The position numbers were made by a program, and so were the translations under genes. The notes under the pieces are model-generated. The model did no database searches. It was not told the origin of the DNA and saw nothing but the letters and a program-made list of their open reading frames with translations. From Desulfonatronospira sp. (lineage in GTDB: Bacteria > Desulfobacterota > Desulfovibrionia > Desulfovibrionales > Desulfonatronovibrionaceae): 50,014 nucleotides of DNA. Of the stretch, positions 1 to 50,014 are shown one piece after another (positions within the stretch are counted from its first letter, which is position 1; each line of letters begins with the position of its first letter). The stretch covers positions 1-50,014 of the forward strand of contig SLDX01000030.1 of NCBI GenBank assembly GCA_007125075.1, given 5' to 3'.

Positions 1-2
1 AC

Positions 3-770
3 CATCGCAGCCATGGCCATCTTCTGGCCAAGGGAACTGATCCGGGAAAGCTTATGGCTGAGATAATGGGTAAATCAGGCGGGCTGAACAAGGGCAAGGC
101 CGGAACTCTTCACCTGGCCGATCCTGAGGTTAACGCGATTCTAACCTCCACTATAGTCGGGGCTTCACCTCTTCTGGGCATGGGCACGGCATTTGCCCAG
201 CAATACAATGGCGCCCGGGACATAACCGTGGTTTTTTTCGGAGACGGCGCATCAGCGGAAGGGAGTGTGCATGAAGCAATGAACATGGCTTCCCTGTGGA
301 GCCTGCCGGTTCTTTTTGTCTGTGAAAACAACTGCTGGGCGGGAGCTCAGAAGCTGAATGAACACAGTTGCCTGCAGGATATTTCCAAAAGGGCTGCAGG
401 ATATGATATGCCGGGAATGTCGGTTAACGGCAATGATGTGGAAGCAGTATTTGAAGCTTCCCTGGAATTCATCGGCCATTGCCGCGCGGGTAAGGGACCG
501 GCACTGCTCGAGGCCCGCACATACAGGATGCGAGGGCATGGTGAACACGATCCAGGGCTGTATATGGACAAGATGGAACTCGAACACTGGTCCGAACATT
601 GTCCACTGGAAATGTACAGAAAAAAACTTGTTGGAGGGAATCGGGCTTCGTCCGATGAGCTGGATGCACTGGAAAAGAAATGTCAGGAGCTGGTTGAGCA
701 GGCTGTTCGATATGGAGATGAAAGTTCCTATCCTCCGGCAGAAGATGCTCTCAAGGATCTGTGGGTGTAA
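3..770 (+). CDS. 2-oxo-acid (pyruvate/acetoin) dehydrogenase E1 component, alpha subunit, 5' partial
   Basis: Alpha subunit of the thiamine-diphosphate-dependent E1 enzyme, which decarboxylates pyruvate, acetoin or a branched-chain 2-oxo acid and passes the acyl group to E2. The reading frame is open to the left edge, where residues of the type RSHGHLLAKGTDPGKLMAE precede the first internal ATG, so the true start lies outside the window and about 255 residues are visible. The ThDP/Mg motif is present: GDGASAEG followed about 20 residues later by ENN. RMRGHGEHDP near the C-terminal third is the usual phosphorylation-loop region. The E1 beta gene follows 292 bp downstream, so this is the two-subunit (alpha2beta2) form. 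Whether the substrate is pyruvate or acetoin cannot be read from this fragment. Confidence 0.9.
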   Translation, partial: HRSHGHLLAKGTDPGKLMAEIMGKSGGLNKGKAGTLHLADPEVNAILTSTIVGASPLLGMGTAFAQQYNGARDITVVFFGDGASAEGSVHEAMNMASLWSLPVLFVCENNCWAGAQKLNEHSCLQDISKRAAGYDMPGMSVNGNDVEAVFEASLEFIGHCRAGKGPALLEARTYRMRGHGEHDPGLYMDKMELEHWSEHCPLEMYRKKLVGGNRASSDELDALEKKCQELVEQAVRYGDESSYPPAEDALKDLWV

Positions 771-773
771 TTG

Positions 774-851
774 TCAGTTATCGGTTATCTGTTATCGGTT
801 ATTTGTTATCAGTAGGTTATGGGAATCGAAAGTTCAAAGTTCAAAGTTTAA
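774..851. repeat. low-complexity short tandem repeats between E1 alpha and E1 beta
   Basis: The 292-bp gap between the two E1 genes starts with imperfect repeats of GTTATC(G/T) units and then GTTCAAA units. Further right lies a GC-rich palindromic stretch, CGCGCCTCTGGCGCG (974-988), that resembles CACGCCTTTGGCGTG near 27888. No gene is visible here. Such a long gap is unusual between E1 subunits that are normally tightly spaced, so the repeats look like a later insertion. Confidence 0.5.
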
Positions 852-1062
852 TTCAGTGGTTTGGCGTGACTGGAATACTGGAAAGCTGAAGCGAAGCAGA
901 GATCACAACTTGGCGTGACTGGATCCAGAAAGTAAGAGGGCGGATGACAGCGTTCAGGCCCGGCGGAAGAACCGCGCCTCTGGCGCGGCAGGCAGAGAGC
1001 AAAGACGATAGTCTGTTAATGTGCAGGTGTGAAAGGCAGCACTCAGAGGAGGAAGGGAATAT

Positions 1063-2043
1063 ATGGCGACTCTATCTTTCGGCCAGGCTCTGCAAAGCGC
1101 CCTGGATCTGGCCATGCAGAAGGATGAAAAGGTCTTTATTGCCGGAGAAGGTGTAGGAGTATCCATTCATCTGGATCCTAATCTGCCTACGCATGGACTT
1201 CTGGATAAATACGGCAGTCGGAGAGTAAAAGACACTCCGGTGAGCGAAGCCGCAATCGCCGGGCTGGCTGTCGGCTCGTCGGCTCTGGGTCTCAGACCTG
1301 TAGTGGAAATCATGTTTTTTCCTTTCATCACTCTGGCTGCGGACATGCTGGTCAATCATGCGGCTAAGCTGCGCTATATGAGCGGAGGACAAACCGTTTT
1401 TCCCCTAACTGTCAGAGTCAAGGCCGGAGTCGGATTTGGCGCCGGGTGTCAGCATTCGCACAATCTGGAGGCCTGGATAGCCCATGTACCGGGCATGAAG
1501 CTGGTTTTTCCCAGCAATCCTTCCGATGCCAAAGGACTTCTGCTCAGTTCCATATTTGATCCCAACCCGGTTATTTTTGTTGAAGAGATGCTTCTTTACT
1601 GGAATCAGGAAGAAGTTCCGGAAGAAGATTATCGCCTGCCCCTGGGTCAGGCCAAAGTAGTCAGAAGCGGAGAGGATTGTACTTTGGTTGCCTATGGGGG
1701 AGCAGTACATACGGCATTACAGGCAGCAGAATCTCTTGCAGTGGATGGTGTGTCACTGGAGGTTATTGACCTGCGCACTCTGGTGCCTCTGGATGAAAAC
1801 TCCATCCTGGAATCCGTAAACAAGACCGGACGGCTTGCAGTTCTTCACGAATCAAACAGATTCTGCGGATTCGGAGCTGAAATTGCGGCCATGGCAGCAG
1901 AAAAGGCCTTCAGTCGACTCAAGGGGCCTGTATTGCGGGTGGCTGCTCCGGATATTCCGGTCCCGGTCTCTCCTCTGCAGGAAAAGTTTTATCGCCCGGG
2001 ACCGGATGAAGTGATCCGGGCTGTGCGCAAAACCATGCAGTAA
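1063..2043 (+). CDS. 2-oxo-acid (pyruvate/acetoin) dehydrogenase E1 component, beta subunit
   Basis: Beta subunit of the E1 component, pairing with the alpha subunit encoded just upstream to form the active site of the dehydrogenase complex in the cytoplasm. At 326 residues it has the normal family length. Visible family features are the N-terminal region with GEGVGV and the loop GLLDKYGSRRVKDTPVSE, the central KLRYMSGGQ, and the C-terminal transketolase-C domain with the segment LEVIDLRTLVPLD. The start is supported by the ribosome-binding site GAGGAGG 12 bases upstream. E2 and E3 genes are not on the right side, where a convergent gene follows, so they would have to lie to the left of the window or elsewhere. 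Confidence 0.92.
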   Translation: MATLSFGQALQSALDLAMQKDEKVFIAGEGVGVSIHLDPNLPTHGLLDKYGSRRVKDTPVSEAAIAGLAVGSSALGLRPVVEIMFFPFITLAADMLVNHAAKLRYMSGGQTVFPLTVRVKAGVGFGAGCQHSHNLEAWIAHVPGMKLVFPSNPSDAKGLLLSSIFDPNPVIFVEEMLLYWNQEEVPEEDYRLPLGQAKVVRSGEDCTLVAYGGAVHTALQAAESLAVDGVSLEVIDLRTLVPLDENSILESVNKTGRLAVLHESNRFCGFGAEIAAMAAEKAFSRLKGPVLRVAAPDIPVPVSPLQEKFYRPGPDEVIRAVRKTMQ

Positions 2044-2097
2044 GCTCAGGCGCTGATATATGTGCAAGATTCAGCGAAAAAGTCTTAGCAAACCTGA

Positions 2098-2565
2098 TCA
2101 TTCTTTGACCAGTGTGCCTAATCTGTTCTTTACCGGATAGCCTGTCTCCACCCATTCGATGATTCCACCCTGAACATGCAGTACGTTGGTGTAGCCAAGC
2201 CTGATCAGACTTTCCGCTGCCAGAGAACTCCTGGCGCCTGTAGCGCACAACACCACGATCCGGTCATGCTGATTGAGAACTCCGGGACCGGTAAACTCAA
2301 GCATGCCCCGGGAGATTTTTTCCAGGCCATGGTAGTCAACGACGCCTGCTTTCCATTCGTCCGGATCTCGAACATCCAGAAGCACGAAATCCTCCCGGTC
2401 CTGAATCTTCTGACGCAGTTCCTGCACAGTAATTTGAGGGACAGCTTCTTTGGCTCTCTCAAGTATTGCCTCACGGTTTTCAAACACTGCGTCCTGCTGA
2501 GCCAGCACATGGGGACCGCTCAATAAAAACAGCATGCCCGCCAAGAGCATCACGATTTTATTCAT
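2098..2565 (-). CDS. exported rhodanese-like domain protein
   Basis: A 155-residue single-domain rhodanese with an N-terminal signal peptide (MNKIVMLLAGMLFLLS...VLAQ, cleavage likely near residue 22), so it should act in the periplasm. The active-site loop is CATGARS, with the catalytic cysteine that carries a persulfide in this family. The CH2A-like motif FVLLDVRDPDEW marks the domain start. The substrate is unknown. A role in periplasmic sulfur handling is an inference from the family and from the likely sulfur-metabolising host. It is convergent with the E1 beta gene and separated from the upstream LDH gene by a dispersed repeat. Confidence 0.85.
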   Translation of the reverse strand: MNKIVMLLAGMLFLLSGPHVLAQQDAVFENREAILERAKEAVPQITVQELRQKIQDREDFVLLDVRDPDEWKAGVVDYHGLEKISRGMLEFTGPGVLNQHDRIVVLCATGARSSLAAESLIRLGYTNVLHVQGGIIEWVETGYPVKNRLGTLVKE

Positions 2566-2627
2566 GATCTTTCTCCTTATGGGTTAAATCTAATCCATTT
2601 TATTCCGCAGAAATAATTAAAGATGTA

Positions 2628-2732
2628 CCTGCAAAAAGTCATGAGATCAAATTTTGAGTTTAGTTCTACGCTGATAACCATTTGATTTTACTGACCCCTA
2701 ATCCCTGATCCTTCAAAAGAACTTTTTGCAGG
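2628..2732. repeat. dispersed MITE-like repeat, copy 1
   Basis: A 105-bp element bounded by a perfect 12-bp terminal inverted repeat (CCTGCAAAAAGT at 2628-2639, ACTTTTTGCAGG at 2721-2732). The interior resembles the copies near 9332, 14279 and 27629: GATCAAATTTTGAG, an ACGCTGATAACCATTTG block, then TTTTACTGA and ATCCCTGATCCTT. It ends six bases before the LDH stop codon, so it may also form the 3' end of that transcript. Confidence 0.75.
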
Positions 2733-2738
2733 CTTCTC

Positions 2739-3833
2739 TTAAAAACCAATATCCTTGATTGCTTTTTTAAGCACCCGGGCTGAGTTATTGAGCTTTTGTT
2801 CCTCATCCTCGTCCAGGTCAAGGTTGATCAGTTTGGATACGCCGCTTCTGTTCAGTACCGCTGGAATACTCAGGCAGACATCGCGGATGTCATACATGCC
2901 GTCAATAAGAGTAGATACGGTGAGTATGCTGTTTTCATTGCGCAGAATGGCCTCAGCGATGCGGACCATGGCCAGACCTATGGCGAAATTAGTGGCTCCT
3001 TTGCCTTGAATTATTTCATAAGCGGCATTTTTGACCTGCCTGAAAATTCCTTCCATTTCTTCCTCAGGACAGACTTCCCCACATGACGGGCAGAAATTTC
3101 TAAGAGGTACCCCTCCGATATCCACCTTGCTCCAGACAGGTACTTCGGAATCTCCGTGTTCACCCAGTATATAGGCATGCACGTTCCTGGAATCGACTCC
3201 ACAGTGGCGGGAAAGGAGATAGCGGAACCTGGCTGTATCCAGCACTGTGCCTGATCCGATTATCCGGTTCATGGGCAGTCCGGAGATTTTGATTGCCGCA
3301 TATGTGAGCACATCCACAGGATTGGTGACCACCAGGATGCTTCTGGGGTCGTGGCGGGCTATCTGAGGGATCATTTCCTTAAAAAGTTCAGCGTTTCTTT
3401 TAGCCAGATCAATCCTTGTTTCACCGGGTTTTTGTGCAGTTCCGGAGGTCACAGCCACCATATCAGCATCTTTGCAGTCCTCATAGGTTCCTTCATAAAT
3501 ATGTACCGGTGGCACAAACATCAAACCATGGTTCAGGTCCATGACCTGGGCCCTGACTTTTTCAGGGCTTCGACCCAAAAGCGCGATGGAAGTGGTAAGA
3601 CCGCTGCGCATAAGCGCGTAAGCAAAAGTGGATCCGACAGCTCCGGTGCCCACGACAACCACCTTTCTCTCAATTGGACAAGTTTGATCATTGCCGAGAT
3701 AAAGCGGAGGATCCTGTTCAAATGACTGTTTGCAGTGTTCGGAACAAAAGAAATAGCTTGTTCCCCTGAACATGGATTTATATTTTGTCTTTTTCTCGTC
3801 CACCTTCATGCCGCATACTGGATCACTTTTCAT
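2739..3833 (-). CDS. YHS domain fused to L-lactate dehydrogenase
   Basis: A 364-residue protein. Residues 1-45 form a YHS domain (DPVCGM at 4-9, FFCSEHC at 28-34, then F and DPPLY), a small cysteine-based metal-binding module. Residues 57-364 are an NAD-dependent L-lactate/malate dehydrogenase: nucleotide motif GTGAVG at 62-67, substrate loop GTAQKPGETR with Gln134, the residue typical of lactate rather than malate enzymes, Asp199 and Arg202 in LDTAR, and catalytic His226 in GEHGDSE. A cluster Cys248-x2-Cys251-x3-Cys255 follows in the active-site flap region. The expected reaction is pyruvate to L-lactate with NADH in the cytoplasm. The start uses the ATG that opens the YHS domain, and a CTCCTT-type site (antisense of AAGGAG) lies just upstream. 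Confidence 0.88.
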   Translation of the reverse strand: MKSDPVCGMKVDEKKTKYKSMFRGTSYFFCSEHCKQSFEQDPPLYLGNDQTCPIERKVVVVGTGAVGSTFAYALMRSGLTTSIALLGRSPEKVRAQVMDLNHGLMFVPPVHIYEGTYEDCKDADMVAVTSGTAQKPGETRIDLAKRNAELFKEMIPQIARHDPRSILVVTNPVDVLTYAAIKISGLPMNRIIGSGTVLDTARFRYLLSRHCGVDSRNVHAYILGEHGDSEVPVWSKVDIGGVPLRNFCPSCGEVCPEEEMEGIFRQVKNAAYEIIQGKGATNFAIGLAMVRIAEAILRNENSILTVSTLIDGMYDIRDVCLSIPAVLNRSGVSKLINLDLDEDEEQKLNNSARVLKKAIKDIGF

Positions 3834-4476
3834 CCTTTCTCACTCCTTGAATTGCTTAAAATACTTTTTCAGCCCGAATTAATTCTATGATTAAAACTTT
3901 TGAAATCTCGGTCAACAACCAGTCCTTTTTCTGGCTCAAGATATTTTTCCGTTCCTGTGCGTCATGGTGTGTCAAAGACTGTGTCTATCAATTTTTGTTT
4001 CACTCTCATGTCCTGGGATATAGCAAAGCTGTATCTGCGCTGTTAATCTACAGATTTATTATATGTGACAAGGCACATTAATTAAACTTTCATAGAATCT
4101 GATTATTCGAATCTGTCTTCATTGCCGCTCCAAACAGCACTCTTTATTGCCTTTTATCTCATATGGAATATATCTTGCTTTTATAACTATAAGTTTGAAT
4201 CGACATGAGCAGGCATTCTTACCCGGTTTATTCATGCCAGAAAAAACAATTAAACTATTATCTTCAATTCAGCACCCGGCAGGCCATGGCTGTCATCAAA
4301 TTATATTATAAAATTCTACTCAGGTATTACACATGATACACTACATTCAACTTCAAAAGTTTCCCCGATATCTGAAGGTGTCTTCTGTATGAGTCCATGT
4401 ATTTGCCTGGGATCTGCTTCGCATAAGGTGCATGCAGCTTTATGGAGCAGGAAATCAGAAAAAAGAGAGGTAGATT
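3834..4476. other. AT-rich divergent intergenic region between YHS-LDH and rpoH
   Basis: About 640 bases separate the LDH start from the RpoH start on opposite strands. A 64-codon open frame near 3887-4081 has no ribosome-binding site and no recognisable family, so I do not call it. The region must hold the promoters of both genes, but I could not assign convincing boxes. Confidence 0.5.
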
Positions 4477-5331
4477 ATGTCTATGGAAGTGTTGTCCATT
4501 TATAAGCGCCAGCTGAGCAGAGTGCCCAGTCTTAAAGCTGAAGAGGAGTTTGAACTGGCCAGAAGGTTTCACAATGGGGATGAGGAAGCAGGTAATGTGC
4601 TTATCTCCGCGCATCTGCGCCTGGTGGTCAAGATTGCCAATGACTATAAGCGCAAGTGGACAAAGAATGTCCTGGACCTGATCCAGGAAGGCAATCTGGG
4701 ACTGGTCAAGGCTCTGAACAAGTTCGATCCGGACAGGGGGATTCTTTTTTCCTACTATGCTTCGTTCTGGATCAAGGCTTATATGATGAAGTTTGTCCTT
4801 GACAACTGGCGCATAGTCAAGGTGGGCACCACAAGGGCTCAGCGCAAGCTTTTCTACAATCTGGGCAAGGAGAAACAGAGGCTTGAATCCATGGGCATAA
4901 CTGCCGATCCCGACTCCATATCCGAGAATCTGAACGTCTCCCGCTCTGAAGTGGTGGAGATGATCCAACGTCTGGGCCAGAATGATCTTTCTCTGGACAT
5001 GCCCCAGAATGACGGCTCAGATGCCGTGCTCATGGATCTTATTCCGTCAAAAAGCGAAGGAGCAGAGGAAGTTGTTCTGCAGACCGAGACCGCGAAGTTA
5101 TTGCAGGAAAACATAAACGAACTCATGCCCAGACTGAGCGATAAGGAAAGAGACATTGTCCAGCTCAGGCTTTTGTCCGAAAACCCTCTGACCCTGCGCG
5201 AAATCGGTGAGAAATACGGCCTGAGCAGGGAAAGGATTCGCCAGATCGAAGCCAAAGTATTGGCCAGGATCAAAAGTCATGTCCGGAATAATATAAGCGA
5301 TTTTTCCAGTGAATGGCTGGAATGCGCTTAA
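4477..5331 (+). CDS. rpoH: RNA polymerase sigma-32 (heat-shock) family sigma factor
   Basis: A 284-residue sigma-70 family protein that directs RNA polymerase to heat-shock promoters. Region 2 contains DLIQEGNLGLVKALNKFD and the helix FSYYASFWIKAYM. Region 4 ends with the helix-turn-helix LTLREIGEKYGLSRERIRQIEAK. The assignment to RpoH rather than another group 3 sigma factor rests on the RpoH-box-like segment QRKLFYNL at residues 122-129. The sequence begins with the usual short RpoH-style region 1.2 (YKRQLSRVPSLKAEEEFELARR). The start ATG at 4477 is preceded by AGAGAGG. The following gene encodes a Spy-like chaperone, compatible with stress physiology, but a terminator-like hairpin separates them. 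Confidence 0.88.
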   Translation: MSMEVLSIYKRQLSRVPSLKAEEEFELARRFHNGDEEAGNVLISAHLRLVVKIANDYKRKWTKNVLDLIQEGNLGLVKALNKFDPDRGILFSYYASFWIKAYMMKFVLDNWRIVKVGTTRAQRKLFYNLGKEKQRLESMGITADPDSISENLNVSRSEVVEMIQRLGQNDLSLDMPQNDGSDAVLMDLIPSKSEGAEEVVLQTETAKLLQENINELMPRLSDKERDIVQLRLLSENPLTLREIGEKYGLSRERIRQIEAKVLARIKSHVRNNISDFSSEWLECA

Positions 5332-5342
5332 TCTCAATAAAA

Positions 5343-5396
5343 AGGCCTTGTTCAAGGTTTTCTGCAAGGAGACTTCAGAACAAGGCCTGCTTCTTT
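5343..5396 (+). terminator. terminator-like hairpin after rpoH
   Basis: AGGCCTTGTTC (5343-5353) pairs perfectly with GAACAAGGCCT (5378-5388), giving an 11-bp stem with a 24-base loop, followed by the T-rich run GCTTCTTTT. It lies just past the rpoH stop codon. Confidence 0.7.
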
Positions 5397-5553
5397 TGAA
5401 TCTTTCTTCAATCTCCAGAATTCCTCTCAGGTAGCAGTTTTTCAGAGTTGAGAAGAAAAATTACAACCATCACCAGCTAATTCCAAAGAAACTTATCCGT
5501 CTAAAGCGGGCCATGCCCGCAACCCAAGTGTGAAGAGGTACTTTGCCCAAACC

Positions 5554-5656
5554 TGGGACAGTCCCCGCGAGGGCCCGTATACAAGTATCATCACTTATTC
5601 CAACATTGTAATGAATACCGCTCATCATAATTCAGTCCAAGCGAGGGACTGTCCCA
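5554..5656. repeat. REP-like inverted repeat
   Basis: TGGGACAGTCCC (5554-5565) is repeated in inverted form as GGGACTGTCCCA (5645-5656). The sequence around each arm is also related (CCGCGAGG and AAGCGAGG). This GGGAC/GTCCC type resembles REP elements associated with RAYT transposases. No transposase gene is present in the window. Confidence 0.5.
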
Positions 5657-5828
5657 TTGCCAGGCGCGCGGCCTTGATCTTAGCCGGAAAAGTATCTTGT
5701 TTTTTCTGGCAGAGTTTCAAGAGTAAGTCACTAAAGAAGGTTGTCAGAAAGATCAGAAGCATTATGAAAATCATTAGATGCACGTCTTTGAACATGCAGA
5801 AAACCAATTAAATCAAGGAGGTTTGGTT

Positions 5829-6407
5829 ATGAAAGGCAGAATTATGGTAAAGAGCATGGTTTTTATGTTTCTGGTTTCGTTTATCCTGGGAACCGCTTTA
5901 ATAGCTGAAGCACAAAGAGGTCAACACATGAGAGGCTGGCAGCAGGATCAATTTGAAGATGATCGTGATTTCTTCGGTCCGGGCATGATGGGACCTGGCA
6001 TGGGCATGATGGGACCTGGCATGGGAATGATGGGTCCAGGCATGGGAATGATGGGTCCAGGCATGCATATGCACGGTCTTCTGGAATATCTTGAGCTTAC
6101 AGATGAGCAGCGTGAAGAGGTCCGTTCCATACAAAGGGAAGTGCGCCGTGAGCATATGGAAGCCATGCTGGACATAATGGATTTAAGGGAAGATATGTGG
6201 GCCGCCTTTAGAGAAGAAAGGCCTGATCCTGAAAATATGCGGCAGATGCATGAAGAAATGAGTCAGAAAAAGGGTGATATGCTTGTATCCTTCATAGAAA
6301 TGCGCAACAGCATCTACGATCTGCTCACTGACGAGCAGCGGGAAAGAGTGCGGGAATTTTACGAACAGCGCAGGGAATTTCGTCATGGCCCACGCTGGGA
6401 GCGTTAA
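5829..6407 (+). CDS. Spy/CpxP-like periplasmic protein with Met-Gly-Pro repeat
   Basis: A 192-residue exported protein. The signal peptide spans roughly residues 1-27 (hydrophobic core SMVFMFLVSFILGTALI, then AEAQ). Residues 51-79 are four near-identical copies of a seven-residue Met/Gly-rich unit (MGMMGPG). The C-terminal half is helical and charged with two LTxxQ-type motifs, LTDEQREEV and LTDEQRERV, typical of the Spy/CpxP/heavy-metal sensor family of periplasmic chaperones. The ATG at 5829 is chosen because AAGGAGG stands nine bases upstream and the signal peptide begins there; an earlier in-frame start would disrupt the signal. The methionine-rich repeat could bind soft metals such as copper, which is an inference. 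Confidence 0.8.
   Translation: MKGRIMVKSMVFMFLVSFILGTALIAEAQRGQHMRGWQQDQFEDDRDFFGPGMMGPGMGMMGPGMGMMGPGMGMMGPGMHMHGLLEYLELTDEQREEVRSIQREVRREHMEAMLDIMDLREDMWAAFREERPDPENMRQMHEEMSQKKGDMLVSFIEMRNSIYDLLTDEQRERVREFYEQRREFRHGPRWER
5981..6065 (+). repeat. 21-bp coding minisatellite
   Basis: About four tandem copies of a 21-bp unit (GGCATGGGCATGATGGGACCT and close variants with GGAATG and GGTCCA) encode the Met/Gly/Pro repeats of the Spy-like protein. The last two full units are identical, which suggests recent expansion. Confidence 0.85.
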
Positions 6408-6462
6408 GCAGGAATTTCATGAACAATTGTTTGTTAACAGATAAACTACTTTACATGATGCG

Positions 6463-7494
6463 ATGATGAAAAGTTTTGTAACCTGTCTGGTCTTATTGTC
6501 TTTGATCCTTATTGCTCACGCAGCCTCAGCTCAGATCAATAAGGGAACAGTGTTCACTGCTGATGAGAAGGCAGGAACCATTACCAGTATTCATCTCACC
6601 ACAGGCAAGGTACAGACTGTACAGGTTTCGATCTTTCCTCACAATGTGCAGATTTCCAGCGATGGAGAATGGCTTGCCGCCGTTGGAGATGTGCGTAAGG
6701 AGGATCATCACGCTCACGGGGCAGTCATTGAGCAGGGAGAAAGAGGATCAGGACTTCTGTTGCTGCTTCAGGCTGATGATATGGCTGCCGGTCCGGTGAA
6801 ATCGATCGAGGTCGGCAGCCATCCTGCACATGTAGTCATGGATAAGGATTCGGAATACGCTTTTGTTACTGTAGCTGGAGAAAATGTTTTAGCTGTTGTT
6901 GATCTTGTTCAAGGTGAAGTTGTGCAAAGGGTTCAAACAGGCTCATACCCTCACGGTTTGCGCATGAGTCCTGATGAAAAGGAAATTTACCTGGCAAATG
7001 TGGTTGGTGACAGTGTTTCAGTAATCAGCGTCCCTGAACTTGAGGAAACATCTCGAATCACGGTTGGGCCAGCTCCTGTACAGGTAGGTTTTTTACCGGA
7101 TGGAAGCGAGGTTTATGTTTCTTTGCGCGACGAGAATAAAGTGGCGGTGATCGATACCCTGACTACGGAAGTAACAGCAAAAATCGAGGTGGGTAGAGGA
7201 CCGATCCAGGTCTATGCCACTCCTGACAGCAGATATGTTTATGTTGCCAATGAAGGCACCCCGGAAGATCCGGATGATACTGTATCAGTGATCGGAACAA
7301 TCGAAAAGAGGGTAGTGGACACGATCAGAAGCGGAAGCGGCGCACACGGAGTGGTGGTCAGCGATGACGGAAGGCTGGTATTTGTTACCAATACTCTGGA
7401 CAACACGGTTTCAGTAATCGATACTCACTCTCGTGAGGTGGTTAAAATTGTTGAAGTGGGACAGGGGCCAAACGGAGTCACATACCGTAAATAA
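6463..7494 (+). CDS. exported YVTN-family beta-propeller protein
   Basis: A 343-residue protein with a signal peptide (residues 1-24, ending HAASAQ). The rest is built from repeated blade units of about 40 residues of the form VxVIDxxxxxVxxxIxVGxxPxGVxxxPDGxxVYVxN, for example VSVIDTHSREVVKIVEVG near the end and VAVIDTLTTEVTAKIEVG earlier. This is the YVTN/40-residue beta-propeller family found in surface and periplasmic proteins. No catalytic residues are assignable. It lies 55 bp after the Spy-like gene on the same strand and may be co-transcribed with it. Function is unknown; protein or ligand binding is the usual guess for the fold. Confidence 0.8.
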   Translation: MMKSFVTCLVLLSLILIAHAASAQINKGTVFTADEKAGTITSIHLTTGKVQTVQVSIFPHNVQISSDGEWLAAVGDVRKEDHHAHGAVIEQGERGSGLLLLLQADDMAAGPVKSIEVGSHPAHVVMDKDSEYAFVTVAGENVLAVVDLVQGEVVQRVQTGSYPHGLRMSPDEKEIYLANVVGDSVSVISVPELEETSRITVGPAPVQVGFLPDGSEVYVSLRDENKVAVIDTLTTEVTAKIEVGRGPIQVYATPDSRYVYVANEGTPEDPDDTVSVIGTIEKRVVDTIRSGSGAHGVVVSDDGRLVFVTNTLDNTVSVIDTHSREVVKIVEVGQGPNGVTYRK

Positions 7495-7534
7495 AAAAAC
7501 GGATAAAATCCTGGACCTGGTGATTTGATATTCA

Positions 7535-7611
7535 AACCTGAATCCGTGAAAACAAATTCCGGAACCTACAACGATATAGGTCGAGAAAAACTAACTTCAC
7601 GGATTCAGGTT
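7535..7611. repeat. 16-bp inverted repeat between convergent genes
   Basis: AACCTGAATCCGTGAA (7535-7550) is perfectly inverted as TTCACGGATTCAGGTT (7596-7611), with a 45-base spacer. It sits between the convergent YVTN and M48 genes, so it could end transcription from either side or be a small palindromic repeat element. No strong T tract follows. Confidence 0.6.
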
Positions 7612-7713
7612 CAAACAGCTGCACTTTCTTATCTTCAAGATAATTCAGGTTAGCTTTGAGTTGTTCTTAATGCATTGTCAATGACTGAATCGATTAACCC
7701 ATCTGAATCATCT

Positions 7714-8979
7714 TCAGTCCGGCGTTGAGAATAATTGCTTCAAGGCCTTTTCCCTTTCTATCAGAGTTGGGTGGGAATAGTAAAAACCGCTGTAAACCGC
7801 ATGGGGAGTCAGATTGGCCAGGTTTTTTTCACTAAGTTTGCGCAAGGCCATGACCAGCGGCTGCCCCCCGGTGTGCTCTGCAGCAAACCTGTCGGACTCG
7901 TATTCATATTTCCTGGAAATAAGGCTGAGGCCAGGACTCAGCCAGAAAGCCACCAGGCCGGTAAGAAGTCCAAAAAGCAGCAGAACCGGAGCCGGACCAG
8001 CCTGTTCAGGGCTGAAGCCGAAAGCCTGGATAAAAACCGGTGTATTCAAAAGCCAGGCAATAAGAGCAAACCCGGCCAGAAGCATGGCCCAGGACAAAAC
8101 CATCATTTTGGGTATGTGACCTTTTTGATAATGCCCGATTTCATGGGCAAGGACGGCTTCAAGTTCCTGCGGATTCAACTGCTCGACAAGGGTGTCGAAA
8201 AGGACAATACGGCGGAATCTGCCGAAACCGGTGAAAAATGCATTTGAGTGCCCTGAGCGTTTGCTTCCGTCCATGATCTGAATGGTTCTGGCCTTAAAAC
8301 CTGTCCGCTCCGCCAGTTGCATGAGCCTGTCCTTCAGCTCTCCATCTGGAAGAGGACTGAGTTTATTGAACCAGGGGAGGATGATCATCGGGTAAATGAC
8401 CATCATTACCAGCTGAAAAATGACCACCAGAGCAAAGCCCCAGATCCACCACAGATCTCCCAGTCTGAATATGAGATATATGATCAGACTGATCAGAGGA
8501 ACCCCAATTACAAGACCGATGATCAGCCCTTTGAAATTGTCCTTGATCCAGAGGCCGACAGAGCTTTTGTTGAAGCCGTAATGCTCTTCCAGTTTGAATT
8601 TGGAATAATATTCCAGAGGCAGTCCGGTAAGGGATAAAACGATGTATACACTTACCAGAAAGAGGCTTTCGCTCAGGATAAAGGTATAATTGTCCGCTTC
8701 AAAGTAAAGATGGTAAAGCCAGGGCAGGATGCCCGAAAAAAGAAGAACCCCCAGAATAATGGTCCCATACCAGATGCTGAAGACTTCCATTCTGTTTTTG
8801 TCCAGAGTATAGGCGATAGATCTGGAAAATGTCTTTTCATTCATGACCTGTTTGACTGCTTCCGGAGGAAAATGGCTGCATTTCTTGACATAGCTGCGGT
8901 TTAAAAACGCAAGCACTGTCTGCCAGGATGCCTTGGCCAGCAGCAGAACTGCGGCTGCAGAGATTATATATGTTTCCAA
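7714..8979 (-). CDS. Ste24-type M48 family zinc metalloprotease (CAAX protease 1-like)
   Basis: A 421-residue integral membrane zinc protease. The zinc motif is HEIGH at residues 279-283. The third ligand is Glu359 in EYESD, with the conserved Asp363. Several hydrophobic segments precede the catalytic part (around residues 5-25, 70-92, 103-120, 150-172 and 178-202) and two follow it (about 293-315 and 330-350), as in Ste24. Length and architecture match Ste24/CAAX prenyl protease 1 rather than the shorter HtpX. Bacteria lack a classical prenylated a-factor, so the likely role is membrane-protein quality control, which is known for the family but not shown here. No partner gene is adjacent. 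Confidence 0.9.
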   Translation of the reverse strand: METYIISAAAVLLLAKASWQTVLAFLNRSYVKKCSHFPPEAVKQVMNEKTFSRSIAYTLDKNRMEVFSIWYGTIILGVLLFSGILPWLYHLYFEADNYTFILSESLFLVSVYIVLSLTGLPLEYYSKFKLEEHYGFNKSSVGLWIKDNFKGLIIGLVIGVPLISLIIYLIFRLGDLWWIWGFALVVIFQLVMMVIYPMIILPWFNKLSPLPDGELKDRLMQLAERTGFKARTIQIMDGSKRSGHSNAFFTGFGRFRRIVLFDTLVEQLNPQELEAVLAHEIGHYQKGHIPKMMVLSWAMLLAGFALIAWLLNTPVFIQAFGFSPEQAGPAPVLLLFGLLTGLVAFWLSPGLSLISRKYEYESDRFAAEHTGGQPLVMALRKLSEKNLANLTPHAVYSGFYYSHPTLIEREKALKQLFSTPD

Positions 8980-9068
8980 GACTTTGCCTCCTGTGAATCG
9001 GATTTGTTTTAGAATTAAACGGGAGTATATCCCGTGTCAAACCTGGCTGTAGTTGAGCAGGCAGGAGA

Positions 9069-9228
9069 GAAGAAGCCATGAGAGATGAGCGGTGAGAGGT
9101 GAGTTGAAATAAGAGGTCTCCGGTGAAGATCCTGTCTGACAGGGAGACCAGATGTCTGCTTCAGGGGGCAAGCAGTGGGCCGGTGGTCGTGGACATTAGT
9201 GAAGAAGCCATGAGAGATGAGCGGTGAG
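9069..9228. repeat. 28-bp direct repeat pair
   Basis: GAAGAAGCCATGAGAGATGA followed by GCGGTGAG occurs identically at 9069-9096 and 9201-9228. The 9000-9330 region around it contains no recognisable gene. Confidence 0.75.
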
Positions 9229-9331
9229 TTAAAAATCAGTGTTAATATTGGCAGCGAACAAAAACAAAGGCCGAATAAATCTTTCTATCAGCTTATCAGG
9301 ATTTATTTTTAAATAAAGCAGATAAGAGAAG

Positions 9332-9495
9332 CCTGCAAAAAGTTCTTCCGCAGGCTTCAGGGATCAGGAGTCAGCCTCCGGCCCGGCGGGGAGTCAGGAT
9401 TATGGATTACGGGTTATAGATAAGAGGATCAGTAAAATTAAATGGTTCTCAACGTAGAACTGAGTTAAAAATCTGAATCTCATGGCTTTTTGCAG
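9332..9495. repeat. dispersed MITE-like repeat, copy 2 (inverted orientation)
   Basis: Reverse-oriented copy of the element at 2628. It opens with CCTGCAAAAAGT (9332-9343), contains GGATCAG, then AGTAAAATTAAATGGTTCTC and AACGTAGAACTGAG, and ends with CTTTTTGCAG (9486-9495). It is longer than copy 1 because of about 60 extra bases, including CCGGCCCGGCGGG, and it has an internal GCCTGC/GCAGGC hairpin. It ends 27 bases before the flavoprotein start and so supplies that gene's upstream region. Confidence 0.7.
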
Positions 9496-9522
9496 ATACA
9501 TCACGTAAACAGGAAAAAAATC

Positions 9523-10131
9523 ATGTCTATTTCTGAAGAAAAAATTTACGACCTGGTGGCTGTTTACGGCAGCCCCAGGCGGCAAGGCAACACATCAACG
9601 CTGCTGTCTCATGCCGTACAGGGGGCAAGAGATGCAGGCTCTTCGGTGGGTGAGTTTTTTTTAAGAGATCTCAAAATCTCGCCGTGCCAGGAACTTTATT
9701 ATTGTCAGCAAGACGGGGAATGCGTGATCAAAGACGATTTTCAAGCCTTACGGGACCGGATTCTCGAATCTAAAGGATTAATTCTTGCTTCACCGATTTT
9801 TTTCTACGCGGTCACTGCCCAGACCAAGGCTTTCATGGATCGCTTTCAATCTCTTTGGGTCAGGAAGTACCGAATTGATCAGGAGCAGAGCAAAAGGCCT
9901 TTCAAACGCAGAGGGGCCTTTATTTCAGCAGGGGCAACAAAAGGGCCCAGACTTTTCGAAGGTGCAGTGCTGAGCGTGCGATATTTTTTCGATGTCCTGG
10001 ATATGGAACTTTGGAACAGTCTTCTCTGCAGAGGTCTGGATGCTGAAAAAGACGTGCTTAAACATCCGGATTACCTGGAAATGGCTTACAAACTGGGGTC
10101 GAGTTTAAGCTCATCTCTTGCTGGAGAATGA
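9523..10131 (+). CDS. NADPH-dependent FMN reductase-like flavoprotein (iron-sulfur flavoprotein-like family)
   Basis: A 202-residue flavodoxin-fold protein. The FMN phosphate loop is GSPRRQGNTSTLL near residue 20, and the second flavin loop is SPIFFYAVTAQTKAFMDR. Between them are three cysteines (PCQELYYC and ECV), where iron-sulfur flavoproteins carry a more compact cluster motif, so a cluster here is uncertain. The ATG at 9523 is preferred over an in-frame ATG at 9490 because AGGA precedes it and because the earlier start lies inside the dispersed repeat. Likely an NAD(P)H:FMN or quinone reductase acting in electron transfer. Convergent with the HU gene. Confidence 0.8.
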   Translation: MSISEEKIYDLVAVYGSPRRQGNTSTLLSHAVQGARDAGSSVGEFFLRDLKISPCQELYYCQQDGECVIKDDFQALRDRILESKGLILASPIFFYAVTAQTKAFMDRFQSLWVRKYRIDQEQSKRPFKRRGAFISAGATKGPRLFEGAVLSVRYFFDVLDMELWNSLLCRGLDAEKDVLKHPDYLEMAYKLGSSLSSSLAGE

Positions 10132-10151
10132 GGAAAAGACTTATCCCTTAA

Positions 10152-10178
10152 GCATCCTGTGATAAAAACTCAGGATGC
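10152..10178. terminator. hairpin between convergent flavoprotein and HU genes
   Basis: GCATCCTG (10152-10159) pairs with CAGGATGC (10171-10178) around an 11-base loop. It lies 20 bases after the flavoprotein stop codon. A T tract is missing, so terminator function is tentative. Confidence 0.4.
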
Positions 10179-10222
10179 AGAGATAATACTGCAGCAGGTA
10201 CTGAAAGCGGAACCGGTATCTG

Positions 10223-10495
10223 TTATGAGACCGATTCTTTCAAATTCTTTCCAGGCTTAAATTTGGGAGTCTTGCTTTCATCTATCAGGATTTCTTCCCC
10301 GGTCTGAGGATTTCTGCCTTTCCTGGCTTGTCTATGACTGACGTAGAATGTTCCGAAGCCCACAAGGCTTACTTTACCTTCACGGCTCAGTTCCTCGGAA
10401 ATTGAATCGATGATGGCATCCAGGCATTTTTGGGCATTGGCTTTAGGGATTTCAGCGTTTTCAGCAATTTTTCTGATCAATTCTGTCTTGTTCAT
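10223..10495 (-). CDS. HU/IHF-family DNA-binding protein
   Basis: A 90-residue nucleoid protein of normal HU length. The first half is the dimerisation helix pair (MNKTELIRKIAENAEIPKAN), followed by VSLVGFGTFYVSHRQARKGRNP, the family signature with the GFGTF core and the arm carrying RNPQTGE. It bends and packages DNA as a dimer. The arm residues fit HU better than IHF, but HU-alpha, HU-beta and IHF cannot be separated safely by reading. It stands alone, convergent with the flavoprotein gene. Confidence 0.92.
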   Translation of the reverse strand: MNKTELIRKIAENAEIPKANAQKCLDAIIDSISEELSREGKVSLVGFGTFYVSHRQARKGRNPQTGEEILIDESKTPKFKPGKNLKESVS

Positions 10496-10784
10496 GTGTA
10501 CTCCTGTGGTTTAGCCTTATGAATACGGGCCGCCGCTTCAGTCCTGTATTTAACGTATACAATCTAGATATATTGGCAATGCGTGTCTAGACTAGAAGCA
10601 TTTTTTCTTCATGCAATTGCAGATAAATTCAGAAATATATATAAACAGCACAGCTGACGCCTGCAAGTCGTTTATTCTTGCCATTCAGGTTAAAGATGGT
10701 TGAATAACCTACTTTTTGAAGTTTAAATGAAGTTGAGCCCTGTTCATCTTTCCAGTAGTAAGGCTGAAAATATAAGGGAAAGCA

Positions 10785-10877
10785 GGGGACAGGCACTCCG
10801 GCACCCACTTGAGCATGATTTTGTGTCCGAAAATCCTTAATTTTTGGGGCAAGTGGGTCCCGGAAGAGCCAGTCCCC
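10785..10877. repeat. REP-like long imperfect inverted repeat
   Basis: The left arm (10785-10811, GGGGACAGGCACTCCGG then ACCCACTTG) pairs with the right arm (10850-10877, CAAGTGGGT then CCGGAAGAGCCAGTCCCC), leaving a loop of about 38 bases. The GGGGACAGGCA...AGCCAGTCCCC ends are typical of REP elements mobilised by RAYT transposases. It fills much of the 10.5-10.9 kb gap between HU and the MoaE-like gene, which holds no gene that I can support. Confidence 0.6.
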
Positions 10878-10945
10878 GTGCCACATGCAAAGCGCTAAAC
10901 AGATACTAAGAGTCAAAAATAATCAATCAAAAAATGAGGTACAGG

Positions 10946-11305
10946 ATGGACATAACTAAAACGATTGCACGGCTTAAGAATGAAGAGGGTTTTACCGAAA
11001 ATGTGGGCATGGTTCTTATCCATAATGGAGTGGTCCGGGCATGGTCCAGAAAGGACCGCTCAAGTGTTGCTGCTGTGGAAGTTACTCCGGATTATGACCG
11101 GATCGAAAAAATCAGAAAAAGATTCGAGCAAAAACCCGGTATCTTTAAAATTATTGTCCAGGCTAATGAAGGCCTGCTCAAGCCCGGGGATGATCTGCTT
11201 TTTATAATTGTCGCAGGCGATATTCGAGAAAATGTCAAATCCGTGCTCTCCGATATCCTGGACGCCATCAAAAAAGAAGCTGTATCCAAAAAAGAATTGA
11301 GCTGA
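10946..11305 (+). CDS. MoaE-like molybdopterin synthase catalytic subunit family protein
   Basis: A 119-residue protein resembling a short form of MoaE, the large subunit of molybdopterin synthase. Supporting features are the start VGMVLIHNGVVR, the central VEVTPDYDRIEKI helix and the stretch GLLKPGDDLLFIIVAGDIRE, which corresponds to the MoaE segment that normally reads GxLxxGExxVxVAVxxxHR. The usual HR is replaced by DIRE and the C-terminal lysine/tryptophan region of canonical MoaE is absent, so catalytic function is doubtful. The ATG at 10946 is chosen because GAGGT stands five bases before it; an ATG at 10934 overlaps that site. No other moa gene is adjacent. Confidence 0.6.
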   Translation: MDITKTIARLKNEEGFTENVGMVLIHNGVVRAWSRKDRSSVAAVEVTPDYDRIEKIRKRFEQKPGIFKIIVQANEGLLKPGDDLLFIIVAGDIRENVKSVLSDILDAIKKEAVSKKELS

Positions 11306-11326
11306 GATTTTTTATCATCTCCTTCT

Positions 11327-11352
11327 TTCAGGAATCCCTGAAGAATTTTTTT
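11327..11352 (+). terminator. rho-independent terminator after MoaE-like gene
   Basis: TTCAGG (11327-11332), a four-base loop AATC, then CCTGAA (11337-11342) followed by GAATTTTTTT. The remainder of the gap to 11604 is AT-rich with many T runs and holds no gene. Confidence 0.6.
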
Positions 11353-11604
11353 CAGATTTTTTATCTGTTCCGATTTTAAAAGACTTTTTAAAACAACTTA
11401 ATCAAGCCTTGAATTTTCAGAATGATCCTTTCAGGAACTTTTTTTTGATTCCTTCAAAAAAATCTTGACTTTTTACTGAAAATAATCCTGCTTTCACCTT
11501 GCATGCGACTTGTTATGAACCGGATTCCAGGCAATTTGGTTCTTGATTTTTAAAATTTTATGTGTTTAATTAATTAATTGCATTAAATTTTTTGGAGGAA
11601 CCAG

Positions 11605-12681
11605 ATGGACTTTCCTGAGCTCAAGATAAAGGACCTCACCGCAAAAGTGCCGATAATCCAGGGTGGTATGGGAGTGGGGATTTCCCTTTCCGGATTGTCT
11701 TCAGCAGTGGCTAATCAGGGCGGTATAGGCGTGATTTCCGCGGCCATGATCGGAATGGACGAGCCTGATGTGGTCAAAAATCCTGATGCAGCCAACATCC
11801 GAGCTCTGCAAAAAGAAATAAGAAAAGCCAAAGAAATGACCTCAGGAATTCTGGGAGTCAACATCATGGTGGCTTTGACCAATTTTGCTGAACTGGTCAA
11901 AACGTCCATCCAGGAAGGTGTGGACATCATTTTTTCAGGTGCAGGTCTGCCTTTTGATCTGCCCAAATATCTGCAGAAAGATTCAAAAACCAAACTGGTG
12001 CCCATAATTTCTTCCGCCCGGGCCGCCAGGGTCCTGTGTAAAAAATGGCTGTCCAGATTTAACTATCTGCCCGACGGATTTGTGGTCGAAGGACCCATGG
12101 CCGGTGGTCATCTGGGCTTTAAGGAGGAGCAGATAGACGATCCTGCCTTTAAGCTTGAAAATCTGGTAAAGGAAGTCGTTGAAGAGGTGAGGCCCTTTGA
12201 ACAGGAGCATGAACAAAATATCCCGGTGATTGCCGCAGGCGGAATTTTTAACGGTGAGGATATTTGCAGGTTTTTAAGGCTCGGGGCATCCGGAGTTCAG
12301 CTGGGTACGCGTTTCGTGGCCACCCACGAGTGTGATGCGGATATGGCTTTTAAACAGGCTTTTATTGACAGCAAAGAAGAAGATCTGATGATCATCAAAA
12401 GCCCGGTGGGCATGCCCGGCAGAGCCCTGCGCAACCATTTTCTCTCCGACGTGGAAAAGGGCGGAAGAAAGCCGTTTAAGTGCGTCTATCACTGCATTGT
12501 GACCTGTGATTATCAGAAAACTCCTTACTGCATTGCTTCCGCCCTGGGCAGCGCCAAGAAGGGAAGAATGAACAGGGGATTTGTATTTGCCGGAAAAACC
12601 GCACCCCGGGTTAGGGAACTTCTGTCGGTCAAGGAGTTGATCGATTCCCTGCGAAAAGAATATGTAGCGGCATGCACCTGA
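11605..12681 (+). CDS. NAD(P)H-dependent flavin oxidoreductase, nitronate monooxygenase/FabK-like
   Basis: A 358-residue TIM-barrel FMN enzyme of the 2-nitropropane dioxygenase family. The N-terminus shows PIIQGGMGVGISLSGLSSAVANQGGIGVIS, the central part GFVVEGPMAGGHLGF with the conserved AGGH, and the FMN phosphate region IPVIAAGGIFNGEDI followed by GASGVQLGTRFVATHEC. It could oxidise nitronates or act as an enoyl-ACP reductase. The sequence alone does not decide, although many anaerobes carry this longer clade as a general nitronate monooxygenase. A strong site, TTGGAGGA, precedes the ATG by eight bases. Confidence 0.85.
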   Translation: MDFPELKIKDLTAKVPIIQGGMGVGISLSGLSSAVANQGGIGVISAAMIGMDEPDVVKNPDAANIRALQKEIRKAKEMTSGILGVNIMVALTNFAELVKTSIQEGVDIIFSGAGLPFDLPKYLQKDSKTKLVPIISSARAARVLCKKWLSRFNYLPDGFVVEGPMAGGHLGFKEEQIDDPAFKLENLVKEVVEEVRPFEQEHEQNIPVIAAGGIFNGEDICRFLRLGASGVQLGTRFVATHECDADMAFKQAFIDSKEEDLMIIKSPVGMPGRALRNHFLSDVEKGGRKPFKCVYHCIVTCDYQKTPYCIASALGSAKKGRMNRGFVFAGKTAPRVRELLSVKELIDSLRKEYVAACT

Positions 12682-12711
12682 TCAAAATCAGAACAGGTGC
12701 ATGCCTGTCTT
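12670..12711 (+). terminator. terminator-like hairpin overlapping the flavin oxidoreductase stop
   Basis: GCATGCACCTG (12670-12680) pairs perfectly with CAGGTGCATGC (12694-12704) around a 13-base loop, followed by CTGTCTT. The left arm contains the last codons of the upstream gene. The convergent gene starts its stop codon at 12714, so the hairpin may serve both. Confidence 0.65.
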
Positions 12712-12713
12712 GA

Positions 12714-14171
12714 TCATTCACCCACGAGCACCTCAATCTCAGCCTGCTGAACGACTTTATCCTGATACTTGATCAGAGGTTTTTTGACCCTGGAGACAAT
12801 CTGTTCGCCGGGAAGCAGTTCGTGGGTCAACATAAATTCAGCCTTGGCCTGCATATCATCCCTGTAAGGCTTGCCTTCAAGGTCCACAATCTTGTAGCCT
12901 TTATTCTTTAAGGCCTTAAACAGCCTGGAGATGGACGATTTCAGATCCGGGCTGAGGTGGTGGTCCTCGGGTATGGATTTTATCCGCTTGACCAGTCTGT
13001 AAATTTCCTCTCCCAGACTTATGGCCAGAGAATGGTCCATTTCCACAGCAGGGCCTTCAGTTTCAGCTGCCGGATTATATTTCCCGGGTTCAGGCATGAC
13101 TTCGGCTAGGTTTTCCAATAGTTCGGTAAGCCTGGTATCCTGCAGGGCCTGTTGCTCCATAAATTCACGCCTTAATTCGCTGCTTTTTTGTTCAAGTTTT
13201 ACATTAACTTTTTGCTTGCCTCTGCGTGCGGCAAGTCCAGCAAGCAGTCCGATCATCCCCAGAAGTGCCGCGGCAAGAGTAATGCCGCCCATGTAAACGG
13301 TGCGTTCTTCCAGGCGGTTGTCCAGAGCCTGCAGGCTGGAATCAGTCTCTTCGAGCCTGTCAGCCAGCCCCTGATCGGTATAGCTTATCTGTTCGGACAA
13401 ATTTGAAATCATGCCTTCCAACCTCTGCTCCAGTTCATGAACGGCTGCTTCCTGGTTCTCTAGTGCATCGATTCTGCCGGATAATCCGTCGATTCTGGCT
13501 TCGGTCCCCTCCATTTCCTGTGAAACTTCAGAAATCAACGGATAAAGATCATCCAGATCCTGGAGCGCTTCCCGATGCCTTGCATGTTCATCTGCAATTA
13601 AGTCCAGCTGTCCGGAAATCTTTTCCAGTTCGGGCTCCAATTCTGATGCAAGCTCCTGTTGCGAAGCTCTTAGGTCAGCCAGTGACTGCTGGAGCTGATC
13701 ATGCGAAGTTTGAATACCTGCAAGCCTGTCCTGCAATGCATTATTTTCCTGGTTCAGATTTTCCAAAGCGGTATCGATTTCCTCCATTCCGGTCTGGACA
13801 GCTGTAAGCTGCTCTTCCATTCGTGTTTCTGCTTCAGCTGTCTGTTCCAGGGAAATTTCAATATATTCCCTGAGCAGTGTATGTTCCTGAATATACTGTT
13901 CTTCAAGGCTTGAAAGCTGTCGGGAAAACTCTCTTCTAAGAGCATGCAGCTCGTCTTCGAGTTCCATGATTCTTGTAGCATGCTGGTCGACCATGCGGTT
14001 TTGCGTACCGGACATCTGCGGACTGCCGGGAGGCATTGACTCCTGTGCCGAAACTTGCGGCAGGAAGAAAAAATGCCCTATAATCATAAGAACCGAGAAG
14101 ATGCCCATCAATACCTTATACTTCATTAAAACTGCCTTTACGATAATATTGAAATCAATTTCTTTTATCAT
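12714..14171 (-). CDS. membrane-anchored coiled-coil protein with GrpE-like C-terminal segment
   Basis: A 485-residue protein of unassigned function. A hydrophobic N-terminus (MKYKVLMGIFSVLMIIGHFF, ending VSAQ) looks like a signal peptide; the start may be the internal Met16 rather than Met1. Residues about 60-290 are long heptad coiled coil rich in Gln, Glu and Leu. A transmembrane segment follows (GITLAAALLGMIGLLAGLAA, about 296-315), placing the coiled coil outside and the last 170 residues in the cytoplasm. The C-terminal region carries GKPYRDDMQAKAEF, LPGEQIVSRVKKPLI and KVVQQAEIEVLV, an arrangement reminiscent of the GrpE beta domain. That resemblance is my inference and is weak. It stands alone between a convergent gene and a repeat-bearing gap. 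Confidence 0.7.
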   Translation of the reverse strand: MIKEIDFNIIVKAVLMKYKVLMGIFSVLMIIGHFFFLPQVSAQESMPPGSPQMSGTQNRMVDQHATRIMELEDELHALRREFSRQLSSLEEQYIQEHTLLREYIEISLEQTAEAETRMEEQLTAVQTGMEEIDTALENLNQENNALQDRLAGIQTSHDQLQQSLADLRASQQELASELEPELEKISGQLDLIADEHARHREALQDLDDLYPLISEVSQEMEGTEARIDGLSGRIDALENQEAAVHELEQRLEGMISNLSEQISYTDQGLADRLEETDSSLQALDNRLEERTVYMGGITLAAALLGMIGLLAGLAARRGKQKVNVKLEQKSSELRREFMEQQALQDTRLTELLENLAEVMPEPGKYNPAAETEGPAVEMDHSLAISLGEEIYRLVKRIKSIPEDHHLSPDLKSSISRLFKALKNKGYKIVDLEGKPYRDDMQAKAEFMLTHELLPGEQIVSRVKKPLIKYQDKVVQQAEIEVLVGE

Positions 14172-14278
14172 TGACGGAACAAAGCGTCTACCCAGAAAAT
14201 TGAACTGAAAGCATCGGGAATATTGAGTGTTTTTGGAAAATAAAGATTTTCAGGATCCGCTTCTTAATATTTGATTTA

Positions 14279-14399
14279 CCTGCAAAAAGTTATGAGACCA
14301 AGTTTGAGTATGGTTTAACGCTGATAAGCATTTGCTTTTACTTATCCCTTGATCCTTAATCCTGAACCCCGGAAGCCTGAAAAAAGGACTTTTTGCAGG
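14279..14399. repeat. dispersed MITE-like repeat, copy 3
   Basis: A 121-bp copy in the same orientation as copy 1. The perfect 12-bp terminal inverted repeat is intact (CCTGCAAAAAGT at 14279-14290, ACTTTTTGCAGG at 14388-14399). The interior shows TATGAGACCAAGTTTGAG, AACGCTGATAAGCATTTG and TTTTACTTATCCCTTGATCC. The remainder of the 14172-14815 gap is AT-rich without a supportable gene. Confidence 0.75.
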
Positions 14400-14815
14400 C
14401 TTCTCAATATACTTAAAAATAAATTTATTCTTTAGTAATGAAGGTTTTTTGGTTTTTTTAAAAATTCCTGAAAAGGTCAAAATCAGCAAACAGATTTACA
14501 TGCACCTGCTAATGTTCAGGGTTAGACGAAAATATTTATTATTACTGATATAATATATTTGGCAGGTTTGCCGCTGACTTATTGAAAATTAACTCATATT
14601 TTATGAATTTGCACTCTAATTGCCCTGTAAATGTTTATTTTCTTCGTATTTTTCAGGAAGAAATTTAAATACAGGTTAAACTGAAAAATATATCTCATCA
14701 TCAGTAGCCTTTACTGTCCCTTTGCCTTAGTCTATTTTCAGCGGTAATATTTCAGAAAACGTCAGGGATCGAAGCTCTTGAATCTTAAATCTCAAATCAC
14801 GGAATCTGTTGTGCG

Positions 14816-16159
14816 ATGAAGACCATCCTAAAGAATGTGATTAATCTCAGAGATCACCGCAATGTAGTGGTGACCGGTATAGCCGGCGGGGGAAAAACAG
14901 TCTTTTTGACCTCGCTCATTTCCCATCTAATGGAATTCGGCCAGGGGCATTTTCATGTCGGTAAAGGCACAGATATTACCGGCTTCAGAGAAATACGAAC
15001 CAGGAAGAACTGGCCCCCGAATTTTGCTCACTCAACATATAGAGAAGACCTGGCCCGAGGCAGATGGCCAGAAAAATCAACAGATTGTTCTGAATATATC
15101 TGCCGCTTCAAGCGCTCGGACTGGCTGTTTCACACCCAGAGCATGTCCTTTTTTGATTTTCCGGGCGAGCGCATTGCCGACGCGGGAATTGCCGCTTTCA
15201 GCAGTTACAGTCACTGGTCCGAACACATCCTTGCTCATTATGCAAGGCACCACGACTACATACAGGCTGCAGGACCTTATCTTGAGTTCATGAACACAGA
15301 GAGCATTTCCAGGGAGGCATTGCTTTCTCAATATCGAAAGACCCTGGCAAGGCTCATTTTGGCCTACAAGCCTCTGGTCTCACCATCCACCTTCCTTCTT
15401 GACCGGCAGGGTGTTCCTGCAGCTCCAGGTTCGGCTGATGAAATTGCCGCAAAGAGACCGGCGGGAATCTCAGAGGATCGACAGTTTGCCCCTCTTCCGG
15501 AAAAGGCTCGTGGTAAAAACCCTGAGCTGGCCCGGCAGATGTCCCTGGAGTACACAAGATACAGAAATGAGGTGGCTTTGCCTGTATTCGATAAAATATC
15601 CAAAGCGGGATCACTGGTGGTGCTGGTGGATATTCCGTCCCTGCTGGCCGGAGGAGTAGGGCGATACAACGACAACCGTCAGATCCTTCTGGATCTTTTC
15701 GAAATATTAAGGCCCAGATCTGAAATGGGAGCTTTGCTCATGATGTATCTTAACTTCTGGAGAAAATCCCTGGGCAGGGTGGCTTTTGTAGCGGCCAAGG
15801 CTGATCTGGTCCATCCCATGGATATAGAAAACAAGCGGATGATCGGGCTTTTAAAGATGATGACCAGCAGGGCCGCAGAGATGCTGCCCCAGGTGAAAAG
15901 CGCATGGTTCGTATGCAGCGCTTGTAATTCCACTTTTGCAGTACCCGGGGTGCGCAGGCTCAAGGGCAGGATAGCCCGCGACAATCCGGAGAAAGAGTTC
16001 AAAGAGTATAGTGTCCCTGAACTGCCCAAGAGCTGGCCGGAAAACTGGAAGCCGGGCGATTATCCTTATTTCAGGGTCCTGCCGGACGCTTCGGAAAATT
16101 ATCTGATACCTCCAAGGCATATGGGCCTGGACAGGGTTTTTGAATTCATTTCCAGGTAG
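14816..16159 (+). CDS. YcjX-like P-loop GTPase/ATPase (DUF463)
   Basis: A 447-residue nucleotide-binding protein related to E. coli YcjX. The Walker A motif GIAGGGKT is at residues 21-28, and the segment SMSFFDFPGERIADAGI near residue 110 has the DFPGE/DxPGE pattern of the family's switch region. AAKADLVHPMD near residue 325 is a possible N/TKxD-type base-recognition element. In E. coli, ycjX is paired with ycjF; the ycjF-like gene here lies 780 bp downstream, beyond a methyltransferase gene, on the same strand. The function of the pair is not established; a stress-related membrane role is a guess. No clear ribosome-binding site is seen before the ATG. Confidence 0.85.
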   Translation: MKTILKNVINLRDHRNVVVTGIAGGGKTVFLTSLISHLMEFGQGHFHVGKGTDITGFREIRTRKNWPPNFAHSTYREDLARGRWPEKSTDCSEYICRFKRSDWLFHTQSMSFFDFPGERIADAGIAAFSSYSHWSEHILAHYARHHDYIQAAGPYLEFMNTESISREALLSQYRKTLARLILAYKPLVSPSTFLLDRQGVPAAPGSADEIAAKRPAGISEDRQFAPLPEKARGKNPELARQMSLEYTRYRNEVALPVFDKISKAGSLVVLVDIPSLLAGGVGRYNDNRQILLDLFEILRPRSEMGALLMMYLNFWRKSLGRVAFVAAKADLVHPMDIENKRMIGLLKMMTSRAAEMLPQVKSAWFVCSACNSTFAVPGVRRLKGRIARDNPEKEFKEYSVPELPKSWPENWKPGDYPYFRVLPDASENYLIPPRHMGLDRVFEFISR

Positions 16160-16217
16160 GTGAATGTTTTTTTGATGTTCAGGGTATGGCGTATGGCAAT
16201 CAGTCTTAAGAGATAAG

Positions 16218-16240
16218 CCGGCAAAAAGTTTTTATGCCGG
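16218..16240. repeat. short hairpin between ycjX-like and methyltransferase genes
   Basis: CCGGCA (16218-16223) and TGCCGG (16235-16240) flank AAAAGTTTTTA. The arm plus AAAAAGT resembles the ends of the dispersed repeat family, so this may be a collapsed remnant with the interior lost, or an attenuator. Confidence 0.4.
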
Positions 16241-16259
16241 GTTAAAAGAAACAGTCAAG

Positions 16260-16877
16260 ATGAGTGAACAAGAGCACTGGGAAAGAGTTTTTCTGAGCAA
16301 TCCACCTGAGAAAGTGGGCTGGTACAGGCCCAATTTGGAAACATCCTTAAACTGGATAAAAGAAATTCTGGCGGACAGGGAGGCCTTGATTATTGATGTC
16401 GGGGGCGGTGCCTCCACACTGGTAGACGACCTGCTGGCGGAGGGCTATCGTTCAATAACCGTGGCTGATCTGTCGAAGACTGCCCTGGAATTGACCAGGA
16501 AGCGGTTGGGCGAAAAAGCGGATGCAGTCACATGGATCGCGGGAGACATAACCGCTCTTGATCTGTCGTCTTCTGCGTACGACTTGTGGCATGACCGGGC
16601 CGCGTTTCACTTTTTGACTGCCGAAGATGAGCAACAGAAGTATTTGAACAATCTCAAAAAGGCCTTGAAGCCCTCAGGTTACCTGATTATAGCCACCTTT
16701 TCTCCGGAAGCGCCACCAAGATGCAGTGGACTGGAGGTTGAGCGGTATACCCCTGACAGATTGAAAAGTTTCCTGGGGCCGGATTTTATGCTTAAAAGAG
16801 ACAGAAAAGAACTGCATGTCACGCCGGGCGGGGTAGAGCAGATGTACCTGTACTGCTGTTTTCAGAGAAAAGGCTGA
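16260..16877 (+). CDS. class I SAM-dependent methyltransferase
   Basis: A 205-residue methyltransferase. Motif I is LIIDVGGGASTLVDDLL (glycine-rich SAM loop near residue 43), the acidic motif II is ITVADLSKTALELTR, the third block is VTWIAGDI, and YDLWHDRAAFHFLT is the substrate-proximal motif IV. This WHDRAxFHFL pattern is common in a widespread uncharacterised bacterial clade. The N-terminus (HWERVFLSNPPEKVGWYRP) is also characteristic of that clade. The substrate is unknown. It is placed between the ycjX-like and ycjF-like genes on the same strand, so co-expression with them is likely. Confidence 0.85.
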   Translation: MSEQEHWERVFLSNPPEKVGWYRPNLETSLNWIKEILADREALIIDVGGGASTLVDDLLAEGYRSITVADLSKTALELTRKRLGEKADAVTWIAGDITALDLSSSAYDLWHDRAAFHFLTAEDEQQKYLNNLKKALKPSGYLIIATFSPEAPPRCSGLEVERYTPDRLKSFLGPDFMLKRDRKELHVTPGGVEQMYLYCCFQRKG

Positions 16878-16937
16878 GGCCTGCATTATGGTCAAACAGG
16901 GGTAAATACAGGATCCGGTGTTGAATAAGGAATGCAC

Positions 16938-18161
16938 ATGAGCGAAAAAAGACGATCCGTGCTTGGTGATCCATTGGATCAATACAGCCTGTATGATGAG
17001 CATAAAAAAAAGATGGAACAGTCAGGGGATGAGCAGCCTGAACCTGAGGAGCAAAAAGGGCGTAAGGAAAAAGACTCAAGTTTCCGCATGATGGATACTG
17101 GGCTTGGTCAGCCTGATCCTGCTCCTGGACCGGAAGATGAAATGTATGAAGTCTCTGCGGAAGAGATCGAAGAGCTGCGCAGGGAACAGGAAAAACTGAG
17201 AAAACAGTTTGAAGAGAAACTATTGGAGCTTGAGCAGACCGGAATAAAAATTCCCCGGGCTGTATACCGTTTTGTTATGTGGGCCGCCATTTTTCTGGCT
17301 GCCATTATTGGTCTTTTTCTCATCAACCAGGCAGTCAGGTTCGCAGCGCAGATCCAGGCACTGAGCATTCCCTGGAATATTCTGGCCATTTCAGGGACAG
17401 TGCTTTTTTCCGCTGTTATCCTGGTGGTTCTGGGCAAGCTGATCGGTAAATTCCTGGCCTTGAGAAGCATGACCAGAATTGATCTCAAAGCTCTCAATCT
17501 GCTGGCTGAGAGGCGAAGATACCGCTACCTGGCAGAGCAGAAAAAAGAGGAAGCCAAAGGGGTTCTGAGCGGCTATCTCAAGGACTATAAGCTTGGTGAC
17601 CGGGAAGGCGCAGCCCTTGGCCTGGATAAGCAGGAACTTGTCCGCCTGCACTCTCACCGAAGAAATCTCTTGGACAGCAGCGGCAATGCAGATTCCGCGC
17701 ACTGGCTCAGGGAGCTTGACGAGACTTTTATCCATATCCTGGACCGGACCGCACGCAAAAGGATAAGGACCTATACCAGAGCTGTAGCCCTGGGTACTGC
17801 GGCCTCGCCCATCAGGTTCATCGATCAGATGATCGTTCTTTACGCTTCCTTAAAGCTCATAAATGAACTGATGCAGATTTACAGCCTGCGCCCGGCAATG
17901 GGCCAGAGCATGACCATCCTGGCCAGATCGATAATTCAGGCCTATCTGAGCGGGCTCATTGGAGAACATGCCGAAGCCGGTGTGGATACTCTGGGAGACT
18001 ATTACGAAAGCATTTTCGGAGAAATATCTTTGACCACGGGCATTTCCGCGGCCACAGACGCTGCCCGGTTCATCATGCCCAAAGCAGGCGAGGGAGCGCT
18101 GAACGGTTTTCTGGTCTGGCGCCTGGGCAAGCATGCCCAGAAAATGATCCGGCCGCTGTGA
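16938..18161 (+). CDS. YcjF-like/DUF697 inner-membrane protein
   Basis: A protein of about 407 residues of the TIGR01620/DUF697 type, partner of YcjX-like GTPases. The first 90 residues are acidic, Glu/Lys-rich and probably disordered or helical. Two transmembrane helices follow (FVMWAAIFLAAIIGLFLI and ILAISGTVLFSAVILVVLG, about residues 112-165), then a helical soluble region, and a C-terminal DUF697 domain containing RFIDQMIVLYASLKLINELMQ-type helices (about 290-400). The ATG at 16938 is preferred over 16932 because AAGGA lies six bases before it. Function is unknown in the family. Confidence 0.82.
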   Translation: MSEKRRSVLGDPLDQYSLYDEHKKKMEQSGDEQPEPEEQKGRKEKDSSFRMMDTGLGQPDPAPGPEDEMYEVSAEEIEELRREQEKLRKQFEEKLLELEQTGIKIPRAVYRFVMWAAIFLAAIIGLFLINQAVRFAAQIQALSIPWNILAISGTVLFSAVILVVLGKLIGKFLALRSMTRIDLKALNLLAERRRYRYLAEQKKEEAKGVLSGYLKDYKLGDREGAALGLDKQELVRLHSHRRNLLDSSGNADSAHWLRELDETFIHILDRTARKRIRTYTRAVALGTAASPIRFIDQMIVLYASLKLINELMQIYSLRPAMGQSMTILARSIIQAYLSGLIGEHAEAGVDTLGDYYESIFGEISLTTGISAATDAARFIMPKAGEGALNGFLVWRLGKHAQKMIRPL

Positions 18162-18371
18162 GATGTCCTGTGGAGCTGGAAGAAGCGATCTGTTGCGTTT
18201 TTGATCTTTATTTTCCAGTCTGGATCCGTGATCCAGAATTTACTTTCAAGCCGCTTCAGTCTTGAGAGTGAAAAAATCAAAAGTAAGTGCGGGAGGCAGG
18301 TGCAATCAGGACCACAAAAAATGATGTCACGAATTCAGGATCAAAGGCAGGATAAGCTTTTCACGCACTGG

Positions 18372-20306
18372 CTATAAAAGGCCCTTTTCCCAGTTCCACA
18401 GCCCTGGTCTGTCTTTGAGCACGATTTTTCTGGGTACCGGCTCCTTGAGGTGCAGAAAAAGAGAAAAACCGGCCCGGCGCAGTTCGGACTCAAATCCGGT
18501 CAGATTTATTTCCCAGTTGGGAAATATAAAGAAGTTTTCATCGCGTTTAGCTGCCCAGAAAGTTTCCTTTTTCGGGCTGATAAAGGGCAGAAAAGGTTTG
18601 GCCTCTCTGGCAAAGGTTCTGGAAATGCACACCGGCCACAGACCGCGGATTACCAGCCCTGTATGGATACAGGCATTTGAGGCCAGGGCGAGCAGGTCTT
18701 CTCCGGAAAGCTCCGGGCTTAACACAGCTCCGCTGAACCCCATTTCCTTAAGTACGGCCAGGGCAGCCGGATTGGCGATGTTGGAATAAGGACCTGCCCA
18801 GATATTCATGATTTCAGGGTTTTTGAACAGGCCTGCCTGCCACGGGGAGCCGAGAACAAAATTTCTGGCCCCTTTTTTGATCAGCCCGGCAATAATCTTT
18901 TGCCACTCTTCTTCCTCCCCGGGCCAGATGACCGGAGGCAGAAAAAACCAGCCGGTTTTGACAGGCCCGAATATCCTGTTTCTCTTAGTCTCAAGGCTCA
19001 GATGCAGGCCAACAGATTCTTTTTTCTTCGGAGCATACCTGAATACCTCCAGGTGCACCGGCTTGAAAGCTTTTTTCTCCGGGCTCAGTTTCTTTTGATA
19101 GCTGAAGCCGCTTGCGCTGGACCGGGTTTTTTCCGCGGACAGTTCTTTTTTGAGTTCCTGCAGCAGGTTCAACAGCTCAGGCTCCTGGCGGTCAACAAGA
19201 AAGACTGGCAGTCCCGGACCGCACCCGGGGGGGAGGTTGAATCTGCCTTTGGCCGGGACGCTTTTTCTAATTTTAACCATCCTGTGCCCGGGGCTTGCTT
19301 GACTGCCGACGCGCACCAGATCGCCGGACAGAAGGGAGATGGCCGGATTTATATAACATTCCTTCTTTCCTCCCTTAACGGTTCCCAGAAACTTTCCCGA
19401 CCCCGGTTCCCGGGAAGGGCTGACAGGGACAAACGGTCTTTGAGGTAAAAAATTGTAATTAGTGCTCTCCCGGCCCAGAGCCTGCTGCAGAAGTCCATGT
19501 GCCTCTTTTTTGGCTCCCGGATCATCAGGATTATCCCTTAAAATCCTGTAGGCCGTGACAGTATAAAAGACGTAGTGCGCGCCTTTTTTGCGGCCCTCGA
19601 TCTTCCAGGCCTCGACATTGGGCACATTGAGCAGAGTCTTGACCAGCACGTCCAGACCCAGATCCAGGCAGGAAAAATAATTAAGGCTGCGGCCTTTGTA
19701 TTCGTAGCTCCGGCGGCAGGGCTGCACGCAGCGTCCCCGGAGCCCGCTCTTGCCGCCAAGAAAGCTGCTCCACCAGCAGCGCCCGGATACTCCGTAACAC
19801 AGGGCTCCGTGCACAAAGACTTCCAGTTTGACCCGGCTTGTTCCGGCCACCTTCTTGATTTCATCAATGCTCAGTTCCCTGGGCAAAACTACCCGGCTGA
19901 TGCCCAGATTTTCCAGCTGATCCTGACCGGCTGTGGTACCGAAGGCCCCCAGGGTGGACAGGTGCAGCTCGCTTGAAATTCCGACCTGTCTGGCTAAGTC
20001 CACAAGTCCGATATCTGAAAAAATTATAGCATCAGGATGAACCATACGCTGCAGCCGGTCCAGAAGGCGGCCGGCCTTGTCCGGTTCTTCAGGCTTGATC
20101 AGGGTGTTCATGGCCACATAGACTCTGGTTCCTTTCTTGCGGGCCAGATCGGTAAGTGCGGCCAGCTGGGACAGAGAAAAGTTATCCGCTTCACTTCGGG
20201 CTGAAAAATGCTTCAGACCGCAATAGACTGCATCCGCTCCAGCGGCCAGGCCTGCCAGAAAAGAGGATTCCTGACCGGCCGGAGCAAGTATTTCAGGTTT
20301 AAACAT
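18372..20306 (-). CDS. U32 family peptidase-like protein (RlhA-like 23S rRNA hydroxylase)
   Basis: A 644-residue protein with an N-terminal TIM-barrel U32 domain (ILAPAGQESSFLAGLAAGADAVYCG). The U32 signature is EVFVHGALCYGVSGRCWWSS, and four cysteines (Cys170, 177, 193, 197) are placed as in members that bind a 4Fe-4S cluster. A long C-terminal extension brings the length close to E. coli RlhA, which hydroxylates C2501 of 23S rRNA using prephenate. Assignment to RlhA rather than another U32 enzyme rests on length and domain order only, so the substrate is uncertain. It is convergent with the DUF697 gene; the 210-bp gap between them holds no supportable gene. Confidence 0.82.
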   Translation of the reverse strand: MFKPEILAPAGQESSFLAGLAAGADAVYCGLKHFSARSEADNFSLSQLAALTDLARKKGTRVYVAMNTLIKPEEPDKAGRLLDRLQRMVHPDAIIFSDIGLVDLARQVGISSELHLSTLGAFGTTAGQDQLENLGISRVVLPRELSIDEIKKVAGTSRVKLEVFVHGALCYGVSGRCWWSSFLGGKSGLRGRCVQPCRRSYEYKGRSLNYFSCLDLGLDVLVKTLLNVPNVEAWKIEGRKKGAHYVFYTVTAYRILRDNPDDPGAKKEAHGLLQQALGRESTNYNFLPQRPFVPVSPSREPGSGKFLGTVKGGKKECYINPAISLLSGDLVRVGSQASPGHRMVKIRKSVPAKGRFNLPPGCGPGLPVFLVDRQEPELLNLLQELKKELSAEKTRSSASGFSYQKKLSPEKKAFKPVHLEVFRYAPKKKESVGLHLSLETKRNRIFGPVKTGWFFLPPVIWPGEEEEWQKIIAGLIKKGARNFVLGSPWQAGLFKNPEIMNIWAGPYSNIANPAALAVLKEMGFSGAVLSPELSGEDLLALASNACIHTGLVIRGLWPVCISRTFAREAKPFLPFISPKKETFWAAKRDENFFIFPNWEINLTGFESELRRAGFSLFLHLKEPVPRKIVLKDRPGLWNWEKGLL

Positions 20307-20426
20307 TTAAATACCATAGCAGAGGCATGCATAATTGTCCCGTGTTTTTTCAAGCCAGGGGGTTCACTTTTATGCACCGGTCACTGAGCACTGATTTACG
20401 GATCAGCCTGTGAACCGGGATGAGTG

Positions 20427-20455
20427 TTGACCATAATCTTATTAGTATCTATATT
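20427..20455 (+). promoter_or_regulatory. sigma-70-type promoter for nadA
   Basis: TTGACC (20427-20432) and TATATT (20450-20455) are separated by exactly 17 bases, 36 bases before the nadA start. An inverted pair GGTTCAC (20361-20367) and GTGAACC (20410-20416) lies just upstream and could be an operator, though its arms are far apart. Confidence 0.55.
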
Positions 20456-20491
20456 TATATGCTTAGTTTTATGACAGCCTTAAGGAGGAAT

Positions 20492-21559
20492 ATGAATCAT
20501 CATATTAAAAGAGCCCTGGATTCAGAAATCATCAAAAATCATCTTCCTCAGGGAAAAACCGTTGAAGAGCTGGAACAGGAACTGGATCACGGTGCCAGGC
20601 AGAAACTGAAGGAAGAGATCAAGGCTCTGCTCAAGGAAAAGGACGCCGTACTGGTAGCTCATTATTATGTAGCCGCAGATCTGCAGGAACTGGCCGCGGA
20701 AACCGGAGGCTTCACTTCAGATTCCCTGGATATGGCCCGTTTCGGCAATGAGCATCCTGCTTCGACTCTGGTCGTGGCCGGGGTGCGTTTCATGGGAGAA
20801 ACAGCCAAGATCCTCAATCCTGAAAAAAAGGTGCTCATGCCTGATCTGAATGCCACCTGCTCTCTGGATCTGGGTTGTCCGGTTGAAGAATTTTCCGCGT
20901 TTTGCGACGAGCATCCGCAACGTACCGTGGTAGTCTATGCCAACACCAGCGCAGAGGTAAAAGCCCGCTCCGACTGGGTGGTCACTTCCAGCATTGCTGA
21001 AAAGGTGGTTCGTCACCTGCATGAACGAGGCGAAAGCATACTTTGGGCTCCGGATAAGTATCTGGGTGATTTTGTGCACAGCAGGACCGGAGCGGATATG
21101 CTTTCCTGGAATGGAGCCTGCGTAGTGCACGAGGAATTTAAAGCCGATGCATTGAAGAAAATGCGCGAAGGAAACCCTGACGCCGGAGTGCTGGTGCATC
21201 CTGAATCCCCTAGAGGAGTCATAGACCAGGCCGACGTAGTCGGCTCCACCACTCAGCTGATCAAGGCGGCCGTGGATCTGTCCAATCAGAGATTCATCGT
21301 GGCCACGGACCGGGGCATATTCCACAAGATGCGCGAAGCTGCTCCGGGCAAGGTGTTCATTCCCGCCCCCATAGCCGGAGAGAGTGTAACCTGCATCGCC
21401 TGTGCTCACTGCCCCTGGATGGCCATGAACGGTCTGAGCAATCTGGCTCATAGTTTAAGGTCAGGCGAGAATGAGATTCATGTAGATCCGGAAACAGGAC
21501 GCAGGGCCAGGGTGGCACTCAACCGCATGATTGTCTTCGCCCGCAATCTGAAGAGTTAG
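20492..21559 (+). CDS. nadA: quinolinate synthase A
   Basis: A 355-residue NadA. It condenses iminoaspartate with dihydroxyacetone phosphate to make quinolinate, the first pyridine precursor of NAD, using an oxygen-sensitive 4Fe-4S cluster. The three cluster cysteines are visible in [10 protein letters not shown], in NGACVVHEE and in [15 protein letters not shown]. Other family motifs are [14 protein letters not shown] near the N-terminus, [14 protein letters not shown] and [10 protein letters not shown]. The ATG at 20492 is chosen because AAGGAGGAAT precedes it; longer in-frame starts would add residues outside the family consensus. nadB and nadC are not adjacent. Confidence 0.95.
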
Positions 21560-21591
21560 TAAGTTTTTTCACCTGTAAGTGTTTTTTAACA

Positions 21592-22314
21592 ATGCGCCTG
21601 GCCATCTTATCTGACATCCACGGAAACATCGAAGCCTTCAAAGAGGTCCTCAGGGATGTAACCGCCCAAAATGTTCAGGGCTGTTACTTTCTGGGTGACG
21701 CCATCAGCTACGGCCCGGAACCCGACCGCGTGCTCAGGCTGCTGCAGAGGCTGAATATACCCTGCGTTCTGGGCAATCACGAACTGGCTTTGATACACAG
21801 CTATGCCAGAAACTATTTCAATTTCACCACCAGGCATCATTTCGCCCAGGCGGAAAAGCTCATTTCCCTGAAGTCTAAAAAATTCATCTCCACCTGGCCG
21901 GCCTGGCGCAAGGAGCAGGGAATGATCCTGGTGCACGGCTGTCCTCCGGATTCAGCAACCAGATACCTCTTTGAGCTTGACCAGGAGCAGCTTTTCCGGG
22001 TGTTCTCCGCCATGGATTTTCCTGTTGCCTTTGTCGGGCACACCCATGAGCTGGAAATCATTGAGCAGTTTGACCATGGCATCATGCACAAAAAACTGAC
22101 TCAGGGAATACACCTTGTTCAAGGGGACAAGGCCTTGATCAATGTGGGCAGCGTGGGCCAGCCCAGAGACGGAGACAACAGGGCCAAATACATTATCTGG
22201 GAGCCTGAGAAAAAAAGTATTGAAGTCTGCTTTGTCGATTATGACATTCTCAAGTCGGCAGCCGGGATATTGAACAGGGGTTTTTCCAAAATATATGCGC
22301 AGCGGCTGTGGTGA
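21592..22314 (+). CDS. metallophosphoesterase (calcineurin-like)
   Basis: A 240-residue single-domain phosphoesterase. The binuclear metal motifs are all present: SDIHGN (Asp8, His10), LGDAISYGPEP, LGNHE, LVHGCPP and VGHTHE. The GDAISYGP form matches the family of small bacterial enzymes related to phosphodiesterase YfcE and PrpE-type phosphatases. The stop codon is only three bases before the start of a Ser/Thr kinase gene, so the two are almost certainly co-translated, and a role as the opposing protein phosphatase is possible. That pairing is inference; the native substrate could equally be a nucleotide. Confidence 0.85.
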   Translation: MRLAILSDIHGNIEAFKEVLRDVTAQNVQGCYFLGDAISYGPEPDRVLRLLQRLNIPCVLGNHELALIHSYARNYFNFTTRHHFAQAEKLISLKSKKFISTWPAWRKEQGMILVHGCPPDSATRYLFELDQEQLFRVFSAMDFPVAFVGHTHELEIIEQFDHGIMHKKLTQGIHLVQGDKALINVGSVGQPRDGDNRAKYIIWEPEKKSIEVCFVDYDILKSAAGILNRGFSKIYAQRLW

Positions 22315-22317
22315 TCC

Positions 22318-23667
22318 ATGCGCAGGATAGACGGATACAAACTGCAAAGCATTCTCGGCCGGGGGCGGATGTCCAGGGTGTACAAAGCTTTGGATGCGCG
22401 GCAGAGCCGGCTTGTGGCCCTGAAGGTTTTCAGGCCTGACGATCTTCTGCAGGACCTGGTTGAAACTGATGAACTGAGAAGAAGATTTCTTGCAGAGGCA
22501 AGGCTGATGCACGAGCTTCAACACAGGCATGTCGCGGCAGTGATCGAGACTGGTGAATACTGCGGCAGACCTTATCTTGTTCAGGAATATCTGTGCATGA
22601 ACCTGGCCCAGCTCATTGGCGAAGCTCCGGAAGTGGAGCCTCCGGCACGAAGACTGTCTCCGCTTCGAGCCCTGGAAATCGCGGATCAGACCCTGCAGGG
22701 GCTTGAGCACCTGCACCGGGCAGGAGTGGTGCACAGGGATATCAAGCCCGCGAATCTGCATATAACTCAGGACAGGCAGGTCAAGATCATTGATTTCGGT
22801 CTTTCCAGAGTCAGGGATCAGGAACTCAAATATCCACCGGGAGTTATTGTCGGGTCTCCTTATTATGCGGCCCCGGAACAGATTGAAGAACCTGACAAGG
22901 CTGACCTCAGGGCTGATCTTTATGCCTTGGGAGTGGTGCTGGTACGCATGGTTACCGGAAATCTGCCCGAAGTTCGGGATCTGAAGGATTTGGATGACGA
23001 ACTGTTTGGCCCTGAGTGGAGGGATTTTTTAAAAACCGCTCTGGCCGTGGATCCAGGCAGGCGTTTTAATGATGCCGGATCCATGCTTGAAGCCCTGAGC
23101 AGACTTAGAAGAAACTGGGAAAAAAGCAGGGACCGGGTCTGTGTTCTGACTGCAAAGGAAGCGGGTTTCCGGCGAAGCGGTCCGTTTTTGCCGCGCGGTG
23201 AGCCGTTGCACACCAAAGAATCAAAAAACCTTTCTTTTCTGGAACTGGACAGGCTGCTGCAGCCCAGGTCCCATGTGCGCAATCAGTTTCAAAAGACAGA
23301 AGACGGCATGCTTGATCAGACCACGATGCTGGTATGGGGGGAAGTCTCCAAAGAACGAATGCATTTTGAGCAGGCGCATGAATATGTGCGTTTCTTAAAC
23401 CAGAGCAGGGTGTGGCGGTTGCCCACGGTTGATGAGTTGGTTTCTCTGATGCAGCCCAGGAAAAGCCTGGAAGACTTCTGTGGTCCGGCCCTGATGCAGC
23501 TGGAAAAGCGCTTCTGGCTCTGGAGCGCTGACACAAAGTCCCGGTCCAGGGCATGGTTGGCGGACATGGAACAGGGGGCGGTAATGGATGAGGACCGTTT
23601 GTGCAGCTTTCACGTCCTTCTGGTCAGAAGTGCAGAGAAAGAAGAGCTTTCAGTTATGAATTCCTGA
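22318..23667 (+). CDS. Ser/Thr protein kinase with C-terminal DUF1566-like domain
   Basis: A 449-residue protein. Residues about 6-262 are a Hanks-type kinase: nucleotide loop GRGRMS with Ser19 in place of the third glycine, Lys36 in VALKV, catalytic HRDIKPAN (Asp141, Asn146), metal-binding DFG (Asp159) and APEQ of the P+1 loop. All catalytic residues are intact. After a basic linker, residues about 310-440 look like a DUF1566/Lcl-type domain (TMLVWGEVSKERMHFEQAHEYVRFLN, then WRLPTVDEL and FWLWSAD). No transmembrane helix is seen, so it is a soluble kinase. It follows the phosphoesterase by three bases. The DUF1566-like part may bind a ligand or substrate. Confidence 0.85.
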   Translation: MRRIDGYKLQSILGRGRMSRVYKALDARQSRLVALKVFRPDDLLQDLVETDELRRRFLAEARLMHELQHRHVAAVIETGEYCGRPYLVQEYLCMNLAQLIGEAPEVEPPARRLSPLRALEIADQTLQGLEHLHRAGVVHRDIKPANLHITQDRQVKIIDFGLSRVRDQELKYPPGVIVGSPYYAAPEQIEEPDKADLRADLYALGVVLVRMVTGNLPEVRDLKDLDDELFGPEWRDFLKTALAVDPGRRFNDAGSMLEALSRLRRNWEKSRDRVCVLTAKEAGFRRSGPFLPRGEPLHTKESKNLSFLELDRLLQPRSHVRNQFQKTEDGMLDQTTMLVWGEVSKERMHFEQAHEYVRFLNQSRVWRLPTVDELVSLMQPRKSLEDFCGPALMQLEKRFWLWSADTKSRSRAWLADMEQGAVMDEDRLCSFHVLLVRSAEKEELSVMNS

Positions 23668-23884
23668 AGTACAGTCAAGGCTAAACAAAGATAGCAGGGT
23701 GACTCAATATCTGGCAGGGATGACTTTTTAGTTGATTCATCAAGCTATAAAGGCAAATTGCCTGAAATTCCGGGCATCTATAAACCAGGGCATTTTTTAT
23801 TCAAACCCGGGCTGTCTTTTTTGCATAAATAAGCAGTTTTATTATTGTTTTGACAAAAGATTAATTAAAAAGCATATTCAAATC

Positions 23885-25216
23885 ATGAAGAAAACAGCCA
23901 TAATCGGCGGAGGGCTGGCCGGTTGCGAAGCAGCCCTGCAGCTTGCCCGCCATGATATCCAGGTCATCGTTTTTGAAATGAAGCCTGTGAAATATTCTCC
24001 GGCGCATCATAGTTCTTGCCTGGGAGAGCTTGTCTGCTCCAACTCCTTCAGATCCATGGAAACAGTCACCGGTGTGGGTCTCTTGCAGGAGGAAATGTTG
24101 AAGCTGGGCAGCCTGGTCATGGAAGCCGCGCACATATGCAGAGTCCCTGCGGGCAAAGCCCTGGCCGTGGACAGGGAAAAGTTTGCTGCTTATCTGACCT
24201 CAAGCGTGGAGAGACATCCGCTGATCCAGGTGCTCAGAAAGGAGATTAAGGATCTGGATGATCCTCTGCTGCACGAATTCGATGCAGTGATCATAGCCGC
24301 CGGGCCATTGGTCAGCGATCCTCTGGCCAAAAGCCTTTTCAGGATCATAGGCGCTGAGGATCTGTATTTTTACGACGCCATCGCCCCCATAGTCGGCGCC
24401 GAGTCCATCGATTACCAGAAGACCTTCTGGGGTTCCAGGTATAAACCAGAAGATGACGCATATCTCAATTGCCCCATGAGCCAGGAGGAATATTTCAGGT
24501 TTTATCGGGAACTGGTTGAGGCGCAAAGAGTTCCGGCCAGAGAATTTGAAAAGGAGATCCATTTCCAGGGCTGTATGCCCATTGAGGCCATGGCCGCCAA
24601 GGGGGAGCTGACCATGACTTATGGCCCATTAAAGCCGGTGGGGCTTGTTGATCCGGCAACAAACAAGCAGCCCTTTGCCGTAGTTCAGCTGCGGGCTGAA
24701 AATCTGGAGAAAACAGCCTTTAACCTGGTGGGATTTCAGACCAGGCTCAAATATAATGAGCAGAAAAGAGTATTCAGACTCATACCCGGTCTGGAAAACG
24801 CTGAATTTCTGCGTCTGGGCAGCATGCACAGGAACACTTTTGTCAATGCTCCACAGGTGCTGAACGAAAACCTTGAGCTTAAAGCCAGGCCGGGTGTTTT
24901 TCTGGCCGGACAGATAAGCGGGGTGGAAGGCTATCTGGAATCTTCAGCCTGCGGTCTGTGGCTGGGGCTCAAGCTGGGACTCGAAGCCCGGGGGAAAAAG
25001 CCTGTCCCGCCTCCCAGAGACACTGCCCTGGGGGCGCTCATGGCTCATCTGCAGAACGATGCAGTAAAATTTCAGCCCAGCAACATCCATTTCGGACTTT
25101 TTCCGCCGCTCAAGGTCAGGACGAAAAAAGCCAGGCGCAAGGAAATGCAGGCCCGGAGAGCTAAGGAAAGTTTTGAGAACTGGCTGAGACAGGTGACATC
25201 AGAAAAACTTGAGTAA
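23885..25216 (+). CDS. trmFO: methylenetetrahydrofolate--tRNA-(uracil-5-)-methyltransferase
   Basis: A 443-residue FAD enzyme that makes ribothymidine at position 54 of tRNA, using methylenetetrahydrofolate as carbon donor. The N-terminal FAD motif is IIGGGLAGCEAALQLA, and the family block SSCLGELVCSNSFRS with its cysteines follows. GCMPIEAMAAKGELTMTYGPLKPVGL and the C-terminal GQISGVEGYLESSACGL are further signatures. The ATG at 23885 starts exactly at the FAD motif; an upstream in-frame extension from 23732 lacks family homology. A gap of 217 bp separates it from the kinase gene, so it probably has its own promoter. Confidence 0.95.
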   Translation: MKKTAIIGGGLAGCEAALQLARHDIQVIVFEMKPVKYSPAHHSSCLGELVCSNSFRSMETVTGVGLLQEEMLKLGSLVMEAAHICRVPAGKALAVDREKFAAYLTSSVERHPLIQVLRKEIKDLDDPLLHEFDAVIIAAGPLVSDPLAKSLFRIIGAEDLYFYDAIAPIVGAESIDYQKTFWGSRYKPEDDAYLNCPMSQEEYFRFYRELVEAQRVPAREFEKEIHFQGCMPIEAMAAKGELTMTYGPLKPVGLVDPATNKQPFAVVQLRAENLEKTAFNLVGFQTRLKYNEQKRVFRLIPGLENAEFLRLGSMHRNTFVNAPQVLNENLELKARPGVFLAGQISGVEGYLESSACGLWLGLKLGLEARGKKPVPPPRDTALGALMAHLQNDAVKFQPSNIHFGLFPPLKVRTKKARRKEMQARRAKESFENWLRQVTSEKLE

Positions 25217-25260
25217 GCTGGCACATATGGCCTGGACACGGGATACAGCAAACAGGACTC

Positions 25261-25295
25261 GAAAAATTCACTCCAGGGGAGCGTAAATCAAAATC
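25261..25295. repeat. short dispersed repeat type B, copy 1
   Basis: A block of about 35 bases (GAAAAATTCACTCC, then GGGGAGCGTAAATCAAAATC) matches 38962-38995 (GAAAACTCACTCC, then TGGAAAGCGTAAATCAAAATC) with few mismatches. It lies between the convergent trmFO and yjbQ genes. Confidence 0.5.
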
Positions 25296-25350
25296 CTGCT
25301 TCTTCCCCGGAACAACAAAGGGCCTCATGCTCCTCCGGATGAACAGGCTG

Positions 25351-25746
25351 TTAATCTTTGATCCACTTGAGCCAGATTTTCCGGGTGCGTGGACCGTCGA
25401 ATTCGGTAAAGAAGATCTTCTGCCAGGTGCCAAGCATGACCCGGCCCTTGTGGACAATGACCTGTAATGACGGTCCGATGAGACTGCTTTTGATGTGCGC
25501 GTCACTGTTGCCTTCCGAGTGCTGATAATCGCCCCTGCGGGGAATCAGTCTTTCCAGGTTGACCAGAATGTCCCGGACAACTGAGGGGTCGGCGCCTTCA
25601 TTTATGGTCAGCCCGCCTGTGGTATGAGAGCAATAAAGAGTCAGAACCCCGTCTTCCAGCCGGTTGGAAGTCAGGTAGTCCTGCACCTCACCGGTAATAT
25701 CCACAAACTGTTCTCTTTTTGAAGTCTTGACCGTCAAGGAATCCAT
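25351..25746 (-). CDS. YjbQ/UPF0047 family protein
   Basis: A 131-residue member of the YjbQ family, some of which show weak thiamin-phosphate synthase activity. The conserved block is LYCSHTTGGLTINEGADPSV, with metal/phosphate-binding His and Glu, followed by HSEGNSDAHIKSSLIG with further histidines and the C-terminal LGTWQKIFFTEFDGPR. Length is normal for the family. The physiological role is unsettled. It is divergent from the Mut7-C gene, with only 36 bases between the two starts. Confidence 0.88.
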   Translation of the reverse strand: MDSLTVKTSKREQFVDITGEVQDYLTSNRLEDGVLTLYCSHTTGGLTINEGADPSVVRDILVNLERLIPRRGDYQHSEGNSDAHIKSSLIGPSLQVIVHKGRVMLGTWQKIFFTEFDGPRTRKIWLKWIKD

Positions 25747-25782
25747 GTTTTACCTCCCGGTTAATAAATTCAGGTTAAAAAT

Positions 25783-26505
25783 ATGAATTATATCAAGCTT
25801 CTTTTTCACCAGGAATTCTGCGATTATTTCAGAATTTCTCCTTATCTTGAATATGTACTGCACAGAAGGGCGTCCATCAAGGATATTATTGAAGCCCTGG
25901 GCATACCGCACACCGAGATAGGAATGCTTAAGGTCGACGGCCTGCAAGCAGGCTTTGAACACATTCCTTCTCCAGGAGAAAAGATCGAAGTCCTGCCGGT
26001 CAAGGCTCCGGTGGATGTGACCAGACCCACCAGATTGAGACCGAAAGCCTTTCCGGAACCAAGATTCATTGTGGACGTTAACGCGGGCAAACTGGCAGTG
26101 CTTCTGCGCATGCTGGGCCGGGACACGCTTTGGAGTAACTCCTACAGGGACAGTGATGTCGCGGACCTGGCCACAGGCGAGCAGCGCATTGTGCTCTCAA
26201 GAGATCGGGGACTTCTGAAGAGGAAGGAGATCGTGCACGGCAGGCTGATCCGGGCTGGGGATCCGGACGATCAGCTGCATGAAGTGATTGAGCTTTACGG
26301 GCTGAACCGCTCCTGCAGATTTTCCCGTTGCCTCAGATGCAACCAGGTTTTAAACCCGGTGCCCAAGGCGAAGATCCTGCACCGCCTGGAGCCCAAAACG
26401 AAAAAATATTTCGATCATTTTGAAATCTGTCCCGGCTGTGAGCGCATCTACTGGAAGGGCTCGCACTGGGAGAAGATGTGCAGGCGAATAAGAAACGTCA
26501 CTTGA
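25783..26505 (+). CDS. Mut7-C RNase domain protein with N-terminal ubiquitin-like domain
   Basis: A 240-residue protein. Residues 1-80 form a beta-grasp (Mut7-C ubiquitin/ThiS-like) domain, including VLHRRASIKDIIEALGIPHTEIG. Residues about 88-235 are the Mut7-C domain of the PIN-like RNase superfamily: RFIVDVNAGKLAVLLRMLG with its acidic residue, YRDSDVADLA and VLSRDRGLLKRK. A zinc ribbon with two cysteine pairs closes it (CLRCN and CPGCERIYWKGSHWEKM). Presumed to be a ribonuclease acting in RNA turnover; the target is unknown. The short divergent gap to yjbQ suggests a shared regulatory region. Confidence 0.85.
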   Translation: MNYIKLLFHQEFCDYFRISPYLEYVLHRRASIKDIIEALGIPHTEIGMLKVDGLQAGFEHIPSPGEKIEVLPVKAPVDVTRPTRLRPKAFPEPRFIVDVNAGKLAVLLRMLGRDTLWSNSYRDSDVADLATGEQRIVLSRDRGLLKRKEIVHGRLIRAGDPDDQLHEVIELYGLNRSCRFSRCLRCNQVLNPVPKAKILHRLEPKTKKYFDHFEICPGCERIYWKGSHWEKMCRRIRNVT

Positions 26506-26560
26506 AAATCTTGATGTGTGACAGCTGTTAATCAAAAAAGTACAGGCGTAATAAAATAAT

Positions 26561-26586
26561 AATGCATGCCCGGGTTGCATTTTTCT
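26561..26586 (+). terminator. possible terminator after Mut7-C gene
   Basis: AATGCA (26561-26566) pairs with TGCATT (26575-26580) around a GC-rich loop TGCCCGGG, followed by TTTTCT. Confidence 0.45.
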
Positions 26587-26671
26587 GGTCTGCAGTTTGC
26601 ATGGACTCCTTGCAATTTTTCATTTCAATCCGAAATACGGGCTTTTTATATCAACCCAAGGAGGAAATGCC

Positions 26672-27610
26672 ATGACCGCAGATAATCAGAAAATCATTCC
26701 CCACCTATGGTACGACAAAGAAGCCAGGGAAGCGGCTGAATTTTACGCCTCTATTTTCCCTGCCTCTAAAGTAGAAAAAACAACCGTGTTACCGGACACT
26801 CCCTCAGGCAATACCGAGGTGGTATTCTTTGAACTTTGGGGGCAGCGCTTTACCGCCGTCAGTGCCGGACCTTTTTTCAAATTCAACCCGTCGATATCAT
26901 TGATGATAAACATAGACCCGCTTTTTTTCGAACATTCAGCTTCACCAGAAAAGGATGCCATAAATAAATTAGACGGGATCTGGGATGCATTGTCCCATGA
27001 AGGCAACGTGCTTGTGCCCCTCGGCAAATATTCCTTCAGTGATAGATACGGTTGGGTTCAGGACAAATACGGCCTGTGCTGGCAGTTGATTCTGACCATT
27101 CCCGAAGGCGATCCGCGTCCTCCGATTGTACCGAACATGCTCTTCGTGGGAGATAACTGCGGCAAGGCCGAAGAAGCAATTGCCCATTATCTTTCAGTAT
27201 TCAGAAATTCCAAAATGGGCTGCCTGTTTCGCTACGGTCCTGGACAGGAGCCGGAAAAAGAAGAATCCATAATGTTTTCCGACCTTATGCTTGAGAATCA
27301 TTGGTTTGCAATAATGGAAAGCACCCGTGAATATAATTTTAACTTCAACGAAGCAGTGTCTTTCATGCTTAATTGCCGCGACCAGGAAGAAATCGATTAC
27401 TACTGGAAAGAACTTTCAGCAGTGCCTGAAGCTGAACAGTGCGGATGGATCAAAGACAGATATGGAGTTTCATGGCAGATCCTGCCTTCTGTCCTGGACG
27501 AAATGCTGCGCAGCGGCACCAGGGAGCAGATTGAGCGGGTGACCCGGGCGTTTCTGCAAATGAAAAAATTCGATATTTCCTCTTTGCAAAGGGCTTATGA
27601 AGAGGTCTAA
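26672..27610 (+). CDS. double VOC-domain (PhnB/3-demethylubiquinone methyltransferase-like) protein
   Basis: A 312-residue protein made of two copies of the glyoxalase/VOC fold of the PhnB-like type. Copy 1 (about residues 5-150) begins PHLWYDKEAREAAEFYASIF and ends DRYGWVQDKYGLCWQL. Copy 2 (about 155-300) begins NMLFVGDNCGKAEEAIAHYLSVF and ends CGWIKDRYGVSWQILP. The repeat of the closing DxYGxxWQ motif makes the duplication clear. Family members are often annotated as 3-demethylubiquinone methyltransferases, but this fold does not methylate; the real activity is unknown. The ATG at 26672 has AAGGAGGAAATGCC before it; a longer in-frame start at 26597 lacks family similarity. Confidence 0.82.
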   Translation: MTADNQKIIPHLWYDKEAREAAEFYASIFPASKVEKTTVLPDTPSGNTEVVFFELWGQRFTAVSAGPFFKFNPSISLMINIDPLFFEHSASPEKDAINKLDGIWDALSHEGNVLVPLGKYSFSDRYGWVQDKYGLCWQLILTIPEGDPRPPIVPNMLFVGDNCGKAEEAIAHYLSVFRNSKMGCLFRYGPGQEPEKEESIMFSDLMLENHWFAIMESTREYNFNFNEAVSFMLNCRDQEEIDYYWKELSAVPEAEQCGWIKDRYGVSWQILPSVLDEMLRSGTREQIERVTRAFLQMKKFDISSLQRAYEEV

Positions 27611-27628
27611 GCTAAGCGTTCAAACAAG

Positions 27629-27738
27629 CAGCCAAAACCATGATATCAAATTTTTTAATTTAGTCCCGCGTTGACAGCCGTTTGATTTTACTGATCCTCA
27701 ATCCTGATCCCATAAGCCTGCAGGAAAGCTTTGCAGGC
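27629..27738. repeat. dispersed MITE-like repeat, copy 4 (degenerate ends)
   Basis: Same orientation as copy 1. The interior is clearly related (TGATATCAAATTTTTTAA, GCGTTGACAGCCGTTTG, TTTTACTGATCCTCAATCC) but the terminal repeats are decayed: GCAGCCAAAACC on the left and GCTTTGCAGG on the right, with an inner CCTGCAGG. Confidence 0.6.
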
Positions 27739-27871
27739 TTCTCCAGTATCCATAAAAATAAGGCACTCTGACTTGGCAATGATTTTTTTTGTTGAGGTTT
27801 TGGATGCTCTGAATATGATCGGAGGATGATGCGCCTGCAAAAATTCACTTTTGTTACGCGCAACACGTGAC

Positions 27872-27936
27872 AGAGGACAGAGGACCACGCCTTTGGCGTG
27901 GCAGGTTCAGACAGAAGACAGAAGACAGAAGACAGA
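27872..27936. repeat. 7-bp tandem repeats flanking a CACGCC/GGCGTG palindrome
   Basis: Two GACAGAG units, the palindromic CCACGCCTTTGGCGTGG, then four perfect units of AGACAGA (27909-27936). It lies in the 27.6-28.05 kb gap, which holds no gene. The palindrome is similar to the one near 974. Confidence 0.6.
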
Positions 27937-28053
27937 ATCTGCATTTTCTTAAAAATCTGCTTAAGAGTTTGCTTTCTCATTCGACATCACAAAATCATGA
28001 TGATATACTGACATATGGTAAATTATGAAAAATAATGTTTGAGTGATATAAAT

Positions 28054-29991
28054 ATGGAAAATATGAGAACAATGCTCCAGGGTCTGACCCACGACGATCT
28101 TCTGGAATGGGCCGGATCCAAAATTTTCGAACGGGGACGAAGCTGCGTTTCCAGAGTCGCCCAGTTGTCCCAGACAGAAGATGACGGTCTGGCCGCATGG
28201 GTTTCCGGTACCCGCAGATACGCAACATGGGTCAGCCGCGATTCAGATGGTTTCGACTATGAATGTACCTGCCCATATGACTGGGGTCCATGCAAGCATG
28301 CAGTGGCAGTCCTGTTCAAGGCGGCTGAGCAGATAAAAAAGAAACAGAAAATCCCTTTTCTTGATGCGCAGAGCGATCTTTATCTGACTCTTTTTGAAGG
28401 ATTCGAGGGTTGGGAAGAATCCTTGAAAGATATAGAAGATCAGGAAAATGTTTTTTCATTGTCTTCAGGTCGTGATAAAAGCAAAAACAGGGTGGAATAT
28501 ATCCTTGCGCAGAAAAGCCGTGAAGAACTTCTGACACTCCTGGTTGATCTTGCTGACCGTCACCCGGCAGTCAAAAGTTCGATAGTGGAAGCCGAACAAA
28601 TGGCCAGGGGCGATGTGAATAAAATCGTCCGTTCGCTTCGAAGCGAGATAGACGATCTTACGGCTGAGCCGGCATATTATAATCCATGGGATGATGAAGA
28701 GAATCCGCCGGACTTTTCCCATGTTCGGGAACAATTGCAGGAGCTGTTGAAGTATGGACACGCGGAAGCAGTGCTCCAGGTCGGAGAGGATCTATGGAAG
28801 CAGGGCCGCGAACTGGTCGAAATGTCTCATGACGACGGCGAAACAGGCGTGGAGATTTCAGAGTGCATGGACATCGTTCTCAAGGCGCTTCTTAAATCAC
28901 CCCTGACACCCCCGCAACAGATCTTGTGGATCATCGGGAAAATACTTGAAGATGATTACGACCTGCTCAGGGGCTCGGAAAAGATATTGAATAATCCTGA
29001 CTATATAGCAGATCAATGGCGGGATGTGGCCGCAGAGCTTGATTCGCGGTTGCAGGCCATGCCAAAGCCGAAACCTGACGATTATTCCAGTATTCACCAG
29101 CGCAGGGAAATGGTTGACTGGCTGATCCAGGCCTATCAGTCAGGCGATCAGCCGGAAAAGATCATACCTTTGCTGGAGAAAGAGGTTCAATACTGTCAAA
29201 ATTACACAACGCTTGTGGATGCTCTGCTGGCTGCTGGGGAGCGCGAAAGTGCCCGGAAATGGTGTGTCAGAGGTTTCAACAAGACTGTCAAGAGGGCGCC
29301 GGGCATTGCCGCCGAACTTCAGGAACGTCTGCGGGAGATGGCCCAGGAGGAAGAAGATTTTAGTCTGGTGGCCGCTTACCGGGCCGCTGACTTTTTTTAC
29401 CGCCCTGGACGGCAGACATACCTTGATCTGCGAAAGGCATCCCAGTTCATCAATAAGTGGCCGATCATCAGAAATCTTGTACTAAATTATTTACAGACAG
29501 GAGTTCGACCTGATTTCGGCGAAAAGCGCGACCGAACCTGGCCTCTTCCTGAACCAGAAGTTCAGCGCTCGCAAGATCAGTCCAAACATGTTCCGAACCG
29601 GTTTCCTGACATCAGGCTGCTTATGGATATAGCCATCCTGGAAGAACGAAATTATGATGTGGTGTCATTATACAATGAGTTGCGGAAGAAAGACCACTGG
29701 TATGGCGAAACAACAGACAATTCGGTTGCCCAGGCGGTGGCAGCGTCACATCCCCATGTGGCCCTGCAGATCTGGGAGAAAATTGTTGACAATCTGATAG
29801 CTCAGGTCAAACCTAAGGCTTATCAGGAAGCAGCGGTTTATCTTCGCCGCATGCGCGTAGTTTATGAACAAACCTGCAGTCTTGAGAAGTGGAGAAAATA
29901 TATCCATCAACTGCGTGTAACCCATAAAGCCAAACGTCGTTTAATGGAAGTTCTGGACAATCTTGAGAAAAACAAGAAACTCCTGGATTAG
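28054..29991 (+). CDS. SWIM zinc-finger domain protein
   Basis: A 645-residue protein. Residues about 55-92 hold a SWIM zinc finger of the CxCxnCxH type: YECTCPYDWGPCKHAVAVLFKAA with Cys71, Cys73, Cys80 and His82. The rest is an all-helical region with repeated pairs of helices resembling TPR-like solenoids, such as AYQSGDQPEKIIPLLEKEVQ and DALLAAGERESARKWC. SWIM domains bind nucleic acid or protein, and proteins of this build are often found near SNF2 helicases in bacteria, but no helicase is adjacent here. Function is unassigned. The ATG at 28054 is used; an in-frame TTG at 28039 would add five residues. The ribosome-binding site is weak. Confidence 0.75.
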   Translation: MENMRTMLQGLTHDDLLEWAGSKIFERGRSCVSRVAQLSQTEDDGLAAWVSGTRRYATWVSRDSDGFDYECTCPYDWGPCKHAVAVLFKAAEQIKKKQKIPFLDAQSDLYLTLFEGFEGWEESLKDIEDQENVFSLSSGRDKSKNRVEYILAQKSREELLTLLVDLADRHPAVKSSIVEAEQMARGDVNKIVRSLRSEIDDLTAEPAYYNPWDDEENPPDFSHVREQLQELLKYGHAEAVLQVGEDLWKQGRELVEMSHDDGETGVEISECMDIVLKALLKSPLTPPQQILWIIGKILEDDYDLLRGSEKILNNPDYIADQWRDVAAELDSRLQAMPKPKPDDYSSIHQRREMVDWLIQAYQSGDQPEKIIPLLEKEVQYCQNYTTLVDALLAAGERESARKWCVRGFNKTVKRAPGIAAELQERLREMAQEEEDFSLVAAYRAADFFYRPGRQTYLDLRKASQFINKWPIIRNLVLNYLQTGVRPDFGEKRDRTWPLPEPEVQRSQDQSKHVPNRFPDIRLLMDIAILEERNYDVVSLYNELRKKDHWYGETTDNSVAQAVAASHPHVALQIWEKIVDNLIAQVKPKAYQEAAVYLRRMRVVYEQTCSLEKWRKYIHQLRVTHKAKRRLMEVLDNLEKNKKLLD

Positions 29992-30075
29992 TGCAAATCC
30001 CATGCGGAAAGTCTTTCTTTAGGATGGTTCATGAGTGAAAAACCGTACATTAGCTATTGAATGAGTTAAATCAAA

Positions 30076-30834
30076 ATGGATACCAGCCCCTTTTTCTGGA
30101 AAATTTTTTTTGAGGTCTTTGATGCATTGCCCAGGCAGGGTCCGGGCAACCTCGCCAGCGCTGTAAGGGCACTTGACCTCTGCGGGGATCTACCTTCGGA
30201 ACCTGCGGTTCTAGATCTGGGATGCGGAGTCGGCGCTCAAACACTTTACCTCTCTGAACTGACTTCCGGAACCATTGTGGCCATTGACAATCATGCTCCG
30301 AGCATTGAACGCCTGAAGACATCCCTTGCCGCACGAGGATTATCAAAACGAGTTCAGGCACGGGTCGGCGACATGGCTCATCCGGATCAACCGCCAGAAA
30401 GCTTTGATCTTGTCTGGTCCGAAGGTGCTCTTTACAACATAGGGATTGAAAATGCCCTGCGGATCTGCCATGGACTGCTGCGCCCGGGCGGCTGTCTTGT
30501 GTTTACCGATGCGGTCTGGCGCAGGAAAGAACCCCCGCCGGAGGTCAAGAAAAGCTTTGATCTGGACTATCCGGCCATGGGATGGGTGGAAGATGTGCTG
30601 AAGGCTATAGATAACCGCGGCCTCGAGCTGCTTGGTCACTTCACTCTGCCGGACGAGGCATGGTGGGATGATTTCTATACCCCAATGGAGCACCGCATAG
30701 AGGAATTGCGCACCAGATACCAAGGCGACGCTCAAGCCTGTTCCGTGCTGGATCAGCTCGCTCAGGAGCCTGAAATGCATCGTCGTTTTTCAGACTATTA
30801 CGCTTACGAATACTTTATTGCCCGCAAAAGTTAA
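30076..30834 (+). CDS. class I SAM-dependent methyltransferase
   Basis: A 252-residue methyltransferase. Motif I is VLDLGCGVGAQTLYLSEL near residue 46, the acidic motif II GTIVAIDNHAPSIERLK, then VQARVGDMAHP and the motif IV region FDLVWSEGALYNIG. The C-terminal half carries WWDDFYTPMEHRIEELR, common in a group of uncharacterised small-molecule methyltransferases. The substrate is unknown. It is 84 bp downstream of the SWIM gene on the same strand and convergent with the SDR gene. No sequence similarity is obvious to the methyltransferase near 16.3 kb beyond the common fold. Confidence 0.85.
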   Translation: MDTSPFFWKIFFEVFDALPRQGPGNLASAVRALDLCGDLPSEPAVLDLGCGVGAQTLYLSELTSGTIVAIDNHAPSIERLKTSLAARGLSKRVQARVGDMAHPDQPPESFDLVWSEGALYNIGIENALRICHGLLRPGGCLVFTDAVWRRKEPPPEVKKSFDLDYPAMGWVEDVLKAIDNRGLELLGHFTLPDEAWWDDFYTPMEHRIEELRTRYQGDAQACSVLDQLAQEPEMHRRFSDYYAYEYFIARKS

Positions 30835-30878
30835 GAAAGGACTTTTCCCGCTTATCATAACGCAATCAGACTAAATGA

Positions 30879-31712
30879 TCAGCCGCCTGCTGCGAATCCG
30901 GGGTAAAGGGTCATGCCGCCGTCAACAAATATGGTGGTGCCATGGACGTAGTCGGATTCATCGGAAGCAAGCCATACCGCCACTGTGGCAATGTCCTGCG
31001 GGTCGCCCAGGCGATTTACAGGAATAAGTTTTAGCAGTTCATCTCTTTTTTCGGGATCAGACCAGACCTGTTCGTTTATCGGGGTTTTTACAGCTCCCGG
31101 CGCAATGCTGTTCACCCTTATCTTCATGGGGGCAAGTTCCTGGGCAATCGATTTCATAAGCATCATCACACCGCCTTTGGAAGCGGTGTAATTACAATGG
31201 TTGGACCAGGGAATCAACTCATGTACAGAGCTTATGAAAATGATCTTGCCCGCGCTTGGCGAACGTTCAGGTATTACACCCCGGCGTTTGAATTCGCGTG
31301 CAGCCTGCTGGGCGCACAAAAAATACCCGGTAAGATTAACATCCAGTACTTTTTGCCAGTCCTTAGGCGACATTTCCAGAAAAGGCACGTCTTTTTGTAT
31401 TCCTGAGTTATTAACAAGAACATCCAGTGTACCAAATTTTTCACGCACCTTGTCGAACATGGCCTCAACCTGATCGGGGCTGCTTACGTCGGCTTTAACC
31501 CCCAGGGCATTGACGCCGTAACCCTTTATTTCTTTTACTACCTCATTGGCCTGATCTTCACTGGATCTGTAGTTGACTGCAACACTGGCACCTTCCCGGC
31601 CCAGCGCAACAGCTATGGCCATACCTATGCCGCTGGATGCACCGGTAACCAATGCCGAAAGTCCTTTAAGTCTTTTGATTTCAAATAATCGGCTTTTCTG
31701 ATTCATGTTCAT
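30879..31712 (-). CDS. SDR family oxidoreductase, glucose 1-dehydrogenase-like
   Basis: A 277-residue classical short-chain dehydrogenase. The cofactor loop is TGASSGIGMAIA near residue 20, NNSG is the stabilising motif (usually NNAG), and the catalytic pair is Tyr and Lys in YTASKGG with Ser in FISSVHE about 13 residues earlier. The stretch YRSSEDQANEVVKEIKGYGV after the second strand favours NADP. The closest functional label in the family is glucose 1-dehydrogenase, which would fit with the sugar-hydrolase gene upstream (20 bp gap, same strand), but the substrate is unproven. The two genes are likely one operon. Confidence 0.88.
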   Translation of the reverse strand: MNMNQKSRLFEIKRLKGLSALVTGASSGIGMAIAVALGREGASVAVNYRSSEDQANEVVKEIKGYGVNALGVKADVSSPDQVEAMFDKVREKFGTLDVLVNNSGIQKDVPFLEMSPKDWQKVLDVNLTGYFLCAQQAAREFKRRGVIPERSPSAGKIIFISSVHELIPWSNHCNYTASKGGVMMLMKSIAQELAPMKIRVNSIAPGAVKTPINEQVWSDPEKRDELLKLIPVNRLGDPQDIATVAVWLASDESDYVHGTTIFVDGGMTLYPGFAAGG

Positions 31713-31731
31713 ATCCTCTTTGTTTTGTTGG

Positions 31732-34395
31732 TCAGCTTAAAGCTTTGTTCAGATTCCAGTTGTATATGTGGTATTTTATCCGGAGGCGGTCGAGGTTGTT
31801 TTCTATGTAATCGCGGGTGTCCGGGTCGGCATAGACAAGTATGTTCGGCAGCAGCTGACCGGGTTTTGCGGCAAATTCCTTATCGTACCATTCAAATATT
31901 CTTGACAGGTAAATAACAGAGCGTTTCTTATCCAGGCTCAGGCCCCGGCGGAGCAGAAAGCTTCTTCCGGCAACGTCAAGCTGATTATCTATGCGTTCTG
32001 CATCATAGAATTCTATGGGCGGGCATGAACTTGCCGCACAAACAAGGGCGAAATGAATGCGCGGATCAAGTTCATTTACAGTCAGCTTGTTTCTGGAATC
32101 GGAGTCGGACAATTGTTTTCTTTTGCTGCCTGGTCTTGGTCTGTTGCCTCGCAGGATGCCGTGTTCTATGTCGTCCGGACTGAAGAGATACCCGCCGATG
32201 TTGTATCGCGGTCTTTTGAAAAAGCCGGGTACTTCTTTTACGGAGCGATTGACATTGTAGTGGACCACCGCGTGGATTATCAAGATATTGTAAATATTTA
32301 TCCAGAACGCTTTTCTGGCCGAATCAGTTCTCAACGTGAAAGGATCAAATATTTGCAACTGGCCGGCAAGTTCAATATATTTCCTGAAACTTTCGGATTT
32401 TCGCATGGCCGCGTAATCGACTCTGCTTTCCTGTACATTGAAAAAAGCCCCCTGGAGATCATTTAGAGATTTTTTCAGCATTACCGCGATATGCCCTGAT
32501 GTCTCTTCTTTATCTGCAATGTGCTTGTTCAGGGTAACCGGCAGGGGTATAATTTTTTTAAAAAAAGACTTAAACGCGGTCAGGTCTTTCCTGCGCTTTT
32601 TTTTGAGCCCAAGCCTCTTCACTGCAATTACCGCGTTGATAAACCCGATGTGGCTGAATGCCTGTGGAAAATTTCCCAGCAGTTCTTTGTTTTGCGGATC
32701 ATATTCTTCGGCAAAAAGACCAAGATGGTTGCCGGCCTGCATAGTGGTGGCCAGCAGCTCCTTCGCTTCGCGGTTTTTTCCGGAAATTGCCAGGGCTTCG
32801 ACCAGCCAGAAATTACAAAGAACAAACGCTCCTTCAGCACCTTCCATGCCGTCATGTGCAACATACCTGGCCAGAAAGCCCTTTTTCATCAGCTCTCTTT
32901 GGCAGGCGTCAATAGTTCCCTGAATACGGCTGTCGGTAACTGGAAGAAAATCCAGCACAGCTACCGATAGCAGGCTTGCATCGACATCACTTGAATCATA
33001 GAACTGGACAAAGCTGTTCAGCTCCTGACTGAACCCTCTGCTGAGAATTTCCTGTTTCATGTTTTGCCTGGCCTCTTCCCATTGCTCCAGCGGAGCATCG
33101 AAACCGTAACGATTGGCGATTTTGATTCCCCGGTCAACGGCAACCCAGCACATTATCTTGGAATATACGTAATGTTGAGGACCGATGCGCACTTCCCAGA
33201 TTCCGCTGTCGGGTTCTGAGAAATTTTTAATTGCGAGATCACAAATGTCACGAAAGAAAGGCCACAAGTCTTCATCGATTCTGCCGGCATAATCCGACAG
33301 CCGCAGAGCGCTGTCCATTACTTCGCCATAAATATCCCACTGGTTCTGCTTGTAGGCATCGTTGCCTATTCTCACCGGATATGAGTTTTTGTAGCCGGTC
33401 AAATGTTCAAGGGTCTGCTCGGGAATTTCGCTTTCCCCTTGAAGGGAATAAACGATCTGCAGGCGTTCGCTGCCGTAGCGGCGATAGGTGTCATGTAAAA
33501 AGCGAATGAAGGATTCTGCTTCAGCCACATGGCCGAGAAAGAAAAAAGAGCGCAGGGACCAGGAAGAGTCTCTCAGCCAGCTGAACCTGTAATCCCAGTT
33601 TCTCTGTGCCCCTAAGGCCTCGGGCAGTGAGGTTGTGGCCGCGGCAGCGATGGCTCCTGTGGGTTCGAAGACAAGCAGCTTCAAGGTCAGCAATGATCTG
33701 CAGACATCATCAAAATATTCGTTCAAATCAGCAGTGTTGTCAGCTACGCTTTCAGCCAGCCAGGTTTGCCAGTATCTGGCTGTATTTTCCATGTCTTCTT
33801 CCGCCGGTTCTATCGGCGGCCTCTCGCCGTAAACAAAATCCAGGGTCAGGGCCTGACCTTGCTGCAGTAAAATTTCAGATACGGCAGTGTGTTCGTTTAT
33901 CCGCCACTTCATATCCTGCCGGTTGCATTGCAGGATGAACTGTTCGTCGACGGTTCGAACATAGATCCTGCTTTCCGTTAAATCGAGGCTAGGCGTTTTT
34001 CTTGCGTAATCCGGGCGGGGCATGAATTCGACAGTCAAACGAATCGATCCGGACAATGCTTTGACATACCTTCGGATTACGTGGGATTTATGGTTTTCGG
34101 CATGGGTGAGATCCGGGACAACAGGCATAAAATCCGTAATTTCAGCTTCTGCTGAATCTGTCTGGAAATGTGTTTTCAGGATGTTGGTGTCTTTTATATA
34201 GCTCTGGGTACTATTGAACCTGTCGGATGGAGCTATTTTAAAATACCCGCCTTTACCGTCGTCGAGCAGCGCGGCGAAAACGCTCGGAGAATTGATATGA
34301 GGCATCGCGCAATAGTCGATGGATCCGTCCAGACAGACAAGAGCAAGCGAGTGCATATCACCAATCAGGCCGTATTCAGAAATGTTTTTATACAT
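31732..34395 (-). CDS. glycoside hydrolase family 15 protein fused to DUF547
   Basis: An 887-residue two-part protein. Residues 1 to about 600 are a GH15 glucoamylase/trehalase-like enzyme: the family N-terminus (ISEYGLIGDMHSLALVCLDGSIDYCAMP), the central RFSWLRDSSWSLRSFFFLGH and the acidic AEGAFVLCNFWLVEALA close to the second catalytic glutamate. Residues about 650-885 are a DUF547 domain: LRTDSARKAFWINIYNILIIHAVVH, DDIEHGILR and DPRIHFALVCAASSCPP, which carry its conserved His, Asn and Cys. There is no signal peptide, so it is cytoplasmic. Likely substrates are trehalose or alpha-glucans. A frameshift is not needed to explain the fusion: one frame is open throughout. Confidence 0.85.
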   Translation of the reverse strand: MYKNISEYGLIGDMHSLALVCLDGSIDYCAMPHINSPSVFAALLDDGKGGYFKIAPSDRFNSTQSYIKDTNILKTHFQTDSAEAEITDFMPVVPDLTHAENHKSHVIRRYVKALSGSIRLTVEFMPRPDYARKTPSLDLTESRIYVRTVDEQFILQCNRQDMKWRINEHTAVSEILLQQGQALTLDFVYGERPPIEPAEEDMENTARYWQTWLAESVADNTADLNEYFDDVCRSLLTLKLLVFEPTGAIAAAATTSLPEALGAQRNWDYRFSWLRDSSWSLRSFFFLGHVAEAESFIRFLHDTYRRYGSERLQIVYSLQGESEIPEQTLEHLTGYKNSYPVRIGNDAYKQNQWDIYGEVMDSALRLSDYAGRIDEDLWPFFRDICDLAIKNFSEPDSGIWEVRIGPQHYVYSKIMCWVAVDRGIKIANRYGFDAPLEQWEEARQNMKQEILSRGFSQELNSFVQFYDSSDVDASLLSVAVLDFLPVTDSRIQGTIDACQRELMKKGFLARYVAHDGMEGAEGAFVLCNFWLVEALAISGKNREAKELLATTMQAGNHLGLFAEEYDPQNKELLGNFPQAFSHIGFINAVIAVKRLGLKKKRRKDLTAFKSFFKKIIPLPVTLNKHIADKEETSGHIAVMLKKSLNDLQGAFFNVQESRVDYAAMRKSESFRKYIELAGQLQIFDPFTLRTDSARKAFWINIYNILIIHAVVHYNVNRSVKEVPGFFKRPRYNIGGYLFSPDDIEHGILRGNRPRPGSKRKQLSDSDSRNKLTVNELDPRIHFALVCAASSCPPIEFYDAERIDNQLDVAGRSFLLRRGLSLDKKRSVIYLSRIFEWYDKEFAAKPGQLLPNILVYADPDTRDYIENNLDRLRIKYHIYNWNLNKALS

Positions 34396-34483
34396 TGCTT
34401 ATTCGTTGCAAAGGTGGTTCATACCGGCAGCTGTTCAGCCCAAAACGTTCTTCTTTGAATCTAATTCAGGGAATGTCCGGAGC

Positions 34484-34497
34484 AACCTGATCAGGTT
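34484..34497. promoter_or_regulatory. 14-bp perfect palindrome in a divergent intergenic region
   Basis: AACCTGATCAGGTT is a perfect palindrome about 90 bases upstream of the GH15 start and 300 bases upstream of the divergent SbcD-like start. It could be an operator. The remainder of 34396-34803 is AT-rich and has no gene. Confidence 0.3.
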
Positions 34498-34803
34498 CGA
34501 TAAGTTTTGAAGTTCACGCTGCTGTCCGGATTTTTTTCGACCCACAGCACAGAGTTTTCATCAGTCTACACGTTTTTAGATAAACTCGTCATGCTTAGGG
34601 ATTCTGCTATTATTCGAACTGAAAGTATGTAAAGCCAGGAACAATTAAAGTCATACCTCAGCCCGGACATTTAAAAAAATTATTTTGACAGTCAGCTGTA
34701 ATTCTTGTTGAAATGTCTGCAGCGGATCCGGCATAAACTTCCGGCTTCATTTTGCCCTTAACTTCAATTTTAAACTCTTCTGTTCACAGCCCGGAGAAAA
34801 ATA

Positions 34804-35982
34804 ATGTCTGTTAAATTCATCCATACTGCGGACTGGCAGATCGGAAAGCCCTTTGCGAGGATCAGCGATGACCGTAAACGCTTCATCGTCCAGAATCAAA
34901 GGGTTGAAGCGGTCAAGCGTATCGCCAGGTCAGTCGAAGAGACCAGCGCGTCTTTTGTGCTGGTTGCAGGCGACCTTTTTGACTCCAACACGGCTGATAA
35001 GGCCACAGTCTCAGCTGCCTGCAGCGCTATCGGAGAGATACGGGTTCCGGTCATTGCAATTCCGGGCAACCATGACCATGGAGGCCCGGGCAGTGTCTGG
35101 AATCAGGATTTTTTTAAAAGCGAAAGATCTCAGCTTGCCCCCAATCTGTTCGTATTGCTTCAGCCGGAAATCTTCGAAATCGAAGAAGCGGTCATCTTTC
35201 CCTGTCCTTTGCTCAGACGGCATGAGTCCCTGGATTGCACGGCCTGGCTGCGCGATGAACAGGTGTTTCAGGGCTTTCAAGACAAGCCCAGGATTGTTCT
35301 GGCTCATGGCAGCGTACACGGCTTTACAAGTGAGCCGGACGGCGACGAAGAAGACCATGCAGCCACTAACCGGATCAGCCTCGAAAATCTGCCCCTGGCT
35401 GAAATAGACTACATTGCCCTGGGCGATTGGCACGGATGCATGCAGGTCGAATCAAAGGCCTGGTATTCAGGAACCCCTGAGAATGATCGTTTTCCCAAAA
35501 GCGAGAACCATAACCCCGGTCATGTGCTCATAGTTGAAGCGCACCGGGGCGGGAGCCCTGTGGTTGAACAGGCTGCGACAGCAGGCCTGCGCTGGTCCAG
35601 TTTGAGACATGATTTCTCCGGGGACGAAGATCTGGCTTATTTTCAGGATCAAGTGCATCAAATTGTCGAGTCACGGACCAACCAGGACTTATTGCGTCTT
35701 TCCTTAAGCGGATCCCTGGGCCTTGAGGCCTGCATCCGCCTGGAAGAAATTCTGGAAACAATGGAAGCAAGGCTGCTCAGGCTCAAACTGGACAATCAGA
35801 CAATGATCGCGCCGACTGAAGAGGAGATAGACAGGCTGACCCAAAGGGCTGAAGATCCTGTTTTGTCCATGGTCGCCCGGAAGCTGGTGACTATGATGCA
35901 CTCTGAGGAAGAATCTGCGCGTATAGCTGCTGCAGCGCTGCGGGAGCTGCATGGAGCCGTAAGCAAAAGAGGTGCGCGATGA
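34804..35982 (+). CDS. SbcD/Mre11-like DNA repair exonuclease
   Basis: A 392-residue metallophosphoesterase of the Mre11/SbcD/YhaO type, the nuclease half of a two-gene DNA end-processing complex. Metal motifs in order: FIHTADWQIGKP (Asp and His/Gln), VAGDLFDSNTAD, IPGNHDHGG, LAHGSVHGF and ALGDWHG. The C-terminal third is helical and would contact the ATPase. It overlaps the downstream SMC-like ATPase gene by four bases (ATGA), so the two are translationally coupled. TADWQIG in place of the more usual TADxHLG resembles YhaO-like nucleases. Whether it serves repair or defence cannot be read. Confidence 0.88.
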   Translation: MSVKFIHTADWQIGKPFARISDDRKRFIVQNQRVEAVKRIARSVEETSASFVLVAGDLFDSNTADKATVSAACSAIGEIRVPVIAIPGNHDHGGPGSVWNQDFFKSERSQLAPNLFVLLQPEIFEIEEAVIFPCPLLRRHESLDCTAWLRDEQVFQGFQDKPRIVLAHGSVHGFTSEPDGDEEDHAATNRISLENLPLAEIDYIALGDWHGCMQVESKAWYSGTPENDRFPKSENHNPGHVLIVEAHRGGSPVVEQAATAGLRWSSLRHDFSGDEDLAYFQDQVHQIVESRTNQDLLRLSLSGSLGLEACIRLEEILETMEARLLRLKLDNQTMIAPTEEEIDRLTQRAEDPVLSMVARKLVTMMHSEEESARIAAAALRELHGAVSKRGAR

Positions 35983-38684
35983 AATTAAAATCAGCCATAG
36001 TAAGGAACTACCGGATTCATAAAGAAATAGAGGTTAATTTCGAATCTGATCGGGTTCTGTTTCAAGGTCCCAATGAATCAGGCAAAAGCACCTTTGTCGA
36101 AGCGGTGCACAGATGTCTTTTTTTAAAAGCCAAGATAACCGGTGAAACCCGTGAGGGAATGTTGTCCAATAAATTTACTGGTAATCCGGAAATTATGGTC
36201 AACTTTGAAACAGGAGGCAAAGTATACCGACTGACAAAGATATTCAGCGGACAATCCGGCTCGATTCAGCTTTCTGAAAGCGGCGGACAGGCCTGGCATG
36301 GAGAAGAGGCCGAAGCACAATTGTCCTGCCTGCTCGGGAACCGGGCTCAGTGCGGCGGCAGGGGGGTAGCCAGCGAACTGTCTCGAACCTGGGCTCACCT
36401 GTGGGTCTGGCAGGGCAGAAGCGGAGAGAACCCGGCAGAAGAGGTTAACCGGGAACGGGAGCGCATCCTGCACAATCTGCAGAATATCGGCGGAGCAGCT
36501 GTTGCTCAGTCGCAGCTGGATACGGATCTGGCCAGTGATTTTAAAAACAGGTTTGAACAGATCTTTACCAGAAATGAAAAGCCCAAGTCCGGTTCAGAAC
36601 TGGACAATGCCCGCAGAGAATCGGATGAGGCTGAAAAAAACCTGATCCTGGCCACTGAAAAATTCAATGAATTGATCCAGGCCGCCAGGGATTACCAGGC
36701 TGCTGAAAATGATATTCAAGAATGCGGCCGGAGTCTGAAAGCACTCAAGGAAGAACAGGACACAAACTTAAAACAGCTAGATGAGGCTCAAAAAGTTGAA
36801 GCATGCATCAAAGGTCACTCAGAAAAACTGCAAAATGAAAAAAACCAGCTGAAGGGTTTGGAAGATACCGAAAAATCTATTGAATCCTTCCGAAAAAATA
36901 TTCAAAAATTTTCTCTCGAACTGGAACCGGGTAAAAACAAACTGGCTACCGCGCAGGATCATCAGCATAAATTAAAAGAAAAATACGCAAAAGCTGAAAA
37001 GGACGAAAATAAGGCCATACTGGCAGCTGATGGGCAGCGCAGCAGACTTGAACTGGCCAGGGCATGGACGGAATTTTTCCGCCACAAAGATGAACTGGAA
37101 AAACTTAAGCAATCAGCGGCTAGAAAAGATAAGCACAATTCTGAAATCAGGCAGCTGGAGCAGGAGCTTGCCAGGCTGCCGGGTATCACCGATGCTGATT
37201 TGAAAAACATAAACGATACTGAGGCTTCCCTGAACACCACAAAAGCGGTTCTTGAATCCATGGCCGCGGAAATCACCGTTGTTCAAGCTGAACAGCAGGT
37301 GGTCATTAACGGCGAAGAAGCCCCTGTAAACACAATCAGAACCGCCACGGATTCTCTGGAGATCAAAGTCGGCAATAATGTTCTGCTGCGCGTGCAGCCG
37401 GGGGGCGGCACCAGCCTCGTTCAGTGCCGGAACAAATCCAGGGACCTTCAGAATAAACTGAATGAACTGCTGGTAAAGCACGGGCTTAATTCGGCCGCGG
37501 AAGCAAAAAGCGTCGTTGATAAGCGAAAGGACTTGCAGCAAAAGATCGACGGCCTGCACAAACAGATAAAAGCTTTTGACGATGGTACGCTGGATAAGCG
37601 GCTGAATGCCGCCATGAATAAAATGACGGGTCTTGAGGAAGATCTCAACCGTCGCAGGAAGACAGTTGAAAGCACGGCACTGCCTCAAAGCAGGGAAGAA
37701 GCGGAAGAGCTTTTAAAGCTTGAGGCCAGAAATGAGGAAGATGTCCGAGAGGTTGTAAACAACTTCCGAGAGGCCAAACAGTCAATTCTGTCAACTTTGG
37801 AGGGCGCTGCCCGGGAAATGGAAACACTGAAAAATGAAACAGACGCCATCACCAGAAAGATAGCTGATCAAGAATCAAGGCTGAGCGAGGTTTTGGCTCA
37901 GTGCGGAGAAGATGCCCTGCGTCAGCAAAAATTGTTCGATGCCCGACAACTTATCTCCGGCCTGGAAAAGGAATTAAGTGAGTTCAAGAGTAAGCTGGAG
38001 CAGATGCGCCCGGATTTTCTGAAACAGGAAAAAGAGCGCATTCAAAGGGCGATGGACATTCAGAAGAATAAACTTGAATCAGCCAGGGAAAAGAAGATTT
38101 CCAGTCAAACCAGGCTGACCAGCAGCGGGACCAGTGATCCCCAGGCTGATCTTGCAAAGGCTCAGGCGCGAGCGCAAATTGCCCGGGAACGTCTCCGGAA
38201 TGTGAATACAAAAGCTCAGGCCGTGAAACTTCTGCACAATCTTTTCCAAAACGAGCAGAAAAAACTTATGGATGTGCTCACGAAACCTCTGGAAGATAAG
38301 ATTACCGCCTACCTGAAGGCGGTCTTCGGTCCGGATGCTCGAGCTGCTGTCAACTATGAAGAGAACACATTCAAAGGCTTTGAGCTTGTACGTCCCGGCA
38401 TGCAAACCGTTTCATTCGACGCCTTGAGCGGAGGAACCCGTGAACAGGTAGCGGCTGCCGCCAGGCTGGCCATAGCTGAAATACTCGCTGCTGATCATGG
38501 AGGATGTCTGCCCGTGGTCTTTGACGACGCGTTTGTGAATTCTGATCCGGACAGGGTCAGGAGCCTGCAGAGTATGCTTGATCTTGCGGCATCCAAAGGG
38601 CTGCAGGTGATTGTATTGACCTGCAATCCATATGGGTATGCCGGTCTTGGGGCAAGTTGTATTGAATTTGCTCGAAGAGATTAA
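35979..38684 (+). CDS. SbcC/Rad50/YhaN-like SMC ATPase
   Basis: A 901-residue partner ATPase. Walker A is GPNESGKST at residues 30-38, near the N-terminus. Two long coiled-coil arms (about 200-410 and 480-770) flank a central region, and the ABC signature FDALSGGTREQVAAAARLA and Walker B VVFDDAFVNSDPDR lie near the C-terminus. I do not see a clear CxxC zinc hook at the arm tip; the central NNVLLRVQPGGG region takes its place, as in YhaN-type proteins. It should form a complex with the upstream nuclease and open or cut DNA ends in an ATP-dependent manner. Confidence 0.87.
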   Translation: MKLKSAIVRNYRIHKEIEVNFESDRVLFQGPNESGKSTFVEAVHRCLFLKAKITGETREGMLSNKFTGNPEIMVNFETGGKVYRLTKIFSGQSGSIQLSESGGQAWHGEEAEAQLSCLLGNRAQCGGRGVASELSRTWAHLWVWQGRSGENPAEEVNRERERILHNLQNIGGAAVAQSQLDTDLASDFKNRFEQIFTRNEKPKSGSELDNARRESDEAEKNLILATEKFNELIQAARDYQAAENDIQECGRSLKALKEEQDTNLKQLDEAQKVEACIKGHSEKLQNEKNQLKGLEDTEKSIESFRKNIQKFSLELEPGKNKLATAQDHQHKLKEKYAKAEKDENKAILAADGQRSRLELARAWTEFFRHKDELEKLKQSAARKDKHNSEIRQLEQELARLPGITDADLKNINDTEASLNTTKAVLESMAAEITVVQAEQQVVINGEEAPVNTIRTATDSLEIKVGNNVLLRVQPGGGTSLVQCRNKSRDLQNKLNELLVKHGLNSAAEAKSVVDKRKDLQQKIDGLHKQIKAFDDGTLDKRLNAAMNKMTGLEEDLNRRRKTVESTALPQSREEAEELLKLEARNEEDVREVVNNFREAKQSILSTLEGAAREMETLKNETDAITRKIADQESRLSEVLAQCGEDALRQQKLFDARQLISGLEKELSEFKSKLEQMRPDFLKQEKERIQRAMDIQKNKLESAREKKISSQTRLTSSGTSDPQADLAKAQARAQIARERLRNVNTKAQAVKLLHNLFQNEQKKLMDVLTKPLEDKITAYLKAVFGPDARAAVNYEENTFKGFELVRPGMQTVSFDALSGGTREQVAAAARLAIAEILAADHGGCLPVVFDDAFVNSDPDRVRSLQSMLDLAASKGLQVIVLTCNPYGYAGLGASCIEFARRD

Positions 38685-40013
38685 GGTTCTTCAGGTTAAT
38701 TCATGTCAAGGCTTTAAATCATGCCAGCTTCATGACAAGCCGAAGCTTGCAGCGTGGTATGCCAGCTCTTATCAGATCACATCCGGAATGACGGATCCGG
38801 GATCCAGTGCTTTCTCTTTCTGCCTTTTACTGCTTGTCCCGCCATGCCTGCTTATCTGCATGTCCCTCTTATTTGGAAGAGTAAGTGCGGGGTCACCTGC
38901 CTGCCACGCAATAGGTATGATCACTGATCTCCGGGTCCGGGAAATTCTGCAAACCAGGCCTGAAAACTCACTCCTGGAAAGCGTAAATCAAAATCTAAAA
39001 GATGCCGGGCCATGGCATTTTTTTCGGTCTGGCTGGTATCGGGTTAAAGCAAGAGCAAGCTTTTTAATGATTTTGACCAATGCTTTCTATGTCCCTAAGA
39101 CAGTTTACCCCAGATTTGCCGAACCCCGCGGACCCTATTGCAGGAGGCGCTCAGGACTATGCCTGCCCCGCAACGCTTTCCGCTTTCTCAGTCATCCCGT
39201 ATTCGATCCGGGATCCGGTCACTTTTTTTCGTCATCCCGCCATCAGCAGGCTTGAATCTACAGGTGTAAAGTACATTCCTTAAAATGCTGCGGCTCACAT
39301 TCCCTTGAAAGACAACAGGGCAGGTTCTTTAGACACTGGTTGATCATCTTCTATTGGACGGCGGTGTTCTGGCGAACCGGTAGATCCATGGAGATGGCCA
39401 GCAGAAGGTTGGTGCCAAGCCTGGTTAGTTTGAGGACTTTGTGAGCATGATGCATATGAAGTTGAAATAACAGATTATTTAGGAGATCATATGCGAAGTA
39501 AAAGCTACAGCCAATTCATCCCGGCAGAATTTTAAATGGATGAACCGGTAGCTTCCTGCCGTCCGCTGCCAACTGTTTCCTGGTGACTGATTCAGACTTG
39601 ATTTGTCTTAATTTTTCTGTTTTGATCCGATTGAACAAATGAGCCAATAGTACCTACCTGACATTTTCAGCAGACATGCCGGAAGACATATTAAATGGAG
39701 AAATCTTCATGATCATTAGATTGAGCGGTCATTGATTCTCCTCAAAGGCTTGAAGAATCCCTTAAACGCAAAATTAACACTTACAGAACTGTAAAAGACG
39801 GGATCTCAAGGTTGCCATGAGCAGGAAAGTGATAGGCAAATCATCTTTATAATCCATTCACTGAGGTCGAAAAAACCTTTTCGTTCTTTATCAGGTTGCA
39901 GGGACAGCCTGCCCTGGTATTGATATTTGAATTGAGATGCGGGTACTCAAACATGTTTTCTTGTGAAAATAAGATCAAGTAAAAAGGTACAACTGTAAAT
40001 TAAGGAGACCATT
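38685..40013. other. 1.3-kb gene-free region with repeat debris
   Basis: No convincing gene. A frame running from 38632 to 39255 overlaps the ATPase end and is low-quality. The segment carries GGATCCGGGATCC-type and GTCATCCCG-type palindromic scraps (about 38790-38806 and 39195-39243) and the second copy of repeat B at 38962-38995. The part from 39300 to 40000 is plain AT-rich sequence with many stops on both strands. Confidence 0.55.
38962..38995. repeat. short dispersed repeat type B, copy 2
   Basis: Matches 25261-25295, with the shared core AGCGTAAATCAAAATC preceded by (A/T)CACTCC. Nothing else in the flanks is shared. Confidence 0.5.
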
Positions 40014-40847
40014 GTGCTGCAAAGGGCCGCAGTTAAAATCAGCCTTAAGGAACCGAGAAAGAGCCTTATGGATATGTTTGAATTTCTCGGAAATTTTGGG
40101 ACCAGGGAGATTCATCTTATCCATGTGTCCCCGAAACTTACTGCTCAACAGCAGCCAGGCATAGAGGAGAAACTGGAAAAAATCAGCAAAGATGCAGGCA
40201 ATTTCGGTTTCAGCGTCCAGACGCATATCCGCTGCGGGCATGTCGCTGTCATTATCAACGAGATGGCTGAAGAAAAAAAAGCCGGCTATATAGCTCTTCA
40301 CTGGATGTCCAAGTCCCTTTTCCGTACTGCACTGTTCGGCCATATCGAGTCGGACATACTTCGCCTGAGCAATCTTCCGGTGTTTATTTACAACCCCGGA
40401 CTGTTCAAATCCAAAGCCAGCCTGGAACATGTAATGTATGCCACGAATTTAAAGGACACTGATGGAGCTGTTTTGCCTTACCTGGTGGACCGCAGATTCA
40501 CGGGCAAAAGGCTCTATCTCCTTCATGTGGGAGAAAGAGCCCCTGATCCGGCAACGGAAGAGATACGCAGAAAACGCGTCCTGGACAACCTTAACCGCCT
40601 GGCCCGTGAATGCGCGCATGCTTATGACAGCGTTCAGCCTATTGAGATCATTGGTGCTGCCCACAAGCAGATCGTCAAACAGGCGGCAATGCTGGATGTT
40701 GATCTAGTTGTGGTGGGCAAGTCAGAAAAACTCGATGCCATGAGCCAGATGGTAGGTTCCACTGCGGAAATCCTGCCCCACAGGACCGGACGCAGCATTT
40801 TCATTATCCCTGTTCTCTGCGGATTGTCTATTCCTGAAAACAAATAA
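40014..40847 (+). CDS. universal stress protein (tandem Usp domains)
   Basis: A 277-residue cytoplasmic protein with two UspA-like domains. Domain 1 covers about residues 1-130 (AAVKISLKEPRKSLMDMFEF, EIHLIHVSPK) and lacks a clear nucleotide motif. Domain 2 (about 135-275) contains HVMYATNLKDTDGAVL, LYLLHVGE, VDLVVVGKSEKL and the ATP-binding style G-x(13)-GSTAE followed by RSIFIIP. Translation begins at a GTG (40014) seven bases after TAAGGAGA. The BCCT transporter gene starts 14 bases after this gene, so both are one operon; a regulatory role on transport is discussed under findings. Confidence 0.82.
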   Translation: MLQRAAVKISLKEPRKSLMDMFEFLGNFGTREIHLIHVSPKLTAQQQPGIEEKLEKISKDAGNFGFSVQTHIRCGHVAVIINEMAEEKKAGYIALHWMSKSLFRTALFGHIESDILRLSNLPVFIYNPGLFKSKASLEHVMYATNLKDTDGAVLPYLVDRRFTGKRLYLLHVGERAPDPATEEIRRKRVLDNLNRLARECAHAYDSVQPIEIIGAAHKQIVKQAAMLDVDLVVVGKSEKLDAMSQMVGSTAEILPHRTGRSIFIIPVLCGLSIPENK

Positions 40848-40861
40848 GGATACTGGTAACA

Positions 40862-42373
40862 ATGAAGCTGAAGAATAACATCGTATTCGTGATATCGCTG
40901 CTGGCGATTCTTATCGTGATCCTGGCGGGTATATTCTCCTCCGAGGCCCTGGACCGCGGGTCAACCTGGCTGCATGATGAAATCATAAGCAATTTCGGCT
41001 GGTTTTACCTGATTGCTACATTCCTGTTTCTGGTCTTCAGTCTGTACATGGCCCTGAGCAGGTATGGGCATATCAAACTGGGCATGGACCATGAAAAGCC
41101 GAGGTTTTCCTATTTCGGATGGGCAAGCATGCTCTTTGCAGCCGGGATGGGGATCGGACTGATATTCTGGGGTGTGGCTGAACCCATGAGCCACTACATG
41201 AGTCCGCCGGGCTATATAGAGGCAGGTTCTCCAGAGGCGGCAAGATTCGCCATGCTCCACAGCTTTTTCCACTGGGGCGTACATCCATGGGCCGTATACA
41301 TTGTAATGAGCCTGAGCATCGCCTATTTCTCGTTCAGACGGGGAATGCCTCCGCTTATCTCCAGCTGCTTTTATCCCCTGATCGGCAACAGGATATATGG
41401 ATTTCCCGGTTACTTTATTGATATCCTGGCAGTCTTTGCCACGGTATTTGGTATTGTAACCTCACTGGGTCTCGGAGCCATGCAGATCAACAGCGGCCTG
41501 GCATCAATACTTCCATTTGAGGCCGGCCTTTTCAGTACGCTGGTCATTATCGGCATTATAACGGCCATTTTCATGGCGTCCAGCGTGGCAGGCCTTGACC
41601 GGGGCATGCAGATAATGAGCAAAAGCAATATCATGCTGGCTGTCCTGCTGCTCTTGTTCTTGCTCCTGATGGGTCCGACGAACATGATACTTAACGTATT
41701 CATCAGCACATTTTCCGATTATATAACCGCCTTGTTCAATATAAGCCTTACCACCTATCCGTTCATAGGCCTGCAGTGGACCCAGGACTGGACTCTTTTC
41801 TACTGGGCATGGTGGATATCCTGGTCTCCGTTTGTGGGTCTTTTCATAGCCAGCATTTCCCGGGGCAGGACCATCCGCGAGTTTATCAGCGGGGCTCTTC
41901 TGATCCCGACTCTGCTGACCTTTGTCTGGTTCAGCGTATTCGGCGGAACCGCTTTAAGTCTTGAACTGGGCAACGGTTCAGGCATAGCTGCTGCTGTTGT
42001 TCAGGACGTGTCCACAGGTCTTTTCCATCTATACTCATTCTATCCTTTCAGCGAATTCCTCACTCTGCTTACAGTCCTGCTGCTGGTGATCTTTTTTGTG
42101 ACCTCGGCAGATGCAGCCACCTTTGTGTTGAGCTTGATGACCTCCAGGGGAAAGGAAGATCCTCCCACCAGCAAGAAAATCGTCTGGGGTCTGACAGTTT
42201 CCGTGGCTGCAGCCATACTTCTTTTTGCCGGAGGTCTAGAAGGGCTGCAGCGCATGGCCATTGCAGCTGCTCTGCCTTTTTCCGCCATTATGCTGCTCAT
42301 GTGCTTCTGCCTGCTTAGAGGCCTGCGTTACGAGTTTCGATATGAGAGAAATAAAGCACGGACAGATGGATGA
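40862..42373 (+). CDS. BCCT family osmolyte (betaine/choline/carnitine) transporter
   Basis: A 503-residue inner-membrane transporter with about 12 transmembrane helices. Family motifs are GMGIGLIFWGVAEPMSHYM in TM3-4 (the conserved Gly-rich helix and Trp), WTLFYWAWWISWSPFVGLFIA, and ISRGRTIREF. Such carriers import betaine or related compatible solutes with sodium or protons. The cytoplasmic C-terminal tail is short and basic (RYEFRYERNKARTDG), which resembles the osmosensing tails of this family but is shorter. It is translated right after the universal stress protein. Substrate choice is not determined here. It marks the end of the housekeeping part of the window. Confidence 0.93.
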   Translation: MKLKNNIVFVISLLAILIVILAGIFSSEALDRGSTWLHDEIISNFGWFYLIATFLFLVFSLYMALSRYGHIKLGMDHEKPRFSYFGWASMLFAAGMGIGLIFWGVAEPMSHYMSPPGYIEAGSPEAARFAMLHSFFHWGVHPWAVYIVMSLSIAYFSFRRGMPPLISSCFYPLIGNRIYGFPGYFIDILAVFATVFGIVTSLGLGAMQINSGLASILPFEAGLFSTLVIIGIITAIFMASSVAGLDRGMQIMSKSNIMLAVLLLLFLLLMGPTNMILNVFISTFSDYITALFNISLTTYPFIGLQWTQDWTLFYWAWWISWSPFVGLFIASISRGRTIREFISGALLIPTLLTFVWFSVFGGTALSLELGNGSGIAAAVVQDVSTGLFHLYSFYPFSEFLTLLTVLLLVIFFVTSADAATFVLSLMTSRGKEDPPTSKKIVWGLTVSVAAAILLFAGGLEGLQRMAIAAALPFSAIMLLMCFCLLRGLRYEFRYERNKARTDG

Positions 42374-42569
42374 AATTTAAAGACTACGTATGCTGAGAAT
42401 CTCAATTATCAGAAATGAATTAGGAAGGATACTCCTACTGGAAAACAAGATCACATGTATCTCAATTTTTGCTTCTGGTCAGTTGAACAAATTAAACACA
42501 GTTCATGTCTATGTAAGCATTTATTGCTTGTATCGGGACGGGGATGTGGTTTTTTCCCTGAAAATGCTG

Positions 42570-42734
42570 ACTCAAACCATGAGCTCTACCTTTGATAATT
42601 TTTTGGAAGTTTCCTTCCTTCTTGAAGAAACTCTGGGGCGTAAGGTTGAAGTAGTCGTTACCCCGGAAGGTCTCAGTCCACATATCGGTCCCCATATTTT
42701 AAAGGAGTTAGAGCGTGTCCCTGTCGTCGAATAA
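42570..42734 (+). pseudogene. remnant of an MNT-type nucleotidyltransferase (antitoxin) gene
   Basis: The last 45 codons of an open frame (42390-42734) resemble the C-terminus of minimal nucleotidyltransferases: STFDNFLEVSFLLEETLGRK, then VEVVVTPEGLSPHIGPHILKEL. The catalytic GSxxxxxSDxD core that should come first is absent, and the sequence further upstream is unrelated. A HEPN partner gene is not present. I therefore read it as a 5'-truncated relic of an MNT/HEPN pair. Confidence 0.6.
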
Positions 42735-42762
42735 ATATCCAGCTTTGATGAAAGGCAAAGTA

Positions 42763-42796
42763 TTGACAATCTGTCACGCAGTGATTACATTGTAAT
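42763..42796 (+). promoter_or_regulatory. promoter and palindromic operator of mazEF
   Basis: TTGACA (42763-42768) and TACATT (42786-42791) are 17 bases apart. The -10 box lies inside the perfect palindrome ATTACA-T-TGTAAT (42784-42796), a position where MazE/MazEF autorepression would block RNA polymerase. TGGAGG follows before the mazE start. Confidence 0.6.
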
Positions 42797-42819
42797 TATT
42801 ATTTGGATGGAGGTATCTT

Positions 42820-43077
42820 ATGAAAACAAGCATTGTTCGTATCGGCAATTCGCAAGGGATTCGGATTCCGAAAGTTGTGTTGGAGCAGACACAGCTTGAG
42901 GGAGAGGTGGAACTGGAGGTGAAGGACCGGCAGATACTGATTCGTCCAGTTGCCAGGCCCAGGCAGGACTGGGCTCAGAAGTTCAAGACGATGGCGGAAA
43001 AAGGCGATGACAAACTGTTGGATAGTGCTTCCATTGACCAGACTTCTTGGGACAAGGAAGAATGGGAATGGAAGTAA
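42820..43077 (+). CDS. mazE: MazE-like (AbrB/SpoVT fold) antitoxin
   Basis: An 85-residue antitoxin. The N-terminal swapped-hairpin DNA-binding fold is seen in SIVRIGNSQGIRIPKVVLEQ, a strong MazE/AbrB signature, followed by ELEVKDRQILIRPVARPR. The C-terminal tail is acidic and tryptophan-containing (SWDKEEWEWK), as expected for the toxin-neutralising part. The stop codon overlaps the start of the mazF gene. Both ends look intact, so this is a plausible working antitoxin and repressor of its own operator upstream. Confidence 0.9.
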   Translation: MKTSIVRIGNSQGIRIPKVVLEQTQLEGEVELEVKDRQILIRPVARPRQDWAQKFKTMAEKGDDKLLDSASIDQTSWDKEEWEWK

Positions 43078-43391
43078 AAAGATTCGATGTATTCCTGGTG
43101 AATTTAGATCCTACTATTGGACATGAGATCAAGAAAAGCCGTCCTTGTTTAGTGATCTCTCCGGATGAGATGAACAAGTACATCTCTACTGTGATTGTCG
43201 CTCCAATGACGACCAAAGGAAGAGACTATCCGACCCGAATCCCTTGTATATTTCAGGGCAAGAAAGGTCAAATCGTTTTGGATCAGATTCGAACCGAGGA
43301 CAAGGCTAGATTGGCCGGGCATTTGGGTAAGATTGACACGGAAGCACAGGTAAAAGTTTTTTCTGTTTTAGCAGAGCTTTTTTCTGAATAA
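43068..43391 (+). CDS. mazF: MazF-like endoribonuclease toxin
   Basis: A 107-residue PemK/MazF-family mRNA interferase. Conserved elements are FDVFLVNLDPTIGHEIKKSRP (the catalytic Arg in KSRP), SPDEMNKYISTVIVAPMTT with its Thr, and IVLDQIRTEDKARL with the QIRT/D motif of the dimer core. Start choice: ATGs at 43062 and 43068 are both in frame; AAGGA at 43054 fits 43068 better (nine-base spacing). The gene overlaps mazE by ten bases. No disabling lesion is seen, so mazEF appears functional, unlike several neighbours. Confidence 0.9.
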   Translation: MEVKRFDVFLVNLDPTIGHEIKKSRPCLVISPDEMNKYISTVIVAPMTTKGRDYPTRIPCIFQGKKGQIVLDQIRTEDKARLAGHLGKIDTEAQVKVFSVLAELFSE

Positions 43392-43614
43392 AATGAGAAA
43401 AGAGTATGAGCTGAGTTGACGGTATTTGAATCAAAAAGCCTGGATCCTGATTCCAGGAGCCCAGATATTTGAAAAATATATGATCCGGCCTGGCCTGGGA
43501 TCCTGGGCAAACACAGCTGCTTTGGCAAAAGGTTGATACTTTTTGTGGCTTGATTTCAAGAAAAACACGATGTCAACCATGATGGGTACAGGCCATTGTG
43601 CCCATAAAAAAGAA

Positions 43615-43636
43615 ACGTCCCGCGGAAGCGGGACGT
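43615..43636. terminator. GC-rich hairpin downstream of mazF
   Basis: ACGTCCCGC (43615-43623), loop GGAA, GCGGGACGT (43628-43636): a perfect 9-bp stem with a GNRA tetraloop, about 220 bases after mazF. CGTCCCGG follows, not a T tract. The region 43400-43980 otherwise has no supportable gene. Confidence 0.45.
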
Positions 43637-43982
43637 CGTCCCGGATATGCTATCTCCGGGGAAGCTATTGATAAAAAAATTATTTATTACAGGTCAAAAT
43701 GTCAAGATATTTTTAAACTACTGCTATTTTCAATAGCTTATGAATCGCGTGATAACCTACTTGGTAAGATTACAGCTGTCAGTTTTTCCTGATAACACCC
43801 AGGGAACATAGGGGGGGGTCAGACACCATGGTTCGCTTATTGCTCAGCACTCATTGCTGATTTTTGAATGGGAAATTGATACTGTAAAAGTTAATGATAT
43901 CAACAGATAATGGAGATTTCTGCTTTCCTTCATACAATAAACAGGTCCCTGTCTTAAGAACATAGAAGCCTGGGGGCGTGGC

Positions 43983-44308
43983 TTGATTACGATCGTTGAG
44001 AAAATAAGCGAGTTGGTAAGTGCTGGCGATGTTCGAATATCGGAACATGGATACGATGAACTGGTCGAAGATGGGCTGAGTGCCAGAGAAGTACTCGGTG
44101 GCGTTCAGGAAGCGATACTTGTCGAGGAGTATCCAGACTTTGCAAAAGGGCCATGCGCCCTGTTTTTGCAGAAGGATGGAATGGGAATGCCAATCATGTT
44201 GTATGGGGCATCCCAAAAGGTTGTGATAAGCCCGTGGTGCTGGTTACGGCCTATCGCCCGGATCCCGGGCGCTGGGATGAAACGTTTACGCAGTGGAGAT
44301 ACCGATGA
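43983..44308 (+). pseudogene. DUF4258 domain protein (putative toxin), frameshifted
   Basis: The first 70 residues match DUF4258 proteins: ITIVEKISELVSAGDVRISE, HGYDELVEDGLSAREVLGGV, and EEYPDFAKGPCALFLQKDG. Near 44193 the frame breaks. In the +1 frame the text continues as a normal family C-terminus: HVVWGIPKGCDKP then VVLVTAYRPDPGRWDETF and QWRYR, ending at a TGA (44306-44308) that overlaps the next gene's ATG by four bases. One lost base after CCAAT would explain this. Translation begins with TTG (43983). DUF4258 members are suspected RelE/BrnT-like toxins. Confidence 0.75.
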
Positions 44309-44523
44309 ATAAGAGAAGGAAGTCAAAGTATGTCCATGAAGGCCTATATGTGGCTGTGGTAGAGGTTGTGCTGCTGGAAGACGACACAGGCTGGTCCCCT
44401 TATCTCAGCATTGAAGATGCCTATAAACTGGATGACGTAAGGGAAGCGCTTCGGCAGAAGGATTTGAGGTCTGCGGCGAAATACGGGCGAATCTACGAAC
44501 TGCGTCCGGTTGTGCATCAATAG
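44305..44523 (+). CDS. small partner protein of DUF4258 gene (putative antitoxin)
   Basis: A 72-residue protein that I do not recognise by name but whose pattern (YVHEGLYVAVVEVVLLEDDT, then GWSPYLSIEDAYKLDDVREALR) is typical of the small protein encoded directly after DUF4258 genes. The ATG overlaps the restored DUF4258 stop codon (ATGA), so the two were translationally coupled. An antitoxin role is an inference from gene order and size. The frame itself is intact, even though its partner is broken. Confidence 0.65.
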   Translation: MNKRRKSKYVHEGLYVAVVEVVLLEDDTGWSPYLSIEDAYKLDDVREALRQKDLRSAAKYGRIYELRPVVHQ

Positions 44524-44613
44524 ATCAAGGTGAATAGCGCCCAAATGAACCAGCATACAATTTCATAAGGCACCTCCCTACTGTACATCTATCCCGGCCT
44601 TGATTCAAACCCT

Positions 44614-44664
44614 GCTTTTTTCTTGTATTCCACTTAAAAAATGGTTACTTGACCGGAATTTGAA
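44614..44664. repeat. direct repeat R, left copy
   Basis: About 51 bp (GCTTTTTTCTTGTATTCCAC, then TTAAAAAATGGTTACTTGAC, then CGGAATTTGAA). The right copy is at 47956-48008 with only a few differences. The two copies bracket 3.3 kb carrying hicB, the ORF6N fragment, the Fic relic and brnTA. A shorter relative (GTTGACGGTATTTGAATCAA) lies near 43415. Confidence 0.8.
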
Positions 44665-44835
44665 TCAACAGGGCTATATTACGGTTTCTTTTGTTTTTTG
44701 AGCTTGTCAGGTATGTTTTGATGCATGACCATACTGTAAAAATGCAGGCATCAGGTTTTCCTGACAACATGCAGTCACAGAGTGGGGGACAGACCCTATT
44801 GATAGGACCGGACTAGAAAACACTGAGGTGATTAC

Positions 44836-45039
44836 ATGAAACTCAAAGTAATTGTTCATGAAGCAGAAGAAGGAGGCTACTGGGCTGAAGTTCCAGCAAT
44901 TCCAGGTTGTGCTACTCAGGGCGATACATTCGAGGAACTCCTTGAAAACATTTACGAGGCTGTTGAGGGTTGCTTATCCGTGGATGTAAAAGACGTCCAA
45001 TTAACAAAAAAAGATAAGGTCCTGGAGATAGCGGTGTGA
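44836..45039 (+). CDS. hicB: HicB-like antitoxin
   Basis: A 67-residue short HicB of the partial RNase-H fold type: [44 protein letters not shown]. This is the version without a C-terminal DNA-binding domain and normally pairs with a HicA toxin encoded right after it. GAGGTG precedes the ATG by seven bases. The stop codon overlaps the start of the hicA remnant (GTGA). As the toxin is broken, this antitoxin is either a relic or has been kept for other reasons. Confidence 0.85.
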
Positions 45040-45104
45040 AGGCTATTTCAGGGAAAGACTTCGCAAAGCTGCTTGAGAAGAAAGGTTGGGAAGGGCTATA
45101 TTGA
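45036..45104 (+). pseudogene. hicA: hicA toxin gene, truncated after 22 codons
   Basis: Starting at GTG 45036, the frame reads [19 protein letters not shown], the standard HicA N-terminus, then GLY and a TGA. The remaining two thirds of HicA, including the catalytic histidine in the GSHH motif, are missing. The following sequence (KGKKHVFLLGQAV in another frame) does not restore it. Confidence 0.75.
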
Positions 45105-45174
45105 GTTTTTCAAGGGCAAAAAGCACGTTTTTCTTTTAGGTCAGGCTGTCTGATACCCGGATATTCCACCAGTA

Positions 45175-45546
45175 ATGAGCATGTTCAACGTCTTAAAGAA
45201 CGGTCAATCAGGATCAAGGTTAAATAACCATGGAGTAAGATTTCAAAAATTTGAGAATGTCGAAAGCAGGGTTCTGGAGATCAGAGGTCACAAGGTAATC
45301 CTGGACTGTGACCTGGCAGATCTTAATGGTGTAGAAACCAGAGATATTAAAAAAGCGGTCAAGAATAATCCGGATAAATTTCCTGCCGGATATTTATTTG
45401 AATTGAGTAAGGATGAACTTGATGATTTGCGATGGAAATTTTCCACTGCAAAATTTTCTAAAACCAGAGTTATGCCAAAGGCTTTCACTGAAAAAGGCAG
45501 GTACGGAACTGAGGCGTGGCTACCCTGCCACGAAGCGGCTTACTGA
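45175..45546 (+). pseudogene. ORF6N-domain protein, C-terminally disrupted
   Basis: A 123-codon frame whose residues 30-107 match the ORF6N domain of phage antirepressor-like DNA-binding proteins: VLEIRGHKVILDCDLADLNG, VETRDIKKAVKNNPDKFPAG, ELSKDELDDL and MPKAFTEKG. Family members continue with a helical C-terminal half after FTEKGLYML; here the text switches to RYGTEAWLPCHEAAY and stops. The breakpoint lies near 45495 and the following 500 bases hold only scraps. It may still produce a short DNA-binding protein. Confidence 0.7.
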
Positions 45547-46001
45547 ACAACAGCATGCAACGGACAGCACTTCTTCGCGCCGTCGCTGATGCTGGGCGTT
45601 CAGAAGCCCGCTTATTTGGCAGGGAGTATGGGTAAAGCTTTTTGGGAGTGCTCTCAGGAGGTAGAAAAGATTACCATCAGGTATTCATTGAGAACCAGTA
45701 AGAGGGTTACTTTTCTCTGCCTTTGCAAAAATCTGGTTGGAGACGGGCGCAGATCGCATGTAACTTATCCCTGCTTTCCATATATTGAACGCACCAATGC
45801 CTTTTGCCTCTCCGGGATCATTTGACGGCAACTGCAAACATTTCCTGCAAACCGGCAGGTATGTTTTTAACCCGCCCCTCGGGGTCGGGGATAAATCCCA
45901 ACGTCCATTGAAATCAACGTGGTGGAGGCTGGCCCTGCTTAGCTCCTCATTGGTGATCTTCCGTGCTCTGAGTTGCTTATTTTAATATTTATCTTTAAGA
46001 T

Positions 46002-46024
46002 AAAATAAAAGTCGACTTTATTTT
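46002..46024. promoter_or_regulatory. palindrome upstream of Fic relic
   Basis: AAAGTCGACTTT (46008-46019) is a perfect palindrome inside a longer near-palindrome (AAAATAAA...TTTATTTT). It is 24 bases before the Fic start codon and probably served as its operator. Confidence 0.45.
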
Positions 46025-46042
46025 AGTTTTGAGCAGAACAGG

Positions 46043-46412
46043 ATGAAACGAAAACTTCAAGGCAGATATGTGACCATCTCGACCGTGGTTGAAAAGGCCC
46101 ACCCAGGCGGTGGAAACCGCTCAGCAGCTGCTTGACCTGTCCAGTCAGGACCGCGACAAGATCAGCGGCGTCGGCCGGGCAACGGCATCAACCTTGCGCG
46201 TCCACCGGGCGCTGATGGAGCAGCCTATTGCCACATCCGGCTCCCTGGTGGAGAAGACCGGAATCTCTCCGGCCACCGTCAACATGTCCCTAGGCCACCT
46301 GGAGCGACTGGGCATCGTCAGGGAACTGACCGCCCGGAAGCGCAACCGTCTGTTCAGTTATGCCGGCTATATCGAGATTATGAGTCGCGGCACTGAACTG
46401 CCGGACAGCTAA
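46043..46412 (+). pseudogene. Fic family protein gene with internal deletion
   Basis: The ATG at 46043 starts the typical N-terminus of a Fic-type AMPylator with a wHTH tail (MKRKLQGRYVTISTVVEKA). Right after 46100 the sequence jumps, in another frame, to the C-terminal region: VETAQQLLDLSSQDRDKISG, LRVHRALMEQPIATSGSLVE and the helix-turn-helix ISPATVNMSLGHLERLGIVR. The stretch between, including the catalytic HPFxxGNGR loop, is missing; I estimate 200 or more codons from family size. The result cannot be a working enzyme, but the C-terminal wHTH half stays open from TTG 46089. Confidence 0.75.
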
Positions 46413-46495
46413 GGATAAAATTATTTCTTTGACCAGGAAGGGAGGCAACGAACATGAAACAGATAGAAACCCTGATTTCAGAGTACACATTGCTC

Positions 46496-46733
46496 AGCAC
46501 ATTACCAGGCTGAAACTTTACCGAACTATGAAGGTCTGGCCTTGGCTCTGGCCCAAGACCATGACTGGTCGGTAAACGGCGCCAGGGCTATCATCGACTT
46601 GGCATACAATTACGGCTCATTCATGCTTAAAAACGCCCTGACCCTGTCCATTGTCCTTGGCAGGAAATCCTGGGAAACGAATCGGGGTCAGATTTCATTG
46701 GCCACCTACCGACTTTTACAGTGCTCATTTTGA
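46496..46733 (+). pseudogene. relic of a small hypothetical protein gene
   Basis: An open frame reads HYQAETLPNYEGLALALAQD, HDWSVNGARAIIDLAYNYGS and FMLKNALTLSIVLG, a helical pattern seen in small hypothetical proteins of TA-like neighbourhoods. There is no start at its left edge: a separate short frame from 46454 (MKQIETLISEY) ends before it. The right end turns into GGGGTCAGATTTC-type repeat debris. I read it as a remnant cut on both sides. Confidence 0.4.
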
Positions 46734-46952
46734 GGGCGAAACAGGCGTTCTAAGGCAAAATAACAGCCTGTTTTGGAACGTATCATTTGGAAATTAAGTA
46801 GATTAGCTCGGTCCAACCTTAAAAAGTAGTCTGGGATGGACATCATCTTCGGGAGGAGGCTGCTCCTTATAGTACTGTTTTCAAGGCTGAAAAGAGCGAT
46901 ATAGGCATTGAAAATGCCCATTTTTTGGATAAAGTTCATGAAAAATAAAGAG

Positions 46953-47025
46953 GTTGTTGTGGCCCGACCCCATAAAGGAATAAAGCGGGGACAAGCGGAT
47001 GTTGTTGTGGTCCGACCCCATAAAG
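46953..47025. repeat. 25-bp direct repeat, period 48 bp
   Basis: GTTGTTGTGGCCCGACCCCA followed by TAAAG (46953-46977) recurs at 47001-47025 with one change (GGTCC). The spacer contains AAAGCGGGGACA, a REP-like core. The remaining 46740-47140 region has no supportable gene. Confidence 0.7.
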
Positions 47026-47144
47026 CACGACCATAAAGCATAACCATTTTCTGCTCTTGACAGGTATTACGCTCTCGCTCCATACCTGCAAGTGAGAAAT
47101 ACGTTATGGATTCAAAAGCCCATATAAAAAGCCATATTTTTATA

Positions 47145-47173
47145 TTGACAGATTTTCTTTCCCAATCTATTTT
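47145..47173 (+). promoter_or_regulatory. strong promoter giving a leaderless brnT transcript
   Basis: TTGACA (47145-47150), 17-base spacer, TATTTT (47168-47173). The brnT ATG begins at 47179, only six bases after the -10 box, so transcription should start at or within a few bases of the start codon. No ribosome-binding site precedes the ATG. Confidence 0.65.
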
Positions 47174-47178
47174 GTTTT

Positions 47179-47490
47179 ATGAGCAATCGATCTGATTTCG
47201 AGTGGGATTCCAAAAAAGACAAGCAGAACCAGGAAAAACATGGAGTCTCCTTTGCACTGGCACAGCTTGCTTTCCTGGACACTGACCGTGTTATCCTTGA
47301 AGACCTTGAACATAGTGAAAATGAAAAGCGGTTTTACTGTCTTGGAAGGGTCTCCGACGAAATAATAACGGTTCGGTTTACATACAGAAAGAACAAAATC
47401 AGAATAATCGGCGCCGGATATTGGCGGAAAGGAAAGAAAATCTATGAAAGAGAAAATAAAATACACGGACGAACCAATGGGGAAGGTTAA
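47179..47490 (+). CDS. brnT: BrnT-like toxin
   Basis: A 103-residue BrnT-family ribonuclease toxin of the RelE-like fold. Recognition rests on FEWDSKKDKQNQEKHGVSFA at the start, the VILEDLEHSENEKRFYCLGR core (with catalytic-type His/Glu/Arg) and VRFTYRKNKIRIIGAGYWRK near the end. Its 3' end overlaps the antitoxin gene by 47 bases. Both genes are intact, making this, with mazEF, one of the two complete toxin-antitoxin pairs in the window. Confidence 0.85.
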   Translation: MSNRSDFEWDSKKDKQNQEKHGVSFALAQLAFLDTDRVILEDLEHSENEKRFYCLGRVSDEIITVRFTYRKNKIRIIGAGYWRKGKKIYERENKIHGRTNGEG

Positions 47491-47671
47491 GGTCATCTCT
47501 GACTTTCTTCCATCGCCGGAAGAACTTGCTTTAAAGGATGAAACCGTCAAAGTTACGATTACTCTAAGCAAAACGAGTGTTGATTTTTTTAAGAAAGAAG
47601 CAAAAAAATATAATACGCAATATCAAAAGATGATTCGCAGGCTTCTGGATGAATATACTGCCCATCAATAA
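47444..47671 (+). CDS. brnA: BrnA-like ribbon-helix-helix antitoxin
   Basis: A 75-residue protein encoded in a different frame and overlapping brnT by 47 bases. The C-terminal region VKVTITLSKTSVDFFKKEAK, YNTQYQKMIRRLLDEY is a ribbon-helix-helix (CopG/BrnA-type) DNA-binding domain, and the N-terminal part is the toxin-binding tail (ISDFLPSPEEL). Expected to neutralise BrnT and repress the promoter upstream of brnT. Its stop codon is immediately followed by the attC-like hairpin. Confidence 0.82.
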   Translation: MKEKIKYTDEPMGKVKVISDFLPSPEELALKDETVKVTITLSKTSVDFFKKEAKKYNTQYQKMIRRLLDEYTAHQ

Positions 47672-47768
47672 CTGCGAATCCATAACCACAGCATCAAAAC
47701 GGACCGGGAAACAGCCGCTTTGCTTCGCTTTGTAACTGTTTCCCGACCGGTTATGCTGACCGTTAGAT
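47664..47768. other. attC-like imperfect hairpin downstream of brnA
   Basis: A long interrupted stem starts at the antitoxin stop codon. Pairing segments: TAAC (47683-47686) with GTTA (47762-47765); CAGCAT (47689-47694) with ATGCTG (47753-47758); CGGGAAACAG (47705-47714) with CTGTTTCCCG (47736-47745). The right end GTTAGAT fits the R' consensus GTTRRRY. The matching RYYYAAC on the left is not perfect (AATAAC or CATAAC). Size, asymmetry and position directly after a cassette-like gene pair fit an integron recombination site, but a plain terminator or repeat is possible. Confidence 0.35.
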
Positions 47769-47955
47769 CCCATGGAAACGCCGCAGAATAAATCGCACAA
47801 ACGAAGAGCGCCGTGCAGCACATCTTCGCCGGGATAGATGACTATCTTCAGATCCTGAGAGATGGTATTTTTAATCTGAGTTCCAAAATCAGAAACAGAG
47901 TGGCGTCAAACCTCCTTTGGCGACAAAACGACCTTGACCCGAACCCAAAACCATA

Positions 47956-48008
47956 GCTTTTTTCCTTGTAATCCACTTAAAAAAATGGTTACTTGACCGG
48001 AATTTGAA
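47956..48008. repeat. direct repeat R, right copy
   Basis: GCTTTTTTCCTTGTAATCCA, then CTTAAAAAAATGGTTACTTG, then ACCGGAATTTGAA: second copy of the repeat at 44614-44664. Its right end coincides with the point where the DUF1016 gene remnant begins. Confidence 0.8.
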
Positions 48009-48859
48009 GACCTATCCACAGATTGTCCGGTCACTGCCTCCACAATCTCAACAGCTTGAAAGCAAAGAGACTACGGATCGTGGAGTCGGCGACTCCACAA
48101 TCCAAAAGCCAGTGACTCCACAATTCAAAATCGATTGGAAACACCTTGATCTCCAAGCTCTCATTTACCCATATCAACGAACTCATCTCCATTGATGACT
48201 CCACCAAACGTACCTTCTACGAGGTGGAGTGCATCCGGGGCAACTGGTCTGTACGGGAGCTGAAGCGCCAGATCGGCAGCCTCTACTATGAACGCTCCGG
48301 ACTGTCACTGGACAAAAAGAAACTGGCCGATCTGGCGCAAAAAAACGCTGAAACCCAAACTACCTTTGACATCCGTGACCCCTACATATTTGATTTCCTC
48401 GGCCTCAAGCCGGCCGAGGTGATGAGCAAATCACACCTGGAAGCCCAACTCATCGACAAGTTGCAGGCTTTTCTGCTCGAACTCGGCCATGGCTTCTGTT
48501 TTGAGGCGCGGCAAAAACGTATCCTCATCGGCGATGAGCATTTCTTTGTAGATCTGGTCTTTTATCATCGGATTTTGAAATGCCATGTGCTGGTGGAACT
48601 GAAGCTGGAAAAATTCAGCCACGAAAATCTCGGTCAGCTCAATACCTATGTAAGCTGGTACCACCAAAACATGATGGCCAAGGGCGATAACCAGCCAGTC
48701 GGTATTCTTCTCTGCACCGACAAAAACCGTGTCCTGGCCGAATACGCCCTGGCCGGCATGGACAATCAGTTGTTCGTGTCAAAGTACCTGCTGGAGCTGC
48801 CGAAGAAGGAAGAGATGCAGCGGTTTATTGATGAGCAGTTGCAGGAGGTGACAAAGTGA
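48004..48859 (+). pseudogene. DUF1016/YhcG-type PD-(D/E)XK nuclease gene, 5'-truncated and frameshifted
   Basis: The left 45 codons (KTYPQIVRSLPPQSQQ and on) correspond to the middle of the DUF1016 N-terminal domain; the usual first 90-100 residues are missing, cut at the direct repeat. Between about 48050 and 48150 the frame shifts by one. From 48146 a 237-codon frame is intact: LSFTHINELISIDDSTKRTF, YEVECIRGNWSVRELKRQIG, then the nuclease core IGDEHFFVDLVFYHRILKCH and VLVELKLEKF with the D...ExK pattern. These proteins are linked to restriction-modification and phage-defence loci. The intact nuclease half could still be translated from TTG 48146. Confidence 0.72.
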
Positions 48860-49224
48860 CAAATGTCTCACATGAGGGAGAGAAGGAAGGCTGGAAAACC
48901 AAGCGTCCTGCGAGGTACACTGTTGAGCATTGTTCAACACATGAACATGAAGATCAGGCTCAGGCCATGTCCATTGTCATTGGCAGAGAAGACGGAGAAT
49001 TAAGACTCATTGTTGAAGTTCTGTCGGAAAAACAGGATATTTATACCACAGAGGCAGAGAGCACACAAAAAAGCACTAAGGGTTTTGGTTATAACTCTGA
49101 TTAACCCACCGTATTTCCATAAGATTAGGTGCATGGGGATTTCACTGGGTTTATCCTGATATTTGAGTATGAGGTTAGGTTCGACAACCACAAGGCCGAG
49201 TTGTTTATCAATCTTGGAGGGTAA

Positions 49225-49626
49225 ATGTGCGCAGACATTTCAACAAAAGAGTTTGATAAATTTTTCAAAACGATAGTCCAGCGTACTTGTATGGAATGGG
49301 GCTATGAAATACCACAAGCAGAATATTTTGCTCATGTATGGAAACGTCTTCCATTGGGATTGAGGGAAATAGTAGAATTGGGTCTTTCTTCAGGATTAAT
49401 AAATGATATTGGTTTGTCAAAAACGAGAAGTGCTGCTTTCAGACCCATAGGTGTTTCGGACAAGAAAGGACCTTACAGTTGGTTCTCTCGTGACAATCAA
49501 AGAAAAAAGGCGTGGCCAAATTGGGAATACTTCGTCCAATTATCAGAATTCATACGGCTTTATGAGGCCTTTAAAACAAAAAACGTTGAGTTGAGATTTG
49601 AAGATGATTTAAAGCCACAATGCTAG
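49225..49626 (+). CDS. hypothetical protein (133 residues)
   Basis: A 133-residue protein that I do not recognise. Sequence shows no signal peptide or membrane helix; it is rich in aromatic residues (YSWFSRDNQRKKAWPNWEYF) and Lys/Glu. GGAGG lies seven bases before the ATG, which supports translation. It sits between the DUF1016 relic and the second ORF6N fragment. Possibly an uncharacterised defence or mobile-element gene; no function is proposed. Confidence 0.5.
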   Translation: MCADISTKEFDKFFKTIVQRTCMEWGYEIPQAEYFAHVWKRLPLGLREIVELGLSSGLINDIGLSKTRSAAFRPIGVSDKKGPYSWFSRDNQRKKAWPNWEYFVQLSEFIRLYEAFKTKNVELRFEDDLKPQC

Positions 49627-49817
49627 CATTTGTATCCATGCGCAGATTAGCTCTTACCTATGGCCAGATTGTGGAAAAATTCAAGGAACTGGATATCAAG
49701 ATATCCGTGCATGACGATGTGCTCAAAAAGGTCATACAGGCATTATCGGAATTAGAACAATCTCAGCCCGAAGAAATCAAAAAGATTAATTGTAATTTCA
49801 GCATTAATGGTGTATAA
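49614..49817 (+). pseudogene. C-terminal fragment of an ORF6N-type protein
   Basis: A 65-codon frame reads MLAFVSMRRLALTYGQIVEK, FKELDIKISVHDDVLKKVIQ, ALSELEQ. This matches the coiled-coil C-terminal end common in ORF6N/KilA-N family proteins (typically xxMRAFVxLRxxL...KLEELExKxxxHDExIxxIxxAIxxL). The DNA-binding N-terminal half is absent and an in-frame stop lies just upstream. It belongs to a different subtype from the fragment at 45175, so the two are probably not halves of one gene. Confidence 0.5.
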
Positions 49818-49832
49818 TTATATATAATATAC
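49790..49832 (+). promoter_or_regulatory. promoter and partial palindrome of the vapB gene
   Basis: TTGTAA (49790-49795), 17 bases, TATAAT (49813-49818). The -10 box overlaps an AT-rich partial palindrome (49812-49832, outer arms GTATA/TATAC), a plausible VapB(C) operator. Confidence 0.5.
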
Positions 49833-49853
49833 ACACATCAGGAGGATATGGCT

Positions 49854-50014
49854 ATGAGAACCAATGTCGTAATAAATGATGAGCTGATGGCATCAGCTCT
49901 GAAGGCTTCCGGTCTGAAAACAAAAAAACACGCAATAGAAGAAGGGCTGAAACTTTTGATACAGGTCAAAGGTCTCAAGGAGATCAAGGAGTACAGAGGC
50001 AAATTAAAATGGTC
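49854..50014 (+). CDS. vapB: VapB-like antitoxin, 3' partial
   Basis: The first 53 codons of a VapB-type antitoxin (DUF2191 group): MRTNVVINDELMASALKASG, LKTKKHAIEEGLKLLIQVKG, LKEIKEYRGKLKW. The ribbon-helix-helix DNA-binding part is complete and the toxin-binding tail is just beginning at the window edge. The ATG at 49854 has GGAGG eight bases upstream (49841-49845); an ATG at 49848 is too close to it. A PIN-domain VapC toxin is expected immediately to the right of the window. Confidence 0.8.
   Translation, partial: MRTNVVINDELMASALKASGLKTKKHAIEEGLKLLIQVKGLKEIKEYRGKLKW

Follow-up and report, generated by a model that had tools for sequence, protein, structure and literature searches.

The usual dedicated partner of a bacterial Ser/Thr kinase (STK) is a PP2C phosphatase, often encoded in the same operon (available text of PMC6213207 and PMC12088040), and STK operons usually provide one such phosphatase per kinase (same portion of PMC6213207). 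The window analysed here—50,014 nucleotides of contig SLDX01000030.1 from Desulfonatronospira sp. (class Desulfovibrionia)—contains a kinase gene preceded at a distance of only 3 bp by a gene for a calcineurin-type metallophosphoesterase (MPE). We asked whether these two genes form a functional unit and, if so, whether the MPE might take the role that elsewhere belongs to PP2C.

Organization of the locus

The MPE gene (positions 21592–22314, forward strand; 240 aa, ATG start) ends in a TGA at 22312–22314 and, after a gap of 3 bp (22315–22317), the ATG of the kinase gene follows on the same strand (22318–23667; 449 aa), exactly as the initial annotation had placed the two reading frames. Both gene products were assigned by ORF call, Pfam match and structure model. 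Judging from the size of the gap, translation of the two genes is likely to be coupled. Across 29 compared stretches, neighbours of the pair were common only within genera, with the pair itself being more widespread; a conserved wider operon was considered and rejected, as nadA, the gene for the 644-aa protein c7 (which we take to be U32-peptidase-like) and a GIDA/TrmFO-type gene were shared only between loci belonging to the window's genus.

Family and fold of the metallophosphoesterase

The MPE matched PF12850 (Metallophos_2) with 56.4 bits (cut-off 27) and PF00149 with 51.1 bits (cut-off 21.5), lacked any transmembrane-like stretch (top 19-residue Kyte–Doolittle mean, 1.09), and had D8, H10, D36, N62, H63, H115, H150 and H152 invariant in 21 aligned rows—residues that presumably make up the metal-ligand motif. 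Its structure model (pLDDT 94.6) matched the fold of 3rqz with a Z of 31.9 (230 aligned residues, rmsd 2.6), further matches being two archaeal proteins (Z ~27) and SapH (3qfn; Z 25.3) and, lower down, PP5 and calcineurin (Z ~16). Together with the DxH, GD, GNH, H and GHxH motifs, this fold places the protein in Metallophos_2 of the 3rqz/SapH type. Identity to the two best solved relatives was ~26–31% overall, with ~30% for 3rqz, whose entry names no function, and 26–29% for SapH (Spr1479), whose structure entries call it an asymmetric Ap4A hydrolase and a phosphodiesterase; the gene of the present MPE is tied to a kinase. An open-access literature search found no mention of Spr1479.

Phosphatases of the PPP family, such as the PrpA/PrpB type and PrpE of B. 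subtilis, have a related calcineurin-like fold and dephosphorylate proteins in bacteria (available text of PMC12088040). Against two bacterial protein-serine/threonine phosphatase models of the PrpA/PrpB type, however, the MPE scored just 21.3 and 18.2 bits (cut-offs 326 and 332), and its predicted structure resembles the 3rqz/SapH group more closely than it does the PPP phosphatases. A protein-phosphatase report does exist for another calcineurin-like MPE, human CPPED1, described as a Ser/Thr protein phosphatase in the available part of PMC8366450; this protein is eukaryotic and can be set beside the window's MPE by description only.

While we infer protein-phosphatase activity for the MPE, the activities named for SapH make a nucleotide substrate a live alternative. 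The MPE would then hydrolyse nucleotides or phosphodiesters (Ap4A/ATP-like or cyclic nucleotides), and the kinase would either regulate it or sense the same metabolite through its C-terminal Lcl_C domain (see below), so that the pair would exert small-molecule control instead of acting on a phosphoprotein pool. The identity of the best solved relatives speaks for this reading, which we regard as possible but somewhat doubtful in light of the distribution of the two genes presented further on.

The kinase and its C-terminal domain

The catalytic domain of the kinase (22336–22971; residues 7–218) matched PF00069 with 143.3 bits (cut-off 31.7). K36, E60, D141, N146, D159 and G161 were invariant in 22 aligned rows, and we take K36, E60, D141 (the HRD Asp), N146 and D159 (the DFG Asp) to be the catalytic residues, such that the Lys, Glu, HRD Asp, Asn and DFG Asp expected of a Hanks-type Ser/Thr kinase are all present. 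With Pfam scores above the cut-offs and motif residues invariant in the orthologues of both proteins, the description of the pair as a phosphoesterase and a catalytically complete kinase is confirmed; that the kinase is soluble, as also claimed at the outset, agrees with the lack of a transmembrane-like stretch (top 19-residue Kyte–Doolittle mean, 1.26). In its own genome (2.17 Mb, 97% complete), this kinase alone passed the Pkinase cut-off, with three further matches staying below it. Against the PknB_PASTA_kin model it reached 177.5 bits, over residues 7–217 only (cut-off 450). The structure model (pLDDT 87.7, pTM 0.90) comprises a PknB-like catalytic domain—with C-lobe helices extending to approximately residue 276, beyond the end of the Pfam domain—and a folded tail, and its pTM suggests that the tail packs on the kinase domain in a defined manner. 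A fold search with the whole model had kinases among the best 50 matches listed.

Over residues 331–437 (23308–23628), the tail matched PF07603 (Lcl_C, the former DUF1566) with 50.2 bits (cut-off 34.9), bearing out the earlier assignment of a DUF1566-like module in place of PASTA repeats, and W366, R367, P369 and E373 were invariant in the 22-row alignment of kinase orthologues. A sequence search with the tail against solved structures returned no relative (best E, 0.98). The same Pfam domain occurs in the Legionella collagen-like adhesin Lcl, where it belongs to an extracellular, trimeric, glycosaminoglycan-binding domain and most of the conserved residues sit in the core; the general role of Lcl_C is left open by the authors of that study (all from the available text of PMC11162425). 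By our own matching of residues to that text, the Trp, Arg and Glu are conserved in Lcl as well, whereas the domain here is the C-terminal part of a kinase predicted to be cytoplasmic. The tail could possibly regulate the kinase by binding a ligand or through oligomerisation.

Several orthologues depart from this layout. Kinases of 624–647 aa from one genus (L125/G093, L126/G097, L238/G092, L239/G091) bear insertions, among others near model positions 79–84 and 320–334, and a loop motif, LSRLRGE, is repeated in those of G092 and G091. On contig C122 of G043, a stop just ahead of Lcl_C (L091:558–560) divides the kinase and Lcl_C parts, and the copy on a second contig (C98) has no stop within the kinase match. 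Kinase and Lcl_C lie in separate, overlapping ORFs in G326 (L149:5416–5763), with the break again just ahead of Lcl_C.

The activation loop

Within the activation loop of the window's kinase (22801–22854; residues 162–179), there is no Ser/Thr beyond Ser163, nor any after loop position 3, the next one being Ser180 in the P+1 segment, and the cluster of phospho-accepting Thr/Ser typical of kinases of the PrkC/PrpC type is therefore missing. This is a trait of the family: the loops of 68 distinct members contained 0.87 Ser/Thr on average compared with 3.74 in 85 other kinases, counted after dropping duplicates and sequences that misfitted the search pattern (34/171 family ORFs, 12/100 others); a looser first count gave 0.91 and 3.41, respectively. 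Loops without any Ser/Thr were recorded for 27 of the 68 members, including the window's kinase, versus 3 of the 85 others, and HLD replaced HRD (Arg to Leu) in eight of the 68.

These figures bear on a mechanism close to the one that the initial annotation proposed to assay, namely, that the MPE reverses activation-loop autophosphorylation of the kinase in a simple switch. Such a switch is known for PknB/PstP (available text of PMC6213207). Yet the loop has lost most of its Ser/Thr and part of the family has exchanged the HRD Arg, which makes a PknB-type switch unlikely here and points to substrates of the kinase, or other sites within it, as the more probable targets of the MPE. The Ser/Thr of the P+1 segment is retained in the family and may thus still serve as a phosphosite.

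Co-occurrence of the two genes within the class

Using profiles of both proteins, we searched 348 genomes of the class and found a kinase orthologue in 141, an MPE orthologue in 147, and both in 137 of them (Fisher p 1e-78, a value that is not to be read as a probability). Accordingly, 137 of the 141 kinase-bearing genomes also possess the MPE, and the four that do not were rejected as counter-examples: three (G043, G068, G235) have a kinase that starts right at the end of a contig or close to it, whereas the fourth (G222) is 82% complete. The genes were adjacent in 76 of the 137 genomes, always on the same strand with the MPE upstream, and the profile ends were at most 33 nt apart in 59 of these 76. 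In the remaining 61 genomes they lay apart, either on the same contig (25 genomes; 8 kb to ~3.2 Mb in linear coordinates) or on different contigs (36 genomes, some perhaps through assembly breaks). The initial annotation had named two findings that together would dismiss its proposal, an MPE active only on nucleotides and a pairing that is not conserved; recurrence within the class excludes the second.

A first count gave ten genomes with the MPE only. When all candidates were scored in a repeated search, the kinase was recovered in four—beside the MPE in G091, G092 and G327, and on another contig in G090—having been cut up or missed by the faster first search. Six genomes stay MPE-only: G006, G227 and G289 (99% complete), as well as G224, G228 and G229 (54–81%). 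By a hand count of 59 genera, 31 had both genes, two the kinase only (g15 and g46, the contig-end cases) and three the MPE only (g41, g42, g43). Both genes were absent from near-complete genomes such as G005, G010, G020, G033, G048 and G058 (genera g1, g2, g7 and g14), and in G006 only the kinase is absent. In G032 (97% complete), which lacks the MPE, one contig begins with an Lcl_C-like stretch; this is possibly a kinase fragment and was left out of the kinase count.

As a control, we inspected the flanks (up to 4 kb) of 79 other kinases from named genomes of many phyla, of which none had an Lcl_C match and two had a relative of the MPE nearby. In the underlying search of named organisms, one of 80 loci proved to be a full-length relative (L156, from a Desulfovibrionales MAG, with match coordinates equal to those of G029); the other 79 are the control loci. 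The order and phylum names used in this account follow from L156 and from coordinates common to several genomes and are to that extent tentative. An arrangement found again in 76 of the 348 class genomes is hence not a matter of chance, and the two genes constitute a well-supported functional unit, present together in 137 of 141 cases whether adjacent or apart. A first scan with a single sequence had given no matches, and a weak search of the literature, limited to open-access papers, found no description of a kinase/MPE pair.

The pair beyond the class

A second sample of 297 genomes was taken from the phylum to which a Desulfobulbaceae genome belongs; with five candidates scored per genome, its counts are lower bounds. 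At least 27 of these genomes matched the kinase profile at the threshold, 22 of them over the full length (in two pieces in G496), the remainder being four other kinases and one chimaera (G380). All 22 full-length kinases came with an MPE match, adjacent in 19 genomes and apart in three (G391, G485, G512). Three of the 22 repeat coordinates of the class sample (G628 = G056, G564 = G046, G391 = G021), leaving 19 new pairs, of which 17 are adjacent. For 18 of the 22 kinases we fetched the surrounding DNA: kinase and Lcl_C were found together in all 18 stretches and an MPE within 16 of them, the exceptions being G485 and G512. Eight phylum-draw genomes, for which completeness values were not given, had the MPE without the kinase (G371, G387, G403, G445, G523, G537, G583, G647).

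The chimaera of G380 (L264:3633–5003 on contig C14) is a single ORF in which positions 1–174 of the MPE profile run in frame into the kinase from position 198 on, followed by Lcl_C. Either a deletion or an assembly error has thus truncated both catalytic domains. Other candidate MPE/kinase fusions (L031, L021, L023, L052) were rejected, as by eye their long N-terminal extensions look like low-complexity read-through of other frames. In G647, a 642-aa kinase without an Lcl_C match is followed after 75 bp by a pair-type MPE (L266:1231–3969, contig C27), which looks as though another kinase had taken the place of the original partner.

We also considered, and discarded, a general linkage of the MPE subfamily to kinases, for only four of the 27 paralogues examined had a kinase in their flanks. 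These four (L274, L276, L277, L310) lie ~0.6 kb from another Hanks-type kinase and share one five-row clade of the MPE tree, perhaps a separate association. A second pair with reverse order, the kinase preceding a metallophosphoesterase with an overlap of 4–10 bp, was seen at L088:8578–10601 (G011) and L087:9178–11261 (G009). The kinase at L088 lacks an Lcl_C match. Its cluster further encodes a universal stress protein, a Cons_hypoth698 protein, a Tll0287-type histidine kinase and a sigma-54 response regulator; the neighbours at L087 are related ORFs.

Separation, loss and an apparent one-way dependency

We placed the MPEs in a tree of 107 rows (quick method, SH-aLRT support only). The pair-type MPEs formed one clade with full support, apart from 17 paralogues. 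Linked and unlinked states required six changes on this tree. Its support is uneven, with 35 of the 104 inner branches open, and starred branches by themselves force just three changes of the 'unlinked' label against all other rows. MPEs without a kinase occupied 12 scattered rows from 11 genomes (G006, G227, G289 and the eight of the phylum draw), a label that required ten changes, three of them forced by starred branches.

The two genes might still be neighbours that are co-inherited without any common function. Pairs were counted in related genomes, a kinship that the Fisher value ignores, and many of the linked cases may go back to one ancestral operon. We nonetheless consider such hitch-hiking very improbable, since it leaves unexplained why both genes are kept in the 61 genomes where they are apart (allowing for assembly breaks among the 36 different-contig cases), why six linkage changes are needed on the MPE tree, and why near-complete members of g1, g2, g7 and g14 lack both genes, although G006 lacks the kinase only. 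That adjacency was broken several times with both genes being kept is our strongest argument for a functional tie.

The tie appears to be asymmetric. The MPE occurs without the kinase but hardly the reverse, suggesting that the kinase depends on the MPE and not vice versa; most simply, a genome that lost the MPE could hardly retain the kinase, while the MPE is of some use alone. Its persistence in kinase-free lineages suggests that the MPE probably serves a purpose outside the pair. Free-standing metabolic enzymes would persist in the same way, as expected if the MPE were a nucleotide hydrolase; the near-absence of the kinase without the MPE (4/141), by contrast, would not follow from such an activity unless the MPE were the main substrate of the kinase.

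PP2C and other phosphatases

In eight of 18 pair-bearing genomes (G001, G002, G003, G013, G022, G024, G025, G319), neither of two PP2C models (PF13672 and PF00481) found a match; G001 is 82% and G013 89% complete. For the window's own genome, absence of PP2C was suggested by PF13672 and overturned by PF00481, which identified a PP2C on contig C28, where no Pkinase match is present. Consequently, the MPE is not the only candidate phosphatase of this genome. The protein in question (L336; G000:C28:18996–19679) is a eukaryote-like stand-alone PP2C with 157.6 bits to PF00481, also present in G018 and not found in the other three searched genomes of the window's genus. In G007, G015 and G016, PP2C genes lie less than 1 kb from other kinases, so ordinary STK/PP2C pairs coexist with the STK/MPE pair.

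Known systems such as PknB/PstP, PrkC/PrpC and Stk1/Stp1 likewise place a Hanks-type kinase and a metal-dependent phosphatase side by side. Their phosphatases, however, are of the PP2C type, whereas the one encoded here has a calcineurin fold (PF12850/PF00149). Moreover, the PASTA kinases of STK/PP2C operons are membrane proteins and those of such operons have a Thr/Ser cluster in the loop, whereas the present kinase is soluble, ends in an Lcl_C tail and lacks that cluster.

A proposed kinase–phosphatase module

Both enzymes keep complete catalytic residues and are co-inherited, and our best reading of the locus is a kinase/phosphatase operon in which an MPE holds the place usually taken by PP2C. 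We give an even chance to the two genes being a cognate Ser/Thr kinase/phosphatase module. In such a module, a cytoplasmic kinase, regulated via its Lcl_C tail and probably not switched by loop autophosphorylation, would phosphorylate cytosolic proteins, and the MPE would take PP2C's place by removing phosphates from the resulting phosphoproteins or by holding the kinase in check, most likely acting on substrates of the kinase or on sites in its tail or linker. The MPE would probably also have a function outside the pair. Of the two-gene phospho-switch proposed in the initial annotation, the conserved functional unit thus stands, while reversal of autophosphorylation at a loop so poor in Ser/Thr is improbable.

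More tentatively, and with less than even confidence, we propose that such pairs make up a class of bacterial module in their own right and a widespread one: a Metallophos_2 phosphoprotein phosphatase would be dedicated to an Lcl_C-sensing kinase that works independently of loop phosphorylation and is tolerated only alongside this phosphatase. The apparent one-way dependency of the kinase on the MPE offers a clean prediction for deletion genetics. If the kinase/phosphatase reading holds, these bacteria would rely for phosphoprotein signalling on a phosphatase family that is usually annotated as generic phosphoesterase, and this would help to explain the kinase-bearing genomes without a PP2C match. 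The pair would then offer a concrete substrate class for the uncharacterised metallophosphoesterase group of 3rqz, and an intracellular setting for Lcl_C domains.
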